A stretch of 64,000 bases of DNA from the NCBI GenBank assembly GCA_019059635.1, contig JAGVRJ010000006.1, positions 2,294,001-2,358,000 of the forward strand. Reading direction: 5' to 3'. A model generated the notes under the pieces. That model had not been told where the DNA came from, searched no databases, and saw only the letters and a list, made by a program, of their open reading frames with translations. The DNA is from Proales similis. Lineage: Eukaryota > Rotifera > Eurotatoria > Ploima > Proalidae. Shown piece after piece: positions 1-64,000 of this stretch (position 1 is its first letter; every line of letters starts with the position of its first letter). The translations under genes were made by a program, and so were the position numbers.

Positions 1-1224
1 CCTGCCAGTTCTCTTTTATTTCAACTTTTCCATGGCCGTCTCTGTCGTAATGGTCCATGGCTTTCTCGCTCCGTTTCTCTCTCTCTTTCTCGATTTTCCA
101 AAAAGCCGCCTCTTTCTCGCCTTTGCACTGCTTGATTAGTGTTTTATTGAACAGCGAATCGAGCATAATAATTGACGTGTTAGAGTTGTGCCGTGTGGCA
201 ACACATCGCGTTTGTTAAGCATTCAAGGCATCGCATTTCAGCATCGAAGACGACCGAACTACCCTCACTTGTGATTGCACATCTGTATAATAAACACGCT
301 CTCGAGGCTTGTTTTCATAACAACACCTGCATTCATATCATGGCAGAGCGGCGGCGGCTGCTTGATTATGGCCTTGGTAAATATTTGAATCTCTGCATGC
401 CGGCTAAGACGGGCGTCTCATTAGCCCACATTCCTCGAAACCAACACTGCTTCGCTATCACAGACATGCATGTTTTGCTCGACTTTCTGACTCGACTGCT
501 GATAGGACCGAAAATGTAGAAAGAGCCTGCTCTGCTATCGCGAACTCTGAATGATAGAAACTCAAACTACAAAAATAAAATCGAGAAAGAGAGGATAGGG
601 CGTAGTAGAGCGAACAGCTTGCTTGGTCTCAATTCGCGCGGACCGGCAGGGGAGTGGCTCAGAACTGCGTCGGGAAGAATATCTTACCAGTGTTCGCCAC
701 TCAAATCATTTGAATATGAAAAGACTCGTTTGCCTGTGATGGCATGTCGAGTTGGGCGATTGAGCATGCTGCTGCCCTTGGTAACGCCAAACTGTCAGCT
801 TCACCTGCTCACCTGTTTTCGTATCGCTCTTTCGCTTGCTATTAGAAAAGTCATTGAGTATGTAGTAAAATAAATTTCATTCTGTCTGCCTCTCTCTCTC
901 GCTATTCGTCCTGCTCATTGTGGCCTCAGTCAGTCTGGTTAGCTAATTTCGCCATACCTAACTGACTCACCCTCGCTGACTGTGAATGTGGACCAGAAAT
1001 TTGAAAAAAAAAAAAGAGGAGAACAAAGAAAAGAAATGTCTCAGAAGTAAATTGATGTGAAATGTTGTTTAAATTAGAGTTTGATTTGTTTATGGCGACC
1101 ACGCAACCGTCCCGATGCATCACTGCTCCCCGAAATATCCCCGAAAATAATTCGAAATCGCGATTATTGCTCTAAACAACGGACGAGAATTCCAAGCAAT
1201 AAAACTAATGTTCGTGTTGGCAAG
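1..1224. other. No supported gene
   Basis: Several open frames exist, but none gives a recognisable protein or has good codon character. The stretch holds CT-rich tracts near 75-120 and 890-905 and an A-rich run near 1000-1015. It most likely holds the upstream intron of the transporter whose exons begin at 1225, because that exon starts inside a codon. Confidence 0.5.
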
Positions 1225-1737
1225 GTGAAATGTGGGTCGGCGTTTGCCTAAGTGTGGTGGTCGAGCTGGTGCCCGAACACCTACGCACTAGCGGCGTTGG
1301 GTTCTATTTCTTCATCATCAGCAACATAGGCGGCAACATGCAGTAAGTGCAATCTGCTCAATAATTCAAGAAAATAATAATGAGCGCCATTCAAATTTGC
1401 ATTTCAATCTTAATTCGCTTCTATATTTAGAACGATCGTTCCCGCGGTTCAGGACTGGCTGAAGAACTCGTTCGATTTGACAAACATTCAGGCATTCCGT
1501 GGCGCCCTCTACATATTCTACCCGGGCGAATACGTTCTTGGCTCACTGCTGTTTCTTCTCACGCTGTTTGTAATTAAGCGTGACTTGAACAAATTCAAAT
1601 TGCTCGGCGAGCAGTCAGTGAATTCGATGCCGAACCCGCTCATTGACGAGCCAGACTTGCCCAGCACCGTCGACTCAGACACATATGCTTACGACCAAAG
1701 CAGTGACGAGGGTGTCGGCAAAAGGAAACTTAGATAA
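1225..1737 (+). CDS. Spinster-like MFS transporter, 3' end
   Basis: Two terminal exons (1225-1342 and 1431-1737) of a multi-pass membrane transporter. The first starts with the last two bases of a Gly codon after an AG acceptor and reads GEMWVGVCLSVVVELVP. It continues through a basic loop (EHLRTS) and a helix ending ISNIGGN. The second exon reads into a PGEYVLGSLLFLLTLFVIKRDL helix and a hydrophilic tail. The GEMW..ELVP..RTS..ISNIGGN pattern is typical of helices 9-11 of the spinster branch of the major facilitator superfamily. Those proteins act as lysosomal or plasma-membrane lysolipid/sphingolipid carriers. An AATAAA follows at 1826-1831. Earlier exons are outside the window or beyond a long intron. 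The family call is inferred from a short stretch; another MFS branch is possible. Confidence 0.55.
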
Positions 1738-1955
1738 ACTATCGAAACATCATTTTTTTTGCCCCCTCCCTGTCCTTGCCTTATATGCGGCAGCGTTTTT
1801 CATTAACTTTAATCAAATCTAATCAAATAAATGTCTTGTTTGAGTTCAAACACAAAGAGAGAAAGAGAGAGAGAGGGTGAGAGTAGGAGACGAGAAAATG
1901 AGCGAAAAGTGACAGCCAAAATGCTCAGTTTGCTGGTTCGCTGGTTGGCTGACAT

Positions 1956-2940
1956 TTATGCGAGTTCGCTCAGTTCAGGAAACCTCTTCAGCAAGCCCTT
2001 CATGTCAACGAATGTCTGCGCGTTGTGTTTGGCCAGTTCATGCTGCTTTGTTCTCGAGCAGCATTTCCTAATGTGCTCGTTTCTCTTTTTAAATTTGCCT
2101 TCGAAACGCATTATTATTAAGCGAACGTGTGGCCTCCGAATCCTAAAGAAATAGAATAAAGGCACCCTAACCGGTTTGAAGCGAAGAGAGCAGCTCGTTT
2201 ATTGTAGGCGAGCACTTTTGCATTTCTCTTGCATGTCGATGATTGGGAAAATGCTTCACTCGTTGCTCTTCCAGTTTGATCTCTAGCTCTTGTTCATACG
2301 AGCGGAATCCGCTTGGCGTGTGCAGTCGCAGTCTGTCCGGAGTTGAGCTCAGCTCACAAAAGCTGCTCACTCTCTCCAGCAGTTTTTGCTCCTTGTCGCA
2401 GTCGGCAGCAAACTCGACGCCCTTCTCGAGAGGAGCCGAATGAACAAGTCGCTGGCCGCATTTTGCCTCGAACGCTCGCTTCTCGGCTTTTATCTTCATG
2501 TAGCGTTCCATAAGCAGCGATTTGTCTCTTTTCGCTCGCAGCAAGTTTGACTTGAGCTCGGTTTCAAGCGACTTTTGCTTCGTGTTGCTCGCACTCTCCT
2601 CGATTTGAACGGTTTTCAGGGCTCGCTTTTCGTTCTCTCCCATCAACAGACTTATTGTACGGTCAGAGGGCGCCTTGTCAGACGCCGATCGCTTCACTGC
2701 TTGACTGTTCTGTGTAATTTTATTTTGATCGGGATTGAACTTGACGACTCGTTGCGGCGATTTACGGCTCGAGCCCAGCTTGAAGAACTCGTGGCTCACA
2801 GTCCTGGTCTGAAAGATCGCATCCGGATTGTTGATCTTAAAGCGGATATTTATGTCGGTGCTGGGCTCCTTCTGAGCCAAGTCCTTGTGGAGATAATAGG
2901 CAGAATATAGGCCGCACACCGGCAACTCAATCGAGCACAT
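1956..2940 (-). CDS. Coiled-coil protein A, paralogue of gene B
   Basis: Unrecognised, about 303 aa. Exon 1 is 2216-2940 with ATG at 2940. Exon 2 is 1956-2142, after a clear acceptor (TTTCTTTAG). The donor I chose (GTGCTC at 2215) is weak, but it is the only one that keeps frame. The body is hydrophilic and helical, rich in Lys, Glu and Arg. It aligns piece by piece with the gene at 6988-7905. Shared blocks are an N-terminal Tyr-rich YSAYYLHK-like segment, RTI....EK.AL, a coiled middle, and FRSYEQELEIKLEEQR against VRSYLDRITKRFVEQR. The C-terminal blocks are KKRNEHIRKCCSRTK against KRAHDRARERCSKQR, and LLKRFPELSEL against LVKSHPEMKEL. There is no signal peptide or membrane segment. The function is unknown. 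The paralogy is the strongest evidence that both genes are real. Confidence 0.6.
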
Positions 2941-3276
2941 TTCGTTTGAGCGATCACGGTGCACGTTAGAGACGCTCTTGTTTTATTCATCGCCGGTCGG
3001 ACGTAAAGATCCCCGCCGGCGAATTTATTGTTAAGAGAAGAACGCATTTCCTTCTTGACAACGACAAGCAAAACGACGACTACATCGACAACGACGGCGA
3101 CGAAGAAAACAACAACAAAAACAACAACCTTAAAATACGCTGTTAATGAAACTATTTGAGCTTTAAGCTCTCTAGCTAGAGAGGCATCAAGCAGTAATTA
3201 ACACGCGTTCACATTTTTCATTTGTTTTATTGTTTAAAACAGCTGTAGCAGCAGCAGCAGAACAAAGAGGCTTGTA
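2941..3276. other. Gap between gene A and PAN gene 1
   Basis: No gene is seen. It contains an ACGACGACA/AACAACAA simple repeat at about 3060-3125 and a GCAGCAGCAGCAG run near 3249-3260. Confidence 0.5.
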
Positions 3277-4046
3277 TCAAGCTCTTGAGAAAAGGGTGCC
3301 ACTTGCATAGCTTGAGATCGTTTCTCTTGTGCCCGTTTCAAAGCCCTGCGCTTTTAATGAACAGCTCCTATCCGATCTGTTGAACGAGAAGCCTTGACAT
3401 AGCGGATACGCACCGCAGTAATTGCAGCAAACGCTCTCTGATGCCACCTGGCTTATTTTTAGAATTTCTCTGTCGGCGTAGTTCACTCCATCCTCCACAA
3501 CACAATTGGCTGTTTTTGTGCTGGTGGCTATTGACGCCGAACTAGTCGTGGCTGGCAAAGAACTAGACGACGAACTCGGTGTCGACGAGCTGCTTGTTGT
3601 CGGCAGGGTGCTTGTTGCCGGAGGCGATAGACTACTCGTGCTCAGGGTGCTAGTCGGTGGCGGTGAGAGACTACTCGTGCTGACAGTCGTGGTACTCGGA
3701 GGCTGAGGTCGGAGACCGGCCATTACTTTGCGTCAGAAAAGCTTGATAAAGGTTCACTGTGCAATCCGTAATAATTTTTCAACTCACAGAATGGCTCTGG
3801 AAAAGCGAGAGGGCCAAGCACTGAATATTTAAGCGAACATTCGGAATTAAGCGGATTAAAAGTCCAGGCATGGCAGATCGGATTCTGAAGACAAAAGTCA
3901 CAACAAGAGTCGGCTGAATTTTGCCGAACCGTCTGTATGGTCAGGCCTGTGTAGTCGACATTCAGCGTGAAACTGCACTGAGCCGCAACGCCATTGTGAG
4001 TGAGCAAGAATAGACTCACTGTCGATGCAATGAATATTGCGAGCAT
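3277..4046 (-). CDS. Secreted two-PAN-domain protein 1
   Basis: Predicted secreted protein of 235 aa in two exons, 3788-4046 and 3277-3725, split by a 62-bp phase-1 intron with a GTGAGT donor. It has a signal peptide (about residues 1-22, ending GVAAQ). PAN domain 1 follows with the cluster signature C..NVDYTG, then CC.FC, C..WTF, and C.LK. A Ser/Thr/Pro-rich mucin-like linker starts exon 2. PAN domain 2 has VNYAD, CCNYC, C.GFSF and C.LK. PAN/Apple modules bind proteins or carbohydrate; the ligand here is unknown. A TATA box lies at 4105-4111. It is the first of three same-strand neighbours of identical layout. It would be secreted and probably heavily O-glycosylated on the linker. Confidence 0.82.
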
Positions 4047-4104
4047 TTTTTTTTTGAGAAATATTCTTTGAATGGATCTTGAAATAAATCAGCGAATGAG
4101 CGCA

Positions 4105-4111
4105 TTTTATA
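4105..4111 (-). promoter_or_regulatory. TATA box of PAN gene 1
   Basis: On the minus strand this reads TATAAAA, about 60 bases upstream of the ATG at 4046. The position fits a core promoter with a short leader. Confidence 0.55.
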
Positions 4112-4321
4112 CAACTCCGGCCGGCCAACAAGCCGACAAGGGATTGTATAACTCGACGAGGAAATCGATGCGCAGCAATTCGAAACCTTTATATCCCGTT
4201 TCGTTCACTCTCTTTAAGGGCCATGCCCTAATCGGCACGCACAAAATAGAAGCGAATTCAATTTCATTTCAAATTAACTTTATTCAAAGCTTTAGAACTA
4301 AAGTGCCCCACTAAGTTTTAT

Positions 4322-5100
4322 TTAACCGCTGAATTGGACAACACCGCTGGTGATTCCCGGGTAAGGCTGGCCGGCCGCGTTTATGTTGAAGCCGGCACCC
4401 TTCAGATAGCAGTATCTCGAATTCTGGAGGTAGGCAAAGCCAGTGCAGCCGGCGGTGCCAGCGCACAGATTGCAGCAGTCGGCCAATGAAGCCACGTTGA
4501 AGTTCAGCGATGTGGCAGCCAAGTCGTTGCCCGGGTAGTTGGTGTCGGCCACGTAGAAGCATCCCACGTTTGAGGTTACTGTTGCCTGGGTGGTCGTCGG
4601 CGCGGCAGTCACAATCGGGTTAACCGGCAAAAATGGATTAAACGTGTTGAACTGATTGTTAAAATTGTTGAATGGATAGACGTAGAAGAAGTTGTAATTG
4701 TAACCACTGTAGCCTGGAAAGTAGCTAAATGTTGAAATCTGCGCTGAAAGTTGAATGGAAAGTAAGAAAACTTACCGCCATAGCATCGTCTAAGAGCTGA
4801 ACCTCGAAGGACAGTGTTCTTGGTAGCCAGACTGCATCGTCCGTTCTGATAGGTCCACATCATGCAATTTTCAGTGTTCAAGCATCTCTCGCAGCATTCG
4901 TCGGCCGATGTGCTGGTCGTGTTGAAGGTGTCGGGTGAATTGATTTCGGTCTCAGATACGAATGAACATTTGCCAGCGGTCGTCGTGCTTGGCAACGCCC
5001 TAGTGGTGGTCGGTGCTCTTCGGGTAGTGGTCGGAATTTGGCCGCTTGCCATTTGCACAAGTGCAACACAGGCAATCAAAGCTACAGCTGCTCCTTTCAT
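4322..5100 (-). CDS. Secreted two-PAN-domain protein 2
   Basis: 238 aa in two exons, 4776-5100 and 4322-4713, joined in phase 1 with a strong GTAAGT donor. The start is the ATG at 5100, because it begins a clean signal peptide (MKGAAVALIACVALVQMASG). An upstream in-frame codon at 5124 is not preferred. A short PTTTR-type Thr-rich segment precedes PAN domain 1 (C.F..E.., CCERC, C.MWTY, CSL). The exon 2 linker is unusual: rich in Tyr, Asn and Phe (GYSGYNYNFF..FNNFNNQFN), followed by a short Thr stretch. PAN domain 2 carries TNYPGNDLA, CCNLC, C.GFAY and C.LK and ends ITSG. The GYSGY start of exon 2 is shared with the gene at 9134. A TATA box sits at 5173-5180. Confidence 0.82.
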
Positions 5101-5172
5101 TTCTCGTGTCCTGTTTAGTGTCAATTTAATCAGTTTCGTATCAATTGTAAAATACCGCTCGACTCGCTTGTC

Positions 5173-5180
5173 TATTTATA
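5173..5180 (-). promoter_or_regulatory. TATA box of PAN gene 2
   Basis: Minus-strand TATAAATA about 75 bases upstream of the ATG at 5100. The same octamer occurs upstream of the PAN genes at 9134 and 12270. Confidence 0.6.
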
Positions 5181-5533
5181 GGCTGTTTGTGCTCACCACT
5201 TGCCTGTGATTGTTGCGTAATTTTTGATTTGTCATTCAGGCGTCAACTCGGGCAATCCGCTTCAAAAATTTGCCGATCTGATCAGACAACATCGAAATTA
5301 AATCCATTAACCATTTGCAACAGTCACACTCATCGAAATGGCTCATGAGACATTTCATGCACATCTGCTGTAAAAAAGTCGAAACTCGAACCTCGAATCA
5401 TTTTATGAATCGGCGCGCAGTTTTCAACAACGCCCGCTTCGTTTCAAATTCGTTTAAATCACGTTGTGCACTTGTTGTTCTATTTATTTGAGAAAGAGAT
5501 TTCTGCTAGATTAAAAGTTTTCTATATTTTTTT

Positions 5534-6401
5534 CTATCTTCTCACGTAGCCACTGATTATGCCTGGATAAGCCTCTTCAAGTAAATCTTGGTTGTTTCTT
5601 TTCAAAAAGCAAAACAGCGCGTCAGGCAAATAGGCGAAGCCCTGGCAATCTGGATTGGCTGCGCAAATACCACAGCAATCGTCTTGGTCTTGCACATCGT
5701 AGTTCACGTCAGTCACATCCAAATCTTCGCCAACCAGATTCACATCCTCTCTGATATCGCACACAGGTGCAGTAGTTGTGCTCGTGGTGGTAGTTGTTGT
5801 TGTGGTGGTGGTCGTGGTCGTTGTAGCTGTCGTGCTTGGCGTAGTGGTTGGAGTAGTGGTAGTGGGGGCCGCAGTGCTGCTTTCAGTGCCAGTGTTAAAG
5901 CCAGCCGTGGTGGTCGTCGGAGGGGTGAAGCTCGGATCTAACGATGCCAAGGTCGACACTGAATTTACTGTGGTGGTCGGCACCAATGTGTTAAGGCCGT
6001 TTTGACTGGCAAGCAGGAAGTAGTAGTAATACGCCGAATAGAACGGTCGTTTACCGAAGCCCGACTGACCTTGAGATTTAAGAGGCAATTAATTGACATT
6101 TGACAATTTTAAGGAAAAACACCAGGCAGCACATACATCCTTTTCGTCGTCGAAAAGGCGAATTGCGCAGGACTGGCTCAGTTTTGGCCAGGTGGCAAAC
6201 ACCGTCTCTGAATGTCCACAGCAAGCATTCGGAGTCTGCGTGACACTTAAGACAGCAATCTTGAGCCGAGCTAGATGCTTGATGGCCCGAGCTTTCGGTG
6301 TTTATCTCCACTTGGTCAAACACATCGCATTTGGGCAGAGCGTTCGCTTCGAACGGGCGAACGTTCCAAATTAACAACACAGAAATGATGATCAATTTCA
6401 T
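5534..6401 (-). CDS. Secreted two-PAN-domain protein 3
   Basis: 266 aa in two exons, 6137-6401 and 5534-6069, phase-1 intron with a GTATGT donor. The start ATG at 6401 begins a signal peptide (MKLIIISVLLIWNV...). PAN domain 1 has CDVFDQVEI, CCLKC, C.LWTF and CHL and lacks the DY.G motif. The exon 2 linker contains a long Thr tract (about residues 165-195, mostly ACN codons) next to Thr/Pro/Ser repeats, an obvious O-glycosylation or length-polymorphism site. PAN domain 2 has VNLVGEDLD, CCGIC, C.GFAY, CFLK and ends PGIISGY. The upstream TATA-like CATAAATA at 6442-6449 is weaker than in its neighbours. Confidence 0.8.
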
Positions 6402-6987
6402 ATTGAACTGTTTGATTCGACCTGTTGGACAATGTTGCTCATATTTATGATCGACACACCGAAATCGGATACATTTTCTCAGCGTTAGATACGCATGCCA
6501 AGTGAGAGGCATCATCCATTGTGGCTATTGACAGAGATAAAGCCGCTGCGGCAGTCAAGTATGAGACAGGCATCTTTATGGCTCTGTGTCGGCGTCTCAA
6601 ATTACGTCGCAGTAGCCCGAATGTCTTGAGCGTCTCTTTCGTTTCTTTTATTTTATTCAATTAGAACGTGCTGGTTGAATTGAATTTTGAAGGTGTCTAA
6701 AAGGCTTTGCCGCGTTCAAGTGCGCAAACAATGGAGGATAAGAGCTTCCATTGCTCTGAGCCAAATTGCTCTCGCTGCCTCTTTTTCTTTCCAAATCAAA
6801 ACACAAACCGATCGCGCACAAACACTTGGCGGCTGGGAATTTTTCTTTTATTTTCTTCTCTCCTGTTCGGTACGTTTGCGTTCAGAGCTAACTTGCAAAC
6901 AGACCTGCTACAGCGCCTATGATGCAACTACCGCTTTTAGCCTCGTCGGTCAGCTCGTCGGTGGCCGGTTCACACGACAGACGAGCC
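6402..6987. other. Divergent intergenic region
   Basis: It lies between PAN gene 3 (minus) and gene B (plus). It should hold both promoters and the 5' leader of gene B. Short open frames here are not convincing. Confidence 0.4.
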
Positions 6988-7905
6988 ATGGGTCGTCCTC
7001 AATGTGTGGTGGTTCGTCAGAATCTTTCCAAATACTTTTATCTGAACGCGCTTACGAGCAACGACGCCGACGATGATCCGTCCGCTCTTTCAAATCAAAC
7101 GCTTCTTGGCAAAGAGCGAAAACTGACCGAGAAGTTTGGCATAAAAAAAGTCGACAAGCGCACAATCATGAGTCAGAGCGAGAAAAAGTCGCTGAGTGTC
7201 AACGGTAAATACGATAACTTGCTCGAGCTGACCAAACGAAACCTGGACCGCGAGCTGGCCGGTAGTCAAATTCAAATCAAGCGAGAGCAGAGCATTTTGT
7301 TCGAGCAGTTTCTCGAGCTCAACGGCTCGTTTAAAAATCGAAATGAAAAACCGCTGACAGTGCGCTCGGCCGATCTGTCCCAGCGCTCAGTCGCCCAAGT
7401 AGAAGAAAATCTAACTTCGAAAAGCTTCGCCTCGCTTCAAAATGAGCCGGCCGTTCGCTCCTACTTGGACCGCATCACAAAAAGATTTGTTGAGCAACGT
7501 CGCTACTGTTATCCAAACTACTTGCGAAAGTCAAACAGAACGTGTTTAGACTCGAGCACTATTTCAATCGAAGGTAATGTTTGACTCTCTTCTGGCTTTT
7601 CTAATTTAGATTTAGACTTCTCTCTCTTCTCCTTGATCCTATCCACACACACACACACACACACACACGTGCCCAAATTGACGATGGTGTTTTTAGAAAA
7701 GCTAAAGAGAGCACACGACCGGGCCAGAGAGCGTTGTTCGAAACAGCGTAAACATCGAATAGCGCAGTTTAAGGCAGAATTCTACACCGATAGTAAACAG
7801 CTTGTCAAGTCGCATCCCGAAATGAAAGAGCTTCTTCTCGCCACCAGCGAGTTTGAGAAGCAAACAAAATCGGCCACTAAAAATAAATCCAATAAAAATA
7901 TTTGA
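6988..7905 (+). CDS. Coiled-coil protein B, paralogue of gene A
   Basis: Unrecognised, 264 aa. Exons are 6988-7573 and 7697-7905, joined in phase 1 (GAA|G with GTAATG donor; TTTTTAG acceptor). The ATG at 6988 was chosen because it aligns with the start of gene A; an in-frame ATG at 6919 is possible. The protein is hydrophilic, helical and highly charged. The paralogous blocks are listed under gene A, ending in KRAHDRARERCSKQRKH, then F...F..D...LVKSHPEMKEL. There is no signal peptide or membrane segment, unlike its secreted PAN neighbours. The intron carries a (CA)n microsatellite. A basic, helical C-terminus of this type could be a cytoskeletal or ciliary component, but that is only a guess. 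Confidence 0.65.
7644..7668. repeat. (CA)n microsatellite in gene B intron
   Basis: About twelve uninterrupted CA units sit between the donor at 7574 and the acceptor ending at 7696. Confidence 0.9.
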
Positions 7906-7967
7906 GAAGAGAATGACGCAGGTCGGTGGACGTTTTAATAAACAAATTTTGAAGCGACCAATCCAGC

Positions 7968-7974
7968 TATTTAA
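7968..7974 (+). promoter_or_regulatory. Possible TATA-like box of PAN gene 4
   Basis: TATTTAA lies about 52 bases upstream of the ATG at 8026. It is a weaker match than the TATAAATA boxes of its neighbours. Confidence 0.35.
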
Positions 7975-8025
7975 GGCGGCTCTCAATTAATCGCACGCAA
8001 ATATTTTTATGTTCATTCAATAAAA

Positions 8026-8683
8026 ATGCTCACGTTCAAGACTCTATTTTGCTTTGCTCTGCTGACAGCTGCTGCTCTGGCACAGCAGTGCAGCTTTGAG
8101 AATAACATTGACTATTACGGCAGCGATCTGCCCCAGTCGCCGTTGAGCGCCAGCTCTGCCCAAGCATGCTGCAATCTCTGCCTGACTTTCCCCAACTGCC
8201 AGATTTGGACTTTTGTGTCTGGCTCCTGCTGGCTCAAATACGCAGTCGGCTCACAAAGGCGCCCTGCGGTTGGACGTAAGTGACTCTAAACCCTTACTCG
8301 ACTGAGCAAAGTCTATACTTCACTGCTCTTTTTATCAAAAATTCTATTTGTTCGCAGGTGTGTCAGGAGTTAGACTCGTTAGTCCGCCAACATCGACCAA
8401 CGCGCCAACTATTTCGACAACTACAACTACCACTCGGGCAGCATCGACCACAGCGTTCGGAGTTTGCCGCATCGAGTTCAATCGCAACTACTTTGGAAGC
8501 GACTTGGCCGTTCGTGGCTTCGTTCCGTCGATCAGCGATTGTTGTAATCTGTGTTACGCAACTCCAGGCTGTTTGGCTTGGTCCTACGTAAACCAGAGTC
8601 AATCATGCTTTTTGAAGAGCGCATTGCCCAACGCATCCAACAACGCCACTTACGATGGCATTGACTCGGGTTACCGATTTTGA
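8026..8683 (+). CDS. Secreted two-PAN-domain protein 4
   Basis: 191 aa, exons 8026-8275 and 8358-8683, phase-1 intron (GTAAGT donor, TTCGCAG acceptor). The signal peptide is MLTFKTLFCFALLTAAALAQ. PAN domain 1 has CSFENNIDYYGSDL, CCNLC, C.IWTF and CWLK. The linker is short (about 30 residues, mainly Thr, Ser and Pro). PAN domain 2 has FNRNYFGSDLA, CCNLC, C.AWSY, CFLK and ends GIDSGYRF. AATAAA polyadenylation signals lie near 8831 and 8849. This is the most compact full-length member. Both domains keep the N.[DN]Y.G.DL motif. Confidence 0.85.
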
Positions 8684-9133
8684 TTGCGTCACCACATGCG
8701 TTCAATAGAAATCAAGCCTTCAACTCTTAAGCCTTAGAGCCCGCCCCTTTTCCTTCGCATACACTCGGCTCTCTACAAACCTGAGGCCCCCTTTTACTCT
8801 GTGACTTGTAAGCACTGCCTTTAAAGTTGCAATAAAATTCAATTTAGAAATAAAATCTTAAACCAATTGCTCACAGCGCGTTCTCCTCATTGCCAAAGTA
8901 ACATGATCGTAATCCATTCGTCATGTGGTTGCATAACTTTTTCTCCCATTCAAACCTCTCCTGCAAGCATATTCGCACAGTTGACATGTGTACGCTTGAA
9001 ATGTGATAGCCAATAGAAGATTACAAATCCTCGGCCCACAGTATAAATACTAGTCCTTGTAGCACTGTTTGAATCATCAATCGACTCGAGAAGAGTAAAG
9101 CAATCGAACTACAAGAAATTAGAAATCTACAAT
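8684..9133. other. Gap with 3' UTR of PAN gene 4 and promoter of PAN gene 5
   Basis: It contains AATAAA near 8831, and a TATA box at 9042-9049 that is listed separately. Nothing else is recognised. Confidence 0.5.
9042..9049 (+). promoter_or_regulatory. TATA box of PAN gene 5
   Basis: TATAAATA about 85 bases upstream of the ATG at 9134, preceded by a CCAAT-like CCAATAG near 9011. Confidence 0.65.
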
Positions 9134-10019
9134 ATGCAGGCCCTCATTTCACTAAGTCTGTTGGCGCTGATCGGCTTTGCCCAGTGCTGGTTCCCTCAGC
9201 CTAATCCACCAGCTCCAGTACAACCCATTCAGCCCATCTATCCATCTCATCCTCCACAGCCGGCCTATCCAACCCAGCCCCCGCATCCAACCTACCCGAC
9301 TCATCCTCCTCAGCCAGCCTACCCGACTCATCCTCCTCAGCCAGCCTACCCGACTCATCCTCCTCAGCCAGCCTACCCGACTCACCCCCCGCATCCGACC
9401 TATCCATCGCACCCGACATCGAACACGTGCTCAATCGAGAAGAACGTCGACTACTTTGGCTACGACCTCTACCACAATCCATTCTACACGATCTCGTTCG
9501 GCGAGTGCTGTAATCTTTGCCAAATGGACAAAAACTGCCGCGCGTGGACCTACCATCCGGACACCAAAGCTTGCTGGCTTAAAAAGACTGTGGGCATCAA
9601 AACAACAGTGAGCGACGGAAGTAAGTCTCTTCGTAGATGCATTCCGCTTTATTATTCGATCTGATCGGCCGTTTTCACTCGAAGGATACTCTGGCTATGT
9701 TCAGTCGACCGCGACGACCACTCATCCTACTCCGGCGACCACCCATCCGACCACTCCATGCCCTCCAGGAACCACTACAACCAAAAAGACCGGCTGCTTC
9801 ATTGACGTGGACTACAACTACCCGGGCAGCGATATCGGCGGACAAGGCCAAGTTAAATCAACGGCTGAATGCTGCTCGTTGTGCGCCAATAAGCCGGGCT
9901 GCAAATCGTTTGCCTACTTTGTGCCGTTGAAGTACTGCTTCTTCAAAGGCACATCGCTCAACTCTCAAGCTCGCATGAAGTACCCGGGCATCAACTCGGG
10001 CCATCCGATCGACGCCTAA
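9134..10019 (+). CDS. Secreted two-PAN protein 5 with proline repeats
   Basis: 273 aa, exons 9134-9620 and 9685-10019, phase-1 intron (GTAAGT donor). The signal peptide is MQALISLSLLALIGFAQC. A block of nine-residue repeats of the type YPTHPPQPA follows (about residues 25-95), before PAN domain 1 (VDYFGYDLY, CCNLC, C.AWTY, CWLK). Exon 2 opens with YSGY, then a THPTPATTHPTT linker. PAN domain 2 has VDYNYPGSDIGG, CCSLC, C.SFAY, CFFK and ends PGINSGHP. The repeat is placed before the first PAN domain, unlike other members. Tyr/Pro/His-rich tandem repeats of this kind are common in secreted structural or adhesive proteins; that role is inference. Confidence 0.85.
9237..9415 (+). repeat. In-frame 27-bp proline-rich coding repeats
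   Basis: Tandem units of about 27 bp encode variants of YPTHPPQPA. Three central units are nearly identical in DNA (CCGACTCATCCTCCTCAGCC core), which points to recent unequal exchange or slippage. Confidence 0.85.
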
Positions 10020-10509
10020 ACATTCAAATCAACTAGACACAGTTTTCCAATCTTAATTCAAATATTTGCATGCGCTTTAGAAAGCGTGCAAGCCACCTGC
10101 CTTACACACACACGCACGCACACACATTCTTAGAAGCAAACGAAGCATAGAGAGAGCTTTCACTATGATTAGGCTAGAACGATCTCTTTGAACTGTTTCT
10201 GTGCGGTTAAACTTTTTTTTTTCTGTGTTTCTAAATAAAATCGGGAGCTTGATGCAAAAAAGTGATTTTTCGAAGGAGTCAGATTACTGCTGTTTTGACA
10301 TAGAGCGCCACATTCGAGCCAGTTTATCTTATGCGGTCGAGCGAATTAATAATTGCTCTCAAATTCATGCCGACGATCTACCAACCTTCAACAAAAATTT
10401 TGAAAAGTTACGTATAAGCGTAAGAGAGTAAAAGCGCCGATCCAAAGATAGAATTGACATTCATTCAACATAAATGCAAATATTGCTGGTGTGCGATACA
10501 AGCAGAGCA
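10020..10509. other. Gap between PAN genes 5 and 6
   Basis: It holds ACACACGC repeats at about 10105-10125. A short open frame from the ATG at 10252 to 10431 (about 59 codons) has no recognisable domain. There is no clear TATA box; ATAAAT occurs near 10470. Confidence 0.4.
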
Positions 10510-10975
10510 ATGAACACTTGTCTAGCGATCGCCCTTCTCACTTGTTGGCTGTTCTCGGCCACCAATTGTCAGCTCTTGTGCTCCTATCAGCCCAACATAG
10601 ACTACTTTGGCAATGACATATTCGAAACAGGTAACGTGAGCTACACAATCGACGAGTGTTGTCTCGCTTGCCAGAAAGAGCAGCGATGCCAGATATGGAC
10701 CTTTATTCCATCAACGAACGTCTGCTGGCTCAAGACCTCAGTCGGTAGTCGGAGACTCAATTCACCAGGCCGTAGGCTACCATTCCTCAATTCTCTCGCT
10801 CATTCCCCTTCTAATTCAGCTCATTTTTGTTGCTGCAGGATTCTCTGGAGCCAAGCAGCAGGACGCAAGCACTAAACCGCCAATCATATCTGGAAGCGAC
10901 CATTCAGTTGTACTGAGCACTTTTTTCATTTTCTCGCTTCAATATATTTTCCTTTTCTTCTTCTTCTCTTTTTGA
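10510..10975 (+). CDS. Single-PAN protein with GPI-like tail
   Basis: 132 aa, exons 10510-10771 and 10839-10975, phase-1 intron (GTAGGC donor, TTGCTGCAG acceptor). The ATG at 10510 gives a good signal peptide (MNTCLAIALLTCWLFSA). An earlier in-frame ATG at 10474 would spoil it. One PAN domain is present: IDYFGNDIF, CCLAC, C.IWTF, CWLK. Exon 2 starts with FSGA, like the FSGY/YSGY starts of its relatives. It then goes to a short hydrophilic stretch, a small-residue site (SGSD), and a strongly hydrophobic C-terminus rich in Phe, Leu and Ile ending directly at TGA. That is the layout of a GPI-attachment signal, or a minimal transmembrane tail. The second PAN domain is missing. AATAAA lies at 11018-11023. 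Confidence 0.72.
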
Positions 10976-11214
10976 GCTTTTCTCGCAAACTTCAAACTTA
11001 AGAATAGGATTCTGTGAATAAAACCTAAAATCGCAGAGAGCGAGAAAGATCTTTCTTTTGAATGACTGGAGAATGCCTTGTCACGGACCGCATGCATGTC
11101 GAGTCTGGTCCATGATGATCAAGAGCAAAGAGCACCGACTCTGCCCACCGGAAATAGTGAAAGGAGTGAACTGTTAGCGAGACTATAAAGATAGCACTGG
11201 TTTACGAGTCGATT

Positions 11215-11700
11215 ATGATGCAAGAAGGACGACCCATCCATGCGAAGCTAAATTTCATCAAAGGAGAGAAGAAGAGCCGGTGGAAAGGCGGTAAGACGCT
11301 GAACGCGCGACCGAAACTCAAAGGAGAACACAAGCGAGAAAGCATAGAAACGCTAAAGCCGAAAGGAAAGTGCTTTAACTGCGGAAAGACCGGACATTTT
11401 GCCAAAGATTGCTGGAGCAAGGAGGGCAAAGAACATACCCAGAATAAAAAGATAATGAGTCGCGGTGGAGAACTATCCCGGAAAGGAATAACCAGGGTAA
11501 GGAGTAAAAAAGAAGGGATAGAGAAAGACCTCATCCTAAACAGCGGCGCCACGATCTCAGCCATGTAAGCGGATATGCAGAGGAAGAGAGGATTTGACCT
11601 CGAACCGCCAGAGACAACAGCCTTCATCGGGTTTTTGACGTTTTGATAGAGAGAACGATGCAAGTTAAAACGGGGCCGACAACACATGAAAATCACATAG
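11215..11700 (+). mobile_element. Decayed retrotransposon gag/protease fragment
   Basis: An open frame at 11215-11568 contains a CCHC zinc knuckle (CFNCGKTGHFAKDC) in a Lys/Arg-rich context. Downstream is a stretch resembling the start of an aspartic protease, in which the catalytic Asp is replaced (NSGAT). The frame is stopped soon after and similar residues continue past the stop. This is the order of an LTR-retrotransposon gag-pol junction (copia-like by the knuckle spacing and SGAT). No long terminal repeats, integrase or reverse transcriptase are visible nearby. It is a dead remnant inserted inside the PAN cluster. Confidence 0.6.
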
Positions 11701-12269
11701 AACTTTAGAGCAATATTCTACTTCGATTGGATTGGGATGCAACTCGCTTGCAAAAACCGCTTTTTGAATTTTAATTTTCTTTTTAATTTCTTTCATACAA
11801 TCCAAGAATGAAAAAGACGGGTTTTCGTTAAATTGTAAAAGAGAAATTCACAACACAGGTTAAGTTTTTTTTTAATTTAAAAGAAAAAAATAAGAAACGG
11901 GAGCGCTTGTTGAAAATGTTCGCACGAATTGTAATCTGATCGCAGAGGAATAGGGCTTGCGCTCGTGCGCTCGCGCGAAAAAATTGACATTGGAGATGAG
12001 CTGGCCGAACGGCACACTCAGAAAACATGAGAATTGCATAAGAATCGCAAACTCAATTGACTTGCAATGTGTCCATGTTACACGAATGATGCAATAGTCG
12101 GTGAGACTAAGCTCTCTCAAACAGCTCGGGCCCATCGGCGGTAATTCGAACCGCGTTCAACCCCTACAAGACGGGCATGAAGAGATTTATCTATAAATAG
12201 GGGCCGTGCGCTCTGTCACCCAATCGAATATTTCTTTTTGAAAGTAAAACTAGCAGAAACAAGACTAGA
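11701..12269. other. Gap upstream of PAN gene 7
   Basis: Nothing coding is recognised. There is an A/T-rich block near 11760-11895. The promoter of the next gene lies at its right edge. Confidence 0.45.
12192..12199 (+). promoter_or_regulatory. TATA box of PAN gene 7
   Basis: TATAAATA about 70 bases upstream of the ATG at 12270. Confidence 0.65.
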
Positions 12270-13013
12270 ATGTTGAAGATTGTGCTTTTTTTGGGTCTTT
12301 TTTGCCTCTCGCTGGGCCAACAGTGCGGCTTCCGAAGCAACACTGACTACTACGGCAATGATCTTCGCACAGTGTTCGTGGGCAGCCGCGATCTTTGCTG
12401 CCAGGCGTGCACCAATGACGCTCAATGCCAAGGTTTCAGTCTTTTAGGCCCTCCTCAATTGTTCTCGTCAAATTTAAACCCGTTCCCTTCAAGTTTGGAC
12501 GTATATTCCTCTCACGGGAGCCTGCTATCTCAAGTTTGCCATCGGCTCGCTTGTCTTTACTTCGCCTGGCCGTAAATTGAAATGAATATACGCGCATTCT
12601 CACGAGCCTAATTCTATGTTGAAATCTAAGGTGAATCGGGCGTCGTTCAGCGTCCTGCAACTACAACAACAAGCACGACAACTACAACAACTACATCGAC
12701 ATCGACCACAACCCCGCCGACAACCACCAGTGCTTCGACTTCAACTGCAACCACATCGGCAGCCACCACTGCTCCCACCACCACCCAAACGGGCGCCTGT
12801 TTTGTTGAGTATGACGTCAACTACCCGGGCAACGATGTTGGCGGTCAAGGAAACGTTGCGGACGCTGGCGAATGCTGCAACCTTTGCAAAACAAACGCCC
12901 AGTGCACCAACTGGTCCTACTACGTCGAGTTTAAATACTGTTTCTTCAAGACAGCCGCAAATGTTAGCCGACAAGTCTACACTGGCATTATTTCGGGAAC
13001 AGTTGTCAACTAG
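12270..13013 (+). CDS. Secreted two-PAN-domain protein 7, three exons
   Basis: 207 aa, exons 12270-12432, 12494-12571 and 12631-13013, all introns in phase 1. The signal peptide is MLKIVLFLGLFCLSLGQ. PAN domain 1 has CGFRSNTDYYGNDL and CCQAC. An extra intron interrupts this domain just before VWTYIP, CYLK and AIGS. Other family members have no intron there. The exon 3 linker is almost pure Thr with Ser, Pro and Ala. PAN domain 2 has VNYPGNDVGG, CCNLC, C.NWSY, CFFK and ends GIISGTV. The 3-exon model is supported by a perfect frame across both joins. Confidence 0.82.
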
Positions 13014-14546
13014 CCCACCAGAGTGCTTAAAGATTTTTCTTCTCTATTTTCTTTCATTTTTAAATTAAAAACACATTCAACTCTAAATAGACGACGCCTA
13101 TTTGCCTTCGTTCGTCCATTTAAAAAAAGATAGAAATTTACTTGAAAGAGAATAATAAAGCAATTCTCTTTCCCGACTTGCCATTCCAATCTAATCTATT
13201 TCATAAGCTTGTCAGATCGATAGTAAGTCGACAAGTATCAGCGGCCTGTGTTTAATTTTCGTTCTCTTGAACCATGCCAGAGCCAAGCCGGGCCAGACTT
13301 AATAGAAAAGCGCTCTTTCATTAATTAAGCGAAATTCTCGCCGGCAGCTTCCGTTCAATTCATTTACGAAAATGTCAAAGCCAGAGCTTGAAAGCCATTT
13401 GTTAATCAATTGCATATAAATCGGAAGGTAAGGCAGTCAATAGATGAAAAGCTGATCTGGCACTCGTTCGACAACTAAAATACCCAACTTGCGCTGAAAC
13501 ACGAAACCATTTTTTTTATTATTTTCAATCAACCAGGTTTATCAGGGCTACGAGCGCAAGCTAAAAAGAGCGAGCGAGTGTGTGTGTGTATGGTCTTGAT
13601 AGATTCGACGGTCTTGAACGGAGCGCGCCAAGTCAAGAGAGCAAGTAAAGCCAAAGCAAATGCCATTGATTCTCGAGTATCTGCTACTAATAGATAAAGC
13701 CCGCCAGCCGGTCGGGCCTTAACTTAATTTATCATTGCATTGTGTAAACTGGCATAATAAGTGCAATTTAAGGCCCGCTAGCGGGGAGAGTAACTACGAC
13801 CCAATGGGGACAAAGGCAAGAAAGCCGAGCGTTCCAAAAGACGAGTGAAGAGCGACTGTCTTGAACTAAGCAGCAAATGCTTGAGCCAGCCGACGGGTTC
13901 TCAGCCAGCGGAGGGAAAAGCGGACGCAGAGTTGGCGCCTTCTATTTGGTGACGCTTTTGTAGCACGCTTTGTGGCTCCATTTATTTTATTGAATTTGAC
14001 GGAATTTCATGTAGAAAGCCGAAAAGCTTTGACGATAGATAGGAAGTCGAGTCGATCAAGCCATCAGCTCGTTCACACACAAGCAAACTAGGCAGCAAGT
14101 TAAAATGGCTTGGTCGATTAGATTCAGCACACAGCAGACAATGGCTGCAAGGCATGCCTGATCAAAGCCCGCTTGTTTGTGTTCTCTCTCTCCATCAATC
14201 TCAGGCACTGATTTATGAGGCTTGGTCTAAAAACCTTTTATTAAGCAAATAATGATTGCGTGTTTCGATCGAGCAGCAGAATTGTTGCTGATTCGAGCTT
14301 TATTGAAAGCGACTCCAACATAATCACATTAACCCGTTGTTTTGGTTAATCAGTAATTTTTGGATTCCAGAGCCGCTTTGTTCTTCTCATAGAGGATGAG
14401 CCCAGATTGAGCATTAGTTGAAAAGGAAGAAGAATCTGTCGAAGCGAAAAGAAAGCTTCCAGAAGGCTTCGTCCTCGTCTCTTTTGTTATTGGCTCATTT
14501 GGTGGTTAAAACGTTAACTTAGAAAACTTTTGCGCTCTTTCAGAAT
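13014..14546. other. 1.5-kb gap without a recognised gene
   Basis: No convincing open frame on either strand. It includes a GTGTGTGT run near 13578 and generally AT-balanced DNA. It could hold 5' exons of the short gene at 14547, which begins just after an AG (TCTTTCAG). Confidence 0.4.
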
Positions 14547-14939
14547 ATGTCAATAATAGACGAAGAAGAGACGGCCAGAGTTCGTCATTTGACAAAACAG
14601 CTCACATTCACCGACGGCATGGATCCCAGCGGTGAAGCAGGCAAACTCCACCACTCTCCAACCAGCCCTAGTCAAATGAATCGAACAAACTCGTTGAGCG
14701 CTCAGGGTCAGCCGTCAACTATGGGCACTGAACCGTTGCCCGGTCACCACAGCTATACAGTCAGCCAGCAAATGGCACAAACAACGAACAAACTGCATCG
14801 AAGCGAAGAAATGGAAAACTTGTCTGTGGAGCAGCCGGCCAGCAATGACGAGCAGGCGTCACAACAGCATTCAGCCCACTTGAGGCGCACCGCAGAGGTT
14901 GAAAATTTAAACAAACTCAACGATAATAGTACATACTGA
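14547..14939 (+). CDS. Unknown 130-aa hydrophilic protein
   Basis: Not recognised. The frame begins four bases after a polypyrimidine tract and AG (GCTCTTTCAGAAT), so it may be the last exon of a longer gene or be preceded by a 5' UTR intron. The sequence is polar and low in complexity, rich in Ser, Gln, Asn, Thr and Glu, and probably disordered. Two RR/R-S/T segments (LRRTAEVENLNKLN; KLHRSEEMENLSVEQ) resemble each other, with the shared pattern R..E.ENL. An AATAAA occurs at 14995-15000, which supports a transcript end. Confidence 0.45.
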   Translation: MSIIDEEETARVRHLTKQLTFTDGMDPSGEAGKLHHSPTSPSQMNRTNSLSAQGQPSTMGTEPLPGHHSYTVSQQMAQTTNKLHRSEEMENLSVEQPASNDEQASQQHSAHLRRTAEVENLNKLNDNSTY

Positions 14940-15451
14940 ACACTGCGACCTTGAAGCTTGTCCAAAATATTGTTCTCAGTAAAAAAAGAGTCGAAATAAA
15001 TGTTGACAAACTGAGCGTCCGTTTCGTACTACGGCTAATACTCGTGGTCTAGACGTCAATTGAGAATAGACGTTGACGAGAGAACAAGTGCGCGAGGGAG
15101 AGAGAACGATCAAAGAGAGAGAGAGAGAGAGAAAGAGGGATTGTGGGGTCCAGGCAGAGACTAACGAGATCGTTTGAATGCGACTCATACGATTAGCATA
15201 ATTTGCAGTCCAGACCGTGCCCTCCAGCATTCAGGCCGTCGTTCGTCTTCTCTTAATAATAATAGTGATTATATTATTAAAACTGCACCAAGTAAACGAG
15301 CGAACCTACGAGTCAAAGCTAGTGAGCAGCCAAGTTTAGAAAGTGTTCGATTGAGCGAGTTAGGACGCTCATTGTCTAAACGAATAAGGACGCTAGCGGC
15401 AGAGCAAAAAGATCTGCATCGATTCACTCGGGCACTGTCAAACAATTAGAA
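14940..15451. other. Gap with an ATG-less open frame before BIN3
   Basis: A frame on plus is open from about 15174 to a TAG at 15447-15449, two bases before the BIN3 start codon. It has no ATG. Its last 35 codons read as charged, helical protein (LGRSLSKRIRTLAAEQKD). It could be an internal exon, or chance. GA repeats lie at 15110-15135. Confidence 0.35.
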
Positions 15452-16225
15452 ATGAACGGACGCCAGAGCGAAAGCAGCCTATCAGTTGGTCTTGTGCCTC
15501 GCGCGGTACAGCTCGAGCTAGAAAAGGAAGAGAAGAAAATACAACAGTTTGAGAGCAGCAACAAAAAGCTTTACAAGGACGTGAGGAGCTACGTGGAAAA
15601 GCTGGACGAGCTGAGCAAGAGCGAGAACAAGATGGTGAGCAGCCTGTCATCGTTGGCCGCCTCGTTCGGTCCAGAGGACGACGAGAGCGACATTGTAAAT
15701 AAACTAAACGAATGGCGCCTCCTGCTCAACGAGCACTCCAAGTCAAGCGAGAACTTGAAGAGTGTGTGCACCAGCCAGGTTGTGGAGCCGCTCAAAAACC
15801 TGAGCACCGTGTTCCCGCAGGTGCACGCGTCCATTAAGCGACGCGAGCAATGCCACAAAGAGCTTTTAAAGCAGCAGGAAAAACTCGAACGAGCGCAGGA
15901 AAAAGAGCGCACCGGAACCAATCTGGTAAAAATCAACGAGCTCTCAGCAGCTGTCCAAACTGCCAAGCGCCAGTTCCTTCACGAGCATTCGTTTCTGATG
16001 GAAGAGCTGCCCAAACTCTACCACTCGCGCATCGAGTATGTAAAGCCTTGCATAGACTCGCTCATGCAGGCGCAGGGCAGATTTTACGAAAGCTACTCGA
16101 ACGTTTATCGAACCCTTGTCGACTCTGACCTTCAGAACTCAGCTCAACTACTCGAATCGATCGATCAAGAGATCAGCACGTCTCTAGACGAGATAAATTC
16201 TCTTTCAATCGTGGCCGGCGATTAG
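15452..16225 (+). CDS. BIN3: BIN3-like N-BAR protein
   Basis: 257 aa, single exon, close to the 253 aa of vertebrate BIN3. The protein is a BAR-domain dimer that binds and bends membrane and takes part in actin organisation and endocytosis (Rvs161 family). The match runs end to end. Near the N-terminus, VPRAVQLELEKEEKKIQQFE is followed by a coiled helix with KLYKDV. The middle has VVEPLKNLSTVFPQVHASIKRRE and KTGP-like ERTGTNLVKINEL. The third helix reads FLMEELPKLYHSRIEYVKPCIDSL. The tail SLSIVAGD corresponds to the BIN3 C-terminus. No SH3 domain follows, as expected for BIN3. Intron-free here. Confidence 0.9.
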   Translation: MNGRQSESSLSVGLVPRAVQLELEKEEKKIQQFESSNKKLYKDVRSYVEKLDELSKSENKMVSSLSSLAASFGPEDDESDIVNKLNEWRLLLNEHSKSSENLKSVCTSQVVEPLKNLSTVFPQVHASIKRREQCHKELLKQQEKLERAQEKERTGTNLVKINELSAAVQTAKRQFLHEHSFLMEELPKLYHSRIEYVKPCIDSLMQAQGRFYESYSNVYRTLVDSDLQNSAQLLESIDQEISTSLDEINSLSIVAGD

Positions 16226-16414
16226 CTTACAACTGCAACCGGCCGTCTCCTCTCTCCATCATCTAAACAGTGGTTCACGCCTTTTTTTTCTTTAATTTTT
16301 CAATTTTATTCGAATTTTTCCGCTTTTCTATTTTTTACAATTAATTTGAGAACCAGCATCACGACTTTTACGAATTCGATGCAAATCAGGAACAAGAACG
16401 AACATAAATAGTTT

Positions 16415-17918
16415 TCAATAAAACACCTCAAACTGTTTTCGTTCATTTTGACTGTGATCGCCGTCAGAAACAAAGTGTCGACTTGAAGCTCCTCGGTCAG
16501 AGTAAGAGTCAACGAGCTGCCCGTTGACTGAATAGGAGCCTTGCGCCGCACTTGACTGACTCTCGTCCAAGATCGTTTTGCTAACAGACTTGTCGGACGA
16601 GCCCGGACTCCAGATTGTTTCGGTTATCGAGCTCGTGCTTTCTTCTTGACGCGACTCGCATCTGAACTCCTCGACATGCTCGTTGAAACGCACCACTGGC
16701 TTTGTCTTTCGTCCTTCCTGCCTTTGATGGCCACTTTTCGAGTTGAACAGCTCCACGTTTAGCGAGATTTGCAAGTCTTTCGACGGCTTCTGGCCGTGCT
16801 CGCGAATAATCAACAGTTTCTTGCCGTCGAGTTTTTTTTCCTCACATTCGCCTACTTTGAGCGTTTGTTTCTCTTCTTCTTCTACACGTCGACGCTCACT
16901 TTCCTCGTTTGTCTGCTGCTCTGCCTCTTTAGTTTGGGAGTAACTTTTCGTCTCTTTCACTTCCTGATGATGCTGTTGTTGCTGTTGATGCTGCTGTTGA
17001 TGTTGAAAAGAGGTCGAGCTTTGCAGAACAGAGCTTGTTTGCTTTGAGCTGTTTTGCTCTTGATGCACTCCGATTGCATCAGACTGGTTGTTTCTGGTTC
17101 GCGACGGAGGGAGCGGAGGCTTACCAGAGACAATCGGTGACGATGGATTGTACAAATAATCGTAGACATTTGTGTTGCTCTTTTGCTGGTTTTCAGTTCG
17201 ACTCGATGAGTCGGTTGAACTATTTTTCAAAATCGACTGCTGCTCTTGTTGCTGCTTCTGGTGCTGTTGTGACGTCTTGTTGGCAGAGTTGTTCTCGTAG
17301 AACGAATTGTACAATTTCGCGTACTCTTGATAATCCATGGTGCCGAAGAAAACCTTGCCGCTGCTCGATTGTTTGTTTTCCTCTTCAAGTCGAGCTTGTT
17401 CACGTTTGGTTTCTTCGAGCTCGTTTGATTTTATTTGCTGTTTCTGTTGCTGCTGTTGTTGTTGCTGTTGTTGCTGGCGTTCAAGTTTTTCCTGCGATTC
17501 TGCCCTTTGCCGCCAACGTTGATATTCTTCATCTTTTCTGCGTCGCTCCTCTTGTTGCTGTTTCTGTTGCTGCAGGACTCGTTGCTTGGCTTCTTGTTCA
17601 TTAAGCCAAAAACTGGATTGGTTGGATGACGAACTAGTCGAGTAGCGGTTGTTTGTCAGTTGGTTCAGTAGCTGGTCCAGATACTGAAACGAGCCGGACT
17701 GTTTGTTTTGCTGGCTGAGATTGGAGCTCTCAACATGGCTCCGAGTGGTTCGGTTGCTGTTGCTGCTGCTGGCAAAACTTGAGCTTCTCGGAATGGTGCT
17801 CGGCCTAGGCGGAATACTCGGCGGCAATTGGATCACGCGCACCCGAGAAGAGTCGGTCTCTTGCACTTTCTGACTTGAGCTTTGTTTTTCAAAGACGTTT
17901 TCATGTTTCTTATTGAAG

Positions 17919-17952
<34 letters not shown>

Positions 17953-18796
17953 TAAACGAAGACGGTGCTGCTGAAACTGGGTTTGACCACGCTTCGTTGG
18001 TCACAGACTTGGATCGGTCCAATCGAATCGGAATATCGATCACGGTCGAATCTCTACTCTGGCTATGCACGGGCAGCTCAACGTGAGCGTTTGAAGCGTC
18101 TGTTTTTTGCTGCCAATAATTTCTTGAAAGCGATTGACGACTGCTGCTTTCGTTTCGGCTCATCATGCTACGATAGGCGCCAGAATCGATGCCAAGCATT
18201 TTAGAAATCAATTCGTCGGTCTCTGGCGTCTCACTCGTCTGACGAGTTCGTTGAGCCTTATCAGGATTTTCGACTATCACGTTGATGGTTATGGGCAAAG
18301 AAATTTCCACTTCTTCGTCTCGGTCATCATCGGCGGCAGAAGATTGATACGACGACGGCAAATGGCCTTGAAAGCGGTCGCTAAAGCTTCTGGCTTTTTC
18401 ATACGATCGGTCGTAGAAATTCTGCGCCACAGTCGACCGGCCAAGTTGGGAGCCGGAGCTGGCCTTGTGAATAGTCGACTGGCTCGCGGAGGAATATTGA
18501 GAAGCGTTGCGCTTCATTTCTCTGCTCATCATCCATCTCTCCTCTTCCATTTCTCGTTCTTTTTCCTCAGCAACAACTTGCAATCTAGTGAAAAGCGATT
18601 TGAACGGCTGCGTCTTGTTAAATGCTCGATTTCTTGACGTTCGATCGTTTAAAACGAGCATCTGCTTGCGCAAGAGGAACGACTGACGTCGGAGCAGAGA
18701 GAGGCATGCCAAAGGTGAGCTCTTATTCACCAATTGCACACGCGGCCTCTGCGGCGCAAATGTTTTCGGTCTACATGCGTTCGAGTCGAGCAGCAT
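16415..18796 (-). CDS. Unknown 793-aa Gln/Ser-rich protein
   Basis: Single long exon; the first ATG is at 18796. Not recognised. After a basic N-terminus (about residues 1-60, many Arg and Leu) the protein is almost wholly low complexity. A Ser run of ten (about residue 290), repeated QQQ/QQHQQ blocks (a pure Gln run near residues 445-460) and Glu/Lys-rich coiled segments between them are visible. A short conserved-looking segment near residue 720 (KTKPVVRFNEHVEEFRCE) resembles RVxF-type docking motifs for protein phosphatase 1, but does not match the consensus exactly. The long uninterrupted frame on one strand argues it is coding. It is probably a scaffold or cytoskeleton-associated protein; that is a guess. 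Confidence 0.65.
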
Positions 18797-19451
18797 TTTG
18801 TTCAACGCTCAATAAATCAAGCGAAAGACAACAAGTTTAAGTAGACAACCTTTGAGCCAGAGCCGATATCATCAGCTAGAGTCCCCTTTTTCCCTCTTCT
18901 TCTTCTCTCCCTCCCTCTCTCTTTCTTTCTCTCTCACGGCCATCAATCCCTAACCTAATGCAAGCAAACCAGGCAAGCGTGTAACGATCATCGCCAGTCC
19001 TCCCCCGCAAACTGCCTCTTATCAAACTCGTATATCGCGCTCATCGTGCTCGCTAGTCGCAATTAAAATATCTTTCCGACGAATTGCTTGTTGCTTGTTC
19101 GTTGGCGCGAGCGCACACACACACACACAACAAAGCGCGAGTCAGTAAGATTCAGGCTCATAAACGTGTTCAAGGCCCAAGTCCTAAATGGCACTAATTA
19201 TCCCTTATTCTCCCCTTCTCACTTAAAAGCTTCGACCAAACAACTCGACCAGTTCTAGTAAGACTCGAGCAAGCAATTATTCAAGAGAATTCACTTTATT
19301 CGATAATATTGTCTATTCGGCGACGCCAGCCAATTCACTTAATCAGTAAATTGAAGCATTTGTGAACTTGGCCAATCGGCGAATCTAATTTGTGTTGCAA
19401 TTAGGAAAGAAATTGTTGAAAGAAATGCTTCAGCCTTTTTGAATCGAAGAG
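18797..19451. other. Gap with pyrimidine tract and CA run
   Basis: A long CT-rich tract lies at about 18888-18938 and a CA repeat at about 19110-19130. No gene seen. It contains the promoter of the Gln/Ser-rich gene on minus. Confidence 0.45.
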
Positions 19452-20945
19452 CTACAACTCGTTGCCATCATTGAGTTCAAACAAGTGATCGTCTGCCTCA
19501 TTAGTTGAATCGTTCCAGGTGTTTGTAGTGAACTGCTCATATCGTTGCCGAGCTCTTTTCCATCTCCGATAGAGCAAAAACAAAACGACAAGTAGCACAG
19601 ATGAACAAGCAAGAGCTATGCCGAGTCCAATTAAAAGTCTGTTTGAGCGTTTGTTGAAATTCTTGTCCGGACAGGACTCAAATTGATGCTTGAAATCACA
19701 GTGCTCGACGTCACCAGTGAGGCAAGACCTCCAGTCTGCTGGCCAAGTGTCCAGCTCATTGTCAAGCGGATAATACTCACGGAATCGCAGCAGCCATTTG
19801 AGGCTACAACTGCACTTCGAGTTGGGTCCCAAGTGGATGTAGGGAACTACAAGACGCTCGGTTGGTATTTGTCTAATCTCGCAAATGTGATCGTCGTCGA
19901 GCTGGAACGCCCGATCCGAGCCGAAATCAAGATACAGCTTGAACTTTTTGTGCAAATAGTCCAAAGCAGACACATTGCCTTCAACTCGGTAGCCTGTGTG
20001 AATATTCAGGACGTTTGCCCATAGCATGCCGCCCGGCTTGAGCAATTCGGCCCAATTCTTTAGCTCGAGTTTTATTTCCTTGAGCTTTTTGTATTCTGAA
20101 AATTGGCCTTCTGCAATCGAACCAAGAGTCGCTTTGGTCAAGTGCAAACGCTCTAGGCCATTGAATATGCTTTGGTGAAGAATGTCATTGAGGCTCTTAA
20201 TCGACAACTGTTCACAGTACAAGTCTCTTACAGACCCGCTCAAATCTTGGCCTTCGAGCCGCATGAATTGCAGAGAATCGTCCGGACTGGGCTGCTTTAT
20301 TCTAAGTATCATAATGTTCAAGTTATTAAACAGCAACGGACATATTGGCTGCTCGAATTTGACCCCGTCAAGCTCGATGTTGGCCGCAGAGCCGAGCACA
20401 TAGTTCGTAATTTTCGGAAAAGATGAACCGCACTGGCTCGAGTCTAAACGCGCGCCTTGATAAGTGAATTCGAATGATGAGTCTACAATGCGGAGATTTC
20501 GAATCGCATGCTTCGATAAATGAGCGTCCAATCCCTTGAATAGATTTGCTTCGATATCGAACGATTTGATTTGATGCAACTCAAGAGTTGTCTTCGGGTT
20601 TCTCAGAGTTGACAGGTCCACAGAACCCGCTTTCAAGTCCAATGGCAAGAGCGGCTTCAGAACGATAGTTTCAAAATGAATTCCTGCTCCTGCTCTATCA
20701 ATTTGAGCCTGAAGCTCGCTGAAACTCGAAAACTGACATTCAATCTTTGTTTGATCACATTTGCACGTCGGCTCGTATGGACACTTGAATTGTGTTGTAG
20801 TCGGTCTCTGTGTGGTGGATCCTGTTGAATTCAATTTGACCACTTTTGACTTTATTTCGCTCACATTTAGACTGACGACCGTCCCTGCTGAGCAATAGGC
20901 AACAGTTAAACTCGAGATCAGCACGAGCAGATTTAAAAATTTCAT
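19452..20945 (-). CDS. LRR-like type I membrane protein
   Basis: 497 aa, single exon, ATG at 20945. Signal peptide MKFLNLLVLISSLTVAYCSAG, then a Thr-rich stub and a Cys cluster (CPYEPTCKCDQTKIEC) like an LRR N-terminal cap. The ectodomain (about residues 70-390) has degenerate leucine-rich spacing (for example LRNLRIVDSSFEF, LERLHLTKATLGSIAEGQF). A C-terminal cap-like Cys group follows (CSCSLKWLLRFREYY...CLTGDVEHCDF....C). Next come a single transmembrane helix (LLIGLGIALACSSVLLVVLFLLY), a basic stop (RRWKRARQR) and a short acidic tail. This is the layout of invertebrate LRR surface receptors or adhesion proteins. It does not match one I can name; the repeats are too divergent to count confidently. 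Confidence 0.72.
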   Translation of the reverse strand: MKFLNLLVLISSLTVAYCSAGTVVSLNVSEIKSKVVKLNSTGSTTQRPTTTQFKCPYEPTCKCDQTKIECQFSSFSELQAQIDRAGAGIHFETIVLKPLLPLDLKAGSVDLSTLRNPKTTLELHQIKSFDIEANLFKGLDAHLSKHAIRNLRIVDSSFEFTYQGARLDSSQCGSSFPKITNYVLGSAANIELDGVKFEQPICPLLFNNLNIMILRIKQPSPDDSLQFMRLEGQDLSGSVRDLYCEQLSIKSLNDILHQSIFNGLERLHLTKATLGSIAEGQFSEYKKLKEIKLELKNWAELLKPGGMLWANVLNIHTGYRVEGNVSALDYLHKKFKLYLDFGSDRAFQLDDDHICEIRQIPTERLVVPYIHLGPNSKCSCSLKWLLRFREYYPLDNELDTWPADWRSCLTGDVEHCDFKHQFESCPDKNFNKRSNRLLIGLGIALACSSVLLVVLFLLYRRWKRARQRYEQFTTNTWNDSTNEADDHLFELNDGNEL

Positions 20946-21260
20946 CTCCAAATGTGGCGACTGACTTGAAAATAAATCGTTCGCATTTGCTCGGCTCAGT
21001 CAATTTCGGAACACAGGCTTGATTGAAAACTAAAATATTTACACAGAAAAGCATGTTTGTGTTGATAAGAAGCCTTGGCGATAAGTGCTCTGGCTAATCT
21101 AAAGCAGAGACAACCTTGAAGATTTGAAAGTTGGCAAAGCGTCAAGTTTACTGTGCACAACGGGCACGATTATGCGCTGAGAGAGAAACCAGAAATTGCG
21201 ATCGAAATGAATAACCTGCACTTGGAGTTTCCTTTTTTTCCTTTCGCTTGAGATCAAGAG
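20946..21260. other. Divergent promoter region
   Basis: A 315-bp space between the LRR-like gene (minus) and the next gene (plus). Both promoters must lie here. No clear TATA box seen. Confidence 0.4.
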
Positions 21261-22850
21261 ATGCGAGTCGCGCTGGCAAACTCGTGTGGACGATTATGCG
21301 ATTTGAGCCGTGTGTCGATCAGAGAACTGAGCATATCCGTGCTCTTCTCAAGCAATCGAATTCAATCTCAAAAAGAGCTGAGCGAAAGACTTAGACAAAA
21401 GCGACAAGGCCAATCGAAGCCAGCTGCCACTAGCAAAGCGCCAAAGCCAGATCCGACTAAAAAACGCAAATCAAATGCAAAAGTAGTCAAATCGACAGTA
21501 CTGAGCGAGGCGCCGATCGTTCCCGAAAGCGAGCGGGTAAAATGGCAAACTGACTCGCTTCTAAAGCGAATGCTCAATCAAGGTAACGAGCCCGGTCATC
21601 AGTCGAGTGAAATCGTTCAAGCCGAGCGAGAGTTTATTCAGCAACCTTCGTTTAAAATCAGAAACGAACAGCTGGACCAACGCGGTCAAGAACTGCTGAG
21701 CAAATTTCGTTCGCTTGACAAATGCTCAAGCAATCCAAAGCATTTGACACTTTTACATCAGCAAATTGCAAGTAGAACAGCTCAGACCATAAATGAGCGA
21801 ATTCGCTCGAATGCTCTCGTTCCGAAAAATGGGCAGAAATTGTTCGTTGAACTGCAAGCCGGTCTCGCTCTGGTCACTCAGGAGCTTGCTCGACGACAAC
21901 AGGCTGCCGCCAGTTTAAACAAAATGAACTTTTTTCTTGTGGAGAACAAAGGAAAGTTTGTCGAGCATCTGAACCAAACTGTTGTTAGCTCGGACCAGAA
22001 TATTCACCTGCTCAAAACGGGCGCGTTTGAAGGCCAACTGGGCTCGCAGTTGAAAAAGGCGGCCACAAATTTGAACTTGCTCGGCAGCGATAAAGTCGAG
22101 CCCCACATCTATGCCATTCTACCGTGGAATTTAAAAGGCTTTCTTGGCCGTCTCTACTCCGACTTCATTATGGACAGGGGCCTGTTCGATTCATCGCTCA
22201 ACTTCCGTCCGCCCGTGTTTTACTTTTTCATGAACGAGCTCATGCTGGCCAAACTTCGGCCTGATCTGAACAAAAGCTACGCCGCATTTCGCCACAGCCT
22301 CGGCCTGCTGGCGTTTCTGTTCAGCCGATGCGAAGTGATCGATCAAATCGACACGAACTACGCCTTTCCATTCCCAATGGTCGCCATGCCCAACAAATAC
22401 AGGCGATATCCGTACAGCAAACTGGACATGAACAAACTGTTCTTGGTGGAAATAGCGTTCAACGTGCGGCAAGAAACGAGCGCTCTGGATAAACGCTTGT
22501 TTCATTCGTTCATATCGCAGCTGTTTATTCGTCCGTCCGACACACTTCACGCTGCACTGTCGAAAATATGCTCAAAAGCGGTAGCTGCCTGCAACGCCAA
22601 CGGCCTCAACATTTACACTCAAGTGAATCGAATCGAGCCGTTCAAATATTTGCGCCTATTTGACCATCTAGTCGAGCATAAGCTGCTCTACTTGGATCGA
22701 ATAAGTCCAAAGAGTTTGAGCTCAGTTCCCAAAGGGACACAGAAAAGCGGCATCAAACAACTCGACGAGTTCAACCAGAGCTTGAGCGGTGAGCTCGTTC
22801 TTCCCATGCTCAACAATTCCCGCTCAGCAAAGTCAAATTGTGCAAAATAA
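21261..22850 (+). CDS. Unknown 529-aa protein, possible mitochondrial import
   Basis: Single exon. The first 40 residues are rich in Arg, Ser and Leu with no acidic residues before position 14 (MRVALANSCGRLCDLSRVS..), which would suit a mitochondrial targeting sequence. A Lys/Arg/Gln-rich linker follows (about 40-80), then a helical region with several well-packed stretches. An example is PHIYAILPWNLKGFLGRLYSDFIMD near residue 280. A C-terminal part (about 300-480) has many aromatic residues. It does not match a family I can identify. The steady codon quality over 1.6 kb makes it a real gene. Confidence 0.7.
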   Translation: MRVALANSCGRLCDLSRVSIRELSISVLFSSNRIQSQKELSERLRQKRQGQSKPAATSKAPKPDPTKKRKSNAKVVKSTVLSEAPIVPESERVKWQTDSLLKRMLNQGNEPGHQSSEIVQAEREFIQQPSFKIRNEQLDQRGQELLSKFRSLDKCSSNPKHLTLLHQQIASRTAQTINERIRSNALVPKNGQKLFVELQAGLALVTQELARRQQAAASLNKMNFFLVENKGKFVEHLNQTVVSSDQNIHLLKTGAFEGQLGSQLKKAATNLNLLGSDKVEPHIYAILPWNLKGFLGRLYSDFIMDRGLFDSSLNFRPPVFYFFMNELMLAKLRPDLNKSYAAFRHSLGLLAFLFSRCEVIDQIDTNYAFPFPMVAMPNKYRRYPYSKLDMNKLFLVEIAFNVRQETSALDKRLFHSFISQLFIRPSDTLHAALSKICSKAVAACNANGLNIYTQVNRIEPFKYLRLFDHLVEHKLLYLDRISPKSLSSVPKGTQKSGIKQLDEFNQSLSGELVLPMLNNSRSAKSNCAK

Positions 22851-23122
22851 AACGGAAAAAATTTTCATTTGAGCCAGAAACAAATCGAAAAATCCAAATG
22901 GAAGTTGAATTCCACTTCTGTCTGCCGTCGCGATTTCAATTCTTTTCTCTTATTTTCTCTCTCTGTCTCTCTTGCGCTCATTCTCATTTGTCTGGTTCTC
23001 GTTCATTTTTTTTTCAAAATTTAGACTCTTTTTTTAGATAGACTGGAGACGAGGAGCGCTCGCCACCTTCAACTGCTCAATAGGAAAGTGGACACCGTGA
23101 ACAGAAGAACATTCTCGTGATC

Positions 23123-24660
23123 ATGAAGCAATCTCAATCGGCGCATCCGGCTGGTAGCAGTCGTTTGGCCTGGCCCACTTCAACACTCGACCTTGAATCC
23201 GAAGAAGTTAGTTAGTCAATCTAATGCAAATCGCCAGCTTTCACTCAACTTTACCAAACACATCTAGTCGACGGAGCTGCTTCGAGAGAAGCTGAAAATC
23301 AAGAGCGAAGCGTTGAATTTACTCGGCAAGCAGCTCGAAACGTGCAACAAAGAAAAAAACGAGTTCAAGCGGCTCATAGACACTTTGTACGACAAGAACC
23401 TGGCGCTGAAGAAGAGCTTGTACAAGGCGCAGAATCAGCTCGACGGCGCCGAGGACACACTGCTAGCCAGCAACTCGGCCTATTCGACGTCAAAGAGAAG
23501 AAGCTTCTCTCCAGCCAATGTGAAAAATTCGCTGTTCAACGACATCAATTCGGAAGTGAGTTTGATCCAGAAATCGGCTCGTCTACGTTTCTAATGCTCT
23601 CGGCTTTTGATAGGATTATGTAAAGATATTGAAAGATTTGATAAAATCGCTTCAGAAAGAAAAGCACGATCTTGCCGAGCGATGCGAAGATGCCGAACAG
23701 CAGCTTGAGGATGCGCGCACCGACTTGCGTTTGCTGCGAGAACAGCTCAGTCGTCGACGGCTCGGCAGCGAGGAGTCCTCTTCTCCGACCGGACTTCAAT
23801 TGAGCAAAACGTTCTCAATGACGTTCGCTTGTGATCAGCAGAAAGAGCAGCTCATAAAAGAAATCGAAAGTCTTAAGGAAGAAAAAACTCGACTCGAGAG
23901 CGAATTGAGACTTGGCGAATGCCAAATAGACGAGGCACGAACTGAGCGCGATTCTTTTAAGCAGAAATACATCTCACTTAACCAGCAGCTGCTCGACGCC
24001 GCAATCGCCAAGCCAGACTCGTCCGAATTGAACAACAACTCTGATTGCAAGCAGATTCCACAAGTGAACGTGAGCTCGATTGACGTTTCTAGATATCGCT
24101 TGCGATTAGACGAACTTGTCGCCGAAAACAAATATCTGAGCGAGATGAAAACGCGAATGGCCGAAGAGCTGGACATGCTACGGAGCACGTTGAAAAAGCA
24201 AAAGGCATCCGGTGCCATTCAGACAGGCCCCGCTAGCGTGAATCTTGACGCCTTGCCAGAAAACAGTTCGGTGAATAAGCAACAGCTCAAGCACTTGTTG
24301 AAATGCGCCGAGTGCCTACTGAACGGAGTCGGCGAGCAATCCCTACCCCAACCCCAACAAATCGATCCGCTCGAGCTCATCGAGCAACTCAAACGGGCTG
24401 TTGAAGGCCTCATGGAATCGCTGAATGACAAACTGGTCGCCAGTTCGCATCAAAGAAAAGTAAACAAAATGCTGGCGGGCAGAATCCAGGACCTTGAGAA
24501 ACAAATCGAACAGCGCAACATTCACAATCCACACACTTCCTCGACCACCTGCCAAATAAGCGACGCTCTGAAGCAAGAGCCCTGTCTTGTTCCAAATCGA
24601 TCTCAAACCGCTTCATTACCAACCTCCACATTGGATGGCGCCCATGATCTCTTGCTGTAA
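23123..24660 (+). CDS. CCDC149: Coiled-coil domain protein CCDC149
   Basis: 472 aa in three exons: 23123-23206, 23268-23555 and 23614-24660, all phase 0. Almost the whole protein is coiled coil. Segments match the conserved blocks of animal CCDC149 in order: KLKIKSEALNLLGKQLETCNKEKNEFKRL, then a helix from VKILKDLIKSL. Next come LIKEIESLKEEKTRLESEL, IDVSRYRLRLDELVAENKYL and, near the C-terminus, SSHQRKVNKMLAGRIQDLEKQI. The Q..HQR..NK.L..R...LEK motif is the most diagnostic. The family's molecular role is poorly known. The tail after residue 420 is unstructured. Confidence 0.82.
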
Positions 24661-24909
24661 TTCGATATCCAACACCAGCTTCTTCTTTTTTTTTTTATCT
24701 CTCTCACCTTCTGTCGTTTTCTCAACTGAGTCGTAGCGATTTTTAGTTTTTTTTTCTAGTTTTAATCGGCCAGGCATTTATTTTCCGATATTTGCTTCTG
24801 AATTGCTTATTTCAAATGCGAATGAATTTAATGAATGTGAGCAACGTTTATTTACAAGCAAAAGGGGAGAAAAGAAGAAGCAGGTCGCTGAGAACGCGTC
24901 ACGTTCACA

Positions 24910-26084
24910 TTAAAAGAACAGATCTGAAAGGAAATCTTCGAATTCGTCCTCTCTAGTTCGACTCTCTTCCTCCTCGAGTGGATGGTTTTGCTGCTTCCAG
25001 ATGGAGTCGTCGCATTTAATCACAATATTGCCCTGCTCATTTACAGACTCTTCTCGTCCTGAAGGCTTGGCCTTCTTGCTAGATCCTGCTTCATCGTTGC
25101 TCCTCTGTTCTTCTTCCTCGTCTTGCTCTTCTGTCCTCTGATCAGCTACCAACGAATGCTTTCGTTTTTCGCTCTTTTCTTTGCCGGCTTCAAACAGCTC
25201 GGATGTGCGCTTCTTCTTGGTCACTTCCTTCTTTCTGTATTCAAGCGATTAGGAAATTTGAGCCAAACAGATCCACTTCTTTTTTTTTCGCATTTCTCAC
25301 CGGTGATGATAATTCAGTTTGATCGAGCACTCTGGACAAAGCCCTTTTTGTTCGGAATTTTGAACATTTTTCTTCAATTTTTTTTTTTTAAATTAAATTG
25401 ATTACTCAGTTTGATAAGGGCGTTCTTCTTTTGGTCATCTTCGACGTAGGCAAAGTTAACCTCCCAACTTCGAAGGCCGTGGCTACAATCGCATCGCTTA
25501 TCGCCGCATACGAACTGGCCCTTTCCGTTCATCACTTCTTTCTCAGTCCGCCAGCGCATCGCCACCTGATGCATTTTAAGTTTAAGTCTTTCGGCCCTTT
25601 TTGTTTCCTCTCTTTTTCTCTCTTACTTTGTTCATCTTGTACAAGGACAAGTCACAAATGCAATACTCCTTGAAGAGCTTGTCATAGTACTTTTTAGCCA
25701 GCCGCTTCTCCCACGTGTCGGGCTCGTTCTCTTCGTCCCAGACGAATCTCATCTCTTGTCGAATCACGTCTAGATCGGTTCGATCTTTTGAGCTTTGATC
25801 AGTGGCTCGCATCGATTGCAAGTGTGCCGCCGCGGCTTTTTCACTTTAAATTACTTGTCTCTCTTGAAGACCTCTTTCATTGTTTTGCCTCCGCTGTAAT
25901 ACAGCAAGTAGTCATTGACCAGCTTCTTGTGGCGATCGTAAGCATTCATGCTGGCGAATTGTTGAAAGCGAACTTGACCTTCAGCCCTTGACGTAATCCA
26001 TTCATCAAGTCACAGCTCTCTCCAATCCTTCAAAATTCCAACTTACTTGCTCTGCTCGGATTGGAATATTTGTTTGGACGGCAT
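24910..26084 (-). CDS. FRA10AC1: FRA10AC1 homologue
   Basis: 287 aa in six exons: 26047-26084, 25855-25986, 25627-25792, 25406-25565, 25301-25343 and 24910-25234. Joins alternate phases and all keep frame. The core is very close to the nuclear protein named for the human FRA10A fragile site. Matching blocks are MNAYDRHKKLVNDYLLYYSGG, DRTDLDVIRQEMRFVW, WEKRLAKKYYDKLFKEYCI, MRWRTEKEV..GKGQF.CG, C..GL.SWEVNFAYVE and RLCPECSIKLNYHHR. The tail is Lys/Glu-rich and ends FEDFLSDLFF, the conserved terminus. The two CxxC-like pairs suggest a metal site. The protein is associated with spliceosomal complexes in other animals. The N-terminus is short here; a further 5' exon near 26200-26290 is possible. 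Confidence 0.88.
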
Positions 26085-26355
26085 TGCGCCGCTTGGTCTA
26101 CTCGATTTCTCTGTCTCCAGAAGCGGATCGGCTCTTTAATGCGTTGGTTACGTTCAATCGAGCCCGCCATTTGAACAAAATGCTTACATTGGCTGCTTCT
26201 GTTTGCTTTTGTCTGCATTCGACTCGTTCTCATACTCGAACTCGGAGCCTTCATAGTCATTGAACAAAATCGGCCCTCGGCTCGACTCAACCTTTCGAAT
26301 CAAATGGCAGCGGGTTAGAAGGCTCAATAATCGATTGTTTATTTCGAAATAGGTC

Positions 26356-27126
26356 TTAGACAAGGCGAGCGAGATTGTTTATGAACATGTAGCGCGAAGA
26401 GAACACATAGAGCCATCTGAACCAGAGCATTTGCGTTCGATGCTTGAGCATAGCGCCCAGAGTGAGCGCAAAGTCTTTGGGTGAATTGACGGCCAAAATG
26501 TGGCCAGGCTGAACTGAGAAGAGAGTTAGACCGATGTCAACGAGGCTGCTGTATTTTCTCAATACAAACACTGTTTTTAGCTCGAAAATTTTCAGCTTTA
26601 ATTGTCGAGTTGAAAGCTGGCGAGCAATGCTATTCAATGTACAATGATTCGGATGAGAGCTCACGCCCTGCTCGTCGAAAGTGATCAATGCGTCAATGGA
26701 TTCTGATCGAACGTAGCTCTCTACGAGGCTTAGACAGAGCTGACTGTCCCATTGTCGAGTTGGATCGTCCGGTAAACGATCTGGCTCATCAATAATCCTA
26801 AGACGACACCTAGCTCCTGCTGACAGGTGCTCACAGCTCTCTTTCATTTCAGCGCATCGCTTCGCGCCTATTCCGTAATAGTCGCCTTTGGTCATGCACA
26901 GAAAGTGAATTGTCACATCGGCAATCTGAGATAAATGTCGAATCGTGGGTCCAAAGAACATGGCCTCGTCATCGGGATGGGCAATTAAAATGCAGACATT
27001 TTTACTCTCGTGCAAACAGGCCACATTTGTTGCTGCTCGATGCTCGGATGCTTTTCTCAATTCAATCAAGTAAAGGAAGAGATTGAGAAGGATGTAGGCT
27101 ATGAGCACGGCTACTAGTGGATGCAT
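26356..27126 (-). CDS. PIGL: PIG-L GlcNAc-PI de-N-acetylase
   Basis: 256 aa, single exon; human PIGL is 252 aa. The enzyme removes the acetyl group from GlcNAc-phosphatidylinositol, the second step of GPI-anchor synthesis, on the cytoplasmic face of the ER. An N-terminal membrane helix (LVAVLIAYILLNLFLYLIEL) is followed by the LmbE-type metal site AHPDDEAMFFGPT. Further conserved parts are CMTKGDYYGIGAKR, DALITFDEQGVSSHPNH (the HPNH metal-binding motif) and YSSLVDIG. All expected catalytic residues (AHPDDE, HxxH) are present. It lies just upstream of FRA10AC1 on the same strand, with about 270 bases between. Confidence 0.92.
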   Translation of the reverse strand: MHPLVAVLIAYILLNLFLYLIELRKASEHRAATNVACLHESKNVCILIAHPDDEAMFFGPTIRHLSQIADVTIHFLCMTKGDYYGIGAKRCAEMKESCEHLSAGARCRLRIIDEPDRLPDDPTRQWDSQLCLSLVESYVRSESIDALITFDEQGVSSHPNHCTLNSIARQLSTRQLKLKIFELKTVFVLRKYSSLVDIGLTLFSVQPGHILAVNSPKDFALTLGAMLKHRTQMLWFRWLYVFSSRYMFINNLARLV

Positions 27127-27443
27127 ATCTTTATCTTAAATGTTTACCTTCGAATTTGAACTGCTCGTTTGCGGCTCTTTGAACGACATCTTAGCCAAAT
27201 AAAATCGCGTCGAAATTTCAAACAATTGCAAGCAAAAGCCCAAATCGCCTCTTTACAGACGAATGCGTTTTCATCGACACACGCTTGATGTTGTTTTTCG
27301 TTTTGAATTTTCGTTTTTTTATCACTCTATAGACATTTTAGTGTGCAGACTGTGAACACTGACGCGATTCAAATTTAGAGTAAGAAAGGATTTGAATAGA
27401 GAAGAATAATAAATTTGGAATGGAGAAGAGACGACTAGTTGTT

Positions 27444-28055
27444 TTAATTTGAAGGTGCAGCGACAGCCGGTTGAAATCTGGCATCTCTTTGCATGTTCAA
27501 GTAAATTCGATTCAAACGCTCCTTGTGGTTTTGGAAAAATTGATGATGGAAAACTTAACTCGATTAGATAACAAATAAGACCAACCTGAACGGCGATCAC
27601 TGTCGCCTGGATCGTGTTCAGCTTCTTTTTGGAGGCGTTCAGCCGCTTTACATACTCCTCAAGCTCAAACTTTTTCTTGTCCTCTTCGTAGATCACGCTT
27701 ATTTCTGTAGAGGAAAACAAGTGCATTCTACGCCAGCTAATCAATTACGAGTGAATTTTCAATACTCACGATTGAGCACACTTTTCAGTTGAGCGCTTAA
27801 TTCACATTGGCTGATCCTAAATGTCGAAATTAGAGTCACCTTCGCTTGGTATGACGAAGCAGAAGAGAGCGCGAAAGCCTACCTGAGCGAGTTGACGTGT
27901 GAGTCGAGCTTTTGAACGAGCGGCTCGAAGAATTTAACCAAGTTCTCGGCGAGCACATTCTCGTCGGCCTTGGCTGCCAACTCTTGGGCAAGCTCAGTTG
28001 CGTCCGGCTGATCTTCATCTCTTTCCTTTCGATTCTCTTCAACGATCTCACTCAT
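27444..28055 (-). CDS. SNAPIN: SNAPIN, BLOC-1/BORC subunit
   Basis: 138 aa in four exons: 27883-28055, 27770-27816, 27586-27704 and 27444-27521. Human SNAPIN is 136 aa. It is a coiled-coil subunit of BLOC-1 and BORC, and binds SNAP-25, so it acts in lysosome-related organelle transport and exocytosis. Recognisable blocks are LVKFFEPLVQKLDSHVNSLR.SQ.EL, then DKKKFELEEYVKRLNASKKKL and a final helix ERLNRIYLNMQRD. The N-terminus is acidic (MSEIVEENRKERDED). Total coding length is a multiple of three with every join. Confidence 0.9.
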
Positions 28056-28622
28056 ATTTTTGCTTGGAAAAAAACAAAAAAAAAAACCAACTGTCCTTCA
28101 ATTCATCGTGCACTCACTTATGAATTTAGTCACATGTCTGAGCATAAAACCAGCGCATAATCAAAGTTAGATTTGCTTGCATGTAGAGCCGATGCGTTGA
28201 AGCAATAATTGCTCCTCTCTCGCTCTTTTTTGATCCTTCGCTTGTCGACTACTCCATTCATACGCGTGAAAGTTGCGTTATTTGGAGAAGAAAAAACTCC
28301 GAGATCGAAATCAATGTGCAGTTGTGTGCATTCAGTTGAGTGATGTGAAGCTATTGACGAAAGTGAACGATCTGAATCGCCTGAGCTTGCAGGCTTCCGT
28401 TTCATATTACACAACCAATGTGACTACCATTAAGACCGCTACACTATATTTCTGCTTCTGATCGCCTTGAGTTGTCTTAACTTTCGCATAAGAGGGCGGA
28501 TAGACGCAAATAGTCTAGATATCAAATATCTCATTTTTAAGCCAGCCCAAGTAAATAAGAATAAAGAGTTAAACAACAGGTAAAGCAACCAAATTAGGTA
28601 TTCGGGTTTTAGATTCAAAAAG
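28056..28622. other. Divergent region between SNAPIN and mitoferrin
   Basis: Both promoters lie here. Open frames exist on both strands (a 94-codon minus frame at 28130-28414), but neither resembles a known protein. There is an AAAACAAAAAAAAAAACC tract at about 28070-28087. Confidence 0.4.
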
Positions 28623-29618
28623 ATGGAGGACGACGAGTACGAATCTTTGCCCGAGTACGCATCGTCGTACGACCATATGGTGGCGGGCGCTGCGGCAGGC
28701 ATCATGGAGCATTGCATCATATACCCGGTAGATGTGGTCAAGACCCGCATGATGTGTCTCAAGCCAGACCCGAAGGCTCGCTACAGCGGCATTGTAGACG
28801 CCTTGGTGAAAATAATTCGCAACGAGGGCGCTTTTAGACCAGTGAGAGGCATGGGCGTGGTCGCGTTCGGCGCCGGCCCTGCTCACGCTCTTTACTTTTC
28901 TTGCTACGAATTCATGAAGCAGACGCTGAGCGCTGCCAACTTACGGCCAGGCGACGATCCAAAAGTCAATTTGGTTGCCGGCTGCTTTGCCACTCTACTT
29001 CATGACGCTGTCATGGTTCCGTCCGATGTGATCAAACAGCGACTTCAGATCTTCAACAGCCCTTACAAAGGCATGATCGACTGTGTGGTAAAGACGTGGC
29101 GAAAGGAGGGAGTCGGTGCGTTCTATCGAAGCTACTTCACACAGCTCAATATGAACATACCGTTCCAATGTACTCATTTGGTGACCTACGACTTTTTGCA
29201 AAGCAAGCTGAACCCGTCACGCGAGTACAATCCGCTCTCGCACTGTGTGTCAGGTGCAATCGCAGGCTCACTTGCGGCCGCATTGACCACACCGCTTGAC
29301 GTGTGCAAGACACTTCTCAACACCCAAGTCTGCTGTAATCCAGAAGAGCTATGCAAAGTGAGCAATGTGAGTAGCACAAGCAAAGTTGGTGTCAACACAC
29401 TCGTAAACAATGTTGCGTTCGTTCGGGCACAGTCGACCAGCACAGCGGTGATTGCGACCGGCCTAAAAGACGCAGCGAATATTGTCTGGAGAACCGAAGG
29501 CCTGAAGGGCTTTTTCAAAGGCATTGTTCCGCGCACGGTTTTCCAAATACCCGGAACCGCCGTCTCCTGGTCTGTTTACGAATACTTCAAATACCGTCTG
29601 AAAAAGAACAAGGAATAG
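28623..29618 (+). CDS. SLC25A28: Mitoferrin, mitochondrial iron carrier
   Basis: 331 aa, intronless. SLC25-family carrier with three repeats of two helices each. Signature PxDxxKxR motifs are seen as PVDVVKTRM (about residue 37), PSDVIKQRL (about 137) and PLDVCKTLL (about 225). The first repeat begins DHMVAGAAAGIMEH, and GPAHALYF and MNIPFQCTHLVTYD are typical of mitoferrins. They import iron into the matrix for haem and Fe-S synthesis. There is one gene here; the choice between the vertebrate A37 and A28 paralogues is arbitrary. AATAAA at about 29930. Confidence 0.9.
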   Translation: MEDDEYESLPEYASSYDHMVAGAAAGIMEHCIIYPVDVVKTRMMCLKPDPKARYSGIVDALVKIIRNEGAFRPVRGMGVVAFGAGPAHALYFSCYEFMKQTLSAANLRPGDDPKVNLVAGCFATLLHDAVMVPSDVIKQRLQIFNSPYKGMIDCVVKTWRKEGVGAFYRSYFTQLNMNIPFQCTHLVTYDFLQSKLNPSREYNPLSHCVSGAIAGSLAAALTTPLDVCKTLLNTQVCCNPEELCKVSNVSSTSKVGVNTLVNNVAFVRAQSTSTAVIATGLKDAANIVWRTEGLKGFFKGIVPRTVFQIPGTAVSWSVYEYFKYRLKKNKE

Positions 29619-30209
29619 CAGTGATTCTCGTTTCTGCAAACGGCAGAAGTCTGCGAACAGCAATGCTTCACTCTGCTTTCTTAAATGCCTGCTCTTTTGT
29701 TCTTATTTTCCTTGTTTTGCTCGATAGCGGTGACCATCAAAATATGCCGTGTGTCTAAGCTGATCCGATGGGATGTCGACAGTTTAGACTGTTATGCTCT
29801 AGTGTGCGTCCGTTCTGTTGCCCTTTGGCAGCCAGCACATTGACATAAGCAGCTTGACCAAAGCCTCAGGCGACTCCCATAAATATTTTTTTTGTTCTCG
29901 TTTTTATTTCTTATGCCATTTGCTTAACTAATAAAACCATTCAACGGGCAAAGTTTGACTTCTCATTTTTGACTGGCTCTTCAACTTAGATCTGCTCGAG
30001 CTTTGACCCGAGTCTGCTCCGATCGAAGCAGACAGCGACCGATCTATCTAGACCTTACACTTGCACACACTCACACGAACGGACTAAATCACGACCTTAT
30101 ATACAGCAAACGATCAGTAATAACTTGCAAAAATATTCAAAACAAAGCTGCTTAAGCTCAACTGCAATCAGGCAATTTTAATTTTGAAATAATCAAAATA
30201 AATTGAGAA
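29619..30209. other. 3' UTR of mitoferrin and promoter of MCMBP
   Basis: No gene seen. AATAAA near 29930 marks the likely mitoferrin transcript end. Confidence 0.5.
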
Positions 30210-33200
30210 ATGCCCGTGCTGGAGGACTGGAAAAAAGACCCGTTGAGCATTATTGACAACTTGTTCGAAGCGGACGAGAATACTTACGAAGAAAAGATCA
30301 TCGAGTACTTTGAAGGCAAACTTAAATCGCCTAGCGACTACTACTCGGTAAGAAATAAATAAGCGAAAGAGAGAGAGAATCAAAAACCTTCACTTTTATA
30401 GATACCATGCTTGAACGATGTTCCTCTAAGCGAGATAAAGCCCAACAGCCTTGTACGCTTCCGCGGCATGATTCAGGATTCGTTCGATCCGGTCTATTTT
30501 GCCGCCTCGCAAAAGCTAAAACATGTGAAAAGCGGCGAGTTCAAGCAACTAACCATGAAATACAAGGAGTGTCTGCAACTAAGCGTAAGTCACTTGGCAT
30601 TTAACCAAAGTAAAACTGAAATCGAGATTAAACAATCGAAGCCTGACTACGAGCCAAGTCATGATCACGTTGAGACCGTGTTTGAGAATGCGTCGCATCA
30701 CCTTCGACAGCGAACTACATTTTATTGCGTTCCAATTCCTGGCGAGAGCCAGTGGGTCAAAGAGGCAGGCCAAACGCAAACTGCACGTGCCTTCATTTTC
30801 TTGACAAAACCGTCCATTTACAGGAATTTAGGAGGCTTCATGAAATGTTCGCTCAACGGCCCCAAACCACTCAATCATCTGTCGAAATGATTCCAACAGA
30901 ATTAGAAGAGCAGCGACCACCCAAACGGTGAGCACCTTGGCCAATTTTAAAATGAACATGGCTGGCTAAAATTTGAGCTAAATAAAGCGCTCTGGACAAT
31001 AGTAGCGAGGAAATTGTGGTGGAATCGGACAGCCACGAGAACAAAAATGGCAGCAAACAGCAATGCAAAGATTCGGACGGCTCCGAAGAGTCGAAAAAAA
31101 GAGACGAGAATCAGGCGTTGAAGAATGTAGAGCTGTGCTTTCCGCTAGGCAAACTCGAGACCGGACGTCCGTGTCTGGTCAAAGTCTACGAAGAGCGAGA
31201 CCAATACAAAATAAACGATTTGGTCGAGTTCGTTGGCATCTATAGTCAAGAGCCTCTGCTGGCCTACTCGTACGACGAGCATTCAGACGAATGTGGCCTT
31301 CATTCACAAATGGAGCATCTGACAGTGAACAAAAGCGAAAACGACAACTCTCTACCACCACGAGTTCCTTCCTTGTTCCCGCCCTCGCTCGTGCCTCGTA
31401 TTCATTGCATTCGATCGTTCAAATTGCTGCACGACAATCCTTATCTCGAATCAAACACTTTGCCGAGTAAGCTCCTGTCCCACTCATCAATAACAGCATC
31501 ACAGTTCTCATCAACACTCGAACATGGCCACAGGAGAGACAGAAGAAGAAACAAGCTATTGGAACAAGCAGTTTCATGACTTCATAAACGACTTGTACAA
31601 ACAGTCAAATCAAAAGGTGCCGGATCACTCGACAACCAGTCAAATTCATGTGCCTCTTGTTCAGCTGAGACACGAAATAGTCGAGCTGCTGCAGGAAATG
31701 CTTCTCGGCGACGCACTGGCCGCAGAGTATCTCCTCATGCATTTGATATCTTCTGTGTAAGTTTGAGCGTTTCCTAAAGTGTTCTTATTGTGTTTGCATT
31801 CATCTTTCTCTCGGACTCGCTTTCACCAATCGATTGCAAGAGGCAGGAGGGAAATAGCCAATGTTTGTATTTTAAAATCTAAATTGAATTCAAGAGCTCA
31901 TTAAAGAGTCGTTCGAATTCGACTCTTGAATGTCAGAAACACGCGGACGAAAGAAGAGTTGTTGACGTTTGTTGGCATGCCTCTTGTCCTCTTGGCCACG
32001 TTTTACCGACACGTTTCTCAAATTCACTCTCAAATGTTTGTTTTGAATGCTGAGATAAGCGCGCTCGCGCCTCTGCTCGTCAAGTCGCATCAGCTCTGCT
32101 CTAAGCTGCTCTTGGCGTTTCTCTTTGATTCTCTCACTTCGCCTCAGGTTTGGATCTGGATTCATGAGCATTTTTAATTGATTCTCAATGATCTCAATCT
32201 GCTCGTCGAGTGTTTGCTTGGTTTTCCTGTGCGACACGTCAATGTGCGGCCGACGTCGTCTGCGTCGGGAACGCCGCTTGCTTTTGCGCATCGCATCGAT
32301 CTCGTATTTCTCAAACATGTCGCCGATTGAACCGTCATGTACTGAACTCTCATCAACACTCATCGCATCCTCATGTTCTTCTCTCTCAAACTGATGCCGG
32401 CTCAGTGCCCGTGACGGGCTAATTGACGGCTCAGCACTCAATACCAACTCTGACATGTCCATGTTGATCATATTGTCCGACTGAATCTGATGACGTTCTT
32501 GTTCGACGCTCTTTTGAAACTGAAGATTTACTTGGTCGAAGTCCGGTTCGATCTCGAGCAAAAAAACCTTTTTTCGGGCAGGAGCAGTCAGATCGCTCTT
32601 GTCGAGTTTCAGTTTGGAGATTTTCTCCGTCAGGCCAGTTGCTCTCGCTACCGTTGGCCGCTCGGGCGTTTTCTCGTTTCTCTCCGAGCTGATTACAAAC
32701 GTCTCAGAGCGTGATTCGTTTATTAGACGGCCAGAGTGCGCTTCTAGTCCGATCGAGTCACTATTAAGCCTCCTAATCACTATTCTGCTTGTCTTGTCGT
32801 CGTCTCTGTTTGAAAGCAGGCCATTCGTCGGACTGGACAAAAAGTCACTCCGTGACGACCGCTTTGAGTCAAATGCCTGTTCAGTCGGCTTTTCGAGTGA
32901 GTCCACACGATGAACTTCAATCTGGTACTCTGACTCATCCGCAGCGGTGAAAGCTTGATGTTCTTCGCCTTGTTGACTTGCTGCATGGTAAACTTCGACA
33001 GCCTTGCTTGTATGCGGACTGTTGATTGAGACTGAATGCGAATACTTGGTTTTGGAGGGCACTGCGATCGTCTGCCGCTTGGGTAGCTCGATAGAATTCA
33101 GGTCGCTCTGACTTGATTGACTTCGAGCCGAGGTCCTTGAAAAACGCATTCGATTGGACGGCGTTGACGAGTATTTCGGTACGTCCAAGTAGCGAGACGC

Positions 33201-34618
33201 TTCCGAATGACGCTTGAGCTCTTGAAGAACCGAAGTCTGCACAGCCTTTACTTCAAAGCTCTTCTTCGATCTTGTTTGCCGTGTTGGCACGGGAATTCGA
33301 CTTTTCATTCTTTCAGCTCTGTGAATGCTCAATGTCGTTTTTGCGTTTATTCTCAGTCTCGGCTTTTCGATTACGCGCGAGAATCAGAACTTGTCAATTG
33401 AATGAAGGCGGTCGTCAACTGAAAACGGCCAATTTGATTTTGATTACTAGATTTCTACGCAACAACCCAATCAACTCAAATAACTATAGATACATTGCTT
33501 CTGACTTGAAGGTTCGCGCGACGAGATGTTACAACCCTTGGAAAGTTCGCGCTCAACATTACCAACGTTCCGAAAGCGAGCGATGGCCACCAGGACACGT
33601 TCGGCAGATGTTTTACCGAAGCATTGGCCAGAATTGTTCCGATGGTAGGTGCCTCAGTAAATACAATTTAGTCAAAACGATTTCCGACTTCTGACCCCCA
33701 AGACTCATCTATTTGAAATGTCGGTTGAAAATCTCAACAAGGCAACGATGATTCCAAACAAGGACTACAACAAGAACAAGCTTCTGTCCGGCCTACTTCA
33801 GTTGCCAGACCGTTTTGAGCTGGTGATTGATGAGACCACTTTAAATACTGGCAAACTTGACTCGAAAGGTTTGAGACAAAAATAGATGCTTGCGTTGGTT
33901 CCTTTTTCCTTGAATAGACTTTAAGGATGCTTGAATGTGAACGCTCTCAAGGACGTAATCAAGTGGCAAAAACTTGACTACGACTTCAACTATCACAGTC
34001 AAGCGTTTAACACCGACATGAGAATTTGCGTTTTATCTGAAGCAAATCCAATTGTTCCGGTAAGTTAGCCCAAGACCGTAGCGTTAAAAAGCATGCTAAT
34101 CAAACGATATGAAAATTATTGAAAAGTTCGACTTGAAAGTAAAATTAAAAAATCGCGAAACAAATGAAAGATTCAATCCAGAAGAATATCGAAAAGCAGT
34201 TGAAAATCAATATTTGAAATCTAAACAGAATTTTGTCAGGAATCTACGAGTCTATTTTGATGTGATCTCAAAAATGCAGTACAGTCTAAGTGAATCTATA
34301 CAAAAGGTAATTCCCTGAGACAAAAATAAAGTGACCTAAGAGCCAGAAAGAAATTTCAAAAAACAACAAGGTGGTGGAAGATGAAATTGTGTCAATCAGA
34401 AAAGGCAAGAGCTGGAAGAAGGAAGGAGCCTTGGAAATAGATGACTTTCATACACTGATGGTGGTTGCAAGGTAAAGAAAAATAATCATAAAAAGGGGAA
34501 AGGAAACGACTAAAGATGAAAAAGGCTACAAAGTGTAAGCTTCGGAAAATCAACGCTGGGAATCGATGAGTGGAATAGGGCAAAACATATTGAGTCAGAA
34601 AGGTTGTCACGAATTTAG
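30210..34618 (+). CDS. MCMBP: MCM-binding protein, 11 exons
   Basis: About 678 aa. Exons: 30210-30347, 30402-30786, 30900-30927, 31003-31466, 31534-31756, 33512-33644, 33703-33868, 33926-34059, 34127-34306, 34371-34471 and 34534-34618. MCMBP binds MCM3-7 in place of MCM2 and helps unload and protect MCM complexes. Conserved blocks occur in order: IPCLNDVPLSEIKPNSLVRF, FYCVPIPGESQWVKEA, PCLVKVYE, PSLVPRIHCI, LLGDALAAEYLLMHLIS, NKLLSGLLQLP..LVIDET, IKWQKLDYDFNYHSQ, DDFHTLMVVAR and STLGIDEWNRAKHIESE. The exon 2-3 boundary is unsure (an alternative exon 3 starts at 30824). Intron 5 (31757-33511) is by far the longest and encloses an antisense gene. Exons 9-11 are clearly more A-rich than exons 1-8. 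Confidence 0.9.
31890..33308 (-). CDS. Unknown 472-aa basic protein nested in MCMBP intron 5
   Basis: Single coding exon on the strand opposite its host. The ATG is at 33308; a CAG just upstream (near 33316) suggests a 5' UTR intron. Not recognised. The N-terminal 300 residues are polar and Ser-rich, probably disordered. A very basic stretch follows (KSKRRSRRRRRRPH, about residue 350), like a nuclear localisation signal. After that come a helical segment (LDEQIEIIENQLKMLM) and a second basic helix (NLRRSERIKEKRQEQLRAEL). A nuclear or chromosome-associated role is plausible but unproven. It lies wholly between MCMBP exons 5 and 6. Confidence 0.7.
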   Translation of the reverse strand: MKSRIPVPTRQTRSKKSFEVKAVQTSVLQELKRHSEASRYLDVPKYSSTPSNRMRFSRTSARSQSSQSDLNSIELPKRQTIAVPSKTKYSHSVSINSPHTSKAVEVYHAASQQGEEHQAFTAADESEYQIEVHRVDSLEKPTEQAFDSKRSSRSDFLSSPTNGLLSNRDDDKTSRIVIRRLNSDSIGLEAHSGRLINESRSETFVISSERNEKTPERPTVARATGLTEKISKLKLDKSDLTAPARKKVFLLEIEPDFDQVNLQFQKSVEQERHQIQSDNMINMDMSELVLSAEPSISPSRALSRHQFEREEHEDAMSVDESSVHDGSIGDMFEKYEIDAMRKSKRRSRRRRRRPHIDVSHRKTKQTLDEQIEIIENQLKMLMNPDPNLRRSERIKEKRQEQLRAELMRLDEQRRERAYLSIQNKHLRVNLRNVSVKRGQEDKRHANKRQQLFFRPRVSDIQESNSNDSLMSS

Positions 34619-34740
34619 ATAATTGAGCAGAAAGCAATATGGCGATTCAATCCGAAATTTAATGAGTCCAAAATTTACAAAAAAAGACAATCAATCAATA
34701 TAAATATGAAACAAAAAATAAAGAATTGTAAAAACAAAAA

Positions 34741-37544
34741 ATGAAAAGAATTTTAATTCTATTCTTCCTTTGTGCAATCTCAAACCAAGGTAAAATGTCA
34801 CTAAAATCCAGAACAAAAGTAATAAATACAAGTTCAAAAGCAAAAGGATGGTCGTGTAAAGGAACGATCGGCAGAAGATGCTCATACAGTCCTGAATGTG
34901 ATGAAACAGTTGGACTAAAATGCATAAATATGTATTGTAAATGTGAAGGCGGAAAAAAATGGGAAGGAGGAAAATGTCAAGAAGGTAAAATAACAAAAAT
35001 AAAAATTGATGAAATATGAATAAAAATTAAATTACAGAACAAGAAACAACAACCAAAGCCACGGTCGGCAGAAACTCCAGCCCGGTAAATCGACCTGGCG
35101 CCAAATGCGACAAGCAAACGCCCTGTGACGGCAAAATCGGTCTGTCCTGCGTCAAAGGCAAGTGCCAATGCAGAAAAGGGTCCCAGTTCAACTCCGGCAA
35201 GTGTGGTTAGTACCTCGATGTATTCTCATAAAAAGTCGCCTAACGACCCAAACCAAGAACCAGCCAAGGCCCAGGCCACAAGAAAACAAGCTCCTGCCAA
35301 GATCGATTCTACAAAAAAGGAATCACCTGCCAAGGCCCAAGCCGGCAGAAACCCCGGCGCGGTAAATCGACCTGGCGCCAAATGCGACAAGCAAACGCCC
35401 TGTGACGGCAAAATCGGTCTGTCCTGTGTCAAAGGCAAGTGCCAATGCAGAAAAGGGTCCCAGTTTAGATCCGGCAAGTGTGGTTAGTCCCGGGTTGTAT
35501 TCTCTTGAAATGTCGCCTCACGACCCGATTAAGAACCAGCCAAGGCCCAGGCCACAAGAAACTCCAGTCCGGTAAATCGACCTGGCGCCAAATGCGACAA
35601 GCAAACGCCCTGTGACGGCAAAATCGGTCTGTCCTGTGTCAAAGGCAAGTGCCAATGCAGAAAAGGGTCCCAGTTCAACTCCGGCAAGTGTGGTTAGTCC
35701 CGGGTTGTATTCTCTTGAGATGTCGCCTCACCACCCGATTAAGAACCAGCCAAGGCCCAGGCCACAAGAAACTCCAGTCCGGTAAATCGACCTGGCGCCA
35801 AATGCGACAAGCAAACGCCCTGTGACGGCAAAATCGGTCTGTCCTGCGTCAAAGGCAAGTGCGAGTGCAGAAAAGGGTCCAAGTTCAAATCCGGCAAGTG
35901 TGGTTAGTCCCGAGTTGTATTCTCTTGAAATGTCGCCTCACGACCCGATTAAGAACCAGCCAAGGCCCAGGCCGGCAGAAACTCCAGTCCGGTAAATCGA
36001 CCTGGCGCCAAATGCGACAAGCAAACGCCCTGTGACGGCAAAATCGGTCTGTCCTGCGTCAAAGGCAAGTGCGAGTGCAGAAAAGGGTCCCAGTTTAGAT
36101 CCGGCAAGTGTGGTTAGTCCCGAGTTGTATTCTCTTGAAATGTCGCCTCACGACCCGATTAAGAACCAGCCAAGGCCCAGGCCGGCAGAAACTCCAGTCC
36201 GGTAAATCGACCTGGCGCCAAATGCGACAAGCAAACGCCCTGTGACGGCAAAATCGGTCTGTCCTGCGTCAAAGGCAAGTGCGAGTGCAGAAAAGGGTCC
36301 CAGTTTAGATCCGGCAAGTGTGGTTAGTCCCGAGTTGTATTCTCTTGAAATGTCGCCTCACGACCCGATTAAGAACCAGCCAAGGCCCAGGCCGGCAGAA
36401 ACTCCAGTCCGGTAAATCGACCTGGCGCCAAATGCGACAAGCAAACGCCCTGTGACGGCAAAATCGGTCTGTCCTGCGTCAAAGGCAAGTGCGAGTGCAG
36501 AAAAGGGTCCCAGTTTAGATCCGGCAAGTGTGGTTAGTCCTGAGTTGTATTCTCTTGAAATGTCGCCTCACGACCCGATTAAGAACCAGCCAAGGCCCAG
36601 GCCGGCAGAAACTCCAGTCCGGTAAATCGACCTGGCGCCAAATGCGACAAGCAAACGCCCTGTGACGGCAAAATCGGTCTGTCCTGCGTCAAAGGCAAGT
36701 GCGAGTGCAGAAAAGGGTCCCAGTTTAGATCCGGCAAGTGTGGTTAGTCCCGAGTTGTATTCTCTTGAAATGTCGCCTCACGACCCGATTAAGAACCAGC
36801 CAAGGCCCAGGCCACAAGAAAACAAGCTCCTGCCAAGAGCAATTCTACCCAAAAGGAATCACCGGCTAAAGGCAACGGCGGCCAGCCATCAAAAGATTCT
36901 AACTCCCATGACAATATTGGTCCTCGGTTAGGTGTTTCTTCGACAAATTTTAGATCAGGACAAGAAAGATCTATTAATTCCTCATTACCAAGTTAGAACA
37001 GTTTATTTCCAGCTTAATATTTTTGTACATTTTATCGTGTTTTTAGAAATATTTTCTCTCGAACAGCACGTGTTTTACTACGGCAATAACATTAAGATTA
37101 TTGATGACCTTAGAACCGCAAACGACTGCCAAAATGAATGCCAAAATCTAGACGAATGTCTCTCGTTCAGTTTTCACAATGGCTCATGTCATTTGAAATC
37201 ACGGCTTCGTTTTGATAAAACTTTAAGATCAATTTTGGGCGCAATATCTGGATATGTTGTTAACGGTTTGTGTATTCATTTTTATTGTATCCGATTATTT
37301 TTTGTTTATTTTCATAGTTTCTTCGTGTTCTAGCGTCGGAAGGGCAGGAACCGTCGACCTGAGTTCTCAAAGCCGTCAGTTTTATCGTCATTCCAATGTT
37401 AACGAGTGCTGCGTCATGTGTCACTTTCAAGTCAAGTGTGTTTCTTGGACCTTCTTCAAACTCACTTCGATGTGTTCTATCAATTTCTCTCTTATGTCTT
37501 CGCCCCGCAGTTCCCCATTAGTGATTTCATCTCTTAAATCGTAA
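34741..37544 (+). CDS. Secreted multi-module Cys-rich protein joined to two PAN domains
   Basis: Best model is 714 aa in 12 exons, every intron in phase 1: 34741-34984, 35038-35205, 35258-35482, six 159-bp exons starting at 35534, 35744, 35954, 36164, 36374 and 36584, then 36794-36931, 37047-37265 and 37348-37544. Signal peptide MKRILILFFLCAISNQ. Exon 1 encodes a divergent Cys module. Exons 2-9 each encode one module with spacing C-x5-C-x7-C-x4-C-x-C-x10-C, like an EB domain, joined by Pro/Ala/Lys-rich linkers. The next exon is a polar spacer. The last two are PAN domains (YYGNNI, C.FSF, CHLK; then CCVMC, C.SWTF, C.I). If the 36932 donor is not used, the protein ends at 36996 (597 aa) and the PAN exons would be a separate gene without a visible start. 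The function is unknown; it is secreted. Confidence 0.68.
35534..36793 (+). repeat. Six tandem 210-bp exon+intron units
   Basis: Each unit is one 159-bp phase-1 exon plus one 51-bp intron (GTTAGT...GATTAAG). Starts are spaced exactly 210 bp. The last four exons look identical and their introns differ by about one base. Two longer, older copies lie just before (35038-35205 and 35258-35482). The pattern indicates recent unequal exchange or gene conversion. Confidence 0.93.
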
Positions 37545-37551
37545 TAAACAT

Positions 37552-38256
37552 TTATTCTTCGCCTAGATTCTCCAACAGAACAATGAATCTTTTATCTCTT
37601 AACGCGTTAGCTTGTATCGTTTGTAGCATTTGCTCATTTTTCTTTTTCTCTTTATGCTTTCGTTTTTCGCTTCTGAGATACTCTTTGCCGGCTTGAGTCA
37701 GGGTTAGTTCGATTTTGGCTGGATAGTTGTTGAGGAACTGCTTGTCTACATCCGAGTAGCGGCTATAGAGCTCATTGAAATTCTGACGCACCTCAATTCT
37801 GGGTAATTTTGGTACCTTTGATGCTTCTTGCTCAATATGTAATGTTTGATTTCGCTTCTCGTCCGGCAGTGTAGGTTCTGACGGGTAAAATGTGAGCCTC
37901 ATTTCTTTTAATTTTAACTGACGCTGAAGCAACTCAAATTTGGTCTTTTCACTCTGCCCTAATATTCGGCTGTCTGCTTTGTCATAATAGGACTTTAAAT
38001 TGTCAAGTTTTTTTGAATGAATCTTCCTACACACTGTTCGGTAGTAGTCTCTAAACCGGGCGTCGTCCTGCATCCATTTGTTTCTCTTTTGATTTATTCG
38101 ATTCAGGAATATTTGCGAGCCCGTTTCGATTGTCTGCGAGCTTCTCATGTGATCGGCCTCTATTCTGTCCATCCGTCGTTTTATCTCTTTGTTGAATGAC
38201 TGCTCGTTTTTGTACAACGCTTCGGCATATTTACTCTTCAATTCTCTCTCAATCAT
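37552..38256 (-). CDS. Unknown 234-aa coiled-coil protein
   Basis: Single exon, not recognised. It is highly charged and helical throughout, with no signal peptide. It begins MIERELKSKYAEALYKNEQS. There are several Lys/Arg/Glu-rich heptad-like stretches and a very basic segment near the C-terminus (RSEKRKHKEKKKNEQ). A general resemblance in size and composition to genes A and B near the first PAN cluster is noted, but I find no alignable blocks. Its stop is only 7 bases from the stop of the converging PAN gene, so the two 3' UTRs must overlap. Confidence 0.6.
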   Translation of the reverse strand: MIERELKSKYAEALYKNEQSFNKEIKRRMDRIEADHMRSSQTIETGSQIFLNRINQKRNKWMQDDARFRDYYRTVCRKIHSKKLDNLKSYYDKADSRILGQSEKTKFELLQRQLKLKEMRLTFYPSEPTLPDEKRNQTLHIEQEASKVPKLPRIEVRQNFNELYSRYSDVDKQFLNNYPAKIELTLTQAGKEYLRSEKRKHKEKKKNEQMLQTIQANALRDKRFIVLLENLGEE

Positions 38257-39120
38257 TTTTACAATCGACCTGCCTCACGGCTGTGTACCTTTTCTCTACC
38301 TCTTGGTACTCTTCTCCTCGGATTGTTTTTTCAAGGAGCTGTTTAAGTGAATTCAAAATATAGGGTACTCGATGTTTTTACATATATAAACCAAAGACTT
38401 GAAGCGGATGGGGGAGTCGCCATTTCGACGGCCTAATGTCATGGAGACGCCGTTTTCCTTTAGTCAAATGCGTCTAATTATGCTATTGAATTGATTGCGG
38501 CGGCTGTAAAAATTAAAACCAAATATTGACAGTACGACGAACTTGTGTGCTAAGAGCAGCTTGTGTGTGTGCGCGCGCATTGTGCTTCTCAAGGTGAAAA
38601 GACTCGTCCCTAATTATGAACGATTTCAAGCCTTGAAACGAAGACAAATTGCATCAGCCTTTTCGAGTTGCCTGATTTGATCGGCAAACAAAAACAAAAG
38701 CCCGTTTTGTTTGTTCGCAATTTCTCTCATCAACTCTCTAATTGAAATTTTCTCAACAGCCTTAATGATCTTCATCTTCTTTCACAAACTCTTCCAGCAG
38801 GAACCAGCTCGATCAAAGTTGGCAAAACGGCCCTTTTTGTTTATTTTTCTTAAATTTTTGCTTTACATGCACATTACTGTGTCGATTAAATAATAGCAAA
38901 CAAGCATCTTATGTTTGATTCAATGAAAAATGAAATTTAATCAAGGAAATGTTCAACCGGTCTTAGGTCTCCATTCCTCAGGCTCAATTGAGCAATGCCT
39001 GGTCAGAGATTATATTTACATAGCTGGCTGGTCGACATCACTGGCCCGAACGAACTCGATTCGATCTCCAAGAAACATGGAATGCAAATATACATCAAAT
39101 AAAATGTACTTGAGGTTGAT
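38257..39120. other. Gap without a recognised gene
   Basis: No convincing coding frame. It has GTGTGTGTGCGCGCGC near 38561-38577. It likely holds the 3' UTR of the minus gene at 39121 and the promoter of the minus gene at 37552. Confidence 0.4.
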
Positions 39121-39528
39121 TCAGCGAATAAACAAGGTTGTGTTGATTTTGAATGTGCTCGTTTGCGTGACTTTAGTCGAGCCTTGTGACAGGTGGCGGA
39201 AAACACTGGCCAAGTAGTCTCGGTGGTAGTTGTTCACCATTCGGCAATCTTCGGCTGACAATGAGCTCCTAGAGCAGTCGTAGTAATCGCCGTACATATC
39301 CTGAGATTTGGCTTTCATCTCGTTCAGTCTAGAGGCCACTTTGGAGAATTCGAGCGGGATGCCGTTTGGACTGTCCACACGATCGATTGGACTCATTACA
39401 AGAATGATGTTCGACATCAGCAGGTAGACGGCTAATGAGAGCGCAAAGACCGAGAAAGAGTTGACCAGAAAGCTCACTGTCAACGGAACGTACTCTTCAT
39501 CCAACTCATTTTGGCGTTTCATAGACAT
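39121..39528 (-). CDS. Unknown 135-aa single-pass membrane protein
   Basis: ATG at 39528. A short acidic N-terminus (MKRQNELDEEYVPL) is followed by one long hydrophobic helix (about residues 17-42, VSFLVNSFSVFALSLAVYLLMSNIILVM). A polar C-terminal domain of about 90 residues has two Cys (YDCSRSSLSAEDC). There is no cleavable signal peptide, so a type II or signal-anchor topology is likely. Not recognised. Small size and lack of a conserved domain leave some doubt, but the helix and codon use look real. Confidence 0.5.
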   Translation of the reverse strand: MSMKRQNELDEEYVPLTVSFLVNSFSVFALSLAVYLLMSNIILVMSPIDRVDSPNGIPLEFSKVASRLNEMKAKSQDMYGDYYDCSRSSLSAEDCRMVNNYHRDYLASVFRHLSQGSTKVTQTSTFKINTTLFIR

Positions 39529-41279
39529 TGTCAATTATTTCAATTGATTTTTTCTACTCTTCAACCATTTCAAGTCAAGCCGTCAATTAACATAATTTTT
39601 TTGCGTGCGGTTACATTCATTCGAATCGAGCGCGACTCGTTTAGAGTCTTATTGGGTCTGTATTCTTTTGAGCTATTTTTGTTGCGCCGGTCCAAAGAAG
39701 AATATCAGGAGTATGGGTCGATCGGTCGGTTTGCTTGCTTATTGGTGCTCGGTTTTGTTTGCGCCGTGTTAGAAAAATGGACAAGATGAAATGGAAAACG
39801 GGCTTGTGTTTGGATAGTTTAATGGCTCTACACAAGAGGCGATCAAGGCGTCGGTGCGCGTTTAAGTGGACGATTCACTCTGGCGCCCAAGTTTACAAAC
39901 AAACTGGCAGTGTCATCAATTGGTTCGCTTTGTCAATAACAAATAAAAAAGTAGAGACGGACATGGATGAGGAAGAAACGTTCGCCGCAAACTTTTCTCT
40001 CTCTCTCTCTCTTCCCCTGAGTCTGTGTAAATGTGTGCGTTTGTATGTGGCGACTCGGAAACTTTTTCTTCGATTGGTAAACACCGAGTCAGATACACAC
40101 TTATTGCTGGTTAGGGCAAACACTCGACACGACGCGGTGGTTTCAAATTATAAATTATTCATTTAAGACGGCGCAATTAGAGATGCGCTTAAGAAATGAA
40201 AGTGAGCCGTTCCGCTCATCCCACCAACCCCGATTGACTCACAAGCCAACCAACAAGCAAAGAAAGGCTGGCAGCCAAACGAGCTCAAACCTTTCTAGCC
40301 GACCAACTTACAAACCGACTGACTTTAAGAACAAGTGAATGATTGACTCGGCTAAGTACATTCGCAAATATGAATATTTCTTTATTTCTTAGAGAATCAA
40401 AGCGCGTCGGAGGCGAGCCTACAGACTTTAATGTATTTTAATCAGTACCACAATCCCGCAAATCCATCAAAGATTTGTTTGATAGTTCTATCATTTATTC
40501 TCTCTGCCTCTCTTTTCTTTTAACTCGAGCCGATTAAAAACATAACCGACCATGTTAAGGCCTGTCTAGGGACATGAATTGACTTTTCATCGCCTCTCGC
40601 GCGCGCGTGCCCTTTTTCCTCGTCTCTCTTTCTTCTCTCACTTTTCTACTTCTCCTCGCACTTAACCTCTTTTCGGGCCTAAATTTCTTCTCTTTTAGCT
40701 TCTTATCAACTTGCTACTAAAAAGAGGAAAGAGTCCAATTTGCTTTTGATGTTCATTTCTTTTGGCGTTATTTCCATTAGAGAAGCGTGCGATGGATAAT
40801 TACCAGTAATTAATTAGATTACTGACTTGCCGAATCGTGTGCGCTCGGTCCTTATTGGCTCTCAGACTTTTCCGTGCTGCTCCAATTTTGTCCAATCATA
40901 TTCGCTCAACAAACACACACAGACACGAAAGCACTCAGTCTCTTCTCCGCTCGCAGATTCAAATAAATAAACGAGCGCCACATGCCCTGTTTGGCAAAAA
41001 GTATTTTTTCCTCTGCGCGCTCGGCTCGTCATCTGTGCTTGTCGACCAGTGAATGTGTCTACAAGTTGCTCTCGTTGGACAAGCGCACTTGGATGTGTGA
41101 CAGGATCAAACGATTTTAGAGCCAATGAGTCGTTGTTCAAGTCAGATCGCTCAAATCGTTTCAATGTTCATCGAAATCAATCATTATTCTGTCGTGTTAT
41201 TTCAATCGATCATTTTTCTTTATCTCGTTCGCCTATTTCAGAAGATTTGAGCAGATTCGGAGGCTAGACCGAAGCGAAG
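39529..41279. other. 1.75-kb region upstream of dachshund
   Basis: The longest gene-free stretch in the window, next to the only clear developmental transcription factor. Open frames on both strands near 39735-40166 include a CTCTCTCT repeat and are not convincing. A CT tract lies at 39990-40016. The region is a candidate for regulatory DNA. Confidence 0.45.
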
Positions 41280-43765
41280 ATGAATTTCGAAAACCGCTCG
41301 CCCACAACTGCAAGAGCCAAGATGAGTGAGAAGCAGAGTTTCGCCGCCAACGCCCATTCGGTCCTCAACAGCCCATTCAGCCCATACCGTCAACTCATGC
41401 AGGGTCAAATCGATTTGACCAGTCAATTCTGGGCCAAATTCAATCCGTCGTCACTCGACAGCTTTAACTCTGGCATGTACCGATGGAACGGGATCAGTCG
41501 CTATCTCAACTTTGACAGCCTGGCCAATGCGGCAACAGTGACAATGGGCGATGGAAATGAGGAGAGTGATCCCGCACCAGTCAGGCCATATCCCAGTCCT
41601 TTTTTACTCAATCAATTGTCTCAAATCGCCATGCTCAAGAATAAACCATTCGAGAGCCCGCTAAACAGTTCGCAAGTTCAATACGATAGTCCGGCGCCGA
41701 TTGCGCGCAACACGCCCGAGAACAACCAAGTCGCTTTGATCGAATATAGAAACGCCCAGGTTGCTTCATTCACTGTGGACGGCAAGCGTCTAATCTGCTT
41801 GCCGCAAGCGTTCGAGTTGTTTCTAAAGAGTCTGGTCGGCGGCCTGCACACGGTCTACACTAAACTCAAGCGACTCGACATTCAGCCAATCGTGTGCAAT
41901 GTTGAACAAGTAACTAGACCGGTCCGTGTCCAAGTCTTATCTACCACTTATGGCCATTAAATAGGTTCGAGTGCTTCGCGGACTGGGCGCCATTCAGCCC
42001 GGCGTGAACAGGTGCAAACTGATCGCTCCCGAAGAGTTTGATACCTTGTTCGACGATTGCACTAATTCAGGGTAAGCATTGGTCAGTCAGTTTGACTAAT
42101 TCTATGCAAATCACACACTGCCCTTCTTTTCATTCGCCTACTTGAGATCTCAGCTCAATGGCTACTTCACTCGTTTTTTCTATTTTACTCTAATATCGAA
42201 TTTCTCATTTACATTTTCAATTGGCCGCTTCGACCTCGCTCTTCATAATCGTTTTTGATTTTCCCTTAATAGCTGAGCAAACATTCGACTTTTTTTCTTT
42301 ATTTCTAATTTCGAAGCTCAAGACCAGGAAGACCACCAAAGCGTTTCGGCAAAGCAGACAGGACCACTGGTGGCGAGAATTGCGCCAAAAAACGCGCCAT
42401 TGTCGACTGTATGGACGGGAGCAAGGCTAATCGAGACGAGCAGACAAGCAATGTTCAATCGCCGTGCGCTGTTTCCCCATTTGGATCGGCGAGCCCGCAT
42501 CACTCGCCACACGAATCAAACTCAGGCGCTGCGCTCAACGACACTGGACCGGGCGGCTCAGGACATTCGCCCGACTTGGCAAGAACAGTGAGCGAAGAGT
42601 TAATCGCCAATGGCTCGAACTTGTTGGGCGCCGCATGCGCGTTTTACACGCGGCTTCTCGGCCAGGATGGTCGCAAACTTCAATCTTTGAGCTGCACTGC
42701 TCCCACTCAATCTTGTGCGCCACAAATTGAACCTGTCACGCAAGCAAAGTTGTTCTTCCAGTCAGCTCTTTATTTCCGTTGTTCCTTTTCTAATTCAATC
42801 TCCGCTAGATCGATTAACGACGAGCGGCAAATCTGTCTCCACTCTAACGCGCTGATCGATTCTAGTCAAACAGGAGGTAAGCTATCTTGGCCAGGTTTTC
42901 TGTCCTCCTAACGCCAAGAGTTGGACCGGTGATTCAATTTTTGCTCCCAACTTGGCAGTTTTGGCGGCCAACTAAAAAAAACTATTAATTCATGAGAAAG
43001 TCACGTCATTTTCCGGTCCGGTTTCGGAACATGAAATGAACTTCCTCAATTAACGCATCAGTGAGTTATTGAATTTGTCATTTGTAAAATTAGGCGCACA
43101 AAGCAACGACGTCAAAGTAAACATGGAATACCAACAAGTCAATATTAATGAAGACAAACAGAGGAAACCATTAGGAACTCTGAAACACGACGAGTTGATT
43201 AACGCACATCAGAGTGAGTCAGACGCAGCCAATCGGACATGCGTCAAGAGCACACAGCCCGCTCCGCTCGAACAGAGTAATACGACATCTCCGTTTGGGC
43301 ATTCGTCCTCGGCGAATAGCTTCAACCAAATGGTCGATCTAATCAAAAGCAACATTGTACAAATGCAAAATTATTTAAGTAACGACACAAGTAATTTCAA
43401 TATCCTTCTCGTGTCCTTTTTTCCCTCTCTTGGCGGCGCACTTTGTCCCGCAAGTGACGATTCACTTTCTAATCAAGCTCTGATTCGTCTAGAAAATTGG
43501 CAGCAAATGTGGGTTAATGAAAAGAGGAAACGAGTAGAATGCGAACGTCTGATCAAGCGACTCAACCAGAAAGAGCGTAAGCCATTGATTTAGTTGCCCA
43601 TATTAGAATCATATTGATCTAACGCTCCTCTTGTTTTACTCCAATTTAAAAGTAAATCTGAGATATCGCATGAGAGTGAACCGCAGCATAAGACAACTAA
43701 ACGCTTGCAATATGCAGAGGAGGAAGCCGACATGTGGACACCGGCCAAACAGCCAAAGTGTTTGA
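41280..43765 (+). CDS. dac: Dachshund, Ski/Sno/Dac-family regulator
   Basis: About 628 aa in five exons: 41280-41909, 41965-42071, 42323-42876, 43094-43576 and 43653-43765. A nuclear transcriptional cofactor in the eye, limb and neural retinal-determination network. DACHbox-N is nearly invariant: ALIEYRNAQVASFTVDGKRL, ICLPQAFELFLK, LVGGLHTVYTKLKRLDI, NVEQVRVLRGLGAIQPGVNR, then CKLI...FDTLFDDCTN and PGRPPKR. The middle is Ser/Pro-rich. DACHbox-C is present but divergent: FNQMVDLIKSNIVQMQNYL, then a helix LENWQQMWVNEKRKRVECERLIKRL. The frame of the last exon is fixed only by splice phase; its alternative frame (KRLQYAEEEA) looks as plausible, so the C-terminus is uncertain. Confidence 0.88.
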
Positions 43766-44884
43766 TCATCCTCTAATCTCTTGGATGTAGACTCGTTCCA
43801 TTTTGGCTTGGTTTAGTTGAATGAATCAATTGTTCTATTATTTACTTTCAAATCGTTTATTCACTCATTCTCTAAAATAATTTCTGCATTTTTATAAAAT
43901 AGATGAGTACTTAAAATTCGTGAGTAATAAAATGGCCCCAGAAAAAGAAGATGAAAAAAAGAATGATATTAAATGATTAATTGAAATTACGCCGAAAAGC
44001 GAAGGGGAAGGGAACGGGGGGTGATGAAGCAAACGCAATGATAAGATCGAAGGAAATCACACAGAAATCGAATCCGATTTGAACAGATTAGTTTGACTCA
44101 GACTAGAATTGAATTGAAAGACAAAAGCGATGAGAAATTCAGCCATCGAACATTGTCTGAGGCAAAGAAAAAGAGCAACGCCATGCAGTTGTTCGTGTTT
44201 TCTTAGCGAGAATGAGTGAAAAGTTAGTGAGGGAAATATTTTAAATCAACTAAATTAATTTTTTGTCTTTTTTTTCATTTGTTATTTTTCGTGCATTCTT
44301 TTCTAAATTAGTTTCAAACTGAGAATTGATTGAGCCGACAAATAATTGCTGTTTACCAAGACACATTTGATCATAAATTATTTAAGAAATTTAGGAGAGG
44401 AAAAACAAATGGATTAGGAAAATAATCGATTTTTTTATGAGCACCTTGGGCATGAGATTTTTTTTCTCTATTTTTTGTTTGAATTTTTTGGATCAATTCT
44501 GTTTGAATCAATGCGGTTTAATGGCTGAAATAAGTGTGGATTGGGTCGAGTGCATTTGCTTTATGATCATTAATTCGAGCAAATTATCAAAGAGAGGCGG
44601 ATCAAAAGAATTTAGATAAAAGAAGATTATAAAAAAGGGATCAAGCCGTCTATGCTGGTCAGGCTAATATTCGAGATAAAAAGGAATAAATGATAGAAAG
44701 ATAAATAACTACGCCCGGCCGGGCTGTATGTGCTCAATGTGTCGAATTTTGTTTGAGATCGGCTCGAGCGCAAATTATCAAACCGCTTAATAATTAAGAG
44801 TCTTGCATCAAACGCGTTGGGCAATATAAAGGTCAAGAACGATGGATATTGGTCAACTTGGTCGACTTAAAACGCACAGACAAG
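43766..44884. other. AT-rich gap between dac and the MARF1-like gene
   Basis: Distinctly AT-rich (notably 43830-44480), with no gene seen. It holds both 3' UTRs of converging genes. Confidence 0.5.
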
Positions 44885-47800
44885 TTAAAAATCAGAATGC
44901 GAGCTATTCATGAATTGATGCTGAGCAAAAGGATGCAAGACGCCGCTCATATGAGCAAATCGCATTGGATTCAGCTCATTCATGTTTAATTGAGAAGTCT
45001 GATGCGACTGACTTATGGGCGACAGTGGCGCTTCAAAAGTTAATTAGGCGAAATTAGAATTTAGAATGCAAGCAGGAGCAAATATGGCAAAAGGGCACTA
45101 ACCTTGAAACGGATCATTCGCTAATTCGGACGGCAGCACTTCCAAGTAGGACACGGGCAAAAACTCTTTGTTGAGGCTAATTCGCTTGTCGGCGTATTTA
45201 CGTGTGCTCACAACCAGACTCAAGCCTTGGCTGAACAGCAAATAAGAGTCGATAAATCCGAGCTGCTTGTGAGGAAATCCGGAGTTGGTCATTTCTTTTG
45301 CTTGCTGCAGACCAAGCGCCAGTGGAAACGATAGTTTGTAGCACGCCTCCAGATCACCGAAACTCATCTCAAACACATTGGCCATTTTGAACAAAGTGAT
45401 TATTTGCTTTGCAAATAGATAACGATCGCTCAGTCCGAGCACGACGGTTCGATTGGCTTCACTTCGAGTTTGCAAGTAGTCAGACAAGCATCTGAAGAGA
45501 AAATTGAAGCTTCGAGAGTTGAAGTTGGCCGCACTAATTCTCAGTTCGGGGTTTGAGTCAATTGTCAGTGAATAGAAATCGCTCAAAGTAAAGCAATTTC
45601 CGATCGACTGACACTGACGAATAGAGGCGAGCAGAGTTTCATCCAAATTCTCAAACAGCCGCTTTAGAATGAGACGAGCCACGTGTCGCAGTTCTCTTTC
45701 GTTGATCTTTTCGAGTTGAAGCAAATGATCGGTGCCACCCTGGGCGATCATTTGCAGGTCGAACTTTTGCAGCGGCAACAACTTAAACAACTGAGCAACA
45801 TTTCTACACTCAAAGTCTGCCAAATAGATTTGATGAAAACGAAAGTTGTACAAATGCAACAAGTCCTCCATTTGCGGAGAGCTGATCAAAAGCTGATGTC
45901 CATTTTCTTCGACCAACTTAACCAAATTCTGGCAAATCAGATCGAGCATGATCTCGCGTTTGAGTTGAATGAACTGCAGATCGCCTTGCGAGAATATTTG
46001 CACCGTGTCCGGCATGGCTTCAAGCAGATCCATGAGCTTGGTAAAGCCGTAGTTGCTCAGCTTGCACTGGCGTCCAAAGTGATGGTGGAATGTGGGAATG
46101 AACTTGTTGAACGGAATTGAGAAGCGCGGCTTGTGCTTGAGCATGTCAATTATATCCAACGCCAGTCGTGCAGTGCAGACACGTTCCTCTTCTACTTGGG
46201 TGACTTTTGGTATCTGAATAAAGGTGCGTCCTTCGACCTCTTTGCGGCAAATTATCGAGTCGGGCACTTCGGCCAGCATGTCTTCGAGAAAACAAACGCC
46301 GTAGTCTTTGATATCAAACGATCTGCAGAAATGCTTTTCGAACGCGTTCGGATATTCTTCCGCAAACATCTGCTTGGCTGAGTCGGCCTTGAGCACCTTG
46401 ACCAGGTCGTTGCTGAAGCGTCTCACTTGAACTCGATGCGTGAGCGTAAGCCGCTTTTCAAATTGACCGTCCATCACTTGAAGCACATGAGGAATCGACT
46501 CGAGCAGATCGTAGATCTTGGTAAAGCCATAGTCTGCCACTCTGCACTGTTTGCCAAATTTCTTGTGATATTCACTGTTGAATTTGGACACTGGCAGAAT
46601 ACAATGCGGAATGCTCTTGAAGAGCTCAATGATTTCATGGCAAAACTGGCTCAGTCTTCGCTGCACATCCTCTTGTGCCTCGTCGGTTTCGTCATTAAAT
46701 TGCTCGCTGGTGCGGCTCAAGTCAACAGAACGCTTTCGTCCTGCTGGGTTGGCAGCCAGTGAGCTTGCTTTGGCCTTGTCATTTTCCCATTGTAACTGCT
46801 TATAGAAGCCTCGGTTATACTGAATCTGCACGTCTTGAGCGCACGTGATCAGATGCTCCAGGGGCACTCCGTCCTCCTCATCAATGACCAGCTTTGATTG
46901 AAACGCTGCGTCCGAGTCGGATAGCTGGGAGCTGCTCGTATCGCTATGAATGCAGCAGCGATAACAGTCCATAAAGCTCAATAGCGGCATTTGGCCGCCA
47001 TGATCATTTAGCAGTTTATGCACAATGGACTTGAACGCCCTGAGAGATATGATCACGTTGGGCAGCCAGGAGATGCCGCCGTTAGCCACCGTGTTGCTCA
47101 GCAATGTTCGCGGGGCGCTTCCCTGCGACGTATGCAAGCTACAATAGGGCGTGTCTAAAAGGTTTTGCATCTCGTCTTCGACCTCTTCTTGCAATAATTT
47201 GCTGTTCAATCGAATCAGTCGACCTTGTCCATCCTTGTCCTGAATGATTTGCACCACATCTTTGAGCTTAAACAGCTCGGCCACCGTTATACGCGTGTTG
47301 TATCTCACCTCGAACATTTCAATGAATCGAGTGAGCGGCATCTCCACCATATCGCTCGATTTCAGCAACGCAATCACCTTCGACCTGGGCGAATCACTGC
47401 TCGACGAAGACGATATGCTCACGTTCAAACGCTTGTAGCCAATCTTCTTGTGATGCAGACAAGATATGGCGAGGCGCGCGTCCTCTTTGCTTCCGAGCTT
47501 CACCACGCCCAGCAGCGACTTGTCAGGATTGGCGATCACTTTGACGCTGAGCACTTCTTTGCAATGCTTGCGAAAGTTCTCAGCCAGAATTCGCTTCCAC
47601 TCATCTGCGCTTATCTTGTAGTCCAGATTACGAACATGAAGCACAATGTGAAACTTATCATCCGGCTGCTCAATGTTCGACTGCTGTCCAGTGTGCTCTT
47701 CAAGCAACTTGCGACGAACATTTCCCCGAGCCGGCTTCGAGCCCTTCTGCGACTCGTTTCTTCTGCTCCGGTTCTCATTGCTGGCGGCTGCGTGAACGTT

Positions 47801-48838
47801 GCTTTGATGGGAATGATGGCCTCTCTGACGCAGGCCATTCAGGTTTTCATACGAGCACGATTGAGGCATTTGAAAGCCCTGCTTTTCTCGGCAAAACATC
47901 GTCGTTGAACTTTTTGTTATTCTCTTGTTCATTCTTCCATGTTTGCCAGTTTCTCTGCACGTTAGAGCATCAAAGCGTTGATTTTGTTCTTAAGAAAATT
48001 AAAACGCATTTATCGTTCGCTAAGAGATGTGTGAGACGAAGCCAAGAAAAAGCTCACCGTTCATGTTGGAAAAGTCATCATGAGGAGGAGTTGAAGTGCA
48101 CGAAGCGAATTTGTTTTGAAACTCGTTCGAGTGGGCGCCGAATAATGGAAGCATCATTTGAGTAACAGGTGGCCAAAAAAATCCGCTCAAATTCGGTTCC
48201 TCTGGCGCGCCAATCGAACAAGCATTTTCCGAGTGATCGATCGAAAACTCTAGATTGGCAGGCGCAAGATTTTTTATGTCATTCAAAACCAGACGCGGCG
48301 GATTGAGAGCCTTGGCCTGGTATCTTGAATTGTCGAATCTGTTGGGATCGAATTGTCGACTTGGCGACAACGGCCGATCGGACACAGGCATAGGCATTAA
48401 ATTCGAATATCGCGCCTCTAAATCAGCTTGGTTAAAACTGTCCCTGCTTATTTCATTGAAACAAGTCGGAATGGGCGAATATAAAACACTGCGCTCGTTG
48501 TTGGTTGAGAACTGTTCAAGAAACTTGAGCTGATAGGACTCGTTTTGTCCGCTCGTGCTCAATAATTCCTGGGGAGAAAAAGGACGCCGACTGGAGAGAA
48601 GCTCACTACAGTCGTAGCGTCTGCACTGCTCGATTTCAAGCTCGATGTTGGACTCGTTGTCGTTCGAGTTGTTTACTCGAGTGTAGGCGTCCCAATTAAA
48701 CGTCTGGTGGCCGCCGTCGACTGGATAGACTCCAAGGCTGTTGGTGTGAGCCTCTTCAATCATCAAGGACTTGAGGTTCTCTTCAATCCAAAAGTTTGAT
48801 GCACTGGGCGAACGCTGTTCTCTCGCTCCAATATTCAT
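44885..48838 (-). CDS. MARF1: MARF1-like RRM and LOTUS-domain protein
   Basis: 1258 aa in three exons: 48058-48838, 45103-47952 and 44885-45030, phase-1 introns. The large open frame ends at a splice donor (CAAG|GTTAGT), not a true stop; the last exon adds about 48 residues. The N-terminal 280 residues are disordered. An RRM follows (HIVLHVRNLDYKISADEWKRIL). Then comes a series of LOTUS/OST-HTH domains with the repeated pattern VARLL...P...P...F...Y...FG.QC...DYGF.KL.DLLE.IP (for example VADYGFTKIYDLLESIP and LSNYGFTKLMDLLEAMP). This is the domain set of MARF1/limkain b1, which destabilises mRNAs in germ cells. I see no NYN nuclease domain, so mRNA decay would need recruited factors, as reported for the fly protein. 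Confidence 0.85.
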
Positions 48839-49880
48839 TGTCTCGCATCCGATCTAAAGCTTTAAGCAATAAGAGAAATGAAGTTTTGAGCGAGAATTAT
48901 GACGACGCTCATCAAACGGCAATAGGAGTTCCCAGGCTAGCAAATTCCTTTTTGTACTCAATCACCCATGCCTCGTCATTCGGTTGTTTGTAATCGACTG
49001 AATGAATTCGGCTTCAAAAATGGAGTAGAATCCGCTTTTGAAATAATAACAACAACAACAGTAAGATTTAAATCGTATCCCCCGCGCCAGGGCGGGCTAA
49101 CTAAAATCGAGCAAGCTCGCACACTCGCTTCGCTTACAATAACTCAACACTGAGCAGAGCAAAGCACTGAGCGGAGCGAAAATCTGTGTAAGCTTGTTTA
49201 CTGGGCCGACGAGCGAACGAACGCATCGATCAAATGGATGAGCAGTTATGTTGAAGAAGACGAAGAAAAAGAGTAGGACGCGTGCGGCTCTCGCATTTCG
49301 AATTTTTGCTAAGCAAATTTTACATCATGCACAAACGGCTTCAAAATTCATTTGTAATTTAGAGAGTTCAACTTCAAGTTCTCTAGCAAACGACTGCAGT
49401 CTATGCGATGTGCGCGCTCGTGCTCGTGGAAGGCGCTTCGCCAATATTCACAGCAGCAAAATCAACAACAACAACAAAACTGTCTAGATTGTTTGTATTG
49501 GATGCTTCTTCTTCTTCTTCTTCTTGTTTGGAGTGAGCGTTCGACTAATTGGCGGAGAAAGCTTGAAAGTTTATTGGTGAACGATCATTGAACTAAAGAG
49601 GAAGCAAGAATAGGAAGAGAGAGAGAGAGAACAAAGAAAACGGCCAACAAATACACGAGTTGGGTATAGAAGCAAACTATGCACGAGAAAGCCACAGACC
49701 TCGAGCAAATGAATCGGTCTCTCAATATTACAAGACATACAAACAACATGAAATGAAGAACAAGTCGCACGCCTGTTTGGCTGTGATCGAATAGCTGTTG
49801 GCTTGTATGTGAACTCAGCCTGAATCTGCCGGATGGAGTGCAAAGAGAGAGAGAGAGAGAGAAAACGTCGATTGGCCGAC
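48839..49880. other. 1-kb gap without a recognised gene
   Basis: Contains AACAACAACA runs (49050, 49459), a TTCTTCTTCTTC run near 49507 and GAGAGAGA runs near 49618 and 49847. No convincing coding frame. Confidence 0.45.
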
Positions 49881-53077
<3,197 letters not shown>

Positions 53078-54127
53078 GCGTCGAGCCGGCCCAGTAGGGC
53101 AACGAGTGAGGGCTTTATCTCTAAACGTGACATTGTCTAGTTCTTATTTGTTTTTTGTTTCTCTTTTTTTTCTCTCTTTCTCTCCCTCTCTATACTCGTT
53201 TCTTTCCCTTCTGGCCCAAAAATGGGCTCGCTCGTTTGGTTTTCGTTTAAAAAGAAATAAGAATTGTTTTTATTTCCTCTATTATATATTCACTTGTCAG
53301 TCCTCTTCGTCTGCCGTGCCGGGCTTTGGTCACGCCGAGTCCTTTGAAGTTGCGATTTATTTCACTTAAGAAGAAGATATGAGCGTGAGAGAGCAAGTCC
53401 CGAATTCAAATGATCGTCGTCAGTTATAGAAGCTCGGAAATGAAATCTTTGCAACATGTCCATGCCACACACACATAGACACACACAGAAAATTTTATTT
53501 TATCAAAGTCCACCCGAACGCTAGAAACTCCAAGCGAGCTCGTTTGCAATTTTGTTCATAGCTATTCAAACAAAAACAGACTAAGAGCCTAATAAACGAA
53601 ATAAATCAACAACAAATAAAAGAATATAGCCTTGAGGTCAAATTAGATAATAAGTTTTAGTCTAGGCTTGTTATTTTAAGGAACTGGGCTTGGCTCGCCT
53701 TTAAGGTAATATTCACGTTTAAAACAAAATCGTTTAGAACCTGACCAGGATAGAAACGTAAGAGTCGAACAGGGCTTTTGATCAAAACCCAACACCAACT
53801 TTCAATTCCATGCGCTCTTTTTACTATTTCTGATTCACTGTCTAAATTTTAATCATTTAAAAAGATAACAACAGCAAAACCGGCACAAGACCTCGATGAT
53901 TAGAAATGATTCACATTTTGGGTTCTAATTCTTGTACACGCTATCGAGTGCAAGCTTAATCAGCAAAGGCTCCGTTGCAGTGCGATCTGACTCGGCTAGA
54001 GTAGAATCGGCTAAAGGCTAAAAGACTTAACCAAGTCTGGCTATTTCTTAAATGACTCGCGCTAAATTTAAATGCAAAATAAATAGCCTCATTTCGATCT
54101 TGTCATTTATATTTTATTCATGTTTGT
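53078..54127. other. 3' UTR region and gap
   Basis: No gene seen. CT-rich tract at about 53165-53195, ACACACACA near 53466-53488. AATAAA signals near 53592 and 53600 may end the hnRNP transcript; the fucosyltransferase 3' end converges from the right. Confidence 0.45.
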
Positions 54128-55510
54128 TCAAGATTCGATAAGCTGTACTGAAAGTTTATCTGAAGGCTTGACTTTAAGCTCACCATTTGATATTCGCTCG
54201 ACATCTAAACAGTTGGACTCGACGCCCATTCTCTCTTCCAGATTGTCTATTACTTGCTTTTTTATGCCAGTATATCGCTCCAACTGAAGCTGAATGCACA
54301 TTTCGCACAAATAAGGCTGTTTGGGGATCTCAGTCTCGAAAGAAATGAATCTTTTCCAGTTGAAGTAACCAGCGTACGCTGTTGAATTAGAATCGAGATA
54401 AAGCAAGTATTCAGCCAAGCCTCTAACGTCAGAAAACTGTCGAACGTCAATGAAGGCCGAACGAGGTAAATATTTTGAATAATCGCTACCACCAAATACG
54501 ACCGGCACAATGTCATGCCTGACTGCATCAAAGAGCTTCTCGGTTACATAATCTTCACAAAGGCTATTCTCGAATGCCAAATAGAATTTGTAGTGGCGCG
54601 ACAAAAAGTCTCGATTGCAGTGTTTGTCTAAATGTGTATCACACAGTGGCCGGCTCGATCTGATTCGGTCTTGACATTTTCCGTATAAATCGACCGGAAG
54701 ATGTTCGCTCAATTCTTCAATGAACTCAAGCCTTTTGTTTTTGGCGATGCATGAACTTATAAGGCCGAAAACGAGACGGGTTTTACGCGACAAGTTGGGC
54801 GCGAAAGACTTGTTTTGAGATGAAGAATGCCACCTGATGCCAGAATTGGCCAAGTAAATTGAGGTGAAATCGGACGATAGCTTGTAGGTTGCAGTTAAGT
54901 TAAATACGTTGTCATAGGCTGTGCAAAGTGGACAATGAATTGACGACTCGTAAACAAGATAGACCCATCTTTGAAGAAAATGCCTATAAGAAGGAAAACG
55001 TTCTATTCTACTTCGAATGTGAAAAACGACCATGTCACTTTGACTGATCAAGGAACGGTCCGTAGTCAAACGACAGTTGGTAACTGGACACGCGTTTTTC
55101 TCGAACGGCGTCCGCTCGCCTTCGCCATATTCAAATATGGGATCTCCTCTAAAATTGTTCCAGAGCAAGATGGTTTTTATCTGCTCGGAGCTATTCAAAC
55201 AGGTCATGTTCAGGGTGAGATTTTGAAACAATGGCACTCGAACTGGATACTCTTGTCCTTCCAGCTCGAGGCGTTCATTAACTTGCTTAACAAACGGATC
55301 GCATTCTTCTTCTTGTTCGAAGCGTCCAATTGGTGAACTCCTACTCATATCGATTTTGTATGGCTGGAAATCAGGCGCGGTCGATCGAACCTGGAACAAG
55401 GTGTATTGAAGAGAGATCCATATGGCGGTAAGAAAGTTGCTTGATAAATTAAGAACGATGACTGCAATCATAAAGAAAAACAGAACTCGTCTCAGCCGAA
55501 GCCTAATCAT
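54128..55510 (-). CDS. Alpha-1,3-fucosyltransferase (GT10)
   Basis: 460 aa, single exon. The ATG at 55510 starts a type II signal anchor (MIRLRLRRVLFFFMIAVIVLNL...). The catalytic domain has the family order: TILLWNNFRGDP (acceptor side), CRLTTDRSLISQSDMVVFHIR, RWVYLVYESS, NLTATYKLSSDF and the donor-binding motif FYLAFENSLCEDYVTEKLFDAVRHDIVPVVFG. It ends with a WKRF..E and Cys pair C..CIQLQ. It transfers fucose from GDP-fucose to N-glycan or other acceptors in the Golgi. The E-rich ENS..DYVTEK site is intact. Whether it makes core alpha-1,3 or Lewis-type linkages cannot be read from sequence by eye. Confidence 0.92.
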   Translation of the reverse strand: MIRLRLRRVLFFFMIAVIVLNLSSNFLTAIWISLQYTLFQVRSTAPDFQPYKIDMSRSSPIGRFEQEEECDPFVKQVNERLELEGQEYPVRVPLFQNLTLNMTCLNSSEQIKTILLWNNFRGDPIFEYGEGERTPFEKNACPVTNCRLTTDRSLISQSDMVVFHIRSRIERFPSYRHFLQRWVYLVYESSIHCPLCTAYDNVFNLTATYKLSSDFTSIYLANSGIRWHSSSQNKSFAPNLSRKTRLVFGLISSCIAKNKRLEFIEELSEHLPVDLYGKCQDRIRSSRPLCDTHLDKHCNRDFLSRHYKFYLAFENSLCEDYVTEKLFDAVRHDIVPVVFGGSDYSKYLPRSAFIDVRQFSDVRGLAEYLLYLDSNSTAYAGYFNWKRFISFETEIPKQPYLCEMCIQLQLERYTGIKKQVIDNLEERMGVESNCLDVERISNGELKVKPSDKLSVQLIES

Positions 55511-56593
55511 CGTCCTGGATCGATGAACAGCTTTTGCCAGTTCGGAGAATTCTCCTGCACAATTGTGTCGCTTTACACCGAACTCAATAAAATTCACCAG
55601 ATCAAAACTGATAAACGGTCTAATGCAATCCGATTATGAGTGAATTGTTTTAATGTCCACTTAATTTAGCATTCATTATTAAGTTGGGAGATGATTGTTC
55701 AGGTAATCGGCAGTCACCGCACCCATGTCTAGACTCGATATACAATCCGATCTTTTTTCATAAAAAAAGTCTCTTCTTGGCGTTTTAGCAGTACATTCGA
55801 GTTTGAAATGTTCGACTAAGCTAGTAAGAGCTCGGTGGCCTTTATTCGTTTTTTTTCCTGGTGAAATGATTGGGTCTCATCCATATTGTGATGAGCAACT
55901 GAGATTTAAGTTTAGCCTTACAAACGATATCAAATAGTTTTTGATGTTTGACTGAGAAGAAGAATTTTTCTGGCAGATATGTTTGAGCTGTGTTGGAAGA
56001 TGCTGGCACTAGCTTATGAGAACAAACGTAAAGATAGTTTTGCACAAGTTGGCTAATCGCCGACAGGTCAAGAATCGAATAAATCAACGAACGGACAGAT
56101 GGGCCGTGGCGTTAGACCTACCAAAATGGCAAGTGAACTAGAACGGTACGCTCTCGACGGCTTGACCTCTATTTTGGTTCTGCACGCCTTTATATTATGC
56201 CTGATCGGCGTCAGGTCGTTGTTTGATCTCCACGAAGCTTGTTCCATTCACTTGTTCCTATGCACCGGGTTTATTCGCTCAAAAGCTATTCGAAATTCTC
56301 AACCAAGCATAGCCTGCCACTTTTAGAACACTTTTCTATTGAAAAGACCGGGATGAGTGAAATAAGCGCACTCAAAGCCAAAATAGGTCAGTGAAAGATT
56401 CATATGCACTAACGCTTCTTCTTTTCATATTTAAAATAAAATTAATTTCTTTTAGAGGTAAGACACAGTTGGTTGTTTGATTGAAAACGTGCCACTAATA
56501 CTTAGATCGTAGCAAACAAGAGCAGCGCGCGAAGCATTCCTCAAAGGAGCAGTAAACAATTCAAAGCCAGATTCGAGCAATCAAAATAAGAAC
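55511..56593. other. Divergent gap, may hold 5' exons of the septin gene
   Basis: Small donor-like and acceptor-like sites occur on plus (for example ATG at 56353 followed by GGTCAGTG, and CTTAG near 56505), suggesting a 5' UTR intron. No frame continues into the septin start, so I leave them out. Confidence 0.4.
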
Positions 56594-58484
56594 ATGTTTG
56601 AGACGAGTCGAGTTGGACAAGTGGCTTCTATAAAGAAAGATGGCTCTTATCCGGCCAATCGAGATCTCAACGAAAAACATAATAACTGCGAAGAGCACCA
56701 TTATCAAAACATTCAAGAGATCAAACTTCCGGCCAATGCGTCTCAGAATGGATCGCATCCAAAATTAAATCCGCCGGCAACGGTCCTTGCCTCCCAGTCG
56801 ATAAGTAAACCTCAGCCAGCTTTGGCTAATCAAGCGGCGCTCAAGTCGATCCCTGTCAATCAGATCAAGTCAAGAAAACTCGACGGTTATGTGGGTTTCG
56901 CTAATCTGCCCAACCAAGTCTACCGTAAAGCAGTCAAACGGGGCTTTGAATTTAACTTGATGGTTATTGGCGAAACCGGCCTCGGAAAGTCAACGTTCAT
57001 CAACTCTCTCTTTCTCACTGAACTTTACAGCCCGCAGGAATTTCCGGGAACATTTGAACGACGCAAAAAGACTACATGTGTCGATTCGACCAGTGTGCTG
57101 CTCAGCGAAAAAGGCGTCAATCTAAACTTGACCGTAATCGACACGCCTGGCTTTGGCGAGTCGATCGACAACTCAAACTGCTGGCAACCCATTATCGAGT
57201 ATATTGATCAGAAATACGAAGATTTCCTAAGCGCTGAATCGCGAGTTAATCGTCGCCAACCTATTCAAGACCGAAGGGTGCATTGCTGTTTGTATTTCAT
57301 CTCACCGGGCCACACGTAAACGCACTTTTTCTGTTTCTTCAACGTCTCGACTGTGCCATTCAATCTATTTTTGAACTTCAAGTCTCAAAAAACTTGATAT
57401 TGAAGTTATGAAGAAGCTGCACGATCGAGTGAATCTGATACCCGTTATTGCCAAGGCTGACACAATGACCCCAGACGAGCTGAAAGAGTTCAAGCAAACT
57501 GTTCTTAAAGTAGTTGCCGAACAAGACATTCAGATTTACGAGTTTCCCGATCTTGATGACGACGACCCTGAAACCAACCGAACCAATACTCTCCTCAAGG
57601 TAGATTTTTTGCCACTCTAAATTGAAAACGGTTCCAGACGATTGAATGTTTCTAGTCCAAACTGCCTTTCGCCATTGTGGGCAGCAACACAACAGTAACT
57701 GCAGACGGAAAAACATTTAGAGGACGCACTTATCCTTGGGGAGTGGTCAACAGTAAGTCGAAAGCTTTCTTTGCTCTCGTACTCTTTAAATGAGGCATTT
57801 GAATTGTAAAGTTGACGAGCTGGCTCACTGTGATTTCATGGCTCTGCGAACCATGCTCATTCGAACTCACATGCAAGATTTGAAGGACGTAACAAACAAC
57901 GTGCATTACGAGAATTATCGCTTCAAAAAGCTCGCCTATGTGGCCGGAGACAAAGCCAAGCCAAACAACAAGTAACCTTTAAGAGTTCAAAACTGGCCTT
58001 TTGATATCAGAGAGTGATGAGTTTAAATTCATAAAGAAACCCATTCCAGCAACTTGAGGACGAGCGAAAAGAAGCTGAACAGCGGCTGGAGAAGATGAAA
58101 ACCGAAATGGAAGGTGTTTTTCAGCTCAAGGTCAAAGAGAAGCTGGCTCGCTTGAAAGAGTCAGAGCAGAACGTAAGTTTTGACCTCTGTGATGTTGAAA
58201 AATTAGCAAGAACGCTTACGAATTCACGCAACTTAAAATAGCTCGAGAAACAACAAGAAGCAATGAAGGCATCGTTAGAAAAAGAAGAGAAAGAGTTAGA
58301 AGAGCGCAGGAACGCATTCATTCGAGAGCGCCAATTGTGGGAAGAATCTAACAGAGAGGAAGAAGAACGATTGCGTCTCTCGCTTGAAAAAGAGTACGTA
58401 TCCTCGCCTAATTCCTTTAAGCTCTTGCTCAATAATAATTTTGCTTAATTTTTTAGCGAGAAAAAGAAAAAGAAAATTTTCTAG
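56594..58484 (+). CDS. SEPT7: Septin 7 / Peanut
   Basis: 503 aa in seven exons: 56594-57315, 57383-57599, 57656-57752, 57812-57971, 58037-58172, 58242-58393 and 58457-58484. A GTP-binding filament protein of cytokinesis and cortex. An N-terminal extension of about 95 residues precedes the polybasic and G domain. The G domain shows [15 protein letters not shown], the P-loop GETGLGKST, switch DTPGFGE, and AKADTMT (G4). It also has the septin unique element with [10 protein letters not shown]-type motif ([15 protein letters not shown]). A C-terminal coiled coil begins [15 protein letters not shown] and ends EKKKKKIF, as in septin 7. All splice joins preserve frame. AATAAA at about 58691. Confidence 0.93.
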
Positions 58485-59031
58485 ATCATCAGAAGCCCGA
58501 CCAGCTTCCAACCAACGAGTAGTCACTTCAATCAACACAAAAACCAATATGCAATCAATCAATTCTTTCTTGATGATTATCGACGCGTGTAAAATCAGAA
58601 ACAAAACAAAAATGAAAAGTCGGACCGAGATTCACTCGAAATCGGAGTCAACTTTCATATCGATCAATTAGTTTTTATAGAAGGAGTCTAAATAAATTTT
58701 GATTTGAGTTGAATTCTTGAGGTCTTAGAACTTATTTTTTACATGACGAGGCGAACAAATCTGGATTTAAGACATACAGGTACCAAAGCATGAAGAGGCG
58801 CGATTTCCGTTGGTTTTATTATTTTGTCGACATTGTTGTTGTTCATAGATTCGTTTCGATTAGACATAAATAATTTTATTTGAATAGGTTCAGGCTCAGA
58901 GTAGATGAGGACAGCTGAACGAAAGAGGCAGACTGTCTTGTCGTATTGACCGTGTTCAATTTAGAATAGATTAGTGACATCTGGGACGAGGGAAAGATTT
59001 TTTAATTCTTTGAGAGAGTGTGAAAGTCTGT
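58485..59031. other. Septin 3' UTR and elongin B 3' flank
   Basis: Contains the septin AATAAA at about 58691. No other gene seen; the two genes converge here. Confidence 0.5.
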
Positions 59032-59406
59032 CTACGATCCGTCGGCAGGTGCACTGGAATTCTCGCCTTTCATGGCTTCAGGCAGATCTGGCGGAGTTGT
59101 GAGCGGCGTAATCTCAAGTGGCTCGAATTCTTCTCGATCGCCGTCGACGCTCACTCGATACACAAGGCCCACGGTTTCGGGCGATTGAGCACGCGCATTT
59201 ATACTTGTGTATTCATAGTCCATGAGGGTTTTGCTGTCTTCCATTATGATCTGCTGGTCTTTGCTGACTTTGATTAGTCGCTGCTCTTCAGCCGGTTTCT
59301 TCAAAATGCCTGCAATGAGCTGCTTCAGTTCCTCAACTTTGGTCGTCTCTTTGGCGTCCACAAATATCGTGGTCTTCTGTCTTCTAACCATGAGGAATAC
59401 GTCCAT
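59032..59406 (-). CDS. ELOB: Elongin B
   Basis: 124 aa (human 118). Ubiquitin-like subunit of the elongin BC adaptor, which links BC-box proteins such as VHL and SOCS to cullin 2/5 ubiquitin ligases and binds elongin A at elongating RNA polymerase II. It starts MDVFLMVRRQKTTIFVDAKE, the canonical opening, followed by VEELKQLIAGILKKP..EQRLIK. Later it shows QSPETVGLVYRV and ends with PLTTPPDLPEAMK. The ATG at 59406 was chosen over an earlier in-frame codon because it matches the family start. An acceptor-like TTTTAG 50 bases upstream suggests a 5' UTR intron. Confidence 0.95.
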   Translation of the reverse strand: MDVFLMVRRQKTTIFVDAKETTKVEELKQLIAGILKKPAEEQRLIKVSKDQQIIMEDSKTLMDYEYTSINARAQSPETVGLVYRVSVDGDREEFEPLEITPLTTPPDLPEAMKGENSSAPADGS

Positions 59407-60058
59407 CTCGATAAGCTCTGTGTAGATCAAAAGATCTTCTTCCCAATCTGAGCGTCTAAAATAGAATTAAATAAAACTAATTGCTAGAGAAATGAGAAAC
59501 AGTGTAAAGACACTGGTTTAGCAACAACTGTGCATTTCCATGGAAACAACGGTCAGCGATTAGCCCAATTACAATGATTGTTGATTGGAGTGAGCAAAAA
59601 CCTTGGAGCGAATATGTTGCCAATTGAAAGTGTAACGGACGGCTAATCGACAATCACTGAATGACTTGTACTTAGCTCAGCTAGACACATGAATCTCGCC
59701 AATGTAATAACACGCATAGAGAATCTACGTACGCGAGCACATCGCCAAACACTTTCGAAGCATAAGTAGGAACGAAAATGGGCGCGAATATCTAACGAAT
59801 ATAAAAAAGAAAATAGCTATTGGAAATGGAGCAGGTCAGCCGTTTTGGTGAAGCTCGAGTTTTAATTAAGCGCTACCCTTGCTAATCTCAACACCGAGCC
59901 TAAACTAAACATTGCACACCAACACCCGTCGCCTAATCTATTCAATCAGCTTATACCCGGCCGCGAATATAACTTGACACCCTCCCGGTCCGACGCATCA
60001 TTATTGAATCAAACAGCAGTCTAGCGGGTTGAAGTATTTAATCGAATCGGGCAAATAT
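59407..60058. other. Gap between elongin B and the ANKUB1-like gene
   Basis: Both neighbours are on minus, so this holds the elongin B promoter and the ANKUB1-like 3' UTR. No gene seen. Confidence 0.45.
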
Positions 60059-61817
60059 TCACGAATCAATTTGATGAGTGCGCAAGAATTCATCGCGCAC
60101 TTTTAGCCATTCTTCGTATGACATGCCACGATAAATGTTGACTGAGGATTCTAGATGGCTCGACAAACTGTTATCCCCGCCACCTCGTCTCTTTCCTCCC
60201 GGCTTGTTCGCTTCCGTGTCAAACAGTTCTCTGTTCAATTCGCTGTCGGTGTTGAAGAAATCTTGCATCCAATTACTGTCGTCATTCATGTTAGTGGGCA
60301 GATTCGCTTCTTTTGTATCTTCCTCCCTTCTTGATATAAATGAATATCAAATCACTTGGTTTTGATGGAAAAAAGACGGCACTCACGCTTCGGCTTGTTG
60401 GGCCTCTTCCCTTCGTTTCTGTTCGAGTTGTGCCATTCGCTTGGCCTTTTCTTTCTTTGCCAACCAGCTGTCGAAGGAGAGACCACTGTCTTGTTCAACT
60501 GGTTCTCCGTTCTCATCATAAACGATCACCTTCTTGCCAGCTTGTGATCTCCTCAGCGCATGCTGGCGCAGAACTTAAGAAAACAGACCATGAATCGCGT
60601 TCTCCCCTCAACCCTTCATCAAGGAGAGTCTTACCTTCTTGGCCGACACTGCGTGGCGCTGATAGGCTTCCGCCGCTAAACTCACCCATGGGCGTTAACT
60701 GCATCATGTAGACTTGCATAAAATTGCCCTTCATCCAAGTCCTCTTGGCAGAATCGAACATTTGATGCGGCAGTCGCTGCTCGCCAAACAAGTCTTCCTC
60801 TTGCTGACCTTCCCCTTTCTTGTTTTTCATTTCGGCGTCCGTTCTTTTTCTCCATTTGAATTGAGTCAGCCGATGTTGGCCAAGTTTGTTATTGAACTTT
60901 TTCGCGATTGTCATAGCCGAGTCGCCGTTTATGTCACACAAGTCTATATCAGCGTTCTTGTGCAACAAGTGATCGATCACATGGGTCCGATTTGCAACCA
61001 CAGCAACCATTAGCGGAGAGCGTCCAAACGCACTCTGATAGTCAATGAAGGCGCCTTTAAACTTTTGATAAACGAGCTATCTTGGCAAATCGAAGACAAA
61101 AGTGGCTTCCAACCGTGATTTATCAAAGTCTTTAAATGGTCGAGTCGGCCACGGTGAGCACTGACAAACAATCCTATTCCGCTTCGCTCTTTGATATATT
61201 GAGCCTTGTCTTTTTTGAACATGTAATCAGAGGTCGGAGCAGACCATTCGATTCCACTTGAAACGCCTTGCTTCATCATCTCCGACACACTACCAGTAGC
61301 GGCTGCTTTGATCAGGTCTTTTGAAAGTTTAGTTTAGAGCTGCGGATGGCTAGCTTCTGATCTATTTAAAGCAAACCTCTATAAGGCGTCCATATGTCCA
61401 TTATAACCAAAGCCCCTTCTATCAGATCGTAAAACTGAAGCTGCCTATCGTCAAGCAGCTCGCCTATTCGGATTTGAGTAAGAATTCGTTTTGAACTAGA
61501 CCTTGATGAATGGACTCACCGTCGTCCAAATAGGAAAGTCTCTGTAGATTGAAAGGTATGCCACAAACAAACTCAAGCAGAGACTTGAGATCACGAACTC
61601 GCATTGCGAGTGGAAACTTGATTACATTGAACCGCTCCTCAGTGCATCGAATCAGTATTTTAAAGTTAATCGCTTTCCCTCTGATCACATTGGTGCCAAA
61701 AGCAGCGGCCACGTTCACCACGATATTTGATGTTTTCTCAAGAGCGCTTGGTTGTCTAATTCGACTCGGTGGCTGGCTTTCACTTTGTCTAGACTCGACA
61801 TCCCTCATTCTACTCAT
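60059..61817 (-). CDS. ANKUB1-like ankyrin and ubiquitin-like protein
   Basis: 488 aa in six exons: 61520-61817, 61377-61463, 61114-61317, 60635-61054, 60387-60573 and 60059-60329. An N-terminal ubiquitin-like fold (about residues 35-125) has MRVRDLKSLLEFVCGIPF, LQRLSYLDDG, then LQFYDLIEGALVIMDIWTPY. That matches the second ubiquitin-like region of ANKUB1. Ankyrin repeats follow: LIKAAATGSVSEMMKQGV, GLFVSAHRGRLDHLKTLINHGAFIDY and GRSPLMVAVVANRTHVIDHLLHKNADIDLCDINGDSAMTIAKKF. The C-terminal 220 residues are Lys/Glu-rich, with a coiled stretch WLAKKEKAKRMAQLEQKRREE and a final MSYEEWLKVRDEFLR. The start may lie further upstream (frame opens at 61850 without ATG). Function of the family is poorly known. 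Confidence 0.75.
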
Positions 61818-62454
61818 CAGAGACTCGTCCAAGTTAATTTTTTTTGTCAAGTTTATGCTCTGCTCTTGAGCTCTTATTTTCCTAGCTCATTCGGTAACCA
61901 TGGCAATTATTGCCAAACTTGGACGCAACGCCAGTCTAGTCTCACCAAGTTGTCAATTCTAATTTACTTATCCTGACCACCATCGAATGCGTTTCTCAAA
62001 TGCGACCATGCGAAAAAAATTCAACTCAAACGAATAAGCAGCGCAATGCCGAACTTGACCGTTTTCAGCATGGCTAGATATCGCTGTAATCATTTGTTAA
62101 TTGTCTGGGCTCGGATGAACATTTTTAGAAGAGAACATCTTAGTTATTTACGCTGATGTGAAGAGAGAGGGACATTGAGTTCAAATGACCGCGGGCAGAC
62201 ATAAGGACGAAACTGTGCTGTTCGCTCATTCACCTGGCCGGCCTCAATGGCCGCTAATGTCCCCTCGCATGTCCAAAATTAACATATAACCTTCGAAATT
62301 CTCTTTACCTATCAAACTCTACCTCTATGTGACCTACTTAACGCACATTGGACAAACGTGATTGGCCAGTGACTCGGGTCTATTCTGCTACACTCAGTCG
62401 TCAATCGACGATAAGGTTCATTCACGTCTTTGATGCACCTAGGCTGAGCGCAAT
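61818..62454. other. Divergent region before the alpha-2-macroglobulin gene
   Basis: Promoters for both flanking genes should be here. No coding frame supported; a 5' exon of the ANKUB1-like gene could lie near 61860. Confidence 0.4.
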
Positions 62455-64000
62455 ATGCTGCTGACACTCGGACGGCTCTTGCTCTGGCTGAGCGTGCTGC
62501 TCACCATTCAGCAGTTCGTAAAGACCGGCGTAGATGCGCAGATTGTCGGCATCCCATCATACTCGTTTCGAGAGGCGTAAGACCTTTACTCCCATACTCA
62601 TAACACATGCTTGCCTCAACTAAAACACAATCAATCAGTTCGTACATTGTAGTCGCACCTCGTGTGGTTCGTCCTGCGGAGAAAGTTCGCATCAGCTGCC
62701 ACATACTTAATAAAGACTGGGAGAACATAGTCGTCAAGGCCCTCATATTCACTGACGAGCAAGAAATTGTATCAGGCAAAAAGGAAATGCTGCCGAGTGT
62801 GGCCGGCACAATTGCCATGATGGTAAATGAACTTCATCTCGTCTGCTTCTAGCTCTCTCACCCTTTTCTAAACCAAAAGATGCCTAAAAATGCCCGCCAA
62901 GGCAACTACTACATGCGCGTGGAAGGACGCCTACCCACTGGCGAGCTGAAATTCATGAATCAAACAGAAATTGTGTTTCAGCAAAAGGCTGTTTCGATCA
63001 TTATTCAGCTGGAGAAGCCCGACTATCGCCACGAGTCTCTGCGTAAGATCGGTTCTGCTATTTCTGTTGGACTAGTCGCCAAATCTGAACTATTCTCTTC
63101 AACGCCTAGTTCGCTTCCGATGCATTCCGATTTATCCAGACCTAAGCGGCTACTACGGCACCATGGACATCTTTCTGATTGCTCCGTCTGGTGTCGTACT
63201 AAAGCGATGGGAAAACATGCAGACCAACGCCGGCGTTGTTAGTCTCGTTTATCCCATCAATGACTCACCTCCTGCCGGCACTTGGACCGTTAAAGCAATC
63301 GTAATGGGCTATGAAGCCACAAAGCAGTTTGAAGTGTTCGAGTTCTATCAATGGAAGCACGAAGTAAACGTGAGCATGCCTCATTACTTCTTGACCACTT
63401 CGCCTGGAGTGGCTGGGGTGGTTGTTGCCAAGTAAGAAAAAATAAAAGCCCTTCTTTATCTACTGATCCTTCTACATTCTACTTCTTTTGCATCAAAGTT
63501 ACACTACAGGCCGAGCGGTGTTCGGGCACTGCAGAATCAAAGCATATGTGAAGCCTTATTCTGTGTCAATATACGATCTTGACGGATACGCCTATTTGGA
63601 GCGTATAATCGAAAACTTTGACGGAGTGATCGACTTTTTCTTCTCAATGGGCGAGTTGTTAGCCATAAGCGGCCAGTCTTCTCTCAACGAACTTGAAGTG
63701 TACGTTGAAGCACAGGTTTTGGAACCGTACTTCGGCGAGCTGAGTAACGGCTCATTCATTACCACTTTGTACGACCCGAGAATAAAGCTCAAATTCTTGG
63801 GCACTCAGCCGCGAGCTTTCAAAGCTGGACTGCCATACACCACTTTTGTTTCAGTCTCGCAGCAGGATGGCACCCCACTGCCGGCTCGACGAGCACGAAA
63901 CGCGTTTGTGAGAATTAGAGTTGAAATGGACGGCGGCTCCACTTCGGCCGAGCAGCGTTTCATTCCTGTACCGGCGAGTAGCATTGTTTCCTACACCTTC
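62455..64000 (+). CDS. Alpha-2-macroglobulin / TEP family protein, 5' part
   Basis: Partial; runs off the right edge. Exons: 62455-62576, 62639-62822, 62880-63042, 63110-63431 and 63499 onward. A signal peptide (MLLTLGRLLLWLSVLLTIQQF) is followed by macroglobulin domains. MG1 has YIVVAPRVVRPAEKV. MG2 contains FIVQQKAVSI-like FQQKAVSIIIQLEKPDYR. MG3 begins with DLSGYYGTMDIFLIAPSGVVLKRWEN, then GTWTVKAIVMGY..KQFEVFEFY. MG4 opens with NYTTGRAVFGHCRIKAYV. This is the start of a CD109/TEP/A2M-type protein of 1300-1500 residues that traps proteases or opsonises microbes. The bait region and thioester are outside the window, so the subfamily cannot be settled; the YTTGRAVFG motif fits CD109/TEP best. 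Confidence 0.88.

Follow-up and report, generated by a model that had tools for sequence, protein, structure and literature searches.

The gene described in this report lies on the forward strand of a contig from the monogonont Proales similis, a small marine rotifer, at positions 34741–37544 of a stretch of 64,000 nucleotides, referred to throughout as ‘the window’. It comprises a signal-peptide-like exon and a diverged EB module, followed by eight tandem EB modules, a linker exon and, finally, two PAN/apple exons. The reading we favor, and consider probable, is that these parts belong to a single gene encoding a secreted EB–PAN protein of 725 residues. All 12 introns of the gene model, in which the junction with the PAN exons is corrected to 36991/37047, are phase 1, as a sequence-only reading of this DNA had proposed; the 11 introns other than the one at that junction are 51–57 bp long. 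G+C content shifts sharply within the gene, from 30% at 34741–35037 to 54% in the array and 38% in the tail (whole window, 45%). Upstream lies a gene for an MCM-binding protein (30411–34620), identified by a PF09739 match on the exon at 30411, with later exons recognized by eye from about 33560. Its reading frame ends, also by eye, ~120 bp before the start of the array gene. Because its exons resume at about 33560, a 480-residue open frame on the minus strand (31890–33332) appears to be intronic. Elsewhere the window contains a mitoferrin gene, whose closest named proteins, among the matches listed, are from Brachionus (72–74%). Rfam and tRNA scans of the 64,000-nt window gave no matches.

The first exon (34741–34789) supplies the start codon and what, by eye, resembles a signal peptide (MKRILILFFLCAISNQG), and ends at a phase 1 donor, AAG/GTAAAA. 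Exon 2 (34847–34984) encodes a diverged EB-type module with the cysteine spacing C-x5-C-x7-C-x4-C-x-C-x10-C, which matches the array module weakly (34% identity, E 0.044). The array proper follows. Module 1 (35038–35205) is a 168-nt exon with a linker of its own and a diverged, 52-bp intron behind it; module 2 (35258–35482) is a 225-nt exon with a long, basic linker; neither of these first two units is 210 bp in length. Modules 3 to 8 are 159-nt exons (35534–35692, 35744–35902, 35954–36112, 36164–36322, 36374–36532 and 36584–36742), each followed by a 51-bp GT–AG intron, which makes six units of exactly 210 bp. Over the 840 bases of the last four units only one base varies, in the intron of module 7; the other three units are identical. 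For the array this confirms the sequence-only reading, which had described eight tandem exons encoding one cysteine module, six of them in exact 210-bp units of 159-bp exon and 51-bp intron, with the last four units nearly identical; eight are read at 35038–36742, and to these we add the older, ninth module of exon 2. The cysteine spacing of exon 2 is present in all nine modules of the gene, a pattern that was defined only after the modules had been read.

That the array of EB modules is real, as assembled in this contig, is confirmed. Tandem Repeats Finder reports it as a single array at 35325–36813 (period 210, 7.1 copies, 97% matches) with a score of 2775; the second best of the program's 13 rows for the window scores 230. 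The Pfam EB profile (PF01683) matches six stretches with 81.1 bits, against a curated cut-off of 24.3, a score taken on a 335-residue piece that includes the diverged module and, of the eight array modules, numbers 1 to 5. Together, array and linker have a pI of 9.85 and contain 15% lysine and 48 cysteines. When the array unit was used to search the 32.7-Mb genome at the DNA level, all eight reported matches fell within the array itself, and none was reported outside 34741–37544. The EB modules gave no match in the PDB.

Behind the array lies the linker exon (36794–36991), which starts like module 2 and is without the cysteine core, and behind that the two PAN/apple exons (37047–37265 and 37318–37544). 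The second of these ends with the stop codon, a TAA overlapped by an AATAAA poly(A) signal at 37543–37548. The first PAN exon matches Pfam PAN_1 with 38.8 bits (E 8.1e-10; curated cut-off 21.4); the second, at 18.6 bits, falls below the cut-off on its own, and this counts against the single-gene reading. The earlier claim that EB-like modules are followed by two PAN domains is thus borne out for the EB modules and the first PAN domain, and less firmly for the second. By alignment, though, the second exon appears to fit within the PAN family: four cysteines are invariant in all 14 aligned PAN sequences from the window, namely both exons of the tail and 12 matches from a PAN cluster that has 13 (the other, 12342–12452, was omitted as incomplete). 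AlphaFold models of the two exons (mean pLDDT 70.6 and 72.2, respectively; pTM 0.52 each) show a helix between strands, with ends of low confidence. A profile of the 14 sequences, carried mostly by the cluster exons rather than by the tail, finds the apple domains of factor XI and plasma kallikrein (best E 1.9e-20). Searched alone against the PDB, the tail matches apicomplexan microneme proteins weakly (best E 0.0036), and phospholamban more weakly still.

The cluster in question occupies 3280–13010 and consists of ~7 secreted PAN genes, grouped by eye, with 13 PAN matches; six of the genes have two PAN exons and one has one. Most begin with a signal-peptide-like PAN exon, continue with a threonine-rich or proline-rich linker, and end with a second PAN; one such linker contains a tandem repeat of 27/54 bp (9246–9402). 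PAN exons are therefore common locally, since this cluster, at 3.3–13 kb, shares the window with the array gene.

How the array is connected to the PAN exons decides whether this is one gene or two. The sequence-only reading had the array spliced into the PAN exons from a donor at 36931; the join is supported, the donor is not. That donor, TAG/GTGTTT, has a log-odds score of −0.13, which 44% of the GTs in the window equal or exceed, and it would leave a 115-bp intron, whereas the 11 others of the gene are about half as long. In its favor, it too is phase 1 and keeps the frame (giving a model of 705 residues), and longer introns can be seen in the genome by eye; moreover, 115 bp is beyond the reach of the search from which the splice matrix was trained. 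The matrix was built from weighted candidate introns elsewhere than in the array, 44 in number and 25 with a score over 18. These were themselves inferred, were seeded by an assumed animal donor consensus, and had to contain an in-frame stop; the matrix is mute on longer introns, because only lengths of 38–89 bp were admitted. Within that range, 19 of the 25 are 45–65 bp. By the same matrix a donor at 36992, CCAA/GTTAGA, scores 3.17, close to the 3.10 of the array donors (TGTG/GTTAGT). The junction is better placed here, at 36991/37047, where it yields a 55-bp, phase 1 intron (36992–37046) with the acceptor TTTTTAG. Fusion through the 36931 donor, or the use of both donors as alternatives, seems to us highly improbable.

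Were the array and the PAN exons to belong to two neighboring genes, the first would stop at the in-frame TAG at 36994–36996 and encode 578 residues, and the second would be a PAN gene the 5′ end of which is unseen. The frame is indeed open through to this TAG. The TAG, however, coincides with positions 3–5 of the donor CCAA/GTTAGA, and is more likely to lie inside a donor than to end a gene: because the array donors and the 36992 donor are both phase 1, each places an in-frame TAG at these same positions of its intron. Between the TAG and the PAN exon lie only 50 bp, and they contain no AATAAA or ATTAAA on the plus strand; the sole such motif within 36700–37700 is the one at 37543 that overlaps the PAN stop. 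Nor does the first PAN exon (37047–37265) contain an in-frame ATG, which speaks against a separate PAN gene and led us to reject the PAN exons as the downstream cistron of an operon. A start could be sought at 36908, the only plus-strand ATG within 36800–37060, which encodes MTILVLG before a stop and enters a possible donor at 36927 scoring 1.91; by eye, so short a peptide does not convince as a signal peptide. The evidence is not one-sided. None of the 25 training introns begins with GTTAG, and the acceptor at 37046 is of average score, equaled or exceeded by 54% of AGs; furthermore, the neighboring upstream gene seems, by eye, to hold an intron of ~1.8 kb. On the side of the 36992 donor, across the rest of the window a donor of at least 3.10 stands 45–65 bp away in 345 of 11268 AG–phase combinations (3.1%), and a GTTAG in 38 of 11268 (0.34%), counts that were made after the 36992 site had already been seen. 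On balance the evidence largely favors splicing of the array into the PAN exons over an end at the TAG, and we consider two separate genes unlikely.

The array appears to have grown recently, and by the copying of whole exons together with their introns. Compared with the other units, unit 1 differs at 11–13 of 51 intron sites and at 1–5 of 123 sites in the cysteine core of the exon (p at most 0.00072 in each of seven comparisons, all of which involve unit 1, so that they are not independent). The exons are therefore kept as coding sequence, whereas the intron has drifted. All eight units agree over a central stretch of 67 nt in the exon (probability 0.00012 if the 19 variable columns among 150 fell at random), and this would fit exchange between units by gene conversion. 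Third positions alone, compared with unit 1, give mixed p values, from 0.0025 to 0.08, so selection on the protein could also underlie the identity of the 67 nt. Addition and removal of modules might proceed by unequal crossing-over between 210-bp units; the frame survives such gain and loss, since every module is a symmetric, phase 1–1 exon. Symmetric 1–1 exons and unequal crossing-over are, together, a textbook route to the gain of modules. The newest units would be the last four, and exchange between units may also homogenize the cysteine core. The single base that separates these four supports the earlier proposal of recent amplification, and it is also what one might expect of a faulty assembly, because near-identical arrays are difficult to assemble and three of the four units are the same. 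If so, the true number of modules could be smaller or larger. Yet the near-identical units add up to only 840 bp, which is little for long reads, and the earlier units differ from one another; we think an artefact quite improbable, and recent expansion the supported reading.

By match position, neither the combination of domains nor the array itself was met a second time in the genome (32,716,893 bases in 15 contigs). EB matches number at least 13, four in the array and at least nine elsewhere, plus two weaker places (E about 0.012–0.013); these are lower bounds, because the search listed only four of the eight array exons and missed EB-type exons that were read later. PAN matches number at least 19 at E 0.01, and at least 38 at E 0.05. 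By match position in these lower-bound lists, no second EB–PAN locus was seen, and the closest EB and PAN matches outside the window are about 26 kb apart (contig C8). So far as these positions show, the two kinds of match share no locus elsewhere, and the pairing is thus seen once in the genome. The cysteine spacing of the array recurs at six places in five of 15 other loci that were read (L038, L039, L040, L047 twice, and L050), while L046, L048, L049 and L051 have EB matches without the exact spacing. Two of these loci, L038 (4191–4532, minus strand) and L039 (3723–4064, minus strand), carry EB-type exons that are nearly the same in sequence and lie 14.5 kb from each other on contig C4. In three others (L048, L049 and L051) the protein, which by eye has one hydrophobic stretch close to its N-terminus, carries many EB-type modules unlike one another, all within one long open frame. 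On contig C9, two near-identical open frames lie inverted ~10 kb apart (L042, 4532–5434, plus strand; L043, 3991–4965, minus strand); L042 matches Laminin_G_3, and both have a weak, PAN-like match at the N-terminus (E 0.21 and 0.097, respectively).

Homologues were sought among proteins preselected by shared words and by length. The 705-residue model, built with the 36931 donor, gave none at E 0.01 among 7998 candidates scored, and the PAN tail of the 725-residue model none at E 10 among 145 candidates of similar full length; that no homologue from another species came to light in these searches weighs against the single EB–PAN gene. The mitoferrin served as a control: of 8000 candidates scored, 2263 matched it, with Brachionus among the closest named. 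Rotifer proteins are therefore present in the collection; none from the Proales similis genome was among the 120 control matches listed. EB and PAN paired in one protein were not found in a limited search of the open-licence literature. In the part of it available, PMC3839933 lists EB and PAN domains separately, and the corresponding part of PMC8878817 mentions neither ‘apple’ nor ‘PAN domain’. The sequence-only reading had called the architecture undescribed, and this holds within these limited searches of literature, proteins and genome positions.

What the protein does can be suggested from its parts. It would carry nine EB modules on basic linkers behind a signal peptide, with two PAN/apple domains at the C-terminus. 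If the PAN domains bind a ligand, the lysine-rich EB array might serve as a spacer or crosslinker that is held by disulfide bonds and can be adjusted. The most likely role, we infer, is that of a multivalent binding protein, extracellular or at a surface: in the matrix, in an adhesive, in the egg coat or in surface recognition. A bolder possibility, to which we attach little weight, is that a rotifer protein for surface or recognition functions, specific to this lineage, arose when an EB exon array came to stand before a pair of PAN domains, and that its number of modules varies within populations, making length or valency a fast-evolving trait, the counterpart in Proales of the mate recognition repeats of Brachionus. 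Whatever its role, the gene is a clean natural case of protein growth through whole-exon duplication, with graded copies of exon and intron adjoining in a very small animal genome, and with the array probably joined to a second domain family, a pairing that our limited searches did not find elsewhere. If copy number varies among clones, the rate at which modules are gained and lost could be measured directly.

Each component of the gene has relatives among known systems. The EB domain is shared with the EB proteins of Pfam, multi-EB proteins encoded elsewhere in the Proales genome included, and the six-cysteine spacing recurs in the loci already listed. Several of the multi-EB proteins of this genome are built of unlike modules within one large exon, and PAN matches are absent for about 26 kb around them; in the array gene, in contrast, each module has an exon to itself and the modules are nearly identical. 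PAN/apple domains are familiar from coagulation factor XI, plasma kallikrein and the micronemal proteins of apicomplexans. With these proteins, and with the local cluster, the tail of the array gene shares four cysteines and a PAN_1 match, above the cut-off in its first exon; the cluster genes place a threonine-rich or proline-rich linker between one PAN and the next, whereas in the array gene both PAN exons come after the EB array. The multiplication of extracellular modules as symmetric (1–1) exons, with phase 1 introns on either side, is a general principle, and from other such arrays the Proales array differs only in how recent and how regular it is.

A parallel among rotifers is mmr-b of Brachionus, which likewise has nearly identical tandem repeats and, in common with the array gene as read by eye, a signal peptide. 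According to the part of PMC3495898 available, mmr-b has two to nine nearly identical repeats, for which concerted evolution is suggested; full repeats are 261 bp in mmr-b and 276 bp in mmr-a, and are described with helices. That part mentions no EB or PAN domain in MMR, a comparison made by description. As a mark of the MMR family we took a repeat of 261 or 276 bp with a terminal repeat of 243 bp; the array gene has instead a coding repeat of 159 nt in a 210-bp unit. We therefore do not file it as an MMR, and would regard mmr-b as an evolutionary analogue. The components of the Proales gene, and the way in which it would have grown, are already known from such systems; what makes it of interest is their combination, and the regularity and youth of the array.
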